Of a DNA stretch of 55,926 bases, positions 1-55,926 are shown piece after piece. The notes beneath the pieces were generated by a model that saw nothing but the letters and a program-made list of their open reading frames with translations, searched no databases and was not told the origin of the DNA. This stretch comes from Bacteroidales bacterium (GTDB lineage: Bacteria > Bacteroidota > Bacteroidia > Bacteroidales > Bacteroidaceae), in assembly GCA_030528885.1 (NCBI GenBank), contig JAUMXY010000016.1:1-55926 (forward strand). Direction: 5' to 3'. Positions within the stretch are counted from its first letter, which is position 1. Each line of letters starts with the position of its first letter. The translations under genes were made by a program, and so were the position numbers.

Positions 1-45
1 TAAATTATGATACACGGCTTATCTAAATTATGATACACGGCTTAA
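1..45. repeat. 23-bp tandem repeat, two units, cut by window edge
   Basis: Two direct copies of a unit containing AATTATGATACACGGCTTA lie 23 bp apart, one at 1-22 and one at 23-45, with 21 identical bases. The array may continue upstream of the window. The unit aligns at about 16 of 23 positions with units at 30715-30783 (CGTAATTACGATGCAGGGC type) and with a copy near 10870-10932, so it looks like one member of a short repeat family. No coding role is visible. It is not CRISPR-like because there are no spacers. Confidence 0.75.
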
Positions 46-93
46 TAGTTTCGAAGCTTCTCGTCTGTTGCTTGTCCCTTTCAAAACCTTTCT

Positions 94-483
94 TCATGAC
101 ATGCAGCATCTTCTTTCCGCCCAGTTATACACGGAATAAATGACGGCTATGCCTATCAGGTAAGCCAAGAGGTCTGTCCAAAGGAATCCCTGCCCAAGCA
201 TCATGTGTCCCCAGAAGGTGCTACGGAATGAAACTAGCCAAGGCCAGTGAATTAGTTGTGAAAATTCCACAAGAAAAGAATGTGCCAAGCTGACAATCGC
301 TATTAGCCGTAAATCCTTCTTGACGAATATGATACGCCAGAGGCAAAACACCATCATCGCCCAAATTGCATCTCCTGTTTCCTCTGGAATGCTGCTAATA
401 TGGCGAGAAACGAGACCTGCGGGAATGAGCACGAAAATGCCTGCTAGGGAAATCAAAATCATTCTTTTATGCTTTGCCGTCAT
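94..483 (-). CDS. DUF2809-family small membrane protein
   Basis: A 129-residue protein of unknown function predicted to sit in the inner membrane. Hydrophobic segments are near residues 8-26, 38-55, 60-78 and 103-120. The pattern (ISSIPEETGDAIWAMMVF, then FLVEFSQLIHWPW, then GFLWTDLLAYLIG) is that of the DUF2809 family, whose members are about 90-130 residues. The frame is open further upstream to 666, but the start at 483 fits the family: the upstream extension shows no family similarity and would run into the promoter of the divergent oxidoreductase gene. No clear -7 box was seen upstream. Function is unknown; the family name rests on recalled motif similarity. Confidence 0.72.
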   Translation of the reverse strand: MTAKHKRMILISLAGIFVLIPAGLVSRHISSIPEETGDAIWAMMVFCLWRIIFVKKDLRLIAIVSLAHSFLVEFSQLIHWPWLVSFRSTFWGHMMLGQGFLWTDLLAYLIGIAVIYSVYNWAERRCCMS

Positions 484-645
484 TTTTGTTTGTCCTATAA
501 TATAATATGGTAAAGGTGTGCCGTTTTCTTCACTATTGATAACAAAGTAAAAGAAAATGAAGGAAGTCGCCAAACAATAGTGATGATTTAAAGGCAAAAA
601 TAAGGATTCTTTAACAAAATGCGTGTTGTTTCCATCTGTTTTTTG

Positions 646-653
646 TAACTTTG
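646..653 (+). promoter_or_regulatory. Bacteroidota -7 promoter box for the oxidoreductase gene
   Basis: TAACTTTG matches the TAnnTTTG consensus of the primary Bacteroidota sigma factor and lies 42 bp before the start codon at 696. A -33 TTTG at the ideal spacing is not obvious. Confidence 0.6.
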
Positions 654-695
654 CAAAGTTTTTCACTAAAAATAAGGAAAAAAGATATTTTTATT

Positions 696-3065
696 ATGAA
701 TAAGATTGTAAAGAAAGAGCAATTTAGCGAGAAGGTCTTCAAGCTTGTAGTTGAAGCGCCGCTCATCGCAAAGTCACGCAAAGCTGGCCATTTCGTCATC
801 GTTCGCGTTGGCGAGAAAGGCGAGCGCATGCCTCTTACCATTGCTGATGCCGACATAGAAGCAGGCACCATCACGCTTGTGGTGCAGACCGTTGGACACT
901 CATCCACAAAGCTTTGCCAGCTGAACGAAGGCGATTATATTACAGACGTGGTTGGCCCTCTCGGTCAGGCCACTCACATTGAGAACTTCGGCACAGTCGT
1001 ATGTGCAGGAGGCGGTGTTGGCGTGGCTCCTATGCTCCCAATCATTAAGGCTCTGAAGGCTGCTGGCAACAAGGTGGTTTCTGTGTTGGCCGGAAGAACC
1101 AAGGAACTGATTATTCTCGAAGATGAGGTGCGCAAGCATTCCGACGAAGTCATCATCATGACAGACGACGGCTCTTATGGACAGAAAGGCGTGGTGACGG
1201 TCGGCATCGAGCAAGTGATTCAACGCGAGCAGGTGGACAAGTGCTTCGCTATCGGCCCTGCCATCATGATGAAGTTCTGCTGCCTCTTGACCAAGAAATA
1301 TAATGTGCCAACAGACGTGTCGCTGAACACCATCATGGTGGATGGTACAGGCATGTGTGGCGCTTGCCGCATCACCGTTGGCGGAAAGACAAAGTTTGTT
1401 TGCGTGGATGGCCCTGAGTTTGACGGTCACGAGGTTGACTTCGACGAGATGTTCAAGCGCATGGGTGCATTCAAGCCTGCAGAAACAGAAGAGATGAAGA
1501 AGCTGGAAGAGCACGTTTGCGGCGAAGAGCCAGGATGCGGCTGCAAGAAAGAGTCTGCAGAAGTGCTTGTGGCTGACGCATCGGGCATGACAACAGACAC
1601 GCCATTGGCAGAGCTGACCGACCGTAACGCTGCTTGGCGCAAGGAAATTGCTGCTAGCATGAAGGCAAAGGAGCGCGGCGAGATCGAACGCTGTGTCATG
1701 GGAGAACTCGACCCTGTTTATCGTGCAACTACTCGAACTGAAGAGGTAAACACAGGCTTGACTGTCGAGCAGGCTTTGACTGAAGCAAAACGTTGCCTTG
1801 ACTGCGCCAACCCTACCTGTATGGAAGGTTGCCCTGTCAGCATCAACATACCATCATTCATCAAGAACATCGAGCGTGGTCAATTCCTCGAAGCTGCCAA
1901 GGTGCTCAAGGCAACCAGCGCCCTCCCTGCCGTGTGCGGTCGCGTATGCCCTCAGGAGAAGCAATGCGAGAGCAAGTGTATGCACCTGAAGCTTGGACAC
2001 AAGCCTGTGGCAATCGGTAACCTTGAGCGTTTCGCAGCCGACTTCGAACGCAACTCTGGCAAGATGGCTCTTCCTGAATGTGCGCCAAAGAATGGCATTA
2101 AAGTCGCAATCGTAGGTTCTGGTCCTGCAGGTCTCTCTTGTGCAGGCGACTTGGCTAAGGCTGGTTATGAGGTGACAGTATTTGAGGCGCTTCATGAGAT
2201 TGGCGGCGTGCTCAAGTATGGTATTCCAGAATTCCGTCTGCCTAACGCTATCGTAGATGTGGAGATTTCCAACCTTTGCAAGATTGGCGTTACTTTCGTA
2301 AAGGATTGCGTTGTGGGCAAGACCGTTACAATTCAAGATCTGGAGAACGAAGGTTACAAAGCCATCTTCGTTGCTTCTGGTGCAGGCCTGCCAAACTTTA
2401 TGGGCATTCCTGGCGAAAACTCTGTTGGCGTCATGTCATCTAACGAGTACCTGACTCGTGTGAATCTCATGGACGCATCCGACCCAACTTCCGACACACC
2501 AATCATCAAGGCGAAGAGCGTAATGGTTGTAGGTGGAGGCAACACAGCTATGGACTCTTGCCGTACAGCCAAGCGCTTAGGAGCAGAAAGAGTGTTCATC
2601 GCATACCGTCGCTCGGAGGCAGAAATGCCTGCCCGTCTGGAGGAAGTTAAGCATGCCAAGGAAGAAGGAATTGAATTCTTGACACTGCACAATTCAATTG
2701 AATATATTTCAGATGAAAAAGGAAATGTAACTCAAGTAAAACTTCAAGTAATGGAATTGGGTGAGCCAGATGCTTCTGGCCGTCGTTCTCCTGTGCCAGT
2801 AGAGGGCAAGATTGAGACCATCGACATCGATATGGCTATCGTAGCCGTAGGTGTTTCTCCAAATCCACTTGTACCAACATCAGTCAAGGGTCTTGAGTTG
2901 GGTCGCAAGAACACTATCGCTGTCAACGACCAGATGCAGTCAAGCATTCCAACCATTTTTGCAGGTGGCGACATCGTGCGCGGCGGAGCAACTGTCATCC
3001 TCGCTATGGGTGACGGACGCAAGGCTGCTGCAAGTATCGACGCTATGCTGAAAGCTCAAGCTTGA
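696..3065 (+). CDS. Fused NfnA/NfnB-type (sulfide dehydrogenase / glutamate-synthase-like) flavoprotein
   Basis: A 789-residue iron-sulfur flavoprotein joining two usually separate subunits. Residues 1-260 are a ferredoxin-NADP reductase-like module (RMPLT FAD loop at 44-48, GGGVGVAP nucleotide loop at 105-112, [2Fe-2S] ligands Cys221, Cys224 and Cys236), as in PyrK, SudB or NfnA. After a Cys-rich linker (275-283), residues ~300-789 resemble the glutamate synthase small chain, SudA or NfnB: two [4Fe-4S] sites (Cys367/370/375/379 and 414/418/424/428), FAD motif GSGPAGL at 474-480, NADPH motif GGGNTA near 611, and a C-terminal AGGDIVRGGAT FAD loop. By family it links reduced ferredoxin, NADH and NADP(H), possibly by electron bifurcation; the real substrate cannot be read from sequence. 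The start at 696 is preferred because the frame upstream overlaps the promoter. Confidence 0.9.
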   Translation: MNKIVKKEQFSEKVFKLVVEAPLIAKSRKAGHFVIVRVGEKGERMPLTIADADIEAGTITLVVQTVGHSSTKLCQLNEGDYITDVVGPLGQATHIENFGTVVCAGGGVGVAPMLPIIKALKAAGNKVVSVLAGRTKELIILEDEVRKHSDEVIIMTDDGSYGQKGVVTVGIEQVIQREQVDKCFAIGPAIMMKFCCLLTKKYNVPTDVSLNTIMVDGTGMCGACRITVGGKTKFVCVDGPEFDGHEVDFDEMFKRMGAFKPAETEEMKKLEEHVCGEEPGCGCKKESAEVLVADASGMTTDTPLAELTDRNAAWRKEIAASMKAKERGEIERCVMGELDPVYRATTRTEEVNTGLTVEQALTEAKRCLDCANPTCMEGCPVSINIPSFIKNIERGQFLEAAKVLKATSALPAVCGRVCPQEKQCESKCMHLKLGHKPVAIGNLERFAADFERNSGKMALPECAPKNGIKVAIVGSGPAGLSCAGDLAKAGYEVTVFEALHEIGGVLKYGIPEFRLPNAIVDVEISNLCKIGVTFVKDCVVGKTVTIQDLENEGYKAIFVASGAGLPNFMGIPGENSVGVMSSNEYLTRVNLMDASDPTSDTPIIKAKSVMVVGGGNTAMDSCRTAKRLGAERVFIAYRRSEAEMPARLEEVKHAKEEGIEFLTLHNSIEYISDEKGNVTQVKLQVMELGEPDASGRRSPVPVEGKIETIDIDMAIVAVGVSPNPLVPTSVKGLELGRKNTIAVNDQMQSSIPTIFAGGDIVRGGATVILAMGDGRKAAASIDAMLKAQA

Positions 3066-3109
3066 TGCTTTGACTCGCAACAAGTTATAAGTAATACATA
3101 CAATAGATA

Positions 3110-3144
3110 AAAAATGGAGGCGAACCAATCGTCTCCATTTTTTT
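3110..3144. terminator. Bidirectional intrinsic terminator
   Basis: A 14-bp stem (3110-3123 with 3129-3142, one G-U pair, 5-nt loop) has A-runs before it and T-runs after it, so it can end transcription from the oxidoreductase gene on the plus strand and from mtgA on the minus strand, which converge here. Confidence 0.8.
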
Positions 3145-3211
3145 GCTTGTACAATAGACACAGCTTTTGCGATATATTTCACGAAATGCTCTTCTTTTCC
3201 AAGCCGCTCCC

Positions 3212-3940
3212 CTATTCTTTCTTCTCGTACTCCTCACGCGAAGGGAATTTCCCCAGCCACTTCATTTGCTTCACGCACCACGATTGTCGCTTGTACATGT
3301 AGCTGGTGGGCGATGCGGAATCCATCTTCAGTGGATTAGGCAATGTGATGGCAATCATGGCACATTGGTTGCGTGTAAGTTCACTTGCCTTGCACCCGAA
3401 ATTGTTTTGCGCCACCGCTTCCGCACCATAGATGCCGTCACCCATTTCAATCGTGTTGAGATAAACCTCCATGATGCGATGCTTATCCCACATGAATTCG
3501 ATGAGGAGCGTGAAGTACGCTTCTGCTCCCTTGCGAAGCCATGCAAGCTTTCCCGATGAAGCCGTAGGAAAGAGGAACACATTCTTAGCCGTCTGCTGGC
3601 TGATTGTTGACCCTCCCCTCATTCGCTTGCCTTCTGTACGCTCTTCAATCACTTTCTGTATGGCTTCCCAGTCAAACCCGCTGTGGTTAAGGAAGTTCTG
3701 GTCTTCGCTCGCCATGACGGCAAGAGGCAAGTTGGGCGAGATTTCTTCAAGGTCAACCCACTCATGATGCCAACGTATCTGTTCGCCGTTGCTTACCTGC
3801 TGATAGGTGCGGATGAACATGAGGGGCGACGTGTAAACAGGAACGTACTTGAACAATAAAACAAGCAGGATGCTGCCTGCCAAAATGACAATCAGCATCC
3901 ACTTGATGATGTTTCCTATTCTTGAAAGGATATTTCCCAT
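3212..3940 (-). CDS. mtgA: Monofunctional biosynthetic peptidoglycan transglycosylase
   Basis: A 242-residue GT51 glycosyltransferase that polymerises lipid II into glycan strands on the periplasmic face of the inner membrane. An N-terminal membrane anchor (about residues 10-30) is followed by the GT51 motifs: ASEDQNFLNHSGFD with the catalytic Glu, RGGSTISQQTAKN, and the EFMWDKHRIMEVYLN block. There is no transpeptidase domain, and the length matches MtgA. Its ATG overlaps the stop codon of the upstream OmpA-type lipoprotein gene by one base, so the two are very likely cotranscribed and translationally coupled. Both act in the cell envelope. Confidence 0.93.
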   Translation of the reverse strand: MGNILSRIGNIIKWMLIVILAGSILLVLLFKYVPVYTSPLMFIRTYQQVSNGEQIRWHHEWVDLEEISPNLPLAVMASEDQNFLNHSGFDWEAIQKVIEERTEGKRMRGGSTISQQTAKNVFLFPTASSGKLAWLRKGAEAYFTLLIEFMWDKHRIMEVYLNTIEMGDGIYGAEAVAQNNFGCKASELTRNQCAMIAITLPNPLKMDSASPTSYMYKRQSWCVKQMKWLGKFPSREEYEKKE

Positions 3941-4659
3941 TACTGAAGAGTACCGGCGTCGGCTGCCTTAATCATCGCTTCAGACGCATAGAGGTAGATT
4001 TCTACGCGGCGGTTTTGTTCCTGGCCAGCCTTCGTGCTGTTGTCAGCCACAGGATTTTCCTGTCCGAAACCTGTTGAGCTCTTGATTTGCGCAGCAGCTG
4101 CTCCAGCTCCGAGCAAATAAGACTTCACAGCATCGGCACGATTCTGAGAGAGCGTGAGGTTCTTCTGGATGCTCTGTTCAGGAGTGGAGTTTCTCCAGCC
4201 TTGGTTGTCGGTATATCCTTGAATAGCCACGTCGCAGTCAGAGTAAACCTTGAGCACGTTGTTTGTAAATTCGCTAAGGTTAGTCTTTGCCACCTCGCTG
4301 AGCGTGTAGCTTCCTGTGTTGAAGAGGATGCCAGAATCGAAAGTAACCTTTACAGCCTCAAATCCGTTCTTGTCTGTAACAGTTTCCACCTTAGCGTTTT
4401 CTACCGCTTCAGCAGCAGCCTTAGCCTTATCCATCTTCTTGCCGATGAGCACGCCTGCGCCTGTGCCTACAGCAGCTCCAATACCAGCGCCAATCAGCGT
4501 TCCTCCAGCGTTCTTGCCGATGAGGTTTCCAATGAGCGCGCCTACAGCCGCACCCGATCCGCCGCCGATAAGGCCGCCCTTAGTTGTGTTGCTTGCACCG
4601 CATCCTGCCAAAATCACGAGTGCTGCCATCAGAATGGCGCCAAACTTAAAATTCTTCAT
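3940..4659 (-). CDS. OmpA-family peptidoglycan-associated lipoprotein with glycine zipper
   Basis: A 239-residue lipoprotein. The signal peptide ends in a lipobox (VILAGC, Cys20). Residues ~28-75 are a Gly/Ala-rich glycine zipper (GGGSGAAVGALIGNLIG and a second similar stretch), and the C-terminal half (~100-225) is an OmpA-like domain with NRADAVKSYL and QNRRVEIYL, which binds peptidoglycan. By analogy it anchors the outer membrane to the wall. It is the first gene of a two-gene unit with mtgA. A weak -7-like GATATTTG lies on the minus strand at 4725-4732. Confidence 0.88.
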   Translation of the reverse strand: MKNFKFGAILMAALVILAGCGASNTTKGGLIGGGSGAAVGALIGNLIGKNAGGTLIGAGIGAAVGTGAGVLIGKKMDKAKAAAEAVENAKVETVTDKNGFEAVKVTFDSGILFNTGSYTLSEVAKTNLSEFTNNVLKVYSDCDVAIQGYTDNQGWRNSTPEQSIQKNLTLSQNRADAVKSYLLGAGAAAAQIKSSTGFGQENPVADNSTKAGQEQNRRVEIYLYASEAMIKAADAGTLQ

Positions 4660-4806
4660 GTCTTTTTGAGTTTTGTTGTTTAGAAATTAGTGTTTATTTT
4701 GCCCTTTGTTTCTTGCAATGTATGCAAATATCGTTTTTTTGGTTGATATAAATTGCTTTTCATATAAATAATTCACAAAAAGAAAGCTTTTTTCACGAAA
4801 ATGCAG

Positions 4807-4814
4807 TAATTTTG
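4807..4814 (+). promoter_or_regulatory. -7 promoter box for proS
   Basis: TAATTTTG fits TAnnTTTG and lies 38 bp before the proS start. No good -33 TTTG is seen at 19-21 bp spacing, so the upstream element may be weak. Confidence 0.55.
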
Positions 4815-4852
4815 TAGTTTGAAATCAGTATAACAAATAATTAACAGATAAA

Positions 4853-6331
4853 ATGGCAATAGAATTGAAGAACCTCACCAAGCGTTCTGAAGACTACTCA
4901 AAGTGGTATAACGAGCTTGTTGTGAAGGCTGATCTGGCTGAACAAGCCGATGTGAGAGGATGCATGGTCATCAAGCCCTATGGCTACGCTATATGGGAGA
5001 AGATGCAGCGAGTGCTTGACGATATGTTCAAGGAAACTGGCGTTCAAAACGCTTATTTCCCCTTGCTGATACCCAAGAGCTTCCTGAGCCGCGAGGCAGA
5101 GCATGTGGAAGGTTTTGCGAAGGAATGCGCCGTAGTGACCCATTATCGCTTGAAAACCAACGAAACGCATGATGGCGTTGTGGTTGACCCTGCTGCAAAG
5201 CTTGAAGAAGAGCTGATTATACGCCCCACTTCAGAAACAATCATCTGGAATACTTATAAGAACTGGATTAATTCCTATCGCGACCTGCCTGTGCTTTGCA
5301 ACCAATGGTGCAACGTGATGCGTTGGGAGATGCGCACCCGCCTGTTCCTCCGCACCTCTGAGTTCCTCTGGCAAGAAGGCCATACCGCTCATGCCACTCG
5401 CGAGGAGGCAGAAGAGCGCGCAAAGCAGATGCTGAAAATTTATGCCAAGTTTGCTGAAGAATACATGGCTGTACCTGTTGTACAGGGCGTCAAGAGTGAG
5501 ACAGAGCGTTTTGCAGGTGCTCTTGACACCTATACCATCGAGGCGATGATGCAAGACGGCAAAGCGCTCCAGAGTGGTACAAGCCACTTCCTCGGGCAGA
5601 ACTTCGGCAAGGCTTTCGATGTGCAGTTCCTCAACAAGGAGAACAAGCCTGAATACGCATGGGCAACCTCATGGGGCGTATCTACCCGCTTGATGGGCGC
5701 GCTCATCATGACCCATTCTGATGACAACGGCCTTGTGCTTCCACCTGCTTTGGCTCCAATTCAGGTTGTCATCATCCCAATTGGCAAGGGCGACCAGATG
5801 CCGATGCTCGACGAGAAGGCAGAAGTCATTGTCAAGAATCTGAAGGCCATGGGAATTAGCGTGAAATACGACAACGCTGACAACAAGCGCCCTGGCTTCA
5901 AGTTTGCTGACTACGAGCTTAAGGGCGTGCCTGTTCGCCTCGTGTTGGGCGCTCGCGACCTGGAGCAAGGCCTTGTGGAAATCATGCGCCGCGACACGCT
6001 TGAGAAAGAAAATGTATCTGTCGAAGGCATCGAGGCATACATCAAGAACTTGCTTGACGACATTCAGAAGAACATCTACAAGAAAGCTGTTGACTATCGC
6101 GACTCCCACATCTACGAGTGCGACAACTACGAAGAGTTCAAGGAAAAAGTCAAGGATGGAGGATTTTTCCTTTGCCATTGGGACGGAACAGAGGAAACCG
6201 AAGCCAAGATTAAGGAAGACACGCAGGCGACCATACGCTGTGTGCCATTCATGTTCGAGCAGACGCCAGGTGTGGACATGGTAAGCGGAAAGCCTGCCAA
6301 ATACCGCGTCCTTATTGCAAGAGCCTATTAA
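4853..6331 (+). CDS. proS: Prolyl-tRNA synthetase, archaeal/eukaryotic type
   Basis: A 492-residue class II synthetase that charges tRNA-Pro with proline in the cytoplasm. Visible landmarks are motif 1 ([11 protein letters not shown]), the [14 protein letters not shown] loop, motif 2 ([20 protein letters not shown]), motif 3 ([18 protein letters not shown]), the anticodon-binding domain after ~residue 295, and a C-terminal extension ending in Tyr (ARAY), the hallmark of this ProS type. The bacterial editing insertion is absent, as expected for the type found in Bacteroidota. It is transcribed from its own -7 box. The next gene starts 76 bp downstream on the same strand. Confidence 0.97.
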
Positions 6332-6407
6332 TCGGCAATCGTCCGCATCGCTACCTTATCAGCTGCCAAGCCCCAATGGCAGCCTTACCTTAACAACAAG
6401 CTTAACA

Positions 6408-7706
6408 ATGAAAAAACTTACCATATTATCAATCTTTGTGCTGGTAGCCATTGGGCTATCAGCGCAAATTGATTCGACGCTGTTCATGAAGCAGCTGTGC
6501 GAACTCGAGGGAGTGTATGATGTAAAGCCTCTCGACACCAAAGTGTTCAAGGAAAAGTATGTTATGAAGATGGAGCAGCAAGTCGATTGGAAAACCTTGT
6601 CGCAAGGCACCTTCGGCGAGCGCATCTTTGTCTGCATGAAAGGCTTAGACAAACCGACAGTACTGGTGACCGAAGGTTATAACGCTGACTACGGTATGAG
6701 TTCCGGTTACGAAGAAGAGCTCAGCCGTCTGTTCGATGCCAATGTCATCCTCTGCGAATATCGCTACTTTGCCGAGAGCGTGCCTGTTCCCACTAACTGG
6801 GATTACATGACCGTTGACAATTCGCTTGCCGACTACCACCATGTGCGCCAAGTGCTTGGCCAGCTATTCACGGGCAAGTGGATTAGCACAGGCATCAGCA
6901 AAGGTGGGCAGACAACCATGTTCTACCGCGCCACCTATCCCGATGATGTCGACGTGAGCGTCAGCTATGTAGCTCCGCTCAACCGCGCTATTGAAGACGG
7001 TCGCCACGAGGTGTTCCTCGAGAAGAAAGTGGGCACCAAGGCTGAGCGCAAAGCCATCAAGAAAGCCATGCAGGAGCTGATGAAGAGAAAGCCTTCCCTG
7101 ATGCCTCTCTTCACGCAATACTGCAAGGATAAGGGCTACCGTTTCTACATTTCAGAAGAAGACATCTATGACTATTGCGTGCTCGAGTATCCTTTTGCCT
7201 TGTGGCAATGGGGCACGCCCGTTTCCACCATCCCATCCTTGGAAGCAAGCGACAAGGAGTGGTTTGACAATTTCATGCAGACAGCTGCGCCCGACTACTT
7301 CGCTTACCCCAACAAGTATATGCCTTTCGACGTTCAAGCTGTGCGCGAGCTGGGATATTACGGCTATTCGCTGAAACCCATCAAGAAGTGGACCTCGCTG
7401 AAGGATACCAAGGGCTACCTGAAGCAAATCATGCTGCCTGACAGCTTGCGCCATTACGACTTCGACGCGACGCTGTATGAGCGTACCGTCAAGTATCTCA
7501 AGGAAAACGACCCCAAGCACATCTTCATCTACGGCGAGATTGACCCATGGAGCGCCAGCGGCGTGTGCACCTGGCTCGACTGCTCCAAGAAGCAGAACAT
7601 GCGTGTGTATGTGCAGCCACGAGGCAGCCACAAGGCGCGCATCAACACTATGCCAGATGACATGAGGAAGGAGATTGTTGACAGATTGTCAGCGTGGCTG
7701 AAGTAA
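6408..7706 (+). CDS. Secreted S37-family (PS-10) serine peptidase
   Basis: A 432-residue exported protein with an alpha/beta-hydrolase fold. The start at 6408 gives a clean signal peptide (MKKLTILSIFVLVAIGLSAQ); the longer frame from 6315 overlaps the end of proS and has no signal. The likely catalytic triad is Ser164 in GISKGG, Asp379 in GEIDPW and His408 in GSHKAR. This arrangement and the FMQTAAPDYFAYPNKY region match the PS-10 / tripeptidyl aminopeptidase S37 family, which removes short N-terminal peptides. Location is probably periplasmic or outside the cell. Substrates are unknown. It may be read through from proS. Confidence 0.82.
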   Translation: MKKLTILSIFVLVAIGLSAQIDSTLFMKQLCELEGVYDVKPLDTKVFKEKYVMKMEQQVDWKTLSQGTFGERIFVCMKGLDKPTVLVTEGYNADYGMSSGYEEELSRLFDANVILCEYRYFAESVPVPTNWDYMTVDNSLADYHHVRQVLGQLFTGKWISTGISKGGQTTMFYRATYPDDVDVSVSYVAPLNRAIEDGRHEVFLEKKVGTKAERKAIKKAMQELMKRKPSLMPLFTQYCKDKGYRFYISEEDIYDYCVLEYPFALWQWGTPVSTIPSLEASDKEWFDNFMQTAAPDYFAYPNKYMPFDVQAVRELGYYGYSLKPIKKWTSLKDTKGYLKQIMLPDSLRHYDFDATLYERTVKYLKENDPKHIFIYGEIDPWSASGVCTWLDCSKKQNMRVYVQPRGSHKARINTMPDDMRKEIVDRLSAWLK

Positions 7707-7802
7707 ATATGTCGCAGCCGCTCGTCAGGCACTTGTTTTGTATGTCCCGCATTCAGCAGCCTTGCTAAATGCAGGCAGTTCACAAGACAAAAGAAGAAAA
7801 CT

Positions 7803-10331
7803 ATGAATTATAAATATTCCGACAGGATAAACCGCATACTCGGCTACAGCAAGGAAGAGGCGCTGAGGCTCAACAACGACTACATCGGTCCTGAGCACCT
7901 GATGCTCGGCATCATACGCGACGGCGAAAGCCATGCAATGGATGTGCTGCGGCAGAAATACTCCGTTGACATACCTAACGTGAAAGATGTGCTCGAGAAG
8001 TCCGTCAAGGACGATGGTGAGAAACTTCAGTCATCCGACATAGCCCTCAACCAGAAGTCGAACATCGTCATGCGTTTGGCTGTGCTCGAAACCCGGTTGC
8101 TGAAGAGCCCTGAGAGTGACGCCGAGCACCTGCTGCTTGCCATTCTCAAGCAAAAAGACAACATGGTGGCACGCGTGCTAAGCGACTGCGATGTGACCTA
8201 TAAGGACCTCTACGACTCCTTTTCTGCTCGAAAGCCCTCTGTGCAGCCCGAGAACAGCGTGGATTTCGACGAAGACGACGAGGACGAAGAGGCACCTCCG
8301 CTATCTAACAGCAGCCAAGCCTCCTCCGCACCCGTGTCCACTCCGTCCAAGAAAACGAACAAGGGCAATGCCGACACGCCAGCTATAGACAAGTTTGGAT
8401 TTGACCTCACTCGCGCAGCCAGCGAAGGCAAGCTCGACCCCGTTGTGGGCAGAGAGAAAGAGATTGAGCGTCTGGCGCAGATTCTTTCGCGCAGAAAGAA
8501 GAACAACCCTGTGCTCATAGGAGAGCCTGGCGTAGGAAAGAGCGCCATCGTAGAGGGGCTGGCAGCACGCATCAACCAGCGTAAAGTTGCCCGTGTCCTG
8601 ATTGGCAAGCGCATCGTCAGCCTTGACATGTCAAGCGTCGTGGCGGGTACCAAATACCGCGGACAGTTCGAAGAGCGCATGCGCAGCATCATCAATGAGC
8701 TGCACGCCAACCCCAACATCATCATCTTCATCGACGAGATACACACCCTTGTGGGCGCTGGCAACCAGGCAGGACAGATGGATGCTGCCAACATGATGAA
8801 GCCCGCCCTGGCACGAGGCGAACTGCAATGCATTGGAGCAACCACGCTCGACGAGTACCGCAAGAGCATAGAGAAAGACGGAGCGCTCGAGCGCCGATTC
8901 CAGAAGGTCATCGTAGAGCAAACGACACCCGAGGAGACGCTTACCATACTGAACAACATCAAAGAGCGTTACGAGGAGCACCACAACGTCACCTATACCG
9001 ATGAAGCCCTTGCCGCCTGCGTCAAGCTGACCGAGCGCTATGTCACCGACCGCAGTTTCCCCGACAAGGCCATCGACGTGCTCGACGAAGTTGGCTCGCG
9101 CGTACATATAAATAACATCAACGTACCCAAGGAGATTGAAGACAAAGAAGCCGAGCTTGCCGAGGTGAACGCCAAGAAGGAGCTTGCCGTCAAAAACGAA
9201 GACTACGCCCTTGCCAGCATGGAACGTGACCGCGCATGCAGCATAGCCGACGAACTCGAGAAGATGAAAAGTGAGTGGGAAGCCTCGCAGAAAGACATGC
9301 GCCAGCAAGTCAGCGCCGAAGACGTGGCACAAACCGTATCCATGATGACCGGCATTCCCGCCAGCAAGATGGCAAGCGAGGAGGGCATCCGCATGAAAGG
9401 CATGCGTCACGACCTGAAGAGCCACATCATCGCGCAAGACGCAGCCGTAGATAAGCTGGTCAACGCCATCCAGCGCAGCCGTGTCGGACTCAAAGACCCC
9501 AACCGCCCCATCGGCACCTTCATGTTCCTCGGTCCCACAGGCGTAGGAAAAACCTATCTGGCCAAGAAGCTGGCCGAGCACATGTTCGGCTCGCCCGATG
9601 CTCTCATCCGCGTTGACATGAGCGAATACATGGAGAAATTCACCGTCAGCCGTTTGGTAGGCGCGCCTCCAGGATACGTAGGCTACGAAGAGGGAGGAAT
9701 GCTCACCGAGAAAGTGCGCCGGAAGCCCTACTCCATCGTTCTGCTCGACGAGATAGAGAAAGCCCATTCTGACGTCTTCAACCTGCTCCTGCAAGTGATG
9801 GACGAGGGAAGGCTCACCGATACGCAGGGCCGCACCGTCGACTTCCGCAATACCGTCATCATCATGACCAGCAACGTCGGCACCCGCCAGCTCAAGGAAT
9901 TCGGCCGCGGCGTGGGCTTTTCAGCCATGAAAGGCTTGGATGACAAGGAAGTCAGCCGATCCGTCATACAGAAAGCCCTCAACAAGCAATTCTCGCCCGA
10001 GTTCCTCAACCGCATCGACGAAATCATCACCTTCGACCAGCTTGAGCTCGACGCCATCCTGCAAATCATCGGCATAGAGCTGCAGAGCCTCTACAAGCGC
10101 ATGGGCGAACTCGGCATGCATCTGGAAATCACCCCGTCTGCCCAAACCTTCATAGCCGAACAAGGCTACGACAAGCAGTTTGGCGCACGTCCACTCCGTC
10201 GCGCCATCCAGCAGCACCTCGAAGACCGAATCTGCGAAATGATTGTCGAAGAAGAAGTGCATCAGGGAGACTCTCTCGTGGCCGACCTGAAAGACGGGAA
10301 AATCGTTATCGAATTGAGAATTGATAATTGA
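7803..10331 (+). CDS. clpC: ATP-dependent Clp protease ATP-binding subunit ClpC
   Basis: An 842-residue Hsp100 unfoldase that feeds substrates to ClpP in the cytoplasm. Two N-terminal Clp repeats (residues ~5-140) are followed by an acidic and Ser/Pro-rich linker (150-190), AAA+ domain D1 (Walker A GEPGVGKS at 240-247, IIIFIDEIHTLVGAG), a coiled-coil/UVR-like middle segment (~430-490), and D2 (Walker A GPTGVGKT near 577, IVLLDEIEKAH, sensor-2 GARPLRR). Length is usual for ClpC. Oddly, the last codons and the stop (10312-10331) are made of the AATTGAGAATTGATAATTGA minisatellite seen elsewhere between genes, so the C-terminal tail ELRIDN comes from repeat DNA. Confidence 0.95.
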   Translation: MNYKYSDRINRILGYSKEEALRLNNDYIGPEHLMLGIIRDGESHAMDVLRQKYSVDIPNVKDVLEKSVKDDGEKLQSSDIALNQKSNIVMRLAVLETRLLKSPESDAEHLLLAILKQKDNMVARVLSDCDVTYKDLYDSFSARKPSVQPENSVDFDEDDEDEEAPPLSNSSQASSAPVSTPSKKTNKGNADTPAIDKFGFDLTRAASEGKLDPVVGREKEIERLAQILSRRKKNNPVLIGEPGVGKSAIVEGLAARINQRKVARVLIGKRIVSLDMSSVVAGTKYRGQFEERMRSIINELHANPNIIIFIDEIHTLVGAGNQAGQMDAANMMKPALARGELQCIGATTLDEYRKSIEKDGALERRFQKVIVEQTTPEETLTILNNIKERYEEHHNVTYTDEALAACVKLTERYVTDRSFPDKAIDVLDEVGSRVHINNINVPKEIEDKEAELAEVNAKKELAVKNEDYALASMERDRACSIADELEKMKSEWEASQKDMRQQVSAEDVAQTVSMMTGIPASKMASEEGIRMKGMRHDLKSHIIAQDAAVDKLVNAIQRSRVGLKDPNRPIGTFMFLGPTGVGKTYLAKKLAEHMFGSPDALIRVDMSEYMEKFTVSRLVGAPPGYVGYEEGGMLTEKVRRKPYSIVLLDEIEKAHSDVFNLLLQVMDEGRLTDTQGRTVDFRNTVIIMTSNVGTRQLKEFGRGVGFSAMKGLDDKEVSRSVIQKALNKQFSPEFLNRIDEIITFDQLELDAILQIIGIELQSLYKRMGELGMHLEITPSAQTFIAEQGYDKQFGARPLRRAIQQHLEDRICEMIVEEEVHQGDSLVADLKDGKIVIELRIDN
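10312..10331. repeat. AATTGATAATTGAGAATT minisatellite forming the clpC 3' end
   Basis: AATTGAGAATTGATAATTGA here is the reverse complement of the short repeat at 39636-39663 (CAATTCTCAATTATCAATT...). A related tract, CAATTCTCAACTCTCAACTC, begins near 10450. The repeat supplies the clpC stop codon. Confidence 0.7.
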
Positions 10332-10343
10332 TTTTCGTACGGT

Positions 10344-10437
10344 AAAAGCACGGAAAATCACAGAAATGAACCTTGCGAGGCTCTAAGTTGCGACAGAAAA
10401 TGCTGTCAGTAACAAATCTGTGCATTTCCGTGCTTTT
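10344..10437. repeat. Imperfect 21-bp inverted repeat
   Basis: Arm AAAAGCACGGAAAATCACAG(A) at 10344-10364 pairs with 10417-10437 with two mismatches across a 52-bp loop. It could act as a terminator-like structure for clpC (arm 2 ends in TGCTTTTCTG) or as the 3' end of a transcript from the leftward promoter at 10609-10640. CCGTG words like those in the arms recur at 10811-10835. Confidence 0.6.
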
Positions 10438-10608
10438 CTGTGTGACCCCCAATTCTCAACTCTCAACTCCCGTTGTCCGCCGTCCCATCACCATTTTTCC
10501 TGTCAAATTTCTTCTCCGTTCCATCCATAACATTTCATGCATTAACAATTAAACAAACCCTAAAAACACCAGACGTAACCCCTAAACACCCCTTTATTTT
10601 TTACACCA

Positions 10609-10640
10609 CAAAGTTACGGAATTATTTTCACGTATACAAA
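10609..10640 (-). promoter_or_regulatory. Perfect Bacteroidota promoter with no gene behind it
   Basis: On the minus strand a -33 TTTG (10637-10640) and a -7 TAACTTTG (10609-10616) are separated by exactly 20 bp, the consensus arrangement. Transcription would start near 10603 and run left towards the clpC 3' end. No open frame with a start follows before clpC. It may drive a small or antisense RNA, or be the relic of a lost gene. Confidence 0.65.
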
Positions 10641-10770
10641 TCTTTTTCAATCTTTTTTCTTAATTTATTAAACTTTTTCTTTAAGTCATTATGGACAACA
10701 GTCAACGGACAACGGACAACAGTCAACGGAACCCGTATCCTCCCCCAAAATCTCAATTAAACTTCGCCCA

Positions 10771-10867
10771 GCGTGTGGGCTGGCTGCGCGTGGGCTGGTC
10801 AACTTTTCAATCTGTGAAATCCGTGCAATCCGTGAGAGAAAACCCTCGCCCAGCGCGTGGGCTGGTT
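10771..10867. repeat. Three GC-rich repeats GCGYGTGGGCTGG
   Basis: GCGTGTGGGCTGG (10771-10783), GCGCGTGGGCTGGTC (10786-10800) and GCGCGTGGGCTGGTT (10853-10867) stand out in AT-rich surroundings. The first and third are preceded by CGCCCA, giving a small GCCCA/TGGGC stem. Between them lies a CCGTGCAATCCGTGAGAGA stretch. Role unknown. Confidence 0.6.
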
Positions 10868-10869
10868 CG

Positions 10870-10932
10870 TCAAGCCTTTCATCGCAATTACGCTGGCAGG
10901 CGCAAGTAAATTTAGATGAAGGGTGCACCGTA
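10870..10932. repeat. Copies of the 23-bp repeat family, inverted arrangement
   Basis: The reverse complement of 10875-10892 is identical over 18 bases to 30761-30778 (CGTAATTGCGATGAAAGG). A looser copy in plus orientation (GTAAATTTAGATGAAGGGTG) begins near 10904, so the two face each other across about 12 bp. Confidence 0.6.
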
Positions 10933-10943
10933 TGACAACAACG

Positions 10944-10970
10944 ACGGAAATCGCAAGAAGACGGCTCACG
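10944..10970 (+). repeat. 27-bp exact copy of part of the sigma-54 regulator gene
   Basis: These 27 bases are identical to 18353-18379, which encode the GNRKKTAH part of the Fis-type helix-turn-helix of the regulator at 17134-18441. With a 3-base gap the match extends a few bases upstream. The reading frame soon loses similarity, so this looks like a gene fragment rather than a gene. Confidence 0.75.
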
Positions 10971-11082
10971 TACGCAGTCAACCTGCACAGACGGAAAGTC
11001 AACTTAATCCGTATAAAGTCAACTTTCCCAAGAAAGAGGTCAACCTTTTTAGTAAAGACAGTCTCACAACCGCTACGCGCTA

Positions 11083-11208
11083 CAGCGCTACAGTTACTTT
11101 CAGCATCAATCTCATCTCAAATTTTACTTTATATTTATATATATTAATATATATAAATATAAAATTTATTTTTGACTTTTCTCCACTACATTTTGCACTG
11201 TAGCGCTG
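11083..11208. repeat. Concentric inverted repeats with a 36-bp AT palindrome
   Basis: A perfect 36-bp palindrome of A and T (11128-11163) is centred between 11145 and 11146. A second, GC-richer inverted repeat, CAGCGCTACAGT at 11083-11094 and its complement at 11197-11208, has exactly the same centre. The whole 126 bp can fold as one interrupted hairpin or cruciform, 43 bp from the rlmH stop codon. Confidence 0.8.
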
Positions 11209-11251
11209 CAACGCTGCAACAGGCAAAACTCGTTTCTCGTGTTACAAGGGC

Positions 11252-11725
11252 TCACTCATGGTGGTAAGGCTCTCCCCTCATGATGGTCATGGCTCGATAG
11301 AGCTGCTCCACAAAGATGAGGCGTATCATCTGGTGGGAGAAAGTCATCTTGGAGAGTGACAGCTTCTCGTTGGCCTTGGCATAGACATCGGGCGAGAATC
11401 CGTAAGGACCTCCGATGATGAAGACGAGGCGTTTGCTGACGGCCAGCATTTTCTGCTCCATGTATTTGGAGAACTCGATGCTGCGCAACTCCTTGCCGTG
11501 CTCGTCGAGAAGGACCACGTGATCGCCTGGCTGGAGCTGCTTGAGGATGAGCTCGCCTTCTTGCTGCTTCTGTTGCTCGGCGGAGAGATTCTTGGTGTTC
11601 TTCAGCTCGGGGATGGTCGTGATGTCGAAGCTGATATAGTGCTTGAGACGGGAGGAGTAGTCGTCTATCAGGTCGATGAAGTGCTTGTTGGCGGTCTTGC
11701 CGACTAACAAAAGTGTTGCTTTCAT
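11252..11725 (-). CDS. rlmH: 23S rRNA (pseudouridine1915-N3)-methyltransferase RlmH
   Basis: A 157-residue SPOUT-class methyltransferase that methylates pseudouridine 1915 in helix 69 of 23S rRNA using S-adenosylmethionine. The length and the C-terminal knot are typical: LVFIIGGPYGF (SAM loop), LSKMTFSHQMIRLIFVEQLYRA, and the ending GEPYHHE. The LLDEHGKELRSIEF segment is also characteristic. It lies 51 bp downstream of the relA/spoT homologue on the same strand and is probably cotranscribed with it. It is followed by the long repeat-rich gap. Confidence 0.96.
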   Translation of the reverse strand: MKATLLLVGKTANKHFIDLIDDYSSRLKHYISFDITTIPELKNTKNLSAEQQKQQEGELILKQLQPGDHVVLLDEHGKELRSIEFSKYMEQKMLAVSKRLVFIIGGPYGFSPDVYAKANEKLSLSKMTFSHQMIRLIFVEQLYRAMTIMRGEPYHHE

Positions 11726-11776
11726 GTAAATGCTGGATGTGTTATTTGTTCAACTTTCGCAAGCTTGCTTGGCTGT

Positions 11777-13996
11777 TTATCGTGCCACGTGCTTGATTCC
11801 TTTGACGGTTGAGATTTTCTTTATCATCTGCGTGAGTTGCTTCTGGTCGTCAATCATGACGGTGAGCGTGCCAGAGAAAAGCCCGTCTTCTGATGACTGG
11901 ATGGAGATGCTGCGGAGCACGACGTTCTTTTCCTTGTTGATGATGGACGTGATGTTGTTGACGATGCCGATGTCGTCGTTGCCTATGACATGGAGGGTGA
12001 CTGGATATTGCTTGCCTCCCTTTCCTGCCCATCTTGCCCGCAGGATGCGGTAGCCCATCCTGTCCTTGAGGAGCTGCGCATTGGGGCAGTCGGTGCGATG
12101 CACCTTGATGCCGCGGTTGACTGTGACGAATCCGAACACGTCGTCGCCGTAGATGGGGTTGCAGCACTTGGCGAGGCTGTAATCCACGCCTTTGAGGTTG
12201 TTGTCGAGCACCAGCACATCCATGGCGCCCTTGACCTGCTCCTCTTGCAGCGTGGAGACGAAGCTGTCGGCGCTGCGCTGCTCGGTGGAGAAGGCGCTGG
12301 GGTTGTTTTCCCTCTCTGCCATCTCGACGTAGTGCTCTATGACGGTATTGACATTGAGGATGTCTTCGGCTATGGCCTTGTAGAACTCCTGCACGTGCTT
12401 GTAGCCAAGTTTCTTGATGAGGCGCATCATGATGGACTCTTCTGGCTCTATTTTCTTGTTCTTGAATTTGCGTTCAAGGGCTTCCTTGGCGAAGGTGGAG
12501 ACTTTCATCTCCTGCTCTGTGAGCGACTGACGTATCTTGGTGCGTGCCTTGGGCGTGACGGCGATGTTGAGCCAGTCTTGCTTGGGCAGCTGCTTCTGCG
12601 AGGTGAGAATCTCCACTTGGTCGCCGCTTTGGAGCTTGGTGCGAATGTGGACGTTCTTGCCGTTCACCCTTCCGCCAGTGCAATGCGCTCCGACGGTGGT
12701 GTGGATGTGGAAGGCGAAGTCGAGAACGGTTGCTCCCTTGGGCAGCTTGAATAGGTCGCCCTTGGGGGTGAACACGAAGACCTCGTCGCTGTAGAGGTCC
12801 ACCTTGAATCGGTTTACCAGCTGCTCGTCGCTGTCTGTGTGCGTTTCCAGCGCTGAACGTATGTCTTTGAGCCAGTCCTCGAGCTTGCCGCCGCTTTCTT
12901 TCACGCCTTTGTAGCGCCAGTGGGCAGCGAGTCCTCGCTCTGCTATCTCGTCCATGCGCTCTGTGCGTATCTGCACCTCGACCCACTTGCCTTCAGGTCC
13001 CATGACGGTGATGTGCAGCGACTCGTAGCCGTTGGACTTAGGCACAGAAAGCCAATCTCGCAGGCGCTTGGGATTGGGATGGTACATGTCTGTGACGATG
13101 CTGAACACTTGCCAGCACTCCTGCTTTTCCCTCTCCAGCTCTGAGTCGAGGATGACGCGGATGGCGAACAGGTCGTAGATGCCCTCGAAGTTGCACTTCT
13201 GCTTCTTCATCTTCTGCCAGATGGAATGGATGGACTTGGTGCGCCCCTTGATGTGGAAACGGAGCCCTGCCCTCTTGAGCTTCTCCTCTATCGGCGAGAT
13301 AAAATTGGCTATGTAGAGGTCGCGCGCTGCACGCGTGGCGCTCAGCTTGTCTTTTATCATATAATAGACATCGGGCTTCAGGTACTTCAGCGAGAGGTCT
13401 TCCAACTCTCGCTTGACCAGGTACAGGCCCAGCTTGTGCGCCAGCGGAGCATACAGATGAGCCGCCTCGGTGGCAACCCGCTCGCGTTCCTCCGCCTCTC
13501 CCCTGTCCTTAATCTGGCGCATCAGGTTCACGCGGTCAGCGATGATGATGAAAATGACGCGCATGTCCTGAGCAAACGACAGCAGGAGGTCGCGAAAGTT
13601 TTCCGTCTCAATGGAGGGGTTTTTGGCGTAGAGCCTATTCACGCGCAGCAATCCCTGGATAATGTTCTTCACGTCTTCGCCAAACTCCCTTCCTACGGTG
13701 TCGATGTCAATCACGCCTATCTCCACGCAGTCATGCAGAAGGACACTAATGATGGAGGCGCGATTCAGCCCTATTTCTTCTGCTATAATCATCGCCGTCT
13801 GAAGGTCGAACAGCACAGGGTGAAGCCCGAACTTGTTGCGGGTAAGCGACTCCGTTTCGATAGCCTGAAACAGAATGTCCTTGATTTTGTGAAAGTCATC
13901 AGGATTCAGCACATCCGACACGAGTGCCTGCATCTTGCGGACCGTCATGAGCAGCTCCTGCTTCTCGTCTTCTCTGATTGTTGCTATTTCTTCCAT
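11777..13996 (-). CDS. RelA/SpoT-family (p)ppGpp synthetase with degenerate hydrolase site
   Basis: A 739-residue long RSH protein of the stringent response. Domains in order: HD hydrolase (~45-200), synthetase (~240-370; RTKSIHSIWQKM, YDLFAIRVIL, RLRDWLSVPKSNGYESLH, EVQIRTERM), TGS (~400-460), a Cys/His zinc-finger-like segment (KCCNPIYGDD...HRTDC) and C-terminal ACT (~660-739). The synthetase keeps its key residues. In the hydrolase part His59, His88 and Asp89 are present, but the HDxxED motif reads HDCVEI (Ile93 for Asp) and the ADRLHNMR motif reads ADRVNLMR (Leu158 for the conserved Asn). Hydrolysis is therefore probably weak or lost, and the protein is more RelA-like. A -7 box lies at 14028-14035. 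Confidence 0.92.
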   Translation of the reverse strand: MEEIATIREDEKQELLMTVRKMQALVSDVLNPDDFHKIKDILFQAIETESLTRNKFGLHPVLFDLQTAMIIAEEIGLNRASIISVLLHDCVEIGVIDIDTVGREFGEDVKNIIQGLLRVNRLYAKNPSIETENFRDLLLSFAQDMRVIFIIIADRVNLMRQIKDRGEAEERERVATEAAHLYAPLAHKLGLYLVKRELEDLSLKYLKPDVYYMIKDKLSATRAARDLYIANFISPIEEKLKRAGLRFHIKGRTKSIHSIWQKMKKQKCNFEGIYDLFAIRVILDSELEREKQECWQVFSIVTDMYHPNPKRLRDWLSVPKSNGYESLHITVMGPEGKWVEVQIRTERMDEIAERGLAAHWRYKGVKESGGKLEDWLKDIRSALETHTDSDEQLVNRFKVDLYSDEVFVFTPKGDLFKLPKGATVLDFAFHIHTTVGAHCTGGRVNGKNVHIRTKLQSGDQVEILTSQKQLPKQDWLNIAVTPKARTKIRQSLTEQEMKVSTFAKEALERKFKNKKIEPEESIMMRLIKKLGYKHVQEFYKAIAEDILNVNTVIEHYVEMAERENNPSAFSTEQRSADSFVSTLQEEQVKGAMDVLVLDNNLKGVDYSLAKCCNPIYGDDVFGFVTVNRGIKVHRTDCPNAQLLKDRMGYRILRARWAGKGGKQYPVTLHVIGNDDIGIVNNITSIINKEKNVVLRSISIQSSEDGLFSGTLTVMIDDQKQLTQMIKKISTVKGIKHVAR

Positions 13997-14027
13997 CTGT
14001 CTAATGTCTGATGTTGAATGTCAAATG

Positions 14028-14035
14028 CAAAGGTA
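14028..14035 (-). promoter_or_regulatory. -7 promoter box for the relA/spoT-rlmH unit
   Basis: TACCTTTG on the minus strand, 32 bp before the start codon at 13996. No clear -33 element. Confidence 0.5.
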
Positions 14036-14191
14036 ATGAAAAAGGATAAGAAATACCCCGCCTTTACCAAAGATTAACGGTTTTTCTTCGACAGGAAAGG
14101 CTTGAGCAGCCCTTTATGCGAAGCGCTTAGCAGGAAAAAGAGAGGAAAAACGTCCTGCATGAAGAAAAAAGGAATGAAGAAGAGGAAAAGT

Positions 14192-14223
14192 CTTGCTCAT
14201 TTGAGTTTTTTTTTGTATCTTTG
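14192..14223 (+). promoter_or_regulatory. Promoter for the DUF4301 gene
   Basis: -7 TATCTTTG at 14216-14223 with a near-consensus -33 CTTG at 14192-14195 and 20-bp spacing. The start codon is 38 bp further on. Confidence 0.6.
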
Positions 14224-14260
14224 ACGAAAAATTCGTATAACTTTAAAATAACAATCATTC

Positions 14261-15748
14261 ATGCTTACACAAGAAGACAAACTATACCTCTCTCAGAAAG
14301 GTATTTCAGAAGAGAAACTCAACGCGCAGCTGGAATGCTTCAAGACGGGCTTCCCATGGCTGAAGCTGGCAAGCGCAGCATCGGCAGAAAGCGGCATCAC
14401 CATCCCTACTGAAGCTGAAAGATGCGAATATCTCACAGCATGGGAAGAATATCTGAAAGGTGAAGGCAAGGTGCTGAAGTTTGTGCCTGCATCAGGAGCA
14501 GCAAGCCGCATGTTCAAGAATCTCTTTGAGTATTTGGACAATGAAGAGAAGACTGATTTTATTGCAAAGTTTGAAAACAACCTTGACAAGTTCGCCTTCA
14601 TCGACGACCTGAAAGAAGCTATCGCAAAGAACGGAGACGACGAAAGCCTGAAGACAGCCATCGCTACGCTGCTGGGCAAAGAGGGACTCTCCTACGGAAA
14701 CCTGCCCAAGGGACTGCTGAAATTCCACAAATACGAAGACGGAGCGCGCACTCCTGTGGAAGAGCACCTGGTGGAAGGCGCCCTGTATGCCAGCGGCAAG
14801 AACGGCTGCGTCAGCGTGCACTTCACTGTAAGCCCAGAGCACCGTCCGCTGTTCGAGGAACTGGTAAGCAAGGTTTCCCAAAAATACGAAGAGAAGTTTG
14901 GCGTCAAGTACTCCATCAGTTTCTCAGAACAGAAGTCAAGCACAGACACCGTTGCTGCCAATCCCGACAACACGCCATTCCGTGACAAGAACGGCAAGAT
15001 TCTCTTCCGCCCAGGAGGACATGGCGCGCTGATTGAGAACCTGAACGAACTGGATGCCGACATCATCTTCATCAAGAACATCGACAATGTCGTGCCCGAC
15101 AAGCTGAAGGCTGAAACAGTAGAATACAAGAAACTTATCGCAGGCGTGCTCGTGAGCAAACAGAAGAAGGCATTTGAGTATCTGCAACTGCTCGACAGCG
15201 GCAAGTATACACATGCAGAACTGGAAGAAATTATCAGATTCTTGCGCGACGAACTCACATGCAGAAATCCTGAACTGAAGGATTTGGAAGACGCAGAGCT
15301 GGCCATCTACCTGAAAAGCAAGCTGAATCGCCCTATGCGCGTGTGCGGCATGGTGAAAAACGTAGGAGAACCAGGCGGAGGACCTTTCCTCGCATACAAC
15401 CAGGACGGCACCATCAGCTTGCAAATTCTCGAAAGCAGCCAAATAGACACCAACAACGCCGAGTACCTGCAGATGTTCAACAACGGCACACACTTCAACC
15501 CCGTAGACCTTGTCTGCGCTGTCAAAGACTACAAGGGCAACAAGTTTGACCTGACCAAACATGTGGACACCTTGACAGGCTTCATCTCAAGCAAGAGCAA
15601 GGACGGCAAGGAACTCAAGGCGCTTGAGCTGCCAGGACTCTGGAATGGAGCCATGAGCGACTGGAACACCATCTTCGTAGAGGTTTCGCTTGGCACGTTC
15701 AACCCTGTGAAAACAGTAAACGACTTGCTGCGCGAACAGCACCAGTAA
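14261..15748 (+). CDS. DUF4301 family protein
   Basis: A 495-residue protein of the DUF4301 family, common in Bacteroidota and of unknown function. Recognisable parts are the N-terminal LTQEDKLYLSQKGISEE, the KFVPASGAASRMFKNL block (residues ~70-87), LFRPGGHGALIENLN near 250 and the MVKNVGEPGGGPFLAYN loop near 365. The Gly-rich loops recall nucleotide-binding transferases, but no activity can be assigned from sequence. There is no signal peptide, so it is likely cytoplasmic. It has its own promoter and is followed 13 bp later by rsmG. Confidence 0.88.
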   Translation: MLTQEDKLYLSQKGISEEKLNAQLECFKTGFPWLKLASAASAESGITIPTEAERCEYLTAWEEYLKGEGKVLKFVPASGAASRMFKNLFEYLDNEEKTDFIAKFENNLDKFAFIDDLKEAIAKNGDDESLKTAIATLLGKEGLSYGNLPKGLLKFHKYEDGARTPVEEHLVEGALYASGKNGCVSVHFTVSPEHRPLFEELVSKVSQKYEEKFGVKYSISFSEQKSSTDTVAANPDNTPFRDKNGKILFRPGGHGALIENLNELDADIIFIKNIDNVVPDKLKAETVEYKKLIAGVLVSKQKKAFEYLQLLDSGKYTHAELEEIIRFLRDELTCRNPELKDLEDAELAIYLKSKLNRPMRVCGMVKNVGEPGGGPFLAYNQDGTISLQILESSQIDTNNAEYLQMFNNGTHFNPVDLVCAVKDYKGNKFDLTKHVDTLTGFISSKSKDGKELKALELPGLWNGAMSDWNTIFVEVSLGTFNPVKTVNDLLREQHQ

Positions 15749-15761
15749 TCAGAAACAAAAA

Positions 15762-16394
15762 ATGGAAATCATCAAGAAATACTTTCCGAACCTTACAGAG
15801 CTTCAGGCTGAGCAATTCGCTCAGCTTGAGGCTCTTTATAGCGATTGGAACACAAAAATCAACGTCATCTCGCGCAAGGACATACAAAACCTGTATGAAC
15901 ACCATGTGCTGCACTCTTTAGGCATTGCCAAAATCATCAATTTCAAAGAAGGAACAACCATCATGGACCTCGGAACAGGAGGAGGATTCCCTGGCATCCC
16001 ACTTGCCATCCTGTTTCCTCAGGCGCAGTTCCATCTAGTGGACAGCATAGGAAAGAAAGTGAAAGTAGCAAGTGAAGTGGCAAATGCTATCGGGTTGAAA
16101 AACGTGAAGTTCAGCCACGCAAGAGCAGAAGAAATCAAAGAGCAGTACGATTTTGTTGTCACAAGGGCTGTCATGCCAATGGTGGACTTAATAAAGGTCT
16201 CACGAAAGAACATCCAAAGAGAGCAGAAAAATGCCATACCCAACGGCATATTAGCACTCAAAGGCGGAGAGCTGGAGCGAGAAATAGCGTCGATGAAGAA
16301 CATCGCCACAGTATGGGAACTGAGCGATTACTTGGAAGAAGAGTATTTCAAGACCAAGAAAGTGGTGCATGTCGCCATCATTAACAAGAAATAA
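15762..16394 (+). CDS. rsmG: 16S rRNA (guanine527-N7)-methyltransferase RsmG
   Basis: A 210-residue Rossmann-fold methyltransferase (GidB) that makes m7G527 in 16S rRNA. The SAM-binding motif I is MDLGTGGGFPGIPLAI (residues ~66-82), and the family block NVISRKDIQNLYEHHVLHSL precedes it. Length matches the family. It follows the DUF4301 gene by 13 bp and precedes the metallo-hydrolase gene by 3 bp, so the three are probably one transcript. Loss of this enzyme is known to give low-level streptomycin resistance in other bacteria. Confidence 0.96.
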   Translation: MEIIKKYFPNLTELQAEQFAQLEALYSDWNTKINVISRKDIQNLYEHHVLHSLGIAKIINFKEGTTIMDLGTGGGFPGIPLAILFPQAQFHLVDSIGKKVKVASEVANAIGLKNVKFSHARAEEIKEQYDFVVTRAVMPMVDLIKVSRKNIQREQKNAIPNGILALKGGELEREIASMKNIATVWELSDYLEEEYFKTKKVVHVAIINKK

Positions 16395-16397
16395 AGA

Positions 16398-17036
16398 ATG
16401 AAAATCAAGGGATTTGTTGTCAACCCCCTTGGGGAAAATTGCTACGTGGCGTATGACGGTACCAAAGAGGGAGTCATCATCGACTGCGGATGCTCCACAG
16501 AAAGCGAATGGACAGCCATCAAAAGCTTCATCGCCAGCGAGAATCTATCCATCAAGCACCTGCTGAACACGCATCTCCATTTCGACCATGTATGGGGAAA
16601 TGCCTTTGTGTATCGCGATTGCCTATTGTCCCCCCAAGCACACTCGGCTGATACGGGCATCTATGAGGAAATGGATGAACAGATACGCTCAGTTGTAGGT
16701 TTCACCATCCCCCACCCTCCGATGCCCTTGCTTGGACGCCCTCTGAAAGAAGGCGACAGCATTCTTTTTGGCAAAACAGAATTGAAAGTGATTGAAACGC
16801 CAGGGCACACACAGGGAAGCATATGCTTCTATTCTGAGACAGACGAGGTGCTCTTTTCAGGCGACACGCTGTTTTCCGGAAGCTGCGGAAGGACAGACCT
16901 CGAGGGAGGAAATCAGCAAGACATGATGAGAAGCCTGGCCAAATTGGCGCAGCTGCCAGAATCAACAACTGTTTTGTGCGGCCACGGGCCATCAACAACC
17001 ATAGAAAAGGAGAAACTTTACAACCCATACATGTAG
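16398..17036 (+). CDS. Metallo-beta-lactamase-fold hydrolase (glyoxalase II-like)
   Basis: A 212-residue cytoplasmic hydrolase with the two-metal centre of the MBL fold: THLHFDH (the HxHxDH motif, residues ~57-63), TPGHTQGS (third His, ~135), FSGDTLF (bridging Asp, ~155) and a final CGHGP His near 194. The family includes hydroxyacylglutathione hydrolase and related thioesterases; size and motifs fit the YcbL-like group better than full-length GloB. The start lies 3 bp after rsmG. The substrate is not known. Confidence 0.9.
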   Translation: MKIKGFVVNPLGENCYVAYDGTKEGVIIDCGCSTESEWTAIKSFIASENLSIKHLLNTHLHFDHVWGNAFVYRDCLLSPQAHSADTGIYEEMDEQIRSVVGFTIPHPPMPLLGRPLKEGDSILFGKTELKVIETPGHTQGSICFYSETDEVLFSGDTLFSGSCGRTDLEGGNQQDMMRSLAKLAQLPESTTVLCGHGPSTTIEKEKLYNPYM

Positions 17037-17082
17037 CACCAAGCCTGTAAACCATAAAAATAGTGAAAACTGACAAAAAAGC

Positions 17083-17113
17083 ATTGCCATCTGGAAAAAT
17101 ATATGTAATTTTG
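17083..17113 (+). promoter_or_regulatory. Promoter for the sigma-54 activator-lptE-TPR-secG operon
   Basis: -7 TAATTTTG at 17106-17113 and -33-like ATTG at 17083-17086, 19 bp apart; the start codon follows 20 bp later. Confidence 0.6.
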
Positions 17114-17133
17114 TCACAATTTTCAGCAAGCAT

Positions 17134-18441
17134 ATGGATGACAAAATCATACAACAGGTAAAACAGCGCTACGGCATTGTCGGAAATCACGAGGGGCTGA
17201 ACAGGTGCATAGACATAGCCATTCAGGTTGCCCCAACAGAACTGTCCGTCTTGATTGTAGGTGAAAGCGGCGTGGGCAAAGAAATTCTTCCACGCATCAT
17301 ACACGACAACTCAACAAGAAAGCATAACAAATATTTCGCAATAAACTGCGGCTCATTGCCGGAGGGAACTATTGACTCTGAGCTGTTTGGACACAAGAAG
17401 GGCTCTTTCACAGGCGCACTCGACGACAGAGAGGGCTACTTTAGCGTAGCAAACAAAGGCACCCTCTTCCTGGACGAAGTGGGAGAACTGCCACTGGCCA
17501 CACAAGCAAGGCTGCTGCGTGTATTAGAAACAGGAGAGTACATCCGTGTAGGAGAAAGCGAGGTGAGGAAAACGGACGTGCGAATTGTGGCTGCAACAAA
17601 TGTGAACATGCAAAAGGCCATCCGTGAAGGCAAATTTCGTGAAGACCTGTACTACAGACTCAATACTATCCCCATCAATGTACCCCCTCTACGAGAAAGA
17701 GGACGAGACATCGAACTTCTGTTCAGAAAGTTCGCATACGACATTGCTGAGAAATACAGAATGGAACCTGTTAGGCTTACGCCCGACGCACAAATCCTGC
17801 TCCTGCACCACAAATGGCCTGGCAACATACGCCAATTGCGTAATCTGACAGAGCAAATCAGCGTCATTAGCCATGAAAAAGAAATTACGGCTGACATGCT
17901 GAAAGACTATGGCGTAACAGACGACTCGCTTGGCACGGCAGGACTGGTGCTGCATGGAAGCAACAATCGAGAACATGGAGCAACAGACACACACAGCTAC
18001 GAAAAAGAACGTGACATGCTCTTCCAACTCTTGTCCAGCATAGGGAAAGAGGTGAAAGACCTGAAGGAATTGGTGCACAGCAACATGAGCCACATGCAGG
18101 GAGCGCCCAGCGAAAGCTACAGGGTGTTCCAGCATGAGCAGCATCCTGTAGAGACTATACAGTACGGTCAACCCGTCATCAAGCAGAACGAGCCGTACAT
18201 GGTGAACGGTATTGCCTATCGGCCAGCCGAAACAGCACACGCCTACTCTCACCATGATATACAGGACGTTGACATTGAAACGGTGGAAGAAACCCCTATT
18301 TCCAATAAGGAACTGATGAAAAAGAACATCATCGACTCGCTGAAACGCAACAACGGAAATCGCAAGAAGACGGCTCACGATTTGGACATATCAGAACGAA
18401 CTCTATACAGAAAAATTAAAGATTACGGCCTGGACATATGA
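17134..18441 (+). CDS. Sigma-54-dependent transcriptional activator without a receiver domain
   Basis: A 435-residue bacterial enhancer-binding protein. The AAA+ domain starts almost at the N-terminus: Walker A GESGVGKE (43-50), the sigma-54 contact loop GSFTGA (90-95), Walker B-like TLFLDEVGEL (~110-120), and the WPGNIRQL arginine-finger region. A long linker (~270-395) with no clear domain leads to a Fis-type helix-turn-helix (NNGNRKKTAHDL...TLYRKIKDYGL). There is no receiver, GAF or PAS domain, so control must come from partners or expression level. Its stop overlaps the lptE start (ATGA), tying it to envelope genes. A 27-bp piece of its 3' end is copied at 10944-10970. Confidence 0.92.
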   Translation: MDDKIIQQVKQRYGIVGNHEGLNRCIDIAIQVAPTELSVLIVGESGVGKEILPRIIHDNSTRKHNKYFAINCGSLPEGTIDSELFGHKKGSFTGALDDREGYFSVANKGTLFLDEVGELPLATQARLLRVLETGEYIRVGESEVRKTDVRIVAATNVNMQKAIREGKFREDLYYRLNTIPINVPPLRERGRDIELLFRKFAYDIAEKYRMEPVRLTPDAQILLLHHKWPGNIRQLRNLTEQISVISHEKEITADMLKDYGVTDDSLGTAGLVLHGSNNREHGATDTHSYEKERDMLFQLLSSIGKEVKDLKELVHSNMSHMQGAPSESYRVFQHEQHPVETIQYGQPVIKQNEPYMVNGIAYRPAETAHAYSHHDIQDVDIETVEETPISNKELMKKNIIDSLKRNNGNRKKTAHDLDISERTLYRKIKDYGLDI

Positions 18442-18950
18442 AACCCAACCTCCTCAGATTATGCATAGTCTTAACTTTATGGGGCTTATGCTCCTGTTCC
18501 GTAAGCTATAAATTTAGCGGAACAAGCATCGACTACACAAAGACAAAATCTATCAGCATCGACAAATTCCCCATACGTGCTAACTATGTATGGAGCCCGA
18601 TGGAGTCAATGTTCTACAACACCATTAGCGATGCTTTTGCCCAAAAAACAAAACTTAAAGTCCTGAAGCGTGATGGTGATTTACAGCTGGCGGGAGAAAT
18701 TGTGGAATATTCACAAACAAACAAGAGTATCAGTTCTGACGGATTCTCTGCACAGGTGCAATTGAAAATAGCAGTAAATGTAAGATTCACCAACAACCAG
18801 AACCATGAGGAGGACTTTGAACAAAGATTCAGCGCAACTGCTGAATATGACTCATCGAAACAACTGGCCGCAGTACAAGAAGAGCTCGTGCAAGAAATGA
18901 TTGATGACATCGTCGACCAAATCTTTAACGCAACTGTTGCCAATTGGTAA
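18438..18950 (+). CDS. lptE: LptE-family LPS-assembly lipoprotein
   Basis: A 170-residue lipoprotein. The signal peptide MKPNLLRLCIVLTLWG ends in the lipobox LCSC, with Cys20 as the lipidated residue. The mature part (CSVSYKFSGTSIDY, SISIDKFPIRANYV, LQLAGEIVEYSQ) resembles the Bacteroidota LptE family, which plugs the LptD barrel and helps place LPS in the outer membrane. The ATG overlaps the stop of the sigma-54 activator gene by four bases. The neighbours (activator, TPR protein, secG) repeat the order seen in related genomes. Assignment is by motif and position. Confidence 0.85.
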   Translation: MKPNLLRLCIVLTLWGLCSCSVSYKFSGTSIDYTKTKSISIDKFPIRANYVWSPMESMFYNTISDAFAQKTKLKVLKRDGDLQLAGEIVEYSQTNKSISSDGFSAQVQLKIAVNVRFTNNQNHEEDFEQRFSATAEYDSSKQLAAVQEELVQEMIDDIVDQIFNATVANW

Positions 18951-18975
18951 ACCGAAAGAAAAACTCAACACGTAA

Positions 18976-19728
18976 ATGAAAGATATCAAAGACTATCTTG
19001 AGAATCCCACGAAACTCGACGCAAACACTTTGCTAGAGTTGGAGGCGCTCGTGAAAAAGTTTCCCTTTTTTCAAGCGGCACGACTGCTTTACATCGCAAA
19101 TCTGTATAAGTTGCACTCGCAAAATTTTGGGAGGGAACTGAAGAAAGCCAGTGTTTTTGTGCCTGATAGAACTGCCTTGTTCGCTCTAACCGAAAGCTCT
19201 AACTACATGCTGCCAATGACTGGCGGAAACAATAGAATCGAAACGGAAGACGAACAAAACAGAACGATTTCTTTGATTGATAATTTCTTGACAAACGGCA
19301 TCATAGAACTAGATGAAACCAATGCACCGCCAAGAAACACCCCTTCTGTAACCGACTTGACAAATGACTACGCCTCTTTCTTGATGCAGCAGGAGGCATA
19401 CTCAGAAAACCACAAGGGAACATCAGCAGAAAAGCCGCAATTGAAAGGCTCAGACTTGATAGATGACTTCATCGAAAAAAACAGAGGCAAGCAACGCGTC
19501 GAAATATCCTGTTTAAGCGAAGAGGATTTTGTCTCGCCTGACTTTTCAGATGAAGAAGAGGAGGTTTATACAGAAAGTATGGTCAACATATACATAAAAC
19601 AAGGCCGTTATCAGCAAGCTTTGGAAATATTACGCAAAATTTGTTTGAATAATCCGAAAAAAAATTCTAACTTTGCAGCACAAATCAATTTGTTGGAGAT
19701 AATCACGAACAACAAGCTTGGAATATAG
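18976..19728 (+). CDS. TPR-like hypothetical protein of the lptE-secG operon
   Basis: A 250-residue cytoplasmic protein with no signal peptide. The N-terminal part (LEALVKKFPFFQAARLLYIANLYKLHS) and the C-terminal part (SMVNIYIKQGRYQQALEILRKICLNNP) look like helical tetratricopeptide-type repeats. The middle is acidic and rich in Glu, Asp and Ser, probably flexible. It sits 25 bp after lptE and 61 bp before secG and likely acts as an adaptor in envelope assembly or secretion. That role is inferred from position only; I do not recognise a named family beyond TPR-like. Confidence 0.75.
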   Translation: MKDIKDYLENPTKLDANTLLELEALVKKFPFFQAARLLYIANLYKLHSQNFGRELKKASVFVPDRTALFALTESSNYMLPMTGGNNRIETEDEQNRTISLIDNFLTNGIIELDETNAPPRNTPSVTDLTNDYASFLMQQEAYSENHKGTSAEKPQLKGSDLIDDFIEKNRGKQRVEISCLSEEDFVSPDFSDEEEEVYTESMVNIYIKQGRYQQALEILRKICLNNPKKNSNFAAQINLLEIITNNKLGI

Positions 19729-19789
19729 CAGCATTCTCTCTTGTTGAGGCTGCTGATTTTAATTGTAATAACTAAACTTAAAAAATAAA

Positions 19790-20119
19790 ATGTACTCATT
19801 AATTATCGTACTTGTAATCCTCGCATCTATCTTAATGTGCGGAATTGTTCTTATTCAGGAATCAAAAGGTGGTGGATTGGCTTCTAGTTTCTCCTCATCT
19901 AACCAAATTATGGGTGTGCGTAAAACTACAGACTTTTTGGAAAAAGCCACATGGATTTTGGCTGTAGCGATGGTTGTTCTCAGCATTGTTTCTGCTGCAT
20001 TTGTCACAAAGACAACTTCTGAAGAAGAGCCTATCAACATCGCAGTTCCTGTACAGGCAACAGATGCAGAGAATGTGCCAACATTCCCTGCAACAGAGAC
20101 TCAGACTCCACAAAACTAA
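19790..20119 (+). CDS. secG: Preprotein translocase subunit SecG
   Basis: A 109-residue inner-membrane subunit of the SecYEG channel. It shows the expected two transmembrane helices (residues ~2-20 and ~52-70) around the conserved loop QESKGGGLASSFSSSNQIMG. The C-terminal tail (~80-109) is acidic and Thr/Pro-rich, as in other Bacteroidota SecG proteins. It ends the operon and is followed at once by a strong terminator. Confidence 0.95.
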   Translation: MYSLIIVLVILASILMCGIVLIQESKGGGLASSFSSSNQIMGVRKTTDFLEKATWILAVAMVVLSIVSAAFVTKTTSEEEPINIAVPVQATDAENVPTFPATETQTPQN

Positions 20120-20131
20120 AGGATAAGTCGA

Positions 20132-20176
20132 AACATTAGGGAGCAGCTGCATATCATGTGGCTGCTCCCTAATGTT
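20132..20176 (+). terminator. Strong intrinsic terminator after secG
   Basis: A perfect 16-bp stem, AACATTAGGGAGCAGC (20132-20147) with 20161-20176, is extended by five inner pairs (two G-U) around a 3-nt loop. T-rich DNA (TTTCTTTTTTTC) follows after about 12 bases. Confidence 0.85.
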
Positions 20177-20240
20177 AACAAATGATTTCTTTTTTTCAAA
20201 AAAACGGCACGTTCCCCTCGCTTTATAAAAAAATTATTCG

Positions 20241-20248
20241 TATCTTTG
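20241..20248 (+). promoter_or_regulatory. -7 box almost touching the start codon
   Basis: TATCTTTG ends four bases before the ATG at 20253. If the usual start point applies, the mRNA has no or nearly no 5' leader. Confidence 0.6.
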
Positions 20249-20252
20249 TAAC

Positions 20253-21296
20253 ATGATTACGATAGCAAGACATATTGAATTACTTCTACTTGATCACGAT
20301 TGCGTCATCGTGCCAGGAGTTGGTGGATTCATAGCTAATCATGTAGAAGCAAAGTATTGTGGCGAGATTGAGCCAGTTTTTCTGCCTCCATATCGCACAA
20401 TAGGCTTCAATCAGCGGCTGAAGGTCAACGATGGACTTCTAGTGCAGTCTTATATGACAGCCTATGACGCTTCATACCCTGCAGCACACCTCCAAATGGA
20501 AAAAGACATAGAAGACATGGTCAACGATTTGGAGATGACAGGCGCTTATGAGCTGAACAACATTGGTGTGGTTAAAAAGGGACTGAACAACAACATCACC
20601 TTCACTCCTGTGGAGACAGGTGTACTCTCCCCCGCCTTGTATGGATTGTATTCGTATGAGATAGAATCATTGGAAGGCTGCATCAAGAAGAGGGAGGCAG
20701 AAAAGAGCTTGCAGATTGCTGCAATGAATTTGACAATCAATGGAGACGTCCAAACAGAGAAAAAGCCTAACGACATCGTCATACGCATGAATCGTCATTG
20801 GCTGGACTTTGCTGTTTCGGTTGCTGCAGCAGCTCTTCTGTTCTTCTGCTTTTCTTACACTGCCATGCGTAATATAAACCAGGAATCAGATACCATTGTT
20901 GCTGCTTTCTATCCCATGCCTAACAAACAAACTGGTACAAAATCAGTTTCCCAAGACATCCCTGCCAAGCCAATAGTATCTAAAGAGAAACAATCAACTG
21001 CTATAGCTCTGGATGTTAAAGATGGTAAGCCGACAGAGGTTCAAGAAGCGTCGTTTCAAGAGGCAGCTTCTCGATACACAATTGTACTTGCAAGCTATGT
21101 GGAAAAGAGAAATGCCGAGGAATTCATAGCTAATCTGGCTAAGGAGGGATTTCCTGAAGCAAGATTTACAAAAACAGGTAAAGTAAGCAGAGTTCTTTAT
21201 TCTGGATTTGCGAACGAAGAAGAGGCGCGCAATGCTTTGAGAGCGTTCCGTGAAAAAAATCAGAGTTTTTCAGAAGCGTGGGTTCTTGAACTCTAA
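20253..21296 (+). CDS. CCDC81-type HU domain plus SPOR domain membrane protein
   Basis: A 347-residue protein. Residues ~1-60 and ~65-125 match the paired CCDC81-like prokaryotic HU domains (HIELLLLDHDCVIVPGVGGF; NDLEMTGAYELNNIGVVKKG). One transmembrane helix lies near 185-205 (WLDFAVSVAAAALLFFCFSY), and a SPOR domain, which binds denuded septal peptidoglycan, is at ~275-347 (YTIVLASYVEKRNAEEF...VLYSGF). So the HU part is cytoplasmic and SPOR periplasmic. It may link division-site wall to a cytoplasmic partner. The start at 20253 begins the conserved HU motif directly, supporting it despite the missing leader. The FHA-domain gene follows 12 bp later. Confidence 0.85.
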   Translation: MITIARHIELLLLDHDCVIVPGVGGFIANHVEAKYCGEIEPVFLPPYRTIGFNQRLKVNDGLLVQSYMTAYDASYPAAHLQMEKDIEDMVNDLEMTGAYELNNIGVVKKGLNNNITFTPVETGVLSPALYGLYSYEIESLEGCIKKREAEKSLQIAAMNLTINGDVQTEKKPNDIVIRMNRHWLDFAVSVAAAALLFFCFSYTAMRNINQESDTIVAAFYPMPNKQTGTKSVSQDIPAKPIVSKEKQSTAIALDVKDGKPTEVQEASFQEAASRYTIVLASYVEKRNAEEFIANLAKEGFPEARFTKTGKVSRVLYSGFANEEEARNALRAFREKNQSFSEAWVLEL

Positions 21297-21308
21297 AAGC
21301 ATAATAGG

Positions 21309-21833
21309 ATGAAAAGAGTGCGTTGTCCAAAATGTGACAATTACATTGTGTTTGATGAAACAATGTATACAGACGGGCAGTCATTGGTTTTTGTCTGCGA
21401 ACATTGCAAAAAAGAGTTTGGAATTCGTATAGGAAAAACCAAGCTGGCCAATAAGCACGAAGAAAAAACTCTTGACGAAAATGCATATAGCCAAGACTAC
21501 GGAAGCATCGTTGTTGTAGAAAACAAATTTGCCTACAAACAAGTGATACCCCTCGAATTTGGCAAAAATGAATTTGGCAGATACGTAAAAGGCACAAATA
21601 TCAACAAGCCTATAGAAACTCGTGACCCAAGTATTGACACTTTTCATTGTACAATCACCGTCAAGAAAAACAAAAGAGGGAAACTTCAGTATATATTGCA
21701 AGATGCTCCAAGCGATACGGGCACTTTCTACATGAATGACATTCTGCGCGATGTTGACCGCATAAATTTGGAGGATGGAGCTATCATAACAATAGGAGCA
21801 ACAACTCTTATTTTACGCAAAGCTCTTGAATGA
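21309..21833 (+). CDS. Zinc-ribbon plus FHA domain protein
   Basis: A 174-residue cytoplasmic protein. Residues 1-40 hold a zinc ribbon (CPKC...CEHC), and residues ~85-170 form an FHA domain that binds phosphothreonine peptides (FGRYVKG, STFHC-like DTFHCTITV, TGTFYMNDI, GAIITIGATTLIL). No kinase or phosphatase gene is nearby in the window. It lies 12 bp after the HU/SPOR gene and is probably cotranscribed, which suggests a link with envelope or division signalling (inference). Confidence 0.85.
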   Translation: MKRVRCPKCDNYIVFDETMYTDGQSLVFVCEHCKKEFGIRIGKTKLANKHEEKTLDENAYSQDYGSIVVVENKFAYKQVIPLEFGKNEFGRYVKGTNINKPIETRDPSIDTFHCTITVKKNKRGKLQYILQDAPSDTGTFYMNDILRDVDRINLEDGAIITIGATTLILRKALE

Positions 21834-21904
21834 AGGAACCAATAAAGAAAATAATTCTATTCTTTTTATTGACGCTTTAATGCATAGAAATTGCATGGAT
21901 AGAC

Positions 21905-22831
21905 ATGATACTTACAGACGAGAACATTACCAATGAATCCTTTAATGGCTATCATTCTTCTTTTGAAAAGAAGTATCATATATGTGACAATTTAGACGGT
22001 AAAGGTGAAAGTACAATCTTTTCCGTCAAGGAATTCAATTATTCAGAACATGTATATATAGTGGTTGTACTACGAGGTTCCTTGAACCTTGTTGTTGGTG
22101 GTACTGATGTTCATATGAAATCAAATGATTTTCTTTTGGTCACACCATGCTTGCAAATAACCATCAAAGAATCCAGATGTCTATTTTTCACTTATTGCAC
22201 CAAGGCATATGTCATGTCTGAAATTTACAAGCACATGGGAATCTGTGATAAAAATTATTTCCATGCTTTTAAGTTCAAGCATGCACATTTTACACCAGAG
22301 AAAACCAACATTCTCTTAGATTGCTATATGAGATCTAAGAAAGAGCATATGCGTGAAGACTATCCTATGAAAGAATACACTCTTCGTGCGTACCTAACAG
22401 CTCTGCTTGCCAAGATTTTCTCGTTTGCACAAAAAGAAGATTGGCAAATACACGTTAAGAACACACGTTATTATGAACTTTTCAATTTGTTTTTAGACAA
22501 ACTCAATCAGAACTACAAGAAAGAGCGCTCTGTGCAATATTATGCTAATGCAATGAATATTGCACCCAAATACCTTTCTGCAGTCATTTGTTCTTACACA
22601 GGACTTACCGCATCACAGGCTATTGACAGGTATGTTATTTTTGCCATTAAACAATCACTCTATTCTAATGAGCACAACATAAAGACAATCAGCAAAGAAT
22701 TCCACTTCCCCAATCAGAGTTTCTTTGGTCGTTATTTCAAGCGAATAACCGGTGTTTCTCCTCATGACTATATGAAATCTCATAATCTGAAATCAATCAA
22801 TTTTAATCAAGATTGCAATAAAGAAGGTTAA
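21905..22831 (+). CDS. AraC-family transcriptional regulator
   Basis: A 308-residue regulator. The N-terminal ~150 residues are a cupin-like sensing part (VYIVVVLRGSLNLVVGGTDVHM), and the C-terminal AraC helix-turn-helix pair spans ~205-300 (YYANAMNIAPKYLSAVICSYTG; FPNQSFFGRYFKRITGVSPHDY). It is followed after 3 bp by a second regulator of the same architecture and then by nhaA, so the three genes form a tight unit. The inducer is unknown. No typical -7 box was found in the 71-bp upstream gap. Confidence 0.88.
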   Translation: MILTDENITNESFNGYHSSFEKKYHICDNLDGKGESTIFSVKEFNYSEHVYIVVVLRGSLNLVVGGTDVHMKSNDFLLVTPCLQITIKESRCLFFTYCTKAYVMSEIYKHMGICDKNYFHAFKFKHAHFTPEKTNILLDCYMRSKKEHMREDYPMKEYTLRAYLTALLAKIFSFAQKEDWQIHVKNTRYYELFNLFLDKLNQNYKKERSVQYYANAMNIAPKYLSAVICSYTGLTASQAIDRYVIFAIKQSLYSNEHNIKTISKEFHFPNQSFFGRYFKRITGVSPHDYMKSHNLKSINFNQDCNKEG

Positions 22832-22834
22832 ATT

Positions 22835-23773
22835 ATGTTCTCAGCCCCATTTGAACACAAAAAACAGAATGCTGAAAAAACTGCAGAAGCAGCGCCCCTG
22901 ACATTCGTTTCAGATTCTTACGCTGTATCCGATTTTAGCAGCCTGTTACGCTTGCAAGACTCTTTCGATTGTCTGAATGCCTTCTCTCAGTCTTTGCTTA
23001 ACGGAAAAACAGAGCTGTTCTATTGCATACAAATTCTTCAAGGATGCATTTCCTTAGAAATCAATGGCGAAGAGGAAATTGTAACAGCGAAAAGCCAGCT
23101 CATGATATCGCCAGAAAACTCAATCATAATCAGAGAGGTCAGTTCTGATATCAGCTATTTCATGATAGCCGTACATCCTAAAATAACCAATGAGATTTTT
23201 GATGATTTATCTTTCCCATATAGCAATACCAGATTCACATTAAAACATCTTGTTTCTCCACTCTCTGAAGAGCAGTCACAGCGCAGCCTTGAGCTTTACA
23301 ATGAAATCAAGCATGATCTCATCGGACCAAATTATAAGATGAAATACATCTATTTGCGTAGTATGCTCTGCGCTTTGTTCGTTGAAGGAATCAATATACA
23401 TGATTATTTTCCCATGCCACTTCAAGGCAAAAGTGAATCACGGCTATACAATGTGTATTGCCGCTTCATCACTTTGCTGAACACCCATGCTGCAGAACAT
23501 CGCTCTGTGGAGTATTATGCAAACCTGTTGGGTATTTCAAGCAAATACCTCTCTTTTGTATGTATCAGCTACAGCAATAAGAATGCTTCTGCCTGGATTA
23601 ATGAAACCGTCATTCAAAAGGCCAAAATTCTCATGCAAATCCATGGACTCTCTCTAACAGAGACGAGTCAAGCTCTTCATTTCTTGACGCCTAATAGCTT
23701 TAGCAGATATTTCAAGAGAGCAACAGGAATGACGCCCAGATCCTTCATCAAATCACAGAAACAAAATAATTAA
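22835..23773 (+). CDS. AraC-family transcriptional regulator, paralogue of the preceding gene
   Basis: A 312-residue regulator built like its neighbour: cupin-like sensing region (FYCIQILQGCISLEINGEEEIVTA) and C-terminal AraC DNA-binding domain (VEYYANLLGISSKYLSFV; FLTPNSFSRYFKRATGMTPRSF). It starts 3 bp after the first regulator and ends 11 bp before nhaA. The pair probably arose by an old duplication, since identity is clear only in the DNA-binding part. Whether they act together, for example as a heterodimer, cannot be told. Confidence 0.87.
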   Translation: MFSAPFEHKKQNAEKTAEAAPLTFVSDSYAVSDFSSLLRLQDSFDCLNAFSQSLLNGKTELFYCIQILQGCISLEINGEEEIVTAKSQLMISPENSIIIREVSSDISYFMIAVHPKITNEIFDDLSFPYSNTRFTLKHLVSPLSEEQSQRSLELYNEIKHDLIGPNYKMKYIYLRSMLCALFVEGINIHDYFPMPLQGKSESRLYNVYCRFITLLNTHAAEHRSVEYYANLLGISSKYLSFVCISYSNKNASAWINETVIQKAKILMQIHGLSLTETSQALHFLTPNSFSRYFKRATGMTPRSFIKSQKQNN

Positions 23774-23784
23774 ATTACAACAAC

Positions 23785-25203
23785 ATGACTTTAATACCAC
23801 TCTACAAATGGACAAAGGGCTTACATACCTTTGAACTTTCCAGAGTAAACTTCATGAATCAGCCATGGGCAAGTGGCATTACTCTTTTAGCATGTGTCAT
23901 CATTGCGATGCTGCTTGCCAACTTGCCTATCACAGCACATCTGTATCATGAAATATTAACAACAAATTTGACCATAAAAATCAGCAATGATTTCTTCGCT
24001 ATCAGTATACCAGAGAATATGAATGTTGAGAAATTCATTAATGACATATTGATGGTGGTTTTCTTCTTCACTGTAGGTCTGGAAATAAAGAGAGAAGTCG
24101 TATGTGGTGAACTTTCAACAGTCAAAAAAGCCATTCTGCCAATTATAGCTGCCGCAGGTGGAATGGCTGTTCCTGCTATAATATATGCAATATTCAATGC
24201 GGGAACGCTGACTTCAGGTGGTTGGGGAATACCCACGGCTACAGACATCGCATTTGCTATAGGCATCATGTCCATTCTTGGCAATAGAGTTCCCGTTTCC
24301 TTGAAGATTTTTCTCACGGCTCTTGCCATAGCTGACGATTTAGGTGCCATACTTGTCGTAGCCTTTTTCTATGGTGGCGATATTGACTTACCGCTTCTCT
24401 TCATCGCTTTGTTCATATTAGCAATTGTGAGACTGATGAACAATTTGGGAGAGAAACGAATGGCATATTATCTCGTCCCTGCCATTGTAGTATGGTTCTT
24501 ATTTTATTACTCAGGCATCCACTCAACCATGTCTGGAGTCGTTATGGCTTTCATGATTCCTATGGATGCTCGTTTCAGTCATGCATATCTGAAACGAAGC
24601 AATCAGAAATACATCAATCGGCTGGCTGCATATGACCTTGAAAACAGCAAAAGTGGAACACTATTTCCAAATGAATCCCAAAGACATTGCTTGCACCGTA
24701 TGAGTTATATCAACAACAACTCCATAGGCATGTCATATCGTTTGGAGCACGCCCTTGCCCCTTGGGTGAATTTTCTCATTATGCCTATTTTCGCAATAGC
24801 CAACGCAGGAGTTGTTATTCCTGATATCAGTTTTTTCAACATTTTCCAGCAACTGCCTATCGAAGAAACAGGTTTTGTTGGTTTAGGTATATTTTTCGGC
24901 CTGCTGCTTGGCAAACCTATCGGCATATCCCTCGCAAGCTTCATTGCAATCAAATCTAAAGTGGGAGCGATGCCTGAAGGAGCTTCTTGGAAAATGCTCT
25001 TTGCTGTTGCTTGTCTTGGAGGAATTGGGTTCACGATGTCCATCTTTGTTGATACGCTTTCATTTGGGAATCTTGCCCCTGAAGATACAGAGACCTTGCG
25101 TGCCTTTGGTAAAATAGCTGTTCTCTTGGGTTCTCTATGTGCTGGAATATTGGGTTCCCTATTAATAAGCATATTCCATAAAATGGAATCTCGAAGAAAG
25201 TAA
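23785..25203 (+). CDS. nhaA: Na+/H+ antiporter NhaA
   Basis: A 472-residue inner-membrane exchanger that expels Na+ for H+ and supports pH and salt balance. The paired transport aspartates are Asp184 and Asp185 in ALAIADDLGAI; other family blocks are FFFTVGLEIKREVV, GGWGIPTATDIAFAIG, SGVVMAFMIP and GIGFTMSIFVDTL. It is longer than the 388-residue E. coli protein, mostly by a cytoplasmic loop near residues 265-310. It is the last gene of the two-regulator operon and is followed directly by repeat copy A. Confidence 0.95.
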   Translation: MTLIPLYKWTKGLHTFELSRVNFMNQPWASGITLLACVIIAMLLANLPITAHLYHEILTTNLTIKISNDFFAISIPENMNVEKFINDILMVVFFFTVGLEIKREVVCGELSTVKKAILPIIAAAGGMAVPAIIYAIFNAGTLTSGGWGIPTATDIAFAIGIMSILGNRVPVSLKIFLTALAIADDLGAILVVAFFYGGDIDLPLLFIALFILAIVRLMNNLGEKRMAYYLVPAIVVWFLFYYSGIHSTMSGVVMAFMIPMDARFSHAYLKRSNQKYINRLAAYDLENSKSGTLFPNESQRHCLHRMSYINNNSIGMSYRLEHALAPWVNFLIMPIFAIANAGVVIPDISFFNIFQQLPIEETGFVGLGIFFGLLLGKPIGISLASFIAIKSKVGAMPEGASWKMLFAVACLGGIGFTMSIFVDTLSFGNLAPEDTETLRAFGKIAVLLGSLCAGILGSLLISIFHKMESRRK

Positions 25204-25206
25204 AAA

Positions 25207-25654
25207 AACGTAGTTCGATATAAAGATTCTGCCTCGTAGAGGCCTGCAAAAAACATATTTTGTCATATCGAACTCGTCTTTCCAAACGTTCACGACATTT
25301 GTCAGACACAGACACTTCAGCATGGAGGCACAGGGCATTTTCACCTTGTGCCTCTTTTCTTTTTGAGGAGGGCTGGGCAAGTGGCTTCAAACGCACACCG
25401 TGCAGGCAAGGTTTCAGACACCGTGTGCATAATAACACGAACACCCTGTGCCTATTATTTCCGACACGGGCGGCATGTCTGAGTATCAACGATTTGGAAT
25501 TTTGGAAGGGAAAGGGCACAAAAAGCGTACTCGAGGGGTACGATGCGGCGCACCCCTCGGGTACGACACGTTATCTAAAACGTCAGTTCGATATAAAGAG
25601 CCGCCTTGCGAGGCACTACAAAAAACAATATCTTTGTTATATCGAACTCACGTT
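25207..25654. repeat. Dispersed ~450-bp hairpin-bounded element, copy A
   Basis: Each end carries a hairpin made from AGTTCGATAT and ATATCGAACT (25212-25221 with 25265-25274; 25585-25594 with 25639-25648), each with a small inner GCCTC/GAGGC-type stem; the outermost bases AACGT...ACGTT are also inverted. The core 25311-25478 is identical over 168 bp to 37710-37877. The core holds GGCACAGGG (25327-25335), which can pair with CCTTGTGCC (25344-25352) or CCCTGTGCC (25444-25452), and a 14-bp stem at 25526-25565. Long frames on both strands (for example plus 25260-25679) have no start signal and are judged non-coding. It fills the space between nhaA and the convergent cbpA-like gene and touches the latter's stop codon. 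Confidence 0.85.
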
Positions 25655-26306
25655 ACTGTCCCTTTCGTGCTTGTTCTAATAGTGCCTTTTGCTGTTCCGT
25701 CAAATTAGCAGGAATGCTGACATCGTAAACTATAATAAGGTCTTTGGGGGTTCCGTCACTCTTTGTTCCACCCTTCCCTTTCAAACGGACTTTCTTGCCT
25801 GGCTGAGTTCCTGGAGCGACCTTAAGCTTGAACTTTCCAAATGACGTGCTGACAATCAGTTCGCCACCAAGCATGGCCATCCATACATCAATAGCAACAT
25901 GCGATTCTATTTCAGAAGGTTCCTGAGGGCGTTGAGATGTACGTGTACGACGTCCTCCCATTCCTCCAAATATTTGTTGGAAAAAGTCACTCATTCCACC
26001 TTCACCACCCATATTGAAGCTAAAACCTTCAAACGGATTGCCTCCTCCTGTTCCCGCACCAAAGCCTCCAAACTGTTCTGCTTGTTTCCAATTCTCTCCA
26101 TACTTATCGTATTTAGCTCGCTTTTCAGGGTCATTGAGAACCTCATAGGCCTCGTTCAGAAGTTGAAATTTCGCTTTAGCTTTCGGGTCATCAGGATGCA
26201 AGTCGGGATGGAATTGCTTTGAACGCTTGCGATATGCTGCACGTATATCCTTCTGAGGGGTGTCTTTAGTGACTCCCATAATTTTATAATAATCGATAAA
26301 TGCCAT
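25653..26306 (-). CDS. Short CbpA/DnaJ-like co-chaperone
   Basis: A 217-residue J-domain protein that stimulates DnaK. The J domain (residues ~3-70) has the HPD motif (FHPDLHPDD). A Gly/Phe-rich linker (~78-120, [13 protein letters not shown]) follows, then one C-terminal substrate-binding domain ([22 protein letters not shown] ... [18 protein letters not shown]). The zinc finger of DnaJ is absent, so it is CbpA-like, but CbpA is about 300 residues with two such domains; here the middle part is missing. The start at 26306 begins the J domain; the frame continues upstream without similarity. Its stop codon coincides with the end of repeat copy A. Confidence 0.87.
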
Positions 26307-26406
26307 ATTCTCTATTTTTATTATAGAAAACAGAACAAAACAGATGCCATTTGCTGTTTTTGGCACAAAGAAATCAATAAATATCGTAAAATTGGCATTT
26401 TTTTCT

Positions 26407-26414
26407 TAACTTTG
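26407..26414 (+). promoter_or_regulatory. -7 promoter box for the 5'-nucleotidase-family gene
   Basis: TAACTTTG, 37 bp before the start codon at 26452; a GGAGA ribosome-binding site at 26441-26445 is unusually good for this window. Confidence 0.55.
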
Positions 26415-26451
26415 TCAATAAATATGCACATTTTGGCATAGGAGAAGGGCA

Positions 26452-28134
26452 ATGGCAGAGAATACAAAGCATTTGAAAATCATTTTCTCGACGGATGTTC
26501 ATGGCAATTATTTCCCATACGATTTCCGTCATGAGCACTGGGGGAAAGGAAGCCTGCAGCGCGTTCATGCTTTTGTTGCTAATGCCGTGCAGGAAAACCC
26601 TGGGAATACTTTGCTCATAGATGGTGGCGACATGCTTCAAGGGGAGCCAACCGCCTATTATTTCAACAATCACAGCACTAATTCTCGCCATCGTGTTGCT
26701 GAGATATGCAACTATATTGGTTATGATGTGGCTGTTATAGGCAACCATGACATAGAGATGGGCAAACGCGTTTTCGACAAATTTGTCAAAGAATGCAATT
26801 ACCCTATTCTAGGAGCCAATGCTATTGACACGGCTACAGGAGAGCCTTATTTCCAGCCTTATGAAATATTCTATCGCCAAGGGTTGAAAATCGCTGTTGT
26901 TGGCTTTATCACTCCTGCCATCCCTCATTGGATACCCAAGAAGACATGGGAAGGCATGCGATTCGCAGACATCAAGGAAAGCGCAGAAAAGTGGGTGAAA
27001 ATCATACAAGAGGAAGAGCATCCTGACTATATCGTGGGATTGATGCATTCTGGCATGAATGAAGGTATTGTGACTCCAGAATACAAAGAAAACGCCACGA
27101 GGGAAACAGCAGAAAGTGTTGAAGGATTTGATTTGATTCTTTACGGGCATGACCATTCAAGCAATATCGAAGAGGTTGTGACAAAATCCGGCCATACAGT
27201 TCCTTGCGTTAATCCCGGCTGCTATGCATACAGCGTAGCTGTTGTTGATGTTTCTTTTCAGATAGATGACAATGGCGATGTTTCTGGCCATACAACCCAA
27301 TGCGCCCTTAATTATATAGGAACACTTCACAATCAGCACGCTATTTCGTTCAAGAAGCATTTCTCTTACCCTTTCAACGAGGTGAAACGTTTTGCCACTC
27401 AAAAGATTGGGAATTTCCTGAATAGGGTGGATGTCACAGAGGCATATTTCGGCTCTTCAGCCTATATAGACCTGATTCAGTCGCTGCAATTGAAAATCAG
27501 TTCTGCAGATCTCTCCTTTACTGCCCCACTCTTTTTTAATGCAGCTATCGAAGCAGGGGACATAAAAGTGAGTAACTTGTTTGATTTGTACAGGTTTGAA
27601 GACCATCTTTACACGCTTGTCTTGACGGGCCAAGAAATCAAGAATTATCTCGAAATGAGCTACGTGGGCTGGACACAACAGATGCAATCGCCTGAAGACT
27701 CCATGCTGCTCATTAGCCCGATGAAGAGCAATCCTGAGCGCATGGGCTTTAAGAATTTCATTTTCAACTTTGATTCTGCAGCAGGAATCTGCTATGAGGT
27801 TGACGTGAGAAAGCCTGAGGGAGAGAAAATCCATATTATTTCCAAGGAAAATGGAGAGCCTTTTCTGATGGAAGAGCTTTATACCGTTGCCATGACCGCC
27901 TATCGCGCCAATGGCGGCGGAGAACTTTTGACAAAAGGTGCAGGACTGTCAAAAGAGGAAATAGAATCGCGCATCACCAGCGTCAGCGAACACGATATAC
28001 GTCACTATCTGATGGAGTATATTAAAGAATGTGGGACAATCAATCCCAAGCCTAAAAACCATTGGCGATTCATACCAGAAGATTGGGTTGCGCAAGCCAG
28101 AGAGAGAGAATATAAGATTCTTTTTGGAGAGTGA
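26452..28134 (+). CDS. 5'-nucleotidase / 2',3'-cyclic phosphodiesterase family metallophosphatase
   Basis: A 560-residue enzyme of the UshA/YfkN class. The N-terminal metallophosphatase domain has the two-metal motifs STDVHGN (residues ~14-20), DGGDMLQG, GNHDIEMG, MHSGMNE and GHDHS; the C-terminal 5'-nucleotidase domain (~330-540) binds the base, with YRANGGGELL near 485. Such enzymes hydrolyse nucleotides, cyclic nucleotides or UDP-sugars. No signal peptide is visible, although most relatives are secreted, so it is probably cytoplasmic; this deserves note. Its promoter region is shared with the divergent cbpA-like gene. Confidence 0.9.
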   Translation: MAENTKHLKIIFSTDVHGNYFPYDFRHEHWGKGSLQRVHAFVANAVQENPGNTLLIDGGDMLQGEPTAYYFNNHSTNSRHRVAEICNYIGYDVAVIGNHDIEMGKRVFDKFVKECNYPILGANAIDTATGEPYFQPYEIFYRQGLKIAVVGFITPAIPHWIPKKTWEGMRFADIKESAEKWVKIIQEEEHPDYIVGLMHSGMNEGIVTPEYKENATRETAESVEGFDLILYGHDHSSNIEEVVTKSGHTVPCVNPGCYAYSVAVVDVSFQIDDNGDVSGHTTQCALNYIGTLHNQHAISFKKHFSYPFNEVKRFATQKIGNFLNRVDVTEAYFGSSAYIDLIQSLQLKISSADLSFTAPLFFNAAIEAGDIKVSNLFDLYRFEDHLYTLVLTGQEIKNYLEMSYVGWTQQMQSPEDSMLLISPMKSNPERMGFKNFIFNFDSAAGICYEVDVRKPEGEKIHIISKENGEPFLMEELYTVAMTAYRANGGGELLTKGAGLSKEEIESRITSVSEHDIRHYLMEYIKECGTINPKPKNHWRFIPEDWVAQAREREYKILFGE

Positions 28135-28140
28135 GAAGAA

Positions 28141-28965
28141 TCAGTACATGATTTCTGCAAGCGAATGTTTGCCCATCATTCTGCTTTGATCCACATCGCC
28201 TCGTATGCCCTTCACTCTGCCTGTAGCTGTATATTGCCACATCAAGTAGTCATCATCTCCACTTAGCACAGGTTCCTCAAATGTGTAAGAGGCGATGAAG
28301 TACTTGTAGGTACGAAGGCGCGAATTGCTGTATATATGTTTGTTGTAGAAGTTTCTTCCTGTATAGATGATTGGTTTTTTCCCATACTCCTTTTCCAGCA
28401 AGTCACACAACTCCAGCAGACGCCTCTGAAACAATCTGACAGAAACGCCTTTGATAACCTCTGCATCGATAAGAGGAAGCAAATCCTGACTTTTCGTGTC
28501 CACTTTCGAGACAAACAACTTAAACTGTTCCCTTGCTGAGAGATTAGGGCGAAAAAATAGGTAGCTGCCTACTTTCAACCCCACTCTTTTGCATTCACGA
28601 AAATTATAGGCATAAGTATCATCAACCATCTTCACACCCTCTGTAGCTTTCAGATACACATAATGCACATTGGGGTCTTTAGCCACTTCGTCCCAATTCA
28701 CCCTGCCTTGATAGTGGCTCACATCAATGCCATGCACTTCTTCTCCTGCGGATTTAAGCGCCAGCATAGGCATTTCCAATGCCCCCGGATGCCTGTCAGG
28801 CTTTGCTTTCTTGGCGATAGGGTCAGGGAATATCTCAGGAATGACGAACTCTGCCTCTTTCTGCTTGTCCGTCTTCTTCCCTTTCTGTGCCCACATGACT
28901 GGGAAGCAGAACAGAAGGCATATTGATAATAGGATTTTTATATATAAATGTGTGGTTTGTGCCAT
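28141..28965 (-). CDS. GH25-family lysozyme-like muramidase, exported
   Basis: A glycoside hydrolase family 25 protein (274 residues from this start) that would cut the MurNAc-GlcNAc bond of peptidoglycan. A signal sequence (YIKILLSICLLFCFPVMWA) is followed by a Lys-rich linker and the catalytic barrel from GIDVSHYQGRVNWDEV onward; LPLIDAEVIKG supplies the DxE catalytic pair, and LMWQYTATGRVKGIRGDVDQSRM ends the domain. An in-frame ATG also exists at 28983, but it lies only three bases past a TAAATTTG -7 box, so the mRNA probably begins at or after it; 28965 is preferred. The gene converges on the 5'-nucleotidase gene with a 6-bp gap. Confidence 0.88.
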   Translation of the reverse strand: MAQTTHLYIKILLSICLLFCFPVMWAQKGKKTDKQKEAEFVIPEIFPDPIAKKAKPDRHPGALEMPMLALKSAGEEVHGIDVSHYQGRVNWDEVAKDPNVHYVYLKATEGVKMVDDTYAYNFRECKRVGLKVGSYLFFRPNLSAREQFKLFVSKVDTKSQDLLPLIDAEVIKGVSVRLFQRRLLELCDLLEKEYGKKPIIYTGRNFYNKHIYSNSRLRTYKYFIASYTFEEPVLSGDDDYLMWQYTATGRVKGIRGDVDQSRMMGKHSLAEIMY

Positions 28966-28985
28966 AACAAGTGTGATTTTCATTA

Positions 28986-28993
28986 CAAATTTA
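28986..28993 (-). promoter_or_regulatory. -7 promoter box for the GH25 gene
   Basis: TAAATTTG on the minus strand, ending three bases from one candidate ATG (28983) and 21 bases from the preferred one (28965). The mRNA leader must be very short. Confidence 0.55.
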
Positions 28994-29088
28994 ATCTTTT
29001 TAGTTCTAATTTACAACTTATCTGAAGGCTCTTTGAGATTTTAATGATTTTAAAGGCTTCTTAAACTCTTTATATCATAAATAATGAG

Positions 29089-29096
29089 TAATTTTG
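29089..29096 (+). promoter_or_regulatory. -7 promoter box for nudC
   Basis: TAATTTTG, 22 bp before the start codon at 29119, with AGAAGGA as ribosome-binding site just before the ATG. Confidence 0.55.
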
Positions 29097-29118
29097 AAGC
29101 AGTTTTGAAACAGAAGGA

Positions 29119-29910
29119 ATGGAAACGAGCTTGACATATTGGTTTATTTTCATAGGCAATGCCTTGCTTCTTGAGCGTGATGGCGACAATTACAGAGTAC
29201 CTTGCTGCTCTGCCCCGCCATTGCCGCTGAAAGATTGGACACCCCAACAAGAGCTACCCCCATTAGACGGAATTTCTTGCTTGGCTTGCCGAGTCGACTT
29301 GCCGCCAGCAGACAGTTCCCATTGGGTGTCTATGGGGCTTAGAGAGACATGGAATGTTCTTCCTTTTCAATTCTATAATATGGCAGGTAAAGCCTACGAA
29401 TTGATTTATTGGGACAGCAACACAAAATACTGTGGCTTTTGTGGAGCGCCCATGAAAAGAGACACCCCTATCAGCAAGAAATGTACCCATTGCGGCAAGG
29501 AGGTTTGGCCACAAGTAAGCCCTGCCATCATCGTTCGTATTCGCAAGGGAGACGATATCCTGCTAGTGCATGCTCGCAACTTCCGCAGAAGCGAGATGTA
29601 CGGCCTTGTTGCTGGCTTTGTGGAGACGGGCGAGACGCTAGAGGATTGCGTTATGCGCGAAGTAAAAGAAGAGGTGGGTCTTGACATTCAAAACATCCGT
29701 TACTTTGGCAGCCAGCCATGGCCATATCCATGTGGAATCATGATTGGATTCACTGCTGATTATGCTGGTGGAGAACTACAGATACAGCAAGAAGAACTGA
29801 GCCACGCAAGATGGTTCAATCGCCATCAGCTGCCACCCATCCCTGACAAGATGTCTATCGCAAGACGCCTGATTGACGATTACATATTCGAAACAAGTTC
29901 AAACAAGTAA
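29119..29910 (+). CDS. nudC: NAD+ diphosphatase / NAD-capped RNA decapping enzyme
   Basis: A 263-residue Nudix hydrolase. A zinc ribbon (CGFCGAP...CTHCG, residues ~111-131) precedes the Nudix box GFVETGETLEDCVMREVKEEVGL (~173-195), and the NudC signature SQPWPYPCGIMIGF follows (~202-215). The enzyme splits NAD(H) into NMN(H) and AMP and removes NAD caps from RNA; activity on both is established for the family. It is encoded divergently from the GH25 gene with a short leader, and a lipoprotein gene follows 24 bp later. Confidence 0.94.
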   Translation: METSLTYWFIFIGNALLLERDGDNYRVPCCSAPPLPLKDWTPQQELPPLDGISCLACRVDLPPADSSHWVSMGLRETWNVLPFQFYNMAGKAYELIYWDSNTKYCGFCGAPMKRDTPISKKCTHCGKEVWPQVSPAIIVRIRKGDDILLVHARNFRRSEMYGLVAGFVETGETLEDCVMREVKEEVGLDIQNIRYFGSQPWPYPCGIMIGFTADYAGGELQIQQEELSHARWFNRHQLPPIPDKMSIARRLIDDYIFETSSNK

Positions 29911-29934
29911 AAATATTTATTATACTTATAAGTC

Positions 29935-30600
29935 ATGAAAAGAAACAGCATCATCATTCTATTTTTAACAGTCCTCGTTTTAGTCAGCAGCTGCAACAGC
30001 GCGTACCAAGCCTCTAGTGGAATTTCTGGAGCCCTGCTTGGCGGCAGCGTAGGTGAAACCGTTGGCTTCCTGACCGGGCATGGCCGTTTCCGTGGCGAGA
30101 ATGCCGCGCTTGGCAATCTTGTCGGCATGGGAGTAGGCGCCGTGCTTGGCGTGGGAATCGCATCTCAGATAGAGAAAAACGAGCGTGCAGCCGACGTGCA
30201 GTATACAGAGGAGTCGTATGACAGCTATCAGACAAATGGAGGCGCATACATGGGCGCAGTATCTGAAGCATCTGTCAGCATTTCAGACCTCAACTACATG
30301 GATGGAAATGGAGACGGCTACCTTTCCAAGAACGAAACAATCAAGATAGAAGGATTCATCACCAACACCTCTGGCAACAGGCTCAACAACATCGTCATCT
30401 ATCTGACGGTCGACAACGAAAAGAACTACAGCGTTTCACCCTCATTAACCACATCGCTGGAAAAAGGACAAAAAATCCGTTACACAGGTCGTGTCCATTG
30501 CAAAAAGGCGCATAAGAGCAAAGTTGTCAATGTGCAGCTGAACGTGGCGCAAAACGAAAGCAAGCAAGCGAGCAGCCGTTTGAGCATAGGGCTGAAATAA
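29935..30600 (+). CDS. Glycine-zipper lipoprotein with EF-hand-like loop
   Basis: A 221-residue lipoprotein: signal peptide MKRNSIIILFLTVLVLV and lipobox VSSC (Cys20). Residues ~28-80 are a Gly/Ala zipper (GISGALLGGSVGETVGF; NLVGMGVGAVLGVGIAS), which usually inserts in or crosses a membrane. A DGNGDGYLSKNE loop near 125 resembles a calcium-binding EF-hand loop and starts a beta-rich domain (~115-221). No function is known. Zipper lipoproteins of this kind are common in Bacteroidota, and the OmpA-type protein at 3940-4659 has a similar zipper. Confidence 0.75.
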   Translation: MKRNSIIILFLTVLVLVSSCNSAYQASSGISGALLGGSVGETVGFLTGHGRFRGENAALGNLVGMGVGAVLGVGIASQIEKNERAADVQYTEESYDSYQTNGGAYMGAVSEASVSISDLNYMDGNGDGYLSKNETIKIEGFITNTSGNRLNNIVIYLTVDNEKNYSVSPSLTTSLEKGQKIRYTGRVHCKKAHKSKVVNVQLNVAQNESKQASSRLSIGLK

Positions 30601-30682
30601 CCCTGAATATTGGGGATGAGCACCTGCAAAGTCACCCGCTCCCCAACAGACAACTATAAAACCGGCGATACCATTTTAATAC

Positions 30683-30712
30683 ACCTCTGCAGGTTTTTCA
30701 GCTTGCAGAGGT
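30683..30712 (+). terminator. Terminator-like hairpin
   Basis: ACCTCTGCA (30683-30691) pairs perfectly with TGCAGAGGT (30704-30712) over a 12-nt loop; CTTGTTATTATG follows. It lies 83 bp past the lipoprotein stop. Confidence 0.65.
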
Positions 30713-30714
30713 CT

Positions 30715-30783
30715 TGTTATTATGATGAACGGCGTATCGTAATTACGATGCAGGGCATAACGTAATTGCGATGAAAGGTGCAG
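30715..30783. repeat. Three tandem units of a 23-bp repeat
   Basis: Units at 30715-30737, 30738-30760 and 30761-30783 share the pattern TAATTACGATGnAnGGCnTA. The middle one contains the 14-bp palindrome ATCGTAATTACGAT (30736-30749). The third is identical over 18 bases, in reverse, to 10875-10892. The pair at 1-45 is a more diverged relative. Confidence 0.75.
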
Positions 30784-30952
30784 TGTTCTTCTGGTACAAA
30801 GGGGTGCAAAAGACAGATGCGCAGCAGCCATCAATTTGCAACAGCGATGCCTCTTTCTTCGTGCTCCGATTGACTCCCCAAGTTCCTATTTCCACACAAA
30901 GCATATTCGCAAATGAAAATATATGGCTTGAAGTGCATAAAAAAAACAATTC

Positions 30953-30986
30953 TTTGATTTAATATCACAAGAAATAACTAACTTTG
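30953..30986 (+). promoter_or_regulatory. Promoter for the purH-mre-rod operon
   Basis: -33 TTTG at 30953-30956 and -7 TAACTTTG at 30979-30986 (22-bp spacing). The leader to the purH start is about 100 nt. Confidence 0.65.
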
Positions 30987-31092
30987 CATCTAATATGTAA
31001 GAAAGGCAATGCACCCTTGCGTGCACAATGGCGAATGAACACAAAGTTTCAAAAGCATCAATAAGTTTATATCAATAAAAATTAGAAGAAAA

Positions 31093-31686
31093 ATGGCTGA
31101 CACTAAAAAAATCAAGACAGCGCTTGTATCAGTATTTCACAAAGACGGACTTGACGAACTCCTCGCAGAGCTCAACAAAAACGGAGTAAAATTCTTATCA
31201 ACTGGTGGAACACAGGCATTTATCGAAAGCCTCGGCTACCCATGCCAGAAGGTGGAAGACCTGACAACATACCCTTCTATTCTGGGCGGACGCGTAAAAA
31301 CACTCCACCCAAAAGTATTTGGAGGAATACTTGGACGTCGTGAGCTGGAAAGCGACCAGCAGGAGATGGCCAAATATGAAATTCCAGAGATTGACCTGGT
31401 CATCGTTGACCTCTATCCTTTCGAAGAGACAGTAGCCAGCACAAACGACGAGCCAACCATCATCGAGAAGATTGACATAGGCGGCATCTCGCTCATCCGT
31501 GCAGCAGCAAAGAACTTCAACGATGTAGTCATCGTGCCAAGCAAGGCTGAATACAAGCCGCTGCTCGACATCGTAAAGGCACAAGGCGCAGAAACGACAA
31601 AGGCTCAGCGCAAGCAATTTGCAGAAAGAGCATTCGCCACATCAAGCCATTACGACACAGCCATTCATGACTACTTTACGAAATAA
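31093..31686 (+). CDS. purH: Stand-alone IMP cyclohydrolase (PurH N-terminal domain)
   Basis: A 197-residue protein that matches only the MGS-like IMP cyclohydrolase half of bifunctional PurH (LSTGGTQAFIESLGYP, PSILGGRVKTLHPKVFGGIL, IDIGGISLIRAAAKNF). It would close the ring of FAICAR to give IMP, the last step of purine synthesis. The usual protein is about 510-530 residues and carries AICAR formyltransferase after residue ~200; here a TAA ends the frame and only 34 bp separate it from mreB, with no remnant of the second domain. The formyltransferase must be encoded elsewhere. The position before mreB is the same as for full-length purH in relatives. Confidence 0.9.
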   Translation: MADTKKIKTALVSVFHKDGLDELLAELNKNGVKFLSTGGTQAFIESLGYPCQKVEDLTTYPSILGGRVKTLHPKVFGGILGRRELESDQQEMAKYEIPEIDLVIVDLYPFEETVASTNDEPTIIEKIDIGGISLIRAAAKNFNDVVIVPSKAEYKPLLDIVKAQGAETTKAQRKQFAERAFATSSHYDTAIHDYFTK

Positions 31687-31720
31687 GCCACAGACGAATA
31701 TATAAAGAATTGAACTAAGC

Positions 31721-32743
31721 ATGGGATTTTTCTCTTTGACACAAGATATTGCGATGGACCTTGGCACCGCAAACACCATCATCACCTGCAACGGCAAGAT
31801 TGTGGTGGACGAGCCTTCGGTCGTAGCGCTGGACAAGAAAAACAACAAGATGATTGCCGTGGGTAAAAAGGCAAAGATGATGTACGAAAAGACCCACGAG
31901 AACATTCGTACATGCAGACCGCTGCGTGATGGCGTAATCGCCGACTTCTATGCCTGCGAACAAATGATGCGCGGACTCATCAAGATGGTCAAGACGGGAC
32001 ACCACCTCTTCACCCCTTCCCTGCGCATGGTCATCGGCGTTCCCTCAGGCTCTACAGAAGTAGAGCTTCGTGCTGTGCGCGACAGCGCTGAGCACTCAGG
32101 TGGACGCGATGTTTACCTCATCTTCGAGCCAATGGCAGCAGCCATCGGATGCGGCATCGACGTAGAAGCACCCGAAGGACAGATGATTGTCGACATAGGT
32201 GGAGGTTCAACAGAAATTGCAGTCATCTCGCTGGGAGGTATCGTCAGCAACAACTCCATCCGTGTAGCAGGCGACGAACTCACTGCAGACATCCAGGAAT
32301 ACATGTCACGCCAGCACAACGTAAAAGTGTCAGAACGAATGGCTGAGCGAATCAAAATCAATGTAGGCTCTGCCCTCACAGACTTAGGCGAAGACGCGCC
32401 GGAAGACTTCATTGTATACGGCCCAAACCGCATTACCGCTCTCCCAATGGAAATCTCCGTCTGCTACCAAGAGATTGCTCACTGCATAGACAAGACAATC
32501 GCAAAAATCGAGACAGCCGTGCTTCAAGCGCTTGAGCAGACCCCACCTGAGTTGTATGCCGACATCGTCAAGAACGGAATCTGGCTGACGGGAGGAGGCG
32601 CTCTGCTGAGAGGCCTCGACAAGCGTCTTACAGACAAAATCCAAATTCAATTCCACATCAACGAAGACCCGCTGCACTCTGTGGCAAAAGGTACAGGCAT
32701 AGCCCTCAAGAACGTTAACAACTTCCAGTTCCTCATGAGATAA
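31721..32743 (+). CDS. mreB: Rod shape-determining protein MreB
   Basis: A 340-residue actin-like ATPase that forms membrane-bound filaments guiding side-wall synthesis. Actin-fold motifs are present: DLGTANTIITCNGKIVVDEPSVVA (phosphate 1, start residue ~10), EPMAAAIGCGIDV, MIVDIGGGSTEIAVISLGGI (phosphate 2) and WLTGGGALLRGLDKRL (adenosine). The N-terminal MGFFSLTQDIAMD is the usual amphipathic membrane helix. It heads the mreBCD-mrdA-rodA cluster, 34 bp after the IMP cyclohydrolase gene. Confidence 0.97.
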   Translation: MGFFSLTQDIAMDLGTANTIITCNGKIVVDEPSVVALDKKNNKMIAVGKKAKMMYEKTHENIRTCRPLRDGVIADFYACEQMMRGLIKMVKTGHHLFTPSLRMVIGVPSGSTEVELRAVRDSAEHSGGRDVYLIFEPMAAAIGCGIDVEAPEGQMIVDIGGGSTEIAVISLGGIVSNNSIRVAGDELTADIQEYMSRQHNVKVSERMAERIKINVGSALTDLGEDAPEDFIVYGPNRITALPMEISVCYQEIAHCIDKTIAKIETAVLQALEQTPPELYADIVKNGIWLTGGGALLRGLDKRLTDKIQIQFHINEDPLHSVAKGTGIALKNVNNFQFLMR

Positions 32744-32750
32744 TGTGCCC

Positions 32751-33593
32751 ATGCGAGCACTGATTGACTTAATCATAAAAAGCAAGCACTGGTTTGTATT
32801 CCTGCTGCTCGAAGCTATCAGCCTGCTGTTTCTCTTCAGCCATACAGGATACCAAAAAAGCGTTTACTTCACAACAGCTAATGACGTGGTAGGAGCAACC
32901 TACAACGTCATTAGTAGCATAACGTCCTATCTTCATCTGCAACAGGAAAACCAGTCACTTGAACAAGCGAACGAGCAACTGCGACGGCAGCTACACGAGA
33001 TGGAGCACCAGATGGCAGAGATGCGTCTTGACAGCCTCTGCAAAAATCCATGGACAGACAGCAGCTACGACCTCATCAACGCACAAGTTGTCAATGCCAC
33101 CCTGCACAAATCCAACAATCTGCTGACCATCAACAAAGGAGAAGCAGACGGAGTGAAACCAGAAATGGGAGTCGTATGCTCACAAGGAGTGGTAGGCATC
33201 GTGTACATGACAAGCCAACACTACAGTATCGTCATGCCCATACTGAACGTCAACAGCAAAATAAGCTGCCGCTTGCGCCATTCAGAGCATTTCGGCTCGC
33301 TCATTTGGGAGAGAGGGCAAGACAACATCGCCTATGTAACCAACATCCCACGGCATGCAGAGGTCACCTTGAAGGATACGGTAGAAACCAACGGATATTC
33401 AGACATCTTCCCCTCTGGCATCCCCATAGGAAAGGTTCAACGCATCAGCGACTCCCCCGATGGCATATCCTACCTGATACGCATCACTCTCTTCACAGAC
33501 TTTGCAACCCTCCGCAACGTATCTGTCATCACCAACTATCAGTCAGAAGAACGCCAGCAGCTAGAACAGCAAGCGCAGCAAGAAAAGCAATAA
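32751..33593 (+). CDS. mreC: Rod shape-determining protein MreC
   Basis: A 280-residue bitopic inner-membrane protein of the elongasome. One N-terminal transmembrane helix (residues ~13-30, WFVFLLLEAISLLFLF) is followed by a coiled coil (~60-90, QQENQSLEQANEQLRRQ) and the periplasmic MreC beta domain (KGEADGVKPEMGVVCSQGVVG; GLPIGKVQRISD-like IPIGKVQRISDSPDG). The ATG at 32751, seven bases after the mreB stop, gives the usual N-terminus; a GTG at 32745 is possible. The tail is Gln/Glu-rich. Confidence 0.94.
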   Translation: MRALIDLIIKSKHWFVFLLLEAISLLFLFSHTGYQKSVYFTTANDVVGATYNVISSITSYLHLQQENQSLEQANEQLRRQLHEMEHQMAEMRLDSLCKNPWTDSSYDLINAQVVNATLHKSNNLLTINKGEADGVKPEMGVVCSQGVVGIVYMTSQHYSIVMPILNVNSKISCRLRHSEHFGSLIWERGQDNIAYVTNIPRHAEVTLKDTVETNGYSDIFPSGIPIGKVQRISDSPDGISYLIRITLFTDFATLRNVSVITNYQSEERQQLEQQAQQEKQ

Positions 33594-33659
33594 AGCAAGA
33601 AATCAGAAAAAAGCAGAGAGCACTCTTTCATAAAAAGCAACCCTAAAAACGTCAGCCAG

Positions 33660-34184
33660 ATGAGTTCTACATTCCTACTACGCATCGCAAGGTTGTTGAT
33701 TATCATGTTTTTCCAAATCACGATATTCAACTACACCCATTTGCTGGGATACGCAACCCCCTTGGCCATCGGGTACATGCTCATCTGCTTTCAGCGCAAC
33801 ACATCGCGAACAGGAATACTGCTTTGGGGATTCGTGACAGGCTTCCTCTTCGACTCCTTCAGCAATACGGCAGGAATGGCCGCCGCTGCTTGCACCCTGA
33901 CAGCCATGGTGCAACCCAGCCTGCTCAGCATGTTCACGCCCCGAGATGCAGCAGAAGACATGACGCCAACATTCCAAACCTTAGGTTTCAAGAACTATTT
34001 CTTCTATACGCTCCTATTGATTTCCATTCTGCATAGCGCCTTCTATCTTCTGGACGCGTTCACGCTGGCTGATTGGCAGCTGACAGCTATATCCATTGGG
34101 GCAAGCAGCTTATTCACCACGCTCATCGTCTTTTGCATAGAACTATTTGTGCGCCCTCGCAAGCAAACAAAATATTATAGCTGA
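33660..34184 (+). CDS. mreD: Rod shape-determining protein MreD
   Basis: A 174-residue inner-membrane protein with about five hydrophobic helices. The family is poorly conserved, but length, topology and position between mreC and mrdA identify it. LLWGFVTGFLFDSFSNTAGMAAAACTL is the most conserved region. It starts 66 bp after mreC and ends 5 bp before the PBP2 gene. It helps join MreB/MreC to the wall synthases. Confidence 0.9.
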   Translation: MSSTFLLRIARLLIIMFFQITIFNYTHLLGYATPLAIGYMLICFQRNTSRTGILLWGFVTGFLFDSFSNTAGMAAAACTLTAMVQPSLLSMFTPRDAAEDMTPTFQTLGFKNYFFYTLLLISILHSAFYLLDAFTLADWQLTAISIGASSLFTTLIVFCIELFVRPRKQTKYYS

Positions 34185-34189
34185 CGGCC

Positions 34190-36037
34190 ATGAAGGACCA
34201 TATCTATGATTATAGAAAATTCGTCATTGGCGGCATTGCGCTCGTCATCGTCCTCTGCTACATCGCTCGCCTTGCTTACTTGCAGCTGTCAGACGACGAA
34301 TACAAGGCGCGAGCCGAAAGCAATGCATTTCTCAACAACATCATATTCCCTTCACGCGGAGTCATCTACGACCGCAATGGCGAGCTGCTCGTCTATAATC
34401 AGCCAGCATACGACATCATGGTAGTCATGCGCGAAATGCAGCACCTTGACACCCTCGACTTCTGTCACACCTTGGGAATCACGCCAGAAGAGTTTGAGAG
34501 CCGAATGGCGACTATCAAGGACAGACGGAAAAACCCTGGCTATTCAACCTACACGCAACAGCTATTCCTCTCACAAATACCCAGCGAGGAGTTCAGCTAT
34601 TTCCAAGAAAAGCTCTTCCGTTTCCCAGGTTTTTATGTGCGAGAGCGAACCATACGCAGATACGCCACCGAGCACGCAGCTCACATATTGGGCGACGTAG
34701 CAGAAGTTTCGTCAGCCGATGTAGAGCGAGACGAATATTACGACCCTGGAGATTACATCGGGAAACAAGGAGTTGAACGCAGCTATGAAAAAGAGCTGAG
34801 AGGACAAAAAGGAGTAGAAGTGCTGCTGCGCGATGCCCGCGGCCGCATTCAAGGCCACTATCAAGATGGCGCCCTTGACCGCAAGCCCGTACCAGGCAAG
34901 AACCTGACCCTCTCCATCGACATCAAGCTACAGCAGCTGGGAGAGTACCTGATGAACGGAAAGATGGGCTCCATTGTTGCCATAGAGCCAGCAACAGGAG
35001 AAATCCTCTGCATGGTGAGCGCGCCCAGCTATGACCCCCACCGCATGGAAGGCAAGCAGCGAGGGGCACAAATGCTAGAGATGCAGCGCGACCCTATGAA
35101 GCCGATGCTCAACCGCGCCATATCAGGAACCTATCCCCCAGGCTCAACCTTCAAGATTTCCCAAAGCCTGACCTTTCTTCAAGAAGGCGTCATATCCCCC
35201 TCCACCCTCTACCCTTGTGTAGGAGGCTTCAGGTTTGGACGCCTGCATTTAGGCTGCCATGCACACGGCGCTCCCCTGCCGCTGGTTCCAGCCATCGCAA
35301 CCTCCTGCAACAGCTTCTTCTGCTGGGGACTCTATCACATGTTTGGCAACCGAAAAAAATACGACAGCACCCAAGATGCCATGACGCGCTGGAAAGACCA
35401 CATGGTCAGCATGGGCTTTGGCTACAAGCTAGGGGTAGATCTCCCTGGCGAAGCCCGAGGCATGATACCCAACGCCGCGTATTATGACCGCCGCTTAGGG
35501 AAATCATGGTCAGCGCTGTCCGTCATCTCCATATCCATCGGCCAAGGAGAGGTAACTTTAACCCCGTTGCAGATAGCAAACCTGGGGGCGACAGTCGCAA
35601 ACAGAGGATACTACATCACCCCCCATGTTGTGAAAAAAGTAGAAGGAAGCGCAGTAGCAGACAGCTTGCTGAAGAAGCACAAGACGATGGTGGACGAAAG
35701 CTATTACAAGATAGCCGTCGAAGGCATGCGAAGCGCCGTGACAGGCGGAACCTGCCGAGCTGCAAACAGCCTGCAATACGAAGTGTGCGGCAAGACAGGA
35801 ACTGCACAAAACAGAGGGCAAGACCACTCCGTGTTCATGGGATTCGCCCCCAAAGAGAATCCACAGATTGCCATCGCCGTATATGTTGAGAACGGCGGAT
35901 TTGGCGCCACCTACGGAGTGCCCATCGGAGCACTGATGATGGAGCAGTACATCAATGGTGCCCTGTCGCCTGAGAGTGAAAAGAAAGCAGAAACATTCCA
36001 CAACAAGCACATCGACTATGGAACAAGAGAAAGGTAA
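34190..36037 (+). CDS. mrdA: Penicillin-binding protein 2 (elongation transpeptidase)
   Basis: A 615-residue class B PBP that cross-links peptidoglycan during side-wall growth. One N-terminal transmembrane helix (~10-28) is followed by the PBP dimer domain (VIYDRNGELLVYNQPAYDIMV; GKQGVERSYEKELRG) and the transpeptidase domain with the active-site Ser319 in STFK (319-322), the SxN motif SCN near 375 and KTG at 535-537. The end of the gene overlaps rodA by 20 bp, as expected for two proteins that work as one synthase. Confidence 0.96.
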   Translation: MKDHIYDYRKFVIGGIALVIVLCYIARLAYLQLSDDEYKARAESNAFLNNIIFPSRGVIYDRNGELLVYNQPAYDIMVVMREMQHLDTLDFCHTLGITPEEFESRMATIKDRRKNPGYSTYTQQLFLSQIPSEEFSYFQEKLFRFPGFYVRERTIRRYATEHAAHILGDVAEVSSADVERDEYYDPGDYIGKQGVERSYEKELRGQKGVEVLLRDARGRIQGHYQDGALDRKPVPGKNLTLSIDIKLQQLGEYLMNGKMGSIVAIEPATGEILCMVSAPSYDPHRMEGKQRGAQMLEMQRDPMKPMLNRAISGTYPPGSTFKISQSLTFLQEGVISPSTLYPCVGGFRFGRLHLGCHAHGAPLPLVPAIATSCNSFFCWGLYHMFGNRKKYDSTQDAMTRWKDHMVSMGFGYKLGVDLPGEARGMIPNAAYYDRRLGKSWSALSVISISIGQGEVTLTPLQIANLGATVANRGYYITPHVVKKVEGSAVADSLLKKHKTMVDESYYKIAVEGMRSAVTGGTCRAANSLQYEVCGKTGTAQNRGQDHSVFMGFAPKENPQIAIAVYVENGGFGATYGVPIGALMMEQYINGALSPESEKKAETFHNKHIDYGTRER

Positions 36038-37481
36038 GAAAGGCATATTCCAGAGCATCGACTGGGTCACTATCCTTCTCTATGTAATACTCATCGCGTG
36101 GGGATGGTTCAGCGTTTGTGGTGCTTGCTACGACTTCAACAACCCGGACCTGTTCAGCTGGGAGACCAACTCAGGCAAGCAAATCGTATGGGCAGCGACC
36201 TCTCTGGTGCTGGCTACGGTTCTGATGCTCATCGAGAAAAAATTCTACGACACAGCAGCCTACGTCATCTATGCAGGACTGATGCTGCTGCTCATCGTCA
36301 CCATAGCCATTGCCCCTGACACGAAAGGTTCGCGTTCATGGCTTCCCATTGGCCCAGTCAAGCTACAGCCTGCCGAATTCGCCAAGTTCGCCGTAGCCTT
36401 AGCCTTAGGGAAACTCATGGGCGAATACGGGTTCAATATCAAAAGGAGCAAAGACATCGGCAAAGCCATCGCATTGATAGTCACGCCCATGATTCTCATC
36501 ATCTGCCAGAAAGAGACAGGTTCCGCACTGGTTTACTTCGCCTTTTTCCTCACCCTCTACCGCGAGGGAATGACCGGTTCGCTGCTGTTCTGCGGCTTTG
36601 CTTGCGTCATCTACTTTGTCGCAGGAATGAAATTCAGCGAAGACTACATCGCCAACATGCCCGTATCCATCGGAGAATTTACCGTTCTGCTCCTCTCCAT
36701 GGTTTTCACCATAGGCATGGTATGGGTGTACTGCCGCAATCTGTTGGCAGTCAAGATACTCTCATTCACCAGCCTGGGCGTGACCGCCCTCGCCATGCTG
36801 TTTTCCATCTACGTCATCCCGTTCAACGTATGCCATGTAATGGTCGGGCTCTGCCTGCTCATGATTGGCTATGTCATAGGGCTCGCCATCTACACGCACA
36901 TATACAAATATGCGCTCATCGCCCTGTTCGCCATCCTTTCCACCTCGTTTTTCTACATCAGCAATACCATCCTGCAACACATGGCGCCCCACCAGCGCAC
37001 CCGCATAGAAGTGCTGCTCGGCAAGAAAGACGACCCCCGAGGCGCCGGGTACAATGTCAATCAAGCCAAGATAGCCATAGGCTCAGGAGGAGTCTATGGC
37101 AAGGGATTCTTGAACGGCACGCAGACCAAGCTCAAGTACGTACCCGAACAGCACACCGACTTCATCTTCTGCACCGTAGGCGAAGAAGAAGGCTTCATTG
37201 GTGCCGCAGGCGTGCTCATCGTTTACCTCTTCTTCATCTGGCGCCTCATAGCTGTAGCCGAACGGCAGCCCGACATCTCGGGCAGAGTTTACGGCTATTG
37301 CGTGCTGAGCATCTTCCTTTTCCATGTGTTCATCAACATCGGCATGGTGTTAGGACTCACCCCTGTCATAGGCATCCCTCTCCCCTTCTTCAGCTATGGC
37401 GGCTCCTCCCTGTGGGGATTCACCATCCTGCTGTTCATCCTTCTCAGAATGGATGCTGAACGAAACATAAAAAGAACCTGA
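36018..37481 (+). CDS. rodA: Rod shape-determining protein RodA (SEDS glycosyltransferase)
   Basis: A 487-residue SEDS-family membrane protein that polymerises lipid II in partnership with PBP2. About ten transmembrane helices are seen. Family motifs are GSRSWLPIGPVKLQPAEFAKFA, the QETGSALVY block with the essential Glu-Thr (KETGSALVYF), GSGGVYGKGFLNGTQTKLKYVPEQHTDFIF and PFFSYGGSS near the end. The start at 36018, inside the 3' end of mrdA, gives a normal N-terminus; the frame from 35955 is too long. A 63-bp longer form is not supported. Confidence 0.95.
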   Translation: MEQEKGKKGIFQSIDWVTILLYVILIAWGWFSVCGACYDFNNPDLFSWETNSGKQIVWAATSLVLATVLMLIEKKFYDTAAYVIYAGLMLLLIVTIAIAPDTKGSRSWLPIGPVKLQPAEFAKFAVALALGKLMGEYGFNIKRSKDIGKAIALIVTPMILIICQKETGSALVYFAFFLTLYREGMTGSLLFCGFACVIYFVAGMKFSEDYIANMPVSIGEFTVLLLSMVFTIGMVWVYCRNLLAVKILSFTSLGVTALAMLFSIYVIPFNVCHVMVGLCLLMIGYVIGLAIYTHIYKYALIALFAILSTSFFYISNTILQHMAPHQRTRIEVLLGKKDDPRGAGYNVNQAKIAIGSGGVYGKGFLNGTQTKLKYVPEQHTDFIFCTVGEEEGFIGAAGVLIVYLFFIWRLIAVAERQPDISGRVYGYCVLSIFLFHVFINIGMVLGLTPVIGIPLPFFSYGGSSLWGFTILLFILLRMDAERNIKRT

Positions 37482-37604
37482 GCAGCTGTAGGTTGTTTCT
37501 GATGTCTCTGAACAATACGATAATTCGCCATGGGGGGAGGACCTAATCTCTTTCCTAAGAAAGTTGACTATTTTCCAGAATGCATTGGCTCACTTCTTAA
37601 TAAG

Positions 37605-38063
37605 ACGTGATTCGATATAAAGATTCTGCCTCGCAGAGGCACTACAATAAACTTATTTTTGTCGTATCGAACTCGCCTTTCCAAACATCCGCGACACTTG
37701 TCAGGCACTGACACTTCAGCATGGAGGCACAGGGCATTTTCACCTTGTGCCTCTTTTCTTTTTGAGGAGGGCTGGGCAAGTGGCTTCAAACGCACACCGT
37801 GCAGGCAAGGTTTCAGACACCGTGTGCATAATAACACGAACACCCTGTGCCTATTATTTCCGACACGGGCGGCATGTATGAATATCAACGCTTTAGATTT
37901 TTGGAAGGGAAAGGGCACAAAAAGCGTACCCGAGAGGTGCGCCATGCCGTACTCGAGGGATACGATACGTTATCAAAAGTCAGTTCGATATAACAAAATA
38001 TGTTTATTGTAGTGCCTCTGCAAGGCTGAATCGCATAACGACTCTTTGTATCGAACTGACGTT
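37605..38063. repeat. Dispersed ~450-bp hairpin-bounded element, copy B
   Basis: Same plan as copy A: left hairpin 37605-37673 (ATTCGATAT with ATATCGAA-type arm; inner GCCTC/GAGGC at 37628-37640), core, right hairpin 37982-38057, ending GACGTT. The core 37710-37877 is identical to 25311-25478 over 168 bp, while flanks differ by substitutions and small gaps. In copy B the right hairpin is reversed relative to copy A: its inner sequence reads as the reverse complement of the left hairpin type. Frames such as 37659-38012 (plus) and 37568-37945 (minus) overlap it and are not regarded as genes. Confidence 0.85.
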
Positions 38064-38092
38064 TTATTTGAGACTTCCATAATTTTACTATT

Positions 38093-38134
38093 ATGAACGT
38101 CAGCGCATTGGATTTCAAGTACAGGATTGGGCAC
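38093..38134. repeat. Decayed fragment of the element core
   Basis: About 27 of 41 bases match 37878-37918 of copy B (ATGAAnnTCAnCGCnTTnGATT...GGGCAC). It lies 30 bp past the end of copy B and suggests an older, partly lost copy. Confidence 0.45.
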
Positions 38135-38218
38135 TTTTCCTAAAGAGACCGGGAAAGGATAGAGAGAAGCATTATGACAACAAATAGATGTTTCTTCCAC
38201 GTTTATCTTTCCCATTCG

Positions 38219-38250
38219 TTTGTCTATTTCGTTATTTTTTCGTACTTTTG
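38219..38250 (+). promoter_or_regulatory. Consensus promoter for glyA
   Basis: -33 TTTG (38219-38222), 20-bp spacer and -7 TACTTTTG (38243-38250): a perfect fit to the Bacteroidota consensus, in keeping with a strongly expressed gene. Confidence 0.8.
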
Positions 38251-38309
38251 CATGTTTTTAGCACTGTTTTTGTAGAAATTTAATCTTCAACACATATACA
38301 TAAAGAAAA

Positions 38310-39590
38310 ATGGAAAGAGACAACGCAATTTTCTCTCTCATCGAGAAAGAGCATCAGCGCCAGCTGAAAGGCATCGAATTGATTGCATCGGAAAACTTCG
38401 TGAGCGAACAGGTAATGGAAGCTATGGGCAGCTACTGCACAAACAAGTATGCTGAGGGCTATCCGGGTCACCGCTACTATGGCGGCTGCCAGGTGGTGGA
38501 CGAAATCGAGCAGCTGGCCATCGACCGCGCTTGTGAGCTCTTCGGCGCTGAATTTGGCAATGTGCAGCCTCACTCTGGCGCACAGGCTAACGCTGCCGTG
38601 TTCCTCGCTGTGCTGAAGCCTGGCGACGTGTTCATGGGTCTGAACCTTGACCACGGCGGTCACCTTTCTCACGGCTCTCTCGTCAATACATCAGGCATCC
38701 TCTACAAGCCTGTGGGATACAACCTCAGCAAGGAGACTGGCCGCGTGGATTACGACGAGATGGAGGCGCTGGCCAAGGAGCACAAGCCAAAGCTCATTGT
38801 GGGCGGTGGCTCTGCATATAGCCGCGAATGGGACTATGCACGCATGAGAAAAATTGCTGACGAGGTGGGCGCGCTGCTGATGATTGACATGGCGCATCCT
38901 GCTGGCCTCATTGCTGCTGGCTTGCTGGAGAACCCTGTGAAGTACGCGCACATCGTGACTACGACAACTCACAAGACACTGCGCGGTCCTCGCGGCGGTT
39001 TGATTCTGCTGGGCAAGGACTTTGACAACCCATGGGGATACACCACTCCGAAGGGCGTGGTGAAGAAGATGTCGCAGCTCATCAACTCTGCCGTATTCCC
39101 TGGACAGCAGGGCGGTCCGCTGGAGCACGTCATCGCAGCCAAGGCTGTGGCTTTTGGCGAGGCGCTGAAGCCTGAGTTCAAGGAGTATGCTGCACAGGTG
39201 AAGAAGAATGCTGCTGTGCTGGCCGACGAGCTGACGAAGCGTGGCTTCGCTATCGTGAGCGGCGGCACTGACAACCACTCTATGCTGGTTGACCTCCGCA
39301 CGAAGTATCCTGAACTGACTGGCAAGGTTGCTGAGAATGCGCTGGTGGCTGCTGACATCACTATCAACAAGAACATGGTGCCATTTGACACTCGCTCGGC
39401 ATTCCAGACTTCTGGTTTCCGACTCGGTACACCTGCTATCACCACTCGCGGCGCGAAAGAGGACCTCATGGTGAAGATTGCTGCATGGATTGAGGAGGTG
39501 CTGAACGCTCCAGAGGATGAGGCAGTCATTGCAAAGGTTCGCGGCGAGGTGAACGAGACGATGAAGGGATACCCTCTCTTTGCTTGGTAA
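38310..39590 (+). CDS. glyA: Serine hydroxymethyltransferase
   Basis: A 426-residue PLP enzyme that interconverts serine and glycine and loads one-carbon units on tetrahydrofolate. The PLP lysine is Lys222 in [43 protein letters not shown] and HPAGLIAAG are family blocks. Length is normal for bacterial SHMT. It is expressed from a consensus promoter with a ~55-nt leader. rlmN follows after 86 bp of repeat-rich DNA. Confidence 0.97.
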
Positions 39591-39611
39591 TTGACAACGG
39601 ACGACCGACTA

Positions 39612-39663
39612 CGGACTGCGGACAGAGTCCGTCGCCAATTCTCAATTATCAATTATCAATTTG
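39612..39663. repeat. Short hairpin and AATTATC minisatellite between glyA and rlmN
   Basis: CGGACT (39612-39617) pairs with AGTCCG (39626-39631), then CAATTCTCAATTATCAATTA... (39636-39663) repeats a 9-bp word. The same words, inverted, end clpC at 10312-10331 and occur near 10450. Confidence 0.65.
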
Positions 39664-39676
39664 ATACAACCGTAAA

Positions 39677-40729
39677 ATGGCAAAGACTCCACTCATAGGC
39701 ATGACGATGGAAGAGTTGCAGGACGTGTGCCTGCAACTCTCTATGCCTAAGTTCACGGCCAAGCAGATGGCGCAGTGGATTTACGGCAAGCATGTGCATG
39801 CTATCGATGAAATGACCAACCTCTCGAAGGGAAACCGCGAGAAGTTGGATTCATTGTTTTGTGTGGGGTGCTCTGCCCCGCTGGAAACCAGCAGGAGCGT
39901 GGACGGAACTATCAAGTATCTGTTCCCGACCGAAAGCGGCAAGTTTGTGGAGACGGTTTACATTCCTGACGGCGACCGCGCCACGCTGTGTGTGAGCTGT
40001 CAGGTGGGCTGCAAGATGAACTGCCTCTTTTGCCAAACGGGCAAGCAGGGATGGCAGGGAGACTTGACGGTGGGGGACATCCTCAACCAAATCTATACTG
40101 TCGACCAGCTGATGGCTCAAGAGGGAGGAACGCCGCTGAGCAACATCGTCTATATGGGGCAAGGAGAGCCGCTCGACAATATTGACAATGTGCTGAAGTC
40201 TGCTGAGATTCTGACTGCCGACTACGGCTGGGCGTGGAGCCCCCGACGAATCACCATCTCTACGGTGGGACTGAAAAAGAACATGCGGAGGCTGCTTGAC
40301 GAGTGCGAATGCCACATTGCCGTGTCTCTTCACTCCCCCATCCACGAGCAGCGCCTGCAGCTGATGCCTGCCGAGAAGCAGTTCCCGATAGCTGATGTTG
40401 TGGCGATGCTGAAAGAATATGACTGGAGCCACCAGCGGCGCATCACGTTTGAATACACCATGTTTGGCGGCGCCAACGACTCGATGCTGCATGCCAAGGA
40501 ACTGAGGAGGCTGCTGGGAGGCATGGATTGCCGTGTCAACCTCATCAGATGGCATCAGGTGCCTGATGTCCCTCTGAAAGAAGTGCAGTTGAGCGCGATG
40601 GAACGTTTCAGAGACTACCTGAACAGTCATGGCATCACAACAACCATTCGCGCCTCAAGAGGGCAAGACATCTGGGCTGCGTGTGGTCTTTTATCAACTA
40701 AGAAACAAATTGAAAATCAAACTATATGA
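39677..40729 (+). CDS. rlmN: 23S rRNA (adenine2503-C2) / tRNA A37 methyltransferase RlmN
   Basis: A 350-residue radical-SAM methyltransferase. The CxxxCxxC cluster motif is in SCQVGCKMNCLFCQTG (residues ~105-120); NIVYMGQGEPLDN, RRITISTVGL and AVSLHSPIHEQR are family blocks, and the methyl-carrying cysteine is in AACGLL near the C-terminus. It modifies A2503 of 23S rRNA, with a tRNA activity in some species. Its stop overlaps the start of the DUF4837 gene (ATGA). Confidence 0.95.
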   Translation: MAKTPLIGMTMEELQDVCLQLSMPKFTAKQMAQWIYGKHVHAIDEMTNLSKGNREKLDSLFCVGCSAPLETSRSVDGTIKYLFPTESGKFVETVYIPDGDRATLCVSCQVGCKMNCLFCQTGKQGWQGDLTVGDILNQIYTVDQLMAQEGGTPLSNIVYMGQGEPLDNIDNVLKSAEILTADYGWAWSPRRITISTVGLKKNMRRLLDECECHIAVSLHSPIHEQRLQLMPAEKQFPIADVVAMLKEYDWSHQRRITFEYTMFGGANDSMLHAKELRRLLGGMDCRVNLIRWHQVPDVPLKEVQLSAMERFRDYLNSHGITTTIRASRGQDIWAACGLLSTKKQIENQTI

Positions 40730-41760
40730 AACTAAAACTTGTAGCAATGCTTTTACTGGCAGCATGCGTTTTCGCTGCTTGTGGAGAAGACCCTGCAAAG
40801 GAGAAGCGGCAAAGAAGAACGGGCAACCTGCTAACCCCTGCCTCTTCCGGCAACCCTTACGAGGTAATGGTCGTGGCTGATGACAGCGTGTGGACAGGAT
40901 ATGCAGGAAGAGCACTGCAAACGATTCTTGACAAGCCGCTGAGAGGACTGCCGCAGGATGAGCCGCAGTTTCATAAGAGCCATGTGGAGAAGGCGCACTA
41001 CAACAGAATCACGAACCTGTTTCGCAACATTGTACGCATTAACATCGGCAATGAATTTACGCAAGCGAAGATGAAGGTGGAAAAGGACGTGCATTCTATT
41101 CCTCAATTGATTATCACGGTCAATGCCCCCAATCAGGTAGAGGCGTCTATCTACATCACGGAGCATACGGGTGAAATAGAAAGCCTGCTTGTCAGCGAGG
41201 AAATCAACCGTGCGGCAAACGACCTCTATTTCGAGCACAACATCAAATTTTCTAAGGCTGTCAAAGAGATGTTTGGCTGTGAAATGTATATCCCAGTGGA
41301 CATCAAAAAGATGAAAAAGGGAGAAGACTTCATCTGGGCAAGCAACGACGGCATTACTTCCATACAGAACATATGCATCTACTCGTTGCCTTATGTCAGC
41401 GAGAAGATGTTTACCAAGAAACCATACATCGCGCTGCGCGACACTATCATGAAACGTAACATTCCAGGAGAAAAGCCTGGCATGTGGATGCAGACAAACC
41501 CAGAGTTTGTGTGGACAAAGAACATTAGCGTGGCAGGACAGTACGCCATGGAGGCGCGCGGACTCTGGGAAATGCGCAATGACGCCATGGGAGGTCCTTT
41601 TGTGAGCCATTCAAGAATTGACAGCAAGAACGGACGCGTCATCGTGGTTGAAGGCTTTGTCTATGCTCCTGAGAAGATGAAGCGCACGATGATCAGAAGG
41701 CTCGAAGCAGCGCTATACACATTAGAAACACCTAAAGAAGAAGAAAATGGAACGAATTAA
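40726..41760 (+). CDS. DUF4837 family lipoprotein
   Basis: A 344-residue lipoprotein with signal peptide MKLKLVAMLLLAACVFAAC (Cys19). The mature protein (NPYEVMVVADDSVWTGYAGRALQTILDKPLRGLPQDEPQF; IWASND; NPEFVWTKNISVAGQYAMEARGLWEMRNDAMGGPFVSH) matches DUF4837, a Bacteroidota family without known function. It starts inside the last codons of rlmN and overlaps the pdxA homologue by 14 bp, so the three are translationally coupled. It probably faces the periplasm or sits in the outer membrane. Confidence 0.85.
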   Translation: MKLKLVAMLLLAACVFAACGEDPAKEKRQRRTGNLLTPASSGNPYEVMVVADDSVWTGYAGRALQTILDKPLRGLPQDEPQFHKSHVEKAHYNRITNLFRNIVRINIGNEFTQAKMKVEKDVHSIPQLIITVNAPNQVEASIYITEHTGEIESLLVSEEINRAANDLYFEHNIKFSKAVKEMFGCEMYIPVDIKKMKKGEDFIWASNDGITSIQNICIYSLPYVSEKMFTKKPYIALRDTIMKRNIPGEKPGMWMQTNPEFVWTKNISVAGQYAMEARGLWEMRNDAMGGPFVSHSRIDSKNGRVIVVEGFVYAPEKMKRTMIRRLEAALYTLETPKEEENGTN

Positions 41761-42829
41761 AATAGGAATCACGCATGGCGACATCAATGGCGTCGGCTAT
41801 GAACTGATATTGAAGACTTTTCAGACTGAAGAGATGTGCGCTCTCTGCACACCAGTCATTTACGGCTCGCCAAAGTCTGCCACATACCACAGGAAGGCCA
41901 TCGGCATTCAAACAAATTTCCAGGTGATAGAAACAGCCGAGCAGGCAAAGAGCGGACATCTGAACATGATTAACTGCTTCGACGAGGAGGAACAGAAAAT
42001 AGAAATTGGACAAGCAACGGAGGAAGCTGGAGCTGCAGCGCTTAAGGCTTTGAACATGGCGATGGAAGACTTGAGGCTGGACGCCATTGATGCGCTTGTG
42101 ACTGCCCCACTCAACAATAGCACCATCAAACTCGATAACGGAGAGGCTTTCCCGGGGCAGACTGCCTATATCGAGAAGTGCATCGGAGAAGGAAGAAAAG
42201 CACTCAAGCTATTCATCTGCAATAATCTTCGCATAGCGCTTGCCACAGACAAAATGCCAGTGGCTGACATCCCGTCACACATCACACGCGACACCATTGC
42301 AGAGAAGCTTGTCGTACTGCACAACACGCTGAAGAGAGACTTCTTCATCGACAACCCACGCATCGCAGTATTGGCTCTCAACCCATGCATAGACGGCGCT
42401 GAAGAAAAGAATACGATAGCGCCTGTGGTGGAAGAGCTTTTCAAACGAGGAGTACGATGCATGGGGCCATACATCACCGAGGAATTCCTCAATGCTGGCA
42501 ACCACGAGCACTTCGACGCTATCCTTGCCATGTATTACGACCAAGGCGTCTCTGCATTTAAGACCATTGCACAGCACGAAGGCATCAACTACACGGCAGG
42601 ACTGCCCGTTATCAGAACAGCGCCCTGCACTGCTGTCTGCTACGAGGCTGCTGGCAAGAACGAGACTGACGAACAGGCGTTCCGACAGGCTGTCTATGCA
42701 GCTATTGACGCAGCAAGAACCCGTGCGCGATTTGACCAAGAGCGCAGCAACCCGCTGAAAAAGCAATATTTTGAGAAACGTGACGACTCTGACAAACTGA
42801 AACTTGACCAGGCTACAGAAGAGGAATAA
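41747..42829 (+). CDS. pdxA: PdxA-family protein lacking the metal-binding histidines
   Basis: A 360-residue homologue of 4-hydroxythreonine-4-phosphate dehydrogenase (vitamin B6 synthesis). Overall length, the KIGITHGDINGVGYE start, NYTAGLPVIRTAP and the NPLKKQYFEKRDDSDKLKLD end match Bacteroidota PdxA. However, all three metal ligands of the E. coli enzyme are replaced: THLP reads DKMP (Lys169 for His), NPHAG reads NPCID (Cys214) and MYHDQG reads MYYDQG (Tyr264). The substrate-phosphate His of GHTE is Gln138 (FPGQTAY), and the later HGTA motif reads CTAV. The frame is intact. It is therefore likely inactive in the classic reaction or has taken another role; pdxA is a family name here, not a function. 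Confidence 0.8.
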   Translation: MERIKIGITHGDINGVGYELILKTFQTEEMCALCTPVIYGSPKSATYHRKAIGIQTNFQVIETAEQAKSGHLNMINCFDEEEQKIEIGQATEEAGAAALKALNMAMEDLRLDAIDALVTAPLNNSTIKLDNGEAFPGQTAYIEKCIGEGRKALKLFICNNLRIALATDKMPVADIPSHITRDTIAEKLVVLHNTLKRDFFIDNPRIAVLALNPCIDGAEEKNTIAPVVEELFKRGVRCMGPYITEEFLNAGNHEHFDAILAMYYDQGVSAFKTIAQHEGINYTAGLPVIRTAPCTAVCYEAAGKNETDEQAFRQAVYAAIDAARTRARFDQERSNPLKKQYFEKRDDSDKLKLDQATEEE

Positions 42830-42854
42830 CGGACACTAAGGCTTAGCAAGCGAA

Positions 42855-43895
42855 ATGAGGAATAAAACAAGAAATATTTTCTTCGTATTCGGCATCATTG
42901 CAATCATTGTCATGCTATTCACCTTCAAGGTGTCATTTGCCGAATTGTGGGCTGACATTCTTCATGCAGGATACTGGCTCGTCGCCATCTTGGGGCTTTG
43001 GGTAATTCTCTACATCATGAACGCCTATGCCTGGAGAATCATCATACGAGGGTCGGGGGACTGCTCTATCCCTTTCTGGAAAATCCTGAAGGTGACAATC
43101 ACAGGTTTTGCCCTCAACTATGCCACCCCTGCAGGATTGATGGGAGGAGAGCCTTATAAGATTCTGGAGGTAAAGCCGTACATCGGGACACAGAGAGCTA
43201 CATCCAGCGTGCTTCTCTTTGCTATGATGCACATCTTTTCGCATTTCTGCTTCTGGGCTACAAGCATCATTGTGTATGTTGCTCTGGCCATGAACGGAAT
43301 AACCTCACTGGGGACAGGAATGGGTATTATATTGCTGCTAATGGCGATTTTTTGCGGAGGCGGAATCTATCTCTTCATCCGAGGATACAAGAACGGAATG
43401 GTCGTTAAGATGCTCACCTGCATCAGCCACATTCCAGGACTAAAGACATGGACGCGCACACTCATCGAGACTCACAAGGAAGACTTGCAAAAGATTGACA
43501 TACAAATATCTGAACTGCACTCACAAAACAGAAAGAGTTTCTATGCCAGTTTTGGACTTGAGTATGTAGGCAGAATACTGCAAAGCTGTGAAATCTACTT
43601 CATGCTCATTCTTTTTGAAGCTGGCGATGGAGGTATGCTGACTTTTGTCTACTCCTTCCTCATCCTGTCGTTCACCAGTTTGTTTGCCAATCTGCTGTTC
43701 TTCATGCCGCTGCAGTTAGGAGGCAGAGAAGGCGGTTTTGCCATGTCGGTGGCACAAATGGGCATGACGGCGGACATCGGCATGTTTGTCAGCATCATCT
43801 GCCGTGTGCGAGAGCTTGTATGGACAGCCATCGGCCTTCTGCTCATGAAAGTGGGCAACAACTTTTCTACACCCTCAACCGAGAAAACAAACTAA
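42855..43895 (+). CDS. YbhN / LPG-synthase-type (UPF0104) membrane protein
   Basis: A 346-residue inner-membrane protein with about eight hydrophobic helices, matching the flippase-like domain found in lysyl-phosphatidylglycerol synthases and YbhN/AglD proteins. Conserved pieces are ALNYATPAGLMGGEPYKILE, the loop ahead of RATSSVLLFAMMHIFSHF, and FFMPLQLGGREGGFAMSV. No aminoacyl-transfer domain is attached. It probably moves or presents a lipid. It starts 25 bp after the pdxA homologue and 1 bp before the ATP-grasp gene, so it belongs to the following lipid-like cassette. Confidence 0.82.
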   Translation: MRNKTRNIFFVFGIIAIIVMLFTFKVSFAELWADILHAGYWLVAILGLWVILYIMNAYAWRIIIRGSGDCSIPFWKILKVTITGFALNYATPAGLMGGEPYKILEVKPYIGTQRATSSVLLFAMMHIFSHFCFWATSIIVYVALAMNGITSLGTGMGIILLLMAIFCGGGIYLFIRGYKNGMVVKMLTCISHIPGLKTWTRTLIETHKEDLQKIDIQISELHSQNRKSFYASFGLEYVGRILQSCEIYFMLILFEAGDGGMLTFVYSFLILSFTSLFANLLFFMPLQLGGREGGFAMSVAQMGMTADIGMFVSIICRVRELVWTAIGLLLMKVGNNFSTPSTEKTN

Positions 43896-43896
43896 A

Positions 43897-44748
43897 ATGA
43901 ACATATTAGGCATAAGCAGAGGAACCAAATTTTCGCCCAATTTAGCTAATAGCGACGCTGCTATATTTGCTACCGTGGTGGAAGAATTGAAAGGGTTGGG
44001 TCATGAGGTCAAGACCATCCATGAGGATGAGATTCTCCAATATGATTACACCCCTTTCGACCGCATCTTTACGATGGCAAGAGACGGGGAGTCACTAGAA
44101 ACATTAAGGGTGGAGCTGAGCAAAGAAACACTGCAAAAATTCATCAATTCAATAGCAGGAGCACTCACCTGTACAAACAAATCGTCCGTTGCAGCCATCA
44201 TGCTCGAAGCGGGCATACCGCAGCCAAACTTCTGCAATGGGCAGAAGCGTACTCTGCTCAAAAGTTTCGTGGAGAACTATAATGAATTGAATGTGCCAAT
44301 ATGGTTGAAGAATAGCGACAGCAGCGCTATAACGGCAGATGACACCATCTTCTGCCAAACAGAAGAGGAATGCCGCAATGCGCTACTTAATTTTGAATCG
44401 AGAGGTGTTGACACATGGATTGCGCAAGAACACCAGAAGGGAGATCTCATCAAGTTCTATGGTGTTGAGGGAACTGATTTCTTCCACTGGAATTACGCAA
44501 GTTCTGGACATTCTAAATTTGGGCACGAAAAGATAAACGGAAAAGAGAAAGGATATCGGTTTAATGCTGAGAACATCAAGCGCTATGCCGACCTTATGGC
44601 CAAGAAGCTTAGCGTACCCATCTATGGCGGGGATGTCATCATTGACGAGGAAGGACATTTCTGGTTTATCGACTTCAATGATTTCCCCAGCTTCTCTATC
44701 TGCCGCAGTGAAGCAGCCAAAGCTATTGCAGAACGAATCATCCAATGA
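43897..44748 (+). CDS. ATP-grasp ligase-like protein
   Basis: A 283-residue cytoplasmic protein with an ATP-grasp fold. After a pre-ATP-grasp N-terminal domain (MNILGISRGTKFSPN), the ATP-binding parts are seen as PIWLKNSDSSAITADD (Lys), TWIAQEHQKGDLIKFYGV and the metal-binding end GGDVIIDEEGHFWFIDFNDFPSF. Such enzymes join a carboxylate to an amine, thiol or hydroxyl through an acyl phosphate. The substrate is not evident. Its 1-bp gap from the YbhN-like gene and its place before a CDP-alcohol phosphotransferase suggest that it changes a lipid head group or its precursor (inference). Confidence 0.78.
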   Translation: MNILGISRGTKFSPNLANSDAAIFATVVEELKGLGHEVKTIHEDEILQYDYTPFDRIFTMARDGESLETLRVELSKETLQKFINSIAGALTCTNKSSVAAIMLEAGIPQPNFCNGQKRTLLKSFVENYNELNVPIWLKNSDSSAITADDTIFCQTEEECRNALLNFESRGVDTWIAQEHQKGDLIKFYGVEGTDFFHWNYASSGHSKFGHEKINGKEKGYRFNAENIKRYADLMAKKLSVPIYGGDVIIDEEGHFWFIDFNDFPSFSICRSEAAKAIAERIIQ

Positions 44749-44793
44749 TTCTTCTACACATTATTGAATAAATAATAAAAGAACTTTTCCCCG

Positions 44794-45780
44794 ATGCAAG
44801 AGAAAATACAATCCACAATAAAATCTAATGATACGGAAGAATGGCTCGATACGGTATGGACAAGACCTATCGGATACCAATGGGCGCGATTCTTTAATCA
44901 TTTTGATATTCATCCCAACACCGTCACAATCCTGTCGATGATTATCGGTGCTGCTTCGGCTTTCTTCTTCGCAAAAGGCAGCTATCGTACAGAAGGCTCT
45001 GAAGGGCTTATCTACAATATCATCGCAGTTTTATTGTTGGCATGGGCTAATTTCTATGACAGTGCAGATGGGCAGTTGGCAAGAATGTCTGGGAAAAAGA
45101 CGCAGCTTGGAAGGATTCTTGATGGAGCAGCAGGAGATGTTTGGTTCTTTTTCATCTATCATGCTCTCGTTTTCCGTTTCTATCTACACCATAGCCTCGA
45201 ATTCCAATGGTTGGGGATAGAAGATAACTCCCAGAATACCCTCATTGCCACAGGTATACTATATATAATCGCATGGTTTTCAGGAATCTGCTGTCATGGC
45301 CGTCAATGCGGACTTGCTGATTATTACAGACAAATTCATCTGTTCTTCTTGAAAGGTAAGGAGGGAAGCGAGCTGGACAACTCTGTACAACAACAACAGC
45401 TCTATGACCAAACGCCGTGGAAAGGGAATGTCATCCAAAAGCTATTCCTGAAAACGTATGTTAACTATACTCGTAATCAGGAGAAGCAGACACCTGAATT
45501 CCAGAAGATGATGACTTCCTTAAAGGAGAAGTACAATACAATAGACAAGATACCGCAAGACTTTCGGAACAAATTTCGTTTTCGTAGCTTGCCCTTGATG
45601 AAATGGACTAATATTCTGACATTCAACACACGGGCTATTGCTCTTTATATATCTTGTCTCATTGATTTGCCATGGTTGTATATCGCATTCGAAATATTTA
45701 TCATGACTGCCTTGTATCTGTATATGCAACATACACATGAAGGGATTTGCAAAAAACTGAGAAAGGAACTAAAAAGTTGA
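44794..45780 (+). CDS. CDP-alcohol phosphatidyltransferase family protein
   Basis: A 328-residue integral membrane enzyme. The family signature runs from Asp89: Asp89-x2-Asp92-Gly93-x2-Ala96-Arg97, then Gly106 and Asp110. The last Asp of the signature, expected at position 114, is Gly here and an Asp comes one residue later (LDGAAGDVW, Asp115). At least five hydrophobic helices are seen; the protein is longer than the usual ~200 residues because of a hydrophilic insert near 185-265. It should transfer a phosphatidyl or similar group from a CDP-activated alcohol to a head group. It lies between ATP-grasp and HAD genes. Confidence 0.85.
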   Translation: MQEKIQSTIKSNDTEEWLDTVWTRPIGYQWARFFNHFDIHPNTVTILSMIIGAASAFFFAKGSYRTEGSEGLIYNIIAVLLLAWANFYDSADGQLARMSGKKTQLGRILDGAAGDVWFFFIYHALVFRFYLHHSLEFQWLGIEDNSQNTLIATGILYIIAWFSGICCHGRQCGLADYYRQIHLFFLKGKEGSELDNSVQQQQLYDQTPWKGNVIQKLFLKTYVNYTRNQEKQTPEFQKMMTSLKEKYNTIDKIPQDFRNKFRFRSLPLMKWTNILTFNTRAIALYISCLIDLPWLYIAFEIFIMTALYLYMQHTHEGICKKLRKELKS

Positions 45781-45799
45781 TTTAACAGATTGATAGAAA

Positions 45800-46534
45800 A
45801 TGATTCAAGCTATTATATTTGACTACGGAGGCACCATAGATACGAATTCCACTCACTGGAGCGAAGTGCTTTGGGAAGGCTACCAAGCGGTTGGCATCCC
45901 TGTCTGCAAAGAAGAATTTCGTACAAGTTATGTCTATGCAGAACGGGCATTGGCCAAACATCCGTACATTAAACCTCATCATACTTTTCATGACCTTCTT
46001 GTCATCAAATGCGATTTAGAGACGAGCGACCTCGTCGATAGAGGAATATGGAAGAGCTCGGAAGAAGACAGGAAAAGGCTCAGCGACATGGTGGCCGACT
46101 ATTGCTACAAATATGTGTTAGAGATTCTAAAAGTTAGCAGACCTGTCATTGCACGGCTAACAGAAATGTACCCTTTGGTACTTGTCAGCAACTTTTACGG
46201 GAACATAGAAACCATATTGGCTGATTTTGACTTACAATATTTCAAGCATATTGTTGAAAGTGCTGTTGTTGGCATACGCAAACCTGACCCCAGAATATTC
46301 CAGCTTGGTGTTGATGCTCTAAGAAAAGTAACAGGAAAAAGCGATAAAGAATTGCCAGCCAGCAATATTCTCGTAGTAGGTGATAGTTTCTCCAAAGACA
46401 TTGTTCCTGCAAATGAAATTGGATGTAAAACCGTATGGATTAAAGGCGTCGGATGGGGGAACGAAGAGACGGACGATTCTATTCCCACATTCATCATCAA
46501 GAATATTGCCGAACTTGAAAACATTTTAGGATAA
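45800..46534 (+). CDS. HAD-superfamily hydrolase
   Basis: A 244-residue HAD protein with a helical cap. Motif I reads DYGGT (nucleophile Asp8, but Gly10 in place of the usual acid/base Asp of DxDGT), motif II VLVSNFYG, motif III Lys in GIRKPDPRIF, and motif IV VGDSFSKDIVPANEIG. It probably removes a phosphate from a small metabolite, although the missing second Asp makes simple phosphatase action less sure. Standing 19 bp after the CDP-alcohol phosphotransferase gene, it may dephosphorylate the lipid product or head-group precursor. Confidence 0.82.
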   Translation: MIQAIIFDYGGTIDTNSTHWSEVLWEGYQAVGIPVCKEEFRTSYVYAERALAKHPYIKPHHTFHDLLVIKCDLETSDLVDRGIWKSSEEDRKRLSDMVADYCYKYVLEILKVSRPVIARLTEMYPLVLVSNFYGNIETILADFDLQYFKHIVESAVVGIRKPDPRIFQLGVDALRKVTGKSDKELPASNILVVGDSFSKDIVPANEIGCKTVWIKGVGWGNEETDDSIPTFIIKNIAELENILG

Positions 46535-46570
46535 AAGAAGGTGACAAATCGTATAATAGGTAAAAAGAAC

Positions 46571-49180
46571 ATGAAACGTTATATCTTAACATTTTTAACC
46601 TTTGCCATCTCATTTCATTTCACGATGGCACAAGTGACAGGTAAGGTCATAGACAGCAAGTCGCGTGAAGCGCTTGACTATGTAAATGTCTATTATGCAG
46701 GAAAGAACGTTGGAGACCAAACCGATGAGAACGGACGATTTGTTATCAAAGAAGATAGCGCATGGAAAGAATTGACATTCTCCTCCATGGGGTATCAGAC
46801 TCAAAAAATAAAGCTCAAGGAGTTCGGCAAAAACAAAAACATCACAGTAAGACTCGTACCCGAAGCAAAAACGCTAAGCGGAGTGACCGTCTCTGGCAAG
46901 AAAGGGAAATACAGCCGAAAGAACAACCCGGCTGTCGAACTGATGAAAAAGGTCATCGCCAACAAGAAGAAAAGCGACCTACGTTCCAAAGACTACTTTA
47001 CCTATACAAAATATGAGAAAATGGTTTTCTCACTCAACGAAGTGAGCGACAAAGTTTTCGATGAAGGAGAATATAAAAGATTTGCCTTCCTCAAAGACCA
47101 TGTAGAGAAATCGCCCCAAACGGGCAAACTCATCCTTCCCCTCACGGTTGATGAAACCCTTTCTGAAATATACTACAGAAAAGACCCTCAAGCAGAGAAA
47201 CAGGTAATCAAGGGCGAAAGCAGCAAAGGAGTAACTGAACTTGTCAACACAGGAGAGATACTTACCACCACACTCAAAGATGTTTTTACCGATGTTGACA
47301 TCTACGAAAACGAGTGCCGTCTTTTGCAATACCCGTTCCGCTCGCCTATCGCAGATAATGCAATATCCTTCTATCGCTACTATCTGCAAGACACGATTGT
47401 CATTGACGGGAATAAAGCAATAGAAGTCGGCTTTTTGCCCAACAACCAACAGGACTTTGGCTTCTCCGGCAATCTCTACATCCTGCTTACCCCCGACTCA
47501 ACATTCCAAGTGCAGCGCGTTGAGTTGAGCATTCCTCGCCGCAGCGATGTCAACTTCGTCGAAAACATGATTATATCGCAAGACTTTACCGAATTGGAAA
47601 GCGGAGAACGAATCGCTGCCACAAACGACATGCTCATCGAGCTTCGTCTCAGTAAATGGCTCGGTAAATTTCAAGTACAAAGGGTTACCCGACTTACTGA
47701 CATAAGTTTTCAGGAAATCCCCCGCTCTCTCTTCAAGAACATCAAAGGCAACACCTTGCGCGAGCCTGATGCATCTATGCAAGATGAAGCTTTCTGGAAT
47801 CAATACCGACAGGTGGAACTAACATCGTCTGAAGGAAAAATGGACAGTTTTCTCGACCGCCTCACACATGTCAAGGGATTCAAATATGTTCTTTTCGGTT
47901 TCAAGGCCCTTGTCGAGAACTTCGTTGAGACAGGTGACTCCCTGCACCCAAACTACGTAGATATAGGTCCTGTAAACACTATCTTGTCTGCTAATCACTA
48001 CGACGGATTCCGATTCAGAGTATCAGCGCTCACCAACGCAAATCTCTCTCCCCATCTCTTTGCCAGTGGATATGCTGCATACGGCTCAAAAACTAATAAT
48101 TTCTACTGGAAAGGACAGCTTACCTACGCTTTTAACAAAAAGGCCTACCTGCCTCGCGAGTTCCCACAGAACAACCTCACTGTATCATGGCTAGACGACA
48201 TCATCTCGCCATTCGACAAGTTTGTTCCGACCGACAAAGACAACATGTTCACGGCACTGCATGCATCAAAAGTTGACCAATACCATCACAGCCGAGAACT
48301 ACACATTGACTACACCCGAGAATATGAAGATGGAGTCAAAATCAACGCACAGTTCACCCGTACACGAAACAATCCGGTCGATGCCCTTTTTTATCAGCGA
48401 TTGGACGGAGCTGGCACACCAAGCAACGACCCAACACGATGGCTTAACGGCATTACAACCACCGAGTTCAAGGCAGGCATCTCTTTTGAGCCTAACGTGA
48501 CCTATATCAACACCAAGCAGCGGCGTGTCAAAGTCAACCACGATGCTCCTGTCCTGTCCCTCAGCCATACTGTCGGCATCAACGGATTCTTAGGAGGACA
48601 ATACAACTACAATGTAACCGAAGCTGGCATCTACAAACGTTTCTGGTTGGGACAATTCGGCAAATTCGATGCCACTCTAAAAGCTGGAATACAATGGGAC
48701 AAGGTTCCCTTCCCACTTCTCATACACCCGGCAGCTAACGCCTCTTATATCATTGAGGACAACACCTTCAACCTCATTTCCAACTTGGAGTTCCTCAACG
48801 ACCGCTACGCATCGCTCATGGCAGAATGGGACCTCAACGGATGGCTGTTCAACCGTATACCCCTCCTAAAAAAACTCAAATGGCGCGAATGCATCGGTGT
48901 AAATGTGCTATGGGGGCAACTCACAGATAAGAATAATCCTGCCTCATCAGGATACACCGACAGCGACCTCTTTTATTTCCCTGGTCATTTCCTTGCCGAC
49001 GGCAGCTACGAACAGAATACCGTTTGCATGGACACAGACACCCCATACATTGAATGGCGTGTCGGAATCCACAACATCTTCAAGCTCATTGAAATTGACT
49101 ATGTCCGTCGCCTCACCTACCTCCACAATCCCAACACAAACAAATGGGGTATACGCTTAAAAGTACGAATGACTTTCTGA
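46571..49180 (+). CDS. DUF5686 outer-membrane protein with carboxypeptidase-regulatory-like domain
   Basis: An 869-residue exported protein. The signal peptide (MKRYILTFLTFAISFHFTMAQ) is followed by a carboxypeptidase-regulatory-like domain (~20-105, VTGKVIDSKSREALDYVNVYY), a linker ending TLSGVTVSGKKG, and the large DUF5686 region, whose C-terminal half (~450-869) has the alternating pattern of an outer-membrane beta barrel and ends in Phe (RLKVRMTF). It is not a TonB-dependent receptor in the strict sense, since no plug motif is seen. The start at 46571 begins the signal peptide. It follows the HAD gene by 36 bp. Function unknown. Confidence 0.85.
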   Translation: MKRYILTFLTFAISFHFTMAQVTGKVIDSKSREALDYVNVYYAGKNVGDQTDENGRFVIKEDSAWKELTFSSMGYQTQKIKLKEFGKNKNITVRLVPEAKTLSGVTVSGKKGKYSRKNNPAVELMKKVIANKKKSDLRSKDYFTYTKYEKMVFSLNEVSDKVFDEGEYKRFAFLKDHVEKSPQTGKLILPLTVDETLSEIYYRKDPQAEKQVIKGESSKGVTELVNTGEILTTTLKDVFTDVDIYENECRLLQYPFRSPIADNAISFYRYYLQDTIVIDGNKAIEVGFLPNNQQDFGFSGNLYILLTPDSTFQVQRVELSIPRRSDVNFVENMIISQDFTELESGERIAATNDMLIELRLSKWLGKFQVQRVTRLTDISFQEIPRSLFKNIKGNTLREPDASMQDEAFWNQYRQVELTSSEGKMDSFLDRLTHVKGFKYVLFGFKALVENFVETGDSLHPNYVDIGPVNTILSANHYDGFRFRVSALTNANLSPHLFASGYAAYGSKTNNFYWKGQLTYAFNKKAYLPREFPQNNLTVSWLDDIISPFDKFVPTDKDNMFTALHASKVDQYHHSRELHIDYTREYEDGVKINAQFTRTRNNPVDALFYQRLDGAGTPSNDPTRWLNGITTTEFKAGISFEPNVTYINTKQRRVKVNHDAPVLSLSHTVGINGFLGGQYNYNVTEAGIYKRFWLGQFGKFDATLKAGIQWDKVPFPLLIHPAANASYIIEDNTFNLISNLEFLNDRYASLMAEWDLNGWLFNRIPLLKKLKWRECIGVNVLWGQLTDKNNPASSGYTDSDLFYFPGHFLADGSYEQNTVCMDTDTPYIEWRVGIHNIFKLIEIDYVRRLTYLHNPNTNKWGIRLKVRMTF

Positions 49181-49286
49181 TACCCCAAGGGGCATAATAA
49201 TATCGTAAATAAACAACATAAAGCGATTCAATCGACATGCCCTACACCTCTTGTCGGAGGTTGGGCACACATCAAAACTTAAAAAC

Positions 49287-50414
49287 ATGAAAGAACGCTC
49301 CACGCAACACCACGGATGGATAGACCTTCTGCGCATCATTGCCTGTTTCCTAGTTGTTGCTTCACATTGCAGCGACCCATTTTTAGTCAGCGAAAGCCGT
49401 TCCGACTTTATCGGCGGATGGGTCATTGGCAGCATTGCTCGTTGTTCGGTACCATTGTTTGTCATGATATCAGGAGCTCTACTCCTACCCACCTCTTTAG
49501 GAACAAAAGCATTTTACGCCAAGCGAATAAAACGTATAGCAATCCCTCTGACATTTTGGTCTATAGCTCTTCCTCTTCTTTTTTATATCTATATCAACTG
49601 GGGGGGCGGGTCTTCGTTTCCTCTGATACCCTCATCATCATATACTTTAGAGGATACTTGCACCAAAGCCCTCACCTTCCCAGTAAACTTCAACTACGAC
49701 ACCACCCCATTATGGTATCTCTATATGTTGGTCGGACTCTACTTTATCATCCCTATCATAAGCACATGGATTAAAAACTCATCGCGGGACGAAGTGAAAA
49801 ATGTCCTTAAACTTTGGTTTGCAACACTATTCCTCCCATATATTGAATTTGCAGCCCAAACAGCAGGTTTCATTGGATACCCAGGCAACTCACACATATT
49901 GGGAGTATGCGATTGGAACATCTTCGGAACGTTCTATTATGTATCGGGATTCATCGGTTATCTCCTTTTAGGATATTACTGGACAGCCTATCCCCCACAA
50001 TGGAGCTGGCGAAAGATTCTATGCATCAGTATTCCATCATTCATCATCGGAACAAGTATAACATTCCTATCATTGGATTTACTCATAGCCTATCTGCCCC
50101 AATTCACCTCCTATGCATGGCTATTCTCCATTGTTCACGTGTTCCTCATCACCTTCCCTCTATTTGTCATTATACAAAAAATGAACATCAAGCCTTCCAA
50201 GAAGCTTGCCCAAGTTGCTTCTACAAGTTTTGGCATCTACCTCAGCCATTTCATCTTCATTCATATCAATTACGACCTGCTCCAACAAATCCTTCCCGCT
50301 GGTACTCCATCAGCAGTCCATGTCCTCTGCAACAGCATAATTACATTTATCACGTGCCATATCATCATACGTATTATGTATCACTGTAGACAGACTCGGC
50401 AGTTAGTAGCGTAG
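49287..50414 (+). CDS. Membrane acyltransferase, family 3 (OafA-like)
   Basis: A 375-residue protein with about ten transmembrane helices. GWIDLLRIIACFLVVASH near the N-terminus, with the conserved late His, and RCSVPLFVMISGALLL are typical of acyltransferase family 3, which O-acetylates or succinylates sugars of surface polysaccharides and lipids. The ATG at 49287 is preferred over a TTG at 49251. There is a 106-bp gap to the DUF5686 gene, so linkage to the upstream cassette is uncertain. The neighbouring hairpins end its transcript. Confidence 0.87.
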   Translation: MKERSTQHHGWIDLLRIIACFLVVASHCSDPFLVSESRSDFIGGWVIGSIARCSVPLFVMISGALLLPTSLGTKAFYAKRIKRIAIPLTFWSIALPLLFYIYINWGGGSSFPLIPSSSYTLEDTCTKALTFPVNFNYDTTPLWYLYMLVGLYFIIPIISTWIKNSSRDEVKNVLKLWFATLFLPYIEFAAQTAGFIGYPGNSHILGVCDWNIFGTFYYVSGFIGYLLLGYYWTAYPPQWSWRKILCISIPSFIIGTSITFLSLDLLIAYLPQFTSYAWLFSIVHVFLITFPLFVIIQKMNIKPSKKLAQVASTSFGIYLSHFIFIHINYDLLQQILPAGTPSAVHVLCNSIITFITCHIIIRIMYHCRQTRQLVA

Positions 50415-50486
50415 CTGTAGACAGCTATGAACATATTAGCGTTGTAAGAGATACGATTGGAGAGATAAAACAACGAATATTAGAAG

Positions 50487-50548
50487 CGTACCCCTCGGGT
50501 CCGCAGCATCGGACCCGAGGGGTACGGCATATAGGACCCGAGGGGTAC
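50487..50548. repeat. GTACCCCTCGGGTCCG hairpin with a spare third arm
   Basis: A 17-bp perfect stem (50487-50503 with 50510-50526, 6-nt loop) is followed by another copy of the right arm (50534-50548, GGACCCGAGGGGTAC), so the left arm can pair with either. The inner word ACCCCTCGGGT also occurs in repeat copy A at 25552-25562. Confidence 0.8.
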
Positions 50549-50566
50549 TCCTGAAAAGCACAAAAG

Positions 50567-50603
50567 AATCGCAGCCTGCAATGAATACTCAGCGGCTGCG
50601 ATT
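50567..50603. terminator. Bidirectional terminator between converging genes
   Basis: AATCGCAGCC (50567-50576) pairs perfectly with GGCTGCGATT (50594-50603). On the minus strand it is followed by TCTTTTGTGCTTTT, a fair U-tract for the gene ending at 50625; on the plus strand T-rich DNA follows as well. Confidence 0.65.
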
Positions 50604-50624
50604 AGTCTGTATTTCTATTGATTT

Positions 50625-53255
50625 TTACTCATTCACCATAATCGTTCCATCAGGTGTCATACCCTCGGCACTAAGATACATGTTTTGGCAAGTGGAGTTA
50701 TTGTAGAACTCAACAGTAGCCTTTCCCTGAGCATCTGTTTCCACGCGAGGATTCCAATAGATAGTGCGGCGGAAGTCGGCCATTGGGGGAAGTACGCTGT
50801 AGTCCTCCATCTGGAAAGTAGAAGGTATGTTGAAACCCTGGAAATATGTACGGCGCAATCCCTTCTGAGTAGCCGTCGTAAATTTCTTATGAGTATAAAG
50901 ATATATACGAACGGCACCTTCAATCTCCTTAGGGCTGTTAGGAACGATGTAGGCACTTTTTATTTCGTCCATCCACAAGGGGAAATGCTCATGACCCGAT
51001 GCTCCAGCATTGCTGGTAATGGCGGCAAACATCTCGTCATTCTGAAGAGCGACAGTATCGAGTTCTGTATTAAGAATGAGCTTGATGTTGCTGACATCCC
51101 CTTTCACTTGGGTTTCTCCATTGTCAACAATCCACTTGATGGGGCGGTCGGCATAGGAAAGATGTCCTCTCCAAAACCCCGAGTCATCATTAGGCGGCAC
51201 AGGCAAGTCTTTACACTCGGGATTGTTAAAGAGCGAGTTCTTCCGACAAAAGAATTCAAAGATAGAGGGATCCTCTTCACCTAAGTCTCTTATATTATCA
51301 AGTTCTCTGTCTATATCATAGAAGACAGCAGCATGGTTGCGTCCCCAACTCTCGTTCTTGTACTTCCAGTCATCATTTGTAAAATAACGACGTTTCGCCT
51401 CGACTGTCACGTTCTCCAAAAGATGATTTTTCTTCGTTATTGGAATGAATTCTTCCACCACTTCCGATACAGGCTGTAAATGAAGATTGGGAGCCATAGG
51501 AGGAAGGATTCCAGACTCTAACGGAGTGATATATCGAGGTGTAGGAGAGAACTGGCGGTCAATGCCAACACGGTAAGTCTTGCGTTTGTCTTCCAAACGG
51601 GTAAATATCTGCATATGCCACTCACCATCAACAAAAGGCAACGCAAAGGCATAATTGCCTAAAGAATCTGTAATCGTCTCCCCCTTGAGGCTTTCACCAT
51701 TTTGATTGTAAAGGAAAATGTCCATCTGGACGTTGCTGACAGGATTTCGTTTGCGATAAACGTTAAGTTGACCAAAAACATACAATTGATCTTCGAGAGG
51801 CTGCACCTTTTCGAAACTCTCTCGACCAGTCATGATGTTCCAGTCGTAGCGCCTCCATCCTTGAGTCATCATCAGCAAGTCTGCCGAACGACGATGCTCC
51901 TCATCATCTGCCTCAAAATAGTAATCTACATTATGGATGTACCCACGCACTTCCGAACTCAGCAACATCCATGTCTTCATATTTCCCTGCTTGCCATTTG
52001 TCATCGTTTCAGCATCAATAGCAGAGAAGGAAAGAGACGTGTTGGGTTGTGCCTGCAGCTGCAACTGCACTTTTCCACAAGGAGTAAGGCGGTTCATCTG
52101 AGGAATCAATCGGATGCTATCCTCTGGCGAAGAATCAGGAATTATGAAATACAAACGCTCGGCAAGGATGCGCCCATTACTATCAAATACCGTGAACTGG
52201 CTAACACCTTCTTGCTGTTGAGCTCGGTCAAGTTCTATTTCAAGGATAGGAACAGCTGTAGTTGTATCGCAATAAGTTATATTTCCGTTATGCATGACAG
52301 CATAACCAATAAGTTCCCCACAAAGGCTTGGACTGAACTGAAGAGTGGCAAGCATATTGTCACTCACAGCATCAAGAGTAAGGGCGCAACCCAAACTAGT
52401 TGCAGATGGCAGCGGAAAGGTCTTCGTTTTTTCCTCAAGGTCTTTCATCTGAAGGGTGAGTCCGGTTCCATCGGGAGTAAGCTCAAACAAACCTCGCCCA
52501 AGGGAGTCGGTACGAACAGATGCGAGCACATCGCCTGAGCCATTGGTAACGAAGCCTTCAGACTGATATGGACGCCCATTGTCATCGACAGCAAGCAAGG
52601 CAACACGGCATTTCTTGTCTTGTACCAGGCGTCCGCCTTCAGGATAGAATTGAACGTTAATGCCAGTAGCTAATTGATTGGTGTATAACCCTTCGTCAAT
52701 AGCTTTCTGATAGAGCGAATCTTCCCTGTCTCGATTGTTGGGATCACGTTGTTTGTATAGACGCGTCTGAATACTCAAATCTGTGTAATCACCTTCTGAA
52801 GCTGGCTTCTGAAACACTGGGAAAACCCGTGAGAACACGGCATTGACACCCCAGTTTGTCATGTAACGTGTATAAGCACGCACCTCATAAAAGCCAGAAC
52901 CAAGAAGCGAATCCATCTTCATGTCGCCATGAGCCAGACCAAGTGAGTCAATAGGATACTTGCAAGTACGAATGATGTCTCCACTAGGATTAAGCAACTC
53001 AACGTAAAGCACCTTGCTTAAGTCTGTGGGGCGACCATTGTCTGTGCGTGTAACGTAGGCTTTGAACCACATGGTCTCATTCTCAAAATAACCCGTGTTA
53101 TCGAAATGCAAATAGACTTTCTCCTGAGGTACAGTACGATTAAAATGCATGGCGCGCTGGAGATAGCCAAGAATGGAAGATTTCTTTTCAACAGGCTGCG
53201 CTTGTAGCGAGATACACCCTAACAGAAATGTCAAAATAAAAACTAATCTATTCAT
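50625..53255 (-). CDS. Large exported macroglobulin (MG2)-like protein of unknown function
   Basis: An 876-residue protein with signal peptide MNRLVFILTFLLGCISLQAQ. Residues ~40-140 (QEKVYLHFDNTGYFENETMWFKAYV ... VLYVELLNPSG) resemble MG2 domains of bacterial alpha-2-macroglobulins; further beta-sandwich-like segments follow (NVQFYPEGGRLV; PVSNVQMDIFLYNQNGES), and the end (ATVEFYNNSTCQNMYLSAEGMTPDG) is typical of a Bacteroidota family of large envelope proteins. No thioester CxEQ motif is seen. It is probably periplasmic or at the outer membrane; its role is unknown. It is the last gene of the minus-strand group, 98 bp after the RluA-type gene. Confidence 0.72.
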   Translation of the reverse strand: MNRLVFILTFLLGCISLQAQPVEKKSSILGYLQRAMHFNRTVPQEKVYLHFDNTGYFENETMWFKAYVTRTDNGRPTDLSKVLYVELLNPSGDIIRTCKYPIDSLGLAHGDMKMDSLLGSGFYEVRAYTRYMTNWGVNAVFSRVFPVFQKPASEGDYTDLSIQTRLYKQRDPNNRDREDSLYQKAIDEGLYTNQLATGINVQFYPEGGRLVQDKKCRVALLAVDDNGRPYQSEGFVTNGSGDVLASVRTDSLGRGLFELTPDGTGLTLQMKDLEEKTKTFPLPSATSLGCALTLDAVSDNMLATLQFSPSLCGELIGYAVMHNGNITYCDTTTAVPILEIELDRAQQQEGVSQFTVFDSNGRILAERLYFIIPDSSPEDSIRLIPQMNRLTPCGKVQLQLQAQPNTSLSFSAIDAETMTNGKQGNMKTWMLLSSEVRGYIHNVDYYFEADDEEHRRSADLLMMTQGWRRYDWNIMTGRESFEKVQPLEDQLYVFGQLNVYRKRNPVSNVQMDIFLYNQNGESLKGETITDSLGNYAFALPFVDGEWHMQIFTRLEDKRKTYRVGIDRQFSPTPRYITPLESGILPPMAPNLHLQPVSEVVEEFIPITKKNHLLENVTVEAKRRYFTNDDWKYKNESWGRNHAAVFYDIDRELDNIRDLGEEDPSIFEFFCRKNSLFNNPECKDLPVPPNDDSGFWRGHLSYADRPIKWIVDNGETQVKGDVSNIKLILNTELDTVALQNDEMFAAITSNAGASGHEHFPLWMDEIKSAYIVPNSPKEIEGAVRIYLYTHKKFTTATQKGLRRTYFQGFNIPSTFQMEDYSVLPPMADFRRTIYWNPRVETDAQGKATVEFYNNSTCQNMYLSAEGMTPDGTIMVNE

Positions 53256-53353
53256 CGTCGTTGGAAATATTTGTGCTTGTATTTTAGGATTTGCTTAGTA
53301 AAAGATTTGTAATAGGCAGAAGCTTCCGAACAGAACTGCTGCACTTTATGCCA

Positions 53354-54274
53354 TCATTTGATTAGTTCTGTAAAAGCTGATGGGTATGGAGTTTCAAATT
53401 TCAAGGACTCTCCTGTTATAGGATGCCGAAAGGCTAACCGAAAAGCGTGCAAACAGATACGCCCTGCCGCATCAGCGCGTTCGCCATAATCATTGACGGT
53501 ACTGCCATATTTGAAATCGCCCACAACAGGATGGCGGAGGTCTTGCATGTGAACACGTATCTGATTCTTACGCCCTGTCTCAAGAGTCAGTTCAACAAGA
53601 GAATAGCCATTTTTACGTTTTAGGGTACGGTAATTCGTAACAGCATATTTGCCACCGTTATCGACCAAACTGGAGTAAGTTACAAACAATCTGTTTTCTG
53701 ACAGCCAGGATGTTACTGTACCGAAATCCTTTTCCATTTCGCCCTGCACAACTGCAACATAACGTCGATCTGTAACAAGGTCTTGCCAATGGTCAGTAAA
53801 CATTTTCTGGACATCTCGACGTTTGGCAAACACTAACAATCCTGAGGTTCCACGGTCAAGACGATGAACCGTGGAAACTGAGAAAGAACGGTTCTGGCGC
53901 TTCACATATTCATCAAGAATAGATTTCACGCATATCTGACGTTTGCCTGGCTGCACATTGGTAAGGATGCCTTCTTTCTTTTCTACAACAATAAGGAATG
54001 CATCTTCATACACCAACCGAACCCAGCGGCTGGTAAGCCCATGCTTGTGACGAGTCTTTGCTATCTGGACGAGTTGCCCAGGCTTCAACATATAATTATA
54101 TTGTGTGATGATTTCTTTATTAACATAAACCATACGCTGGCTCAGCAGTTCTTTTGCCCTTGTGCGAGATATGCCCGACAGGCGACTCATCAAGAACTGC
54201 ATAAGTTCAGCGGGCTCTTTCACAGGATAGTCGGTATAGCTGTTGGCTGCTTTTCTATCAAAAAACGATGACAT
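53354..54274 (-). CDS. RluA-family RNA pseudouridine synthase
   Basis: A 306-residue enzyme that turns specific uridines in rRNA or tRNA into pseudouridine. An S4 RNA-binding domain (~25-75, GISRTRAKELLSQRMVYVN) is followed by the catalytic domain with VHRLDRGTSGLLVFAK (~135-150; catalytic Asp in HRLD) and the LETGRKNQIRVHM and HAFRLAFRHPIT blocks. Which position it modifies cannot be told among RluA, RluC and RluD types. It starts 21 bp after rlmD, so two rRNA-modification genes are cotranscribed. Confidence 0.92.
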   Translation of the reverse strand: MSSFFDRKAANSYTDYPVKEPAELMQFLMSRLSGISRTRAKELLSQRMVYVNKEIITQYNYMLKPGQLVQIAKTRHKHGLTSRWVRLVYEDAFLIVVEKKEGILTNVQPGKRQICVKSILDEYVKRQNRSFSVSTVHRLDRGTSGLLVFAKRRDVQKMFTDHWQDLVTDRRYVAVVQGEMEKDFGTVTSWLSENRLFVTYSSLVDNGGKYAVTNYRTLKRKNGYSLVELTLETGRKNQIRVHMQDLRHPVVGDFKYGSTVNDYGERADAAGRICLHAFRLAFRHPITGESLKFETPYPSAFTELIK

Positions 54275-54295
54275 TTATTTCTATTTTAAGTATTT

Positions 54296-55717
54296 CTATT
54301 TCCTTACCAAAAGAACGACATTCTCTACATGTTGGGTATGAGGGAACATGTCAACAGGTTGGACTTTCTCCACTTTGTATGCGGCATCGAGCAATTGCAA
54401 ATCGCGTGCCTGAGTTGCCGGATTACAGCTGACATACACAATCTTCTGCGGAGCAGCAAAAAGAATGGCGTCAATCACGTCCTGATGCATACCTGCTCGT
54501 GGGGGGTCTGTGATAATGACATCTGGTCGACCATGCACTTCGATAAACTCTCGATTAAGCAAATCTTTCATGTCGCCAGCATAGAACAGCGTGTTATCAA
54601 TCTTGTTGATTTCAGAATTCACTTTTGCGTCTTCGATTGCTTCTGGCACATATTCTATTCCTATCACCTTCTGAGCTTGTCGAGCAACAAAGTTTGCGAT
54701 AGTTCCCGTGCCTGTATACAAGTCGTAAACGAGTTCGCTGCCTGTAAGCCCAGCAAACGTTCTAACAACTTTATACAGTTCATAGGCTTGCTCCGTATTC
54801 GTCTGATAGAAGGACTTTGGCCCCACCTTAAAACGTAAATCTCCCATCTGCTCGTAGATGTAATCCTTTCCTTTAACCACATGAATTTCTTGGTCACCAA
54901 ACGTATCGTTAGCCTTGTGATTATCAACATAAAGAAGAGATGTTATTTGAGGAAAACTTTCAGAAAGATGGAGCATCAAATCATCTGCTTGTTTCTGTTG
55001 TTCTGGTGTATCTATACGGAACTGAACAAGGAACATCAAATCCCCTGTATTGCTGGTACGAATCATCAAGGAACGAAGCAGTCCACAGTTTTGGCGCAAA
55101 TCATAAAACTCAAGTCCATGCGACAACGCATACTGTCGAATATCATTGCGTATGAGATTGTTTATAGGGTCCATCAACATACATTCTTCTATGTCGAGAA
55201 TCTTATCAAAAGCACCCGTGATATGAAATCCGACAGCGTCCATCACCTCATACTTAACATCTTGACGCACTTCCTCCTCGGTAAGCCACCTCTTATTTGA
55301 AAAGCCAAATTCAAGCTTGTTGCGATAGCCATAAATTTTGGCACTTCCCAAGATTGGCTCAAAGTCGGGCAATTCAACCTTGCCTATCCGATGCAGGCAG
55401 TCATAAACTTGCTGCTGCTTGGCTTTCAGTTGCTCCTCATACCTCAAGCACTGCCATTTGCAGCCACCACACACACCATAATGAGAGCACATAGGCTGTG
55501 TGCGCAGGGGGGATGCAGCGTGTAGCTTAACGGCAACTGCTTCCATATACGATTTCTTTTTCTTTTTCACTTGCAAATCAACCACATCACCAGGCACAAC
55601 AAAAGGCACGAAAACAACTTTGTCATCCACACGCGCCAAAGCCTTACCTTCTGCTGCACACGCAGCGATAGTTACGTTCTCCAATAATGGAAGCGGTTTC
55701 TTTTTATTACGAGCCAT
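54296..55717 (-). CDS. rlmD: 23S rRNA (uracil1939-C5)-methyltransferase RlmD
   Basis: A 473-residue RumA/RlmD-type methyltransferase. It has a TRAM domain (~10-60), the [4Fe-4S] cysteines in CSHYGVCGGCKWQC plus a later Cys in EECMLMDP, a SAM-binding region (VYDLYTGTGTIANFVA) and the catalytic blocks TDPPRAGMH and YVSCNPATQARDL, where the second Cys attacks uracil C6. It makes m5U1939 in 23S rRNA. The ATG at 55717 is preferred over an upstream TTG at 55726. A -7 box lies 29 bp upstream. Confidence 0.94.
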   Translation of the reverse strand: MARNKKKPLPLLENVTIAACAAEGKALARVDDKVVFVPFVVPGDVVDLQVKKKKKSYMEAVAVKLHAASPLRTQPMCSHYGVCGGCKWQCLRYEEQLKAKQQQVYDCLHRIGKVELPDFEPILGSAKIYGYRNKLEFGFSNKRWLTEEEVRQDVKYEVMDAVGFHITGAFDKILDIEECMLMDPINNLIRNDIRQYALSHGLEFYDLRQNCGLLRSLMIRTSNTGDLMFLVQFRIDTPEQQKQADDLMLHLSESFPQITSLLYVDNHKANDTFGDQEIHVVKGKDYIYEQMGDLRFKVGPKSFYQTNTEQAYELYKVVRTFAGLTGSELVYDLYTGTGTIANFVARQAQKVIGIEYVPEAIEDAKVNSEINKIDNTLFYAGDMKDLLNREFIEVHGRPDVIITDPPRAGMHQDVIDAILFAAPQKIVYVSCNPATQARDLQLLDAAYKVEKVQPVDMFPHTQHVENVVLLVRK

Positions 55718-55745
55718 ATATCCCAACGTATTTGAAAATCTCCTA

Positions 55746-55753
55746 CAAAGGTA
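55746..55753 (-). promoter_or_regulatory. -7 promoter box for rlmD
   Basis: TACCTTTG on the minus strand, 29 bp before the start codon at 55717; no clear -33 element. Confidence 0.5.
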
Positions 55754-55878
55754 GGGATTTAAGCGATAAGCTAAAAGTGAATGAGAAAAAAACTTCCTGT
55801 TGGATTGACAAATTGGGGTTAAACAGACGCTTCTTTAACGAGAACCTAGCGAATTCGCATTACTTACATCTTTGAACA

Positions 55879-55926
55879 AACGTCAGTTCGATATAAAGAG
55901 TCGCTTCAGCATGGAGGCACAGGGCA
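55879..55926. repeat. Dispersed hairpin-bounded element, copy C (cut by window end)
   Basis: It starts with AACGTCAGTTCGATATAAAG, the same end sequence as the right hairpin of copy A, then jumps after AGTCG straight into the core: 55904-55926 is identical to the start of the conserved 168-bp core (CTTCAGCATGG... at 25314 onward). The left-hairpin remainder and the first ~40 bp after it are absent, so this copy has a shorter layout. The rest lies outside the window. Confidence 0.8.

Follow-up and report, generated by a model that had tools for sequence, protein, structure and literature searches.

Why do two copies of a dispersed repeat, lying 12.4 kb apart in the window (the whole 55,926-nucleotide stretch analyzed here), share a core of 168 bp with 100% identity (25311-25478 and 37710-37877) while the sequences around that core are unlike? 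An earlier note, which our comparison confirms on this identity, left open whether the core is held equal by selection or by gene conversion and suggested a non-autonomous element or a structural-RNA repeat. We consider it probable that the repeat is a mosaic MITE of 400 to 470 bp, driven by IS982 and spreading terminators, with both transposition and termination inferred from sequence.

The window corresponds to contig C56 in a draft genome (G000; 2,622,338 bases, 73 contigs, 89% complete). Placed by their terminal inverted repeats, copy A extends from 25208 to 25653 and copy B from 37605 to 38062, both on the plus strand. The third copy, reported from 55879, is present and begins at 55880 on the plus strand; its left module is shortened and the contig end cuts it at 55926, so that only its start is contained in the window. 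The window's final 55 nt are also the first 55 nt of contig C66, and we take the third copy to be, presumably by this contig-end overlap, the same copy as C66:33-196. A search of the genome returned 33 core matches, bearing out the expectation of many copies: 31 are near-full (154 to 168 of 168 nt, 94 to 100% identity), and the other two are a half copy on C55 (79 nt) and a 23-nt piece at the window end.

The core is well conserved, yet not invariant genome-wide as had been supposed. Among the 31 copies, 38 of 154 aligned sites vary, two copies differ on average at 6.5 of 154 sites, and 3 of 465 pairs are identical, the pair A/B being one of the three. Per-site diversity in 17 copies is 0.02 to 0.09 across the linker, the T1 hairpin and the three-box stretch, and 0.19 to 0.42 rightward, where the alignment is also gapped. 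Besides decay, haplotype blocks and the exchange of modules contribute to this rightward increase. The right hairpin module has opposite orientations in A and B, and the flank divergence that had been ascribed to substitutions and indels thus consists in part of whole-module swaps. In the four-gamete test, 63 of 171 informative site pairs fail, which is compatible with exchange between copies, repeated mutation being another possible source; the idea that gene conversion keeps the core equal is plausible to that extent. For the core identity of A and B, one haplotype set in unlike flanks, the best explanation is a recent copying event or gene conversion between the two copies rather than perfect functional constraint.

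The outer ends of the element read inwards as ACGTSAGTTCGATATAA and form terminal inverted repeats; the left end of copy A (ACGTAGTTCG) has one base less than the consensus ACGTSAGTTCG. At 13 of 32 loci both ends lie within four mismatches of the end sequence, and five of these two-ended copies are bordered by exact 7-bp target duplications (TTATTGA, TTCTTTA, TAATTTG, TAACACG and TTAATTA), compared with 1 of 156 mismatched control end pairs; with one mismatch allowed, the counts are 6 of 13 and 6 of 156. A good target duplication is absent from seven of the 13, copy A among them, and none is recognizable by eye at copy B. A wider scan of 66 end pairs from loci of G000 and of the related genome G017 found exact 7-bp repeats in six, against 34 of 4,290 controls. 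All six are composites of 401 to 471 bp (one, in G017, is the ortholog of another), and single internal modules gave no exact duplication and one 6-of-7 case; the composite is therefore the unit.

The same ends lead to a parent. An exact search with the 12-base end sequence found it in 39 of the 45 genomes of the genus. G000 has 47 sites, compared with one for the reversed control, while some genomes of the genus hold few sites, not above their own controls. At least six facing end pairs lie 1.02 to 1.07 kb apart. The element at L322 (G008:C17) is intact, 1,070 bp long, with ACGTGAGTTCGATATAAG at both ends and an ORF of 300 aa that is an IS982-family transposase (NF033520, 247 bits, NCBIfam cut-off 130; Pfam DDE_Tnp_1_3); ACGTGAGTTCGATATAA is common to the MITE ends and both ends of L322. 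This supplies a transposase family where the earlier note knew of none. It also weakens the claim of a new kind of element, because the ends match an IS982-family element, and kinship with an IS-derived MITE was the outcome that the note itself had set against that claim. What we have is a new IS982-type MITE, set apart by its mosaic cargo.

Other traces of the parent are broken. L324 and L334 are broken IS982 copies between facing ends, and exact 7-bp duplications are lacking at the three IS982 copies read (none at L322 and L324; six bases, TAATTA, at L334). G000 carries an IS982 3' remnant at C28:28146-28270 and, by eye and with no tblastn match at 1e-3, what looks like a 5' remnant at C8:84187; the exact end sites read outside composites in this incomplete draft held no intact IS982. 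End-repeat pairs of 38 to 48 bp with almost nothing inside (L303:995-1035, L302:1565-1602 and L313:1054-1101) are perhaps minimal deletion relics of the MITE. In G009 and G016, end-repeat sites lie about 110 to 140 nt from several contig starts, as expected for a multi-copy element that breaks assemblies.

From left to right the composite consists of a left hairpin module, a linker, the T1 hairpin, the three-box stretch, a second linker, the GTACCCGAGGGG palindrome and a right hairpin module, with one or both end modules missing in many copies. In copy A the left hairpin module with its terminal inverted repeat occupies 25208..25275 on the plus strand (module match 25207-25275; fold z -3.69). 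The T1 hairpin follows at 25324-25355 (12 pairs; -21.3 kcal/mol, z -4.84) and, with the T-rich tract behind it, makes up an intrinsic-terminator-like feature at 25324..25365 on the plus strand. The three-box repeat, its boxes 23 nt apart, lies at 25387..25479 (plus strand), the palindrome GTACTCGAGGGGT..ACCCCTCGGGTAC, a long hairpin given no strand, at 25526..25565 (fold of 25520-25575, z -5.02), and the right hairpin module with its terminal inverted repeat at 25580..25653 (plus strand, fold z -4.29). In copy B, T1 (37723-37754) and its T tract span 37723..37764 on the plus strand with a terminator-like score, the three-box repeat lies at 37786..37878 on the plus strand, and the right hairpin module is matched at 37976..38062 on the minus strand. 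Both three-box repeats match the covariance model R1 described below. Palindrome-like stretches of 40 to 52 nt with 81 to 88% identity occur at ten further places in G017, one of which (L154) was read.

The three-box stretch of copy A is no longer a good hairpin. The stem between box 3 and the 3' arm has decayed, the fold of 25390-25480 being no better than shuffled sequence (z -0.53), and in the G000 core the 3' arm can no longer match box 3. Because the stem has decayed there, a terminator role for the three-box repeat in the window's copies is doubtful.

Outside the window, the three-box repeat leads a life of its own. BLAST of the core over the genus gave weak matches of about 41 to 78 nt in G008, G015 and G044 and near-full ones in G017. 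The shared unit consists of CACCCWGCGC boxes every 23 nt with an inverted copy after the third, and in relatives it mostly stands alone, at about 95 nt. At E up to 0.001, model R1 (93 positions, 22 sequences) matches 14 of the 45 genomes of the genus, 11 of them with 23 to 71 matches and three with one; the other 31 have none. Homology mostly ends near the model ends (G008, G044, G027, G029, G030, G031, G034 and G041), extends from about -17 to +115 in the G015 copies, and by eye includes a loosely conserved tail. Offset scans for target duplications of the stand-alone repeat gave scattered small excesses only (best 9 of 99, at 4 nt), which we take as none. At L159, L173, L174 and L176 (G029, G027 and G030) the repeat is adjoined upstream by an array whose unit resembles GTATACGAGTGACGTTGAAGGTGT.

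The R1 matches of G017 (71, or 82 in another count) are mostly weak and often on both strands, and in the loci read there four boxes are arranged as a palindrome within MITEs whose outer ends are the same. Such MITEs, about 180 to 215 bp long, with ACGTGAGTTCGA ends and the four-box palindrome inside, were seen at L217, L219, L227, L229, L231 and L233; their boxes are CACCGTGCGC with 23-nt spacing, then inverted, and three of those scanned have 6-of-7 duplications. Across 301 genomes of the family, where the best 14 candidates per genome were scored and sensitivity was low, R1 matched ten, nine of the same genus and G153. The G153 copy is a transfer or a contaminant, because its surrounding DNA is 95 to 98% identical to G027/G029 over 1.9 kb. 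Among 21 records matching the pattern, 20 are Prevotellaceae, Bacteroidaceae or Bacteroidales MAGs, some from ruminants; the other, L095 (Limisphaerales), has no box structure nearby and was dropped as a chance match. In viral contigs the core pattern and one pattern of the stand-alone repeat had no exact match, and a match to a short module pattern (L347) is, by eye, likely coincidence.

In these stand-alone copies the stem lost from G000 is conserved by compensation. Over 98 copies, box 3 and the 3' arm are paired in 88.6% of cells, compared with 77.5% after shuffling, and 144 cells are changed on both sides against a mean of 53 (200 shuffles that did not keep relatedness); the covariation score is 0.310 versus 0.132, with none of the 200 shuffles as high. 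A first alignment of 23 rows had given a score of 0.209 versus 0.100 (0 of 500 shuffles as high); its number of pairs changed on both sides was not unusual (reached by 137 of 500 shuffles), and RNAalifold predicted only 6 pairs at -1.35 kcal/mol. A box 1 hairpin was discarded for want of covariation, and an alternative stem between box 2 and the 3' arm showed a weak excess (79 cells versus 55) that we attribute to the similarity of the boxes.

The stem can furthermore be followed at fixed positions. Across genomes, 49 locus pairs share flanks of at least 200 bp at E up to 1e-20, some of these flanks being repeats themselves; 13 of the 49 are G008-G044 pairs, from 13 of the 14 G008 loci given (G008 has 45 matches in total). 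In 28 chosen orthologous pairs, 11 of the 13 stem pairs with changes on both sides are still paired in both genomes, against 0/1, 2/2, 3/5, 2/6, 1/5 and 0/3 in slid-partner controls; loci recur among the 28 pairs, so that some changes enter the count repeatedly. Single stem changes kept the pair in 11 cases and lost or lacked it in 21. In 100 copies, four of the five positions 90-94, which follow the stem, have T at frequencies of 0.64 to 0.78. Covariation and the trailing T support a hairpin that would act at fixed sites, most simply a predicted terminator. The stand-alone repeat as a predicted structural RNA with compensatory changes, also between orthologous loci, holds; the structural-RNA reading of the earlier note thus applies to these relatives and to the other hairpins of the element, and fails for the three-box stretch of the window's copies.

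The MITE and the stand-alone repeat are both enriched in gaps between convergent genes. We placed 29 of 32 G000 loci, 26 of them with genes on both sides: 17 are convergent, 5 co-directional and 4 divergent. The background of 72 gaps of at least 60 bp, taken from the window and L096-L115 of related genomes and itself holding copies or the motif, comprises 12 convergent, 42 co-directional and 18 divergent, so that convergent gaps stand at 17 of 26 versus 12 of 72 (Fisher p 8.5e-6). Gene calls here are crude ORFs with cut-offs of 90 aa for copies and 110 aa for background, and some of the ORFs flanking G000 copies are short, with one overlapping the core. The stand-alone repeat has 84 loci flanked by genes on either side, which divide into 33 convergent (p 0.0024), 7 divergent (p 0.008) and 44 co-directional; other gaps within these loci number 6, too few as a control. 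The co-directional copies show no clear orientation preference (24 with versus 20 against), which counts against a one-way terminator, since such an element would show one. The convergent excess is compatible with avoidance of promoters as well as with a gain from terminators.

Two other accounts concern the core. The core might be a functional RNA, small or cis-regulatory, under strong selection amid decaying flank, and its low diversity (0.017 to 0.086 per site in bins over 25321-25480, 17 copies, against the higher values to the right) and the covarying stem kept by relatives in other species speak for this. However, that very stem is broken in the own genome, the 38 variable sites lie within the core, the left linker (0.08 to 0.09) is conserved to about the same degree as the opening part of the core, and Rfam returned no match at gathering score for the window and 20 loci, nor at E up to 1 for 25150-25700; we therefore think this explanation unlikely. 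The window likewise holds no tRNA or tmRNA. Gene conversion or ectopic recombination might, alternatively, equalize the core alone, with no host function at all. The single haplotype of A and B in different flanks and the four-gamete failures are what such a process would leave, and we hold it possible, with reserve, as it explains neither the compensatory changes at the fixed loci of relatives nor the excess of convergent gaps.

The remaining two accounts concern the class of the repeat. Palindromic modules, an intergenic position and tens of copies recall REP/REPIN-type repeats moved by a Y1 (RAYT) transposase, but Y1_Tnp (PF01797) has no match in G000 or in six of ten other repeat-rich genomes, the other four (G015, G027, G029 and G030) have weak part-length matches, two of them barely above the cut-off, in a search that also matches in 5 of 14 control genomes, and the target duplications point to a different kind of enzyme. 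With the Y1 gene absent, we rejected this origin for the own assembly, and it is very improbable overall. A short protein-coding repeat is less credible still. Two plus-strand frames are open in all 31 copies of the 154-nt core, and 30 of the 31 keep a minus-strand frame open as well; nevertheless, variable sites are spread evenly over codon positions in each frame (12, 12 and 14 sites, the order varying), and synonymous changes make up roughly the expected share in all six frames. On this test we rejected a coding core; the element is non-coding, and the earlier note's reading of it as a non-autonomous element is supported.

Returning to the IS982-driven mosaic MITE, we propose the following course of events. 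An IS982 transposase acting in trans would have moved the MITE. The stand-alone three-box repeat would be a transcription terminator or 3'-end element; the MITE would have captured one such repeat and then dispersed it alongside T1. Insertions between converging 3' ends may have been tolerated or favored, as the hairpins would stop transcription there. More tentatively, and with less confidence than in the MITE itself, the three-box repeat may be an undescribed structure-conserved 3'-end element, portable and probably a two-way terminator, that spread through part of this Prevotella-like genus, reached fixation at orthologous positions and was taken up twice by IS982-type MITEs (as the three-box core in G000 and the four-box palindrome in G017), which dealt terminators into convergent gaps.

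In a little-studied gut genus, one dispersed repeat thereby gains a concrete parent and an anatomy, and its mobility becomes testable. The compensatory changes at orthologous sites, in a repeat of limited spread, are evidence of a dispersed repeat put to work, and capture of the three-box repeat by MITEs would be one way for signals that end transcription to spread through a genome. The stand-alone repeat, found outside the window, is more novel than the MITE.

Both can be compared with several described repeats. MITECca01 of Cardinium, an IS982-derived MITE with ISCca4 (PMC9769881), is likewise non-coding, many-copied and mostly intergenic, with inverted repeats like those of its IS982-family parent; it is about 240 bp long and its genome holds intact parents, whereas the window's element is a hairpin-module mosaic of 400 to 470 bp for which only parent remnants were seen. 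The closest described kind found for the stand-alone repeat is PINSR, a 188-bp repeat of Prevotella intermedia/nigrescens, which (PMC4755523) is similarly intergenic, apparently non-coding and clade-limited, without terminal inverted repeats and with positions mostly shared between strains; the window's element differs from PINSR in its terminal inverted repeats and target duplications. BrickBuilt of Porphyromonas gingivalis (PMC4596501) is an intergenic MITE with 23-nt repeats between leader and tail modules, but by eye its 23-nt unit AGAYCATARTATCCTCTCRTRTG and its IS5-family-like ends are other sequences than those of the window's element. SPRITE, RUP and BOX of Streptococcus pneumoniae (reviewed in PMC10969869) are dispersed, in some cases terminator-like, and insert into one another; they belong to another phylum. 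A literature search by titles and opening portions of abstracts yielded no description of the element or of the three-box repeat.

Some further sharing with G017 was seen. A 15-kb query from the window matched G017 in repeats only (best 40 of 121 candidates), and G017:C77 (L049) is 95.5% identical to L015 of G000 over 2.8 kb, which is a transfer or MAG contamination. At 30719-30782 the window holds another dispersed repeat, of the form CGTAATTACGATG..GGGC, that matches several places in G017.
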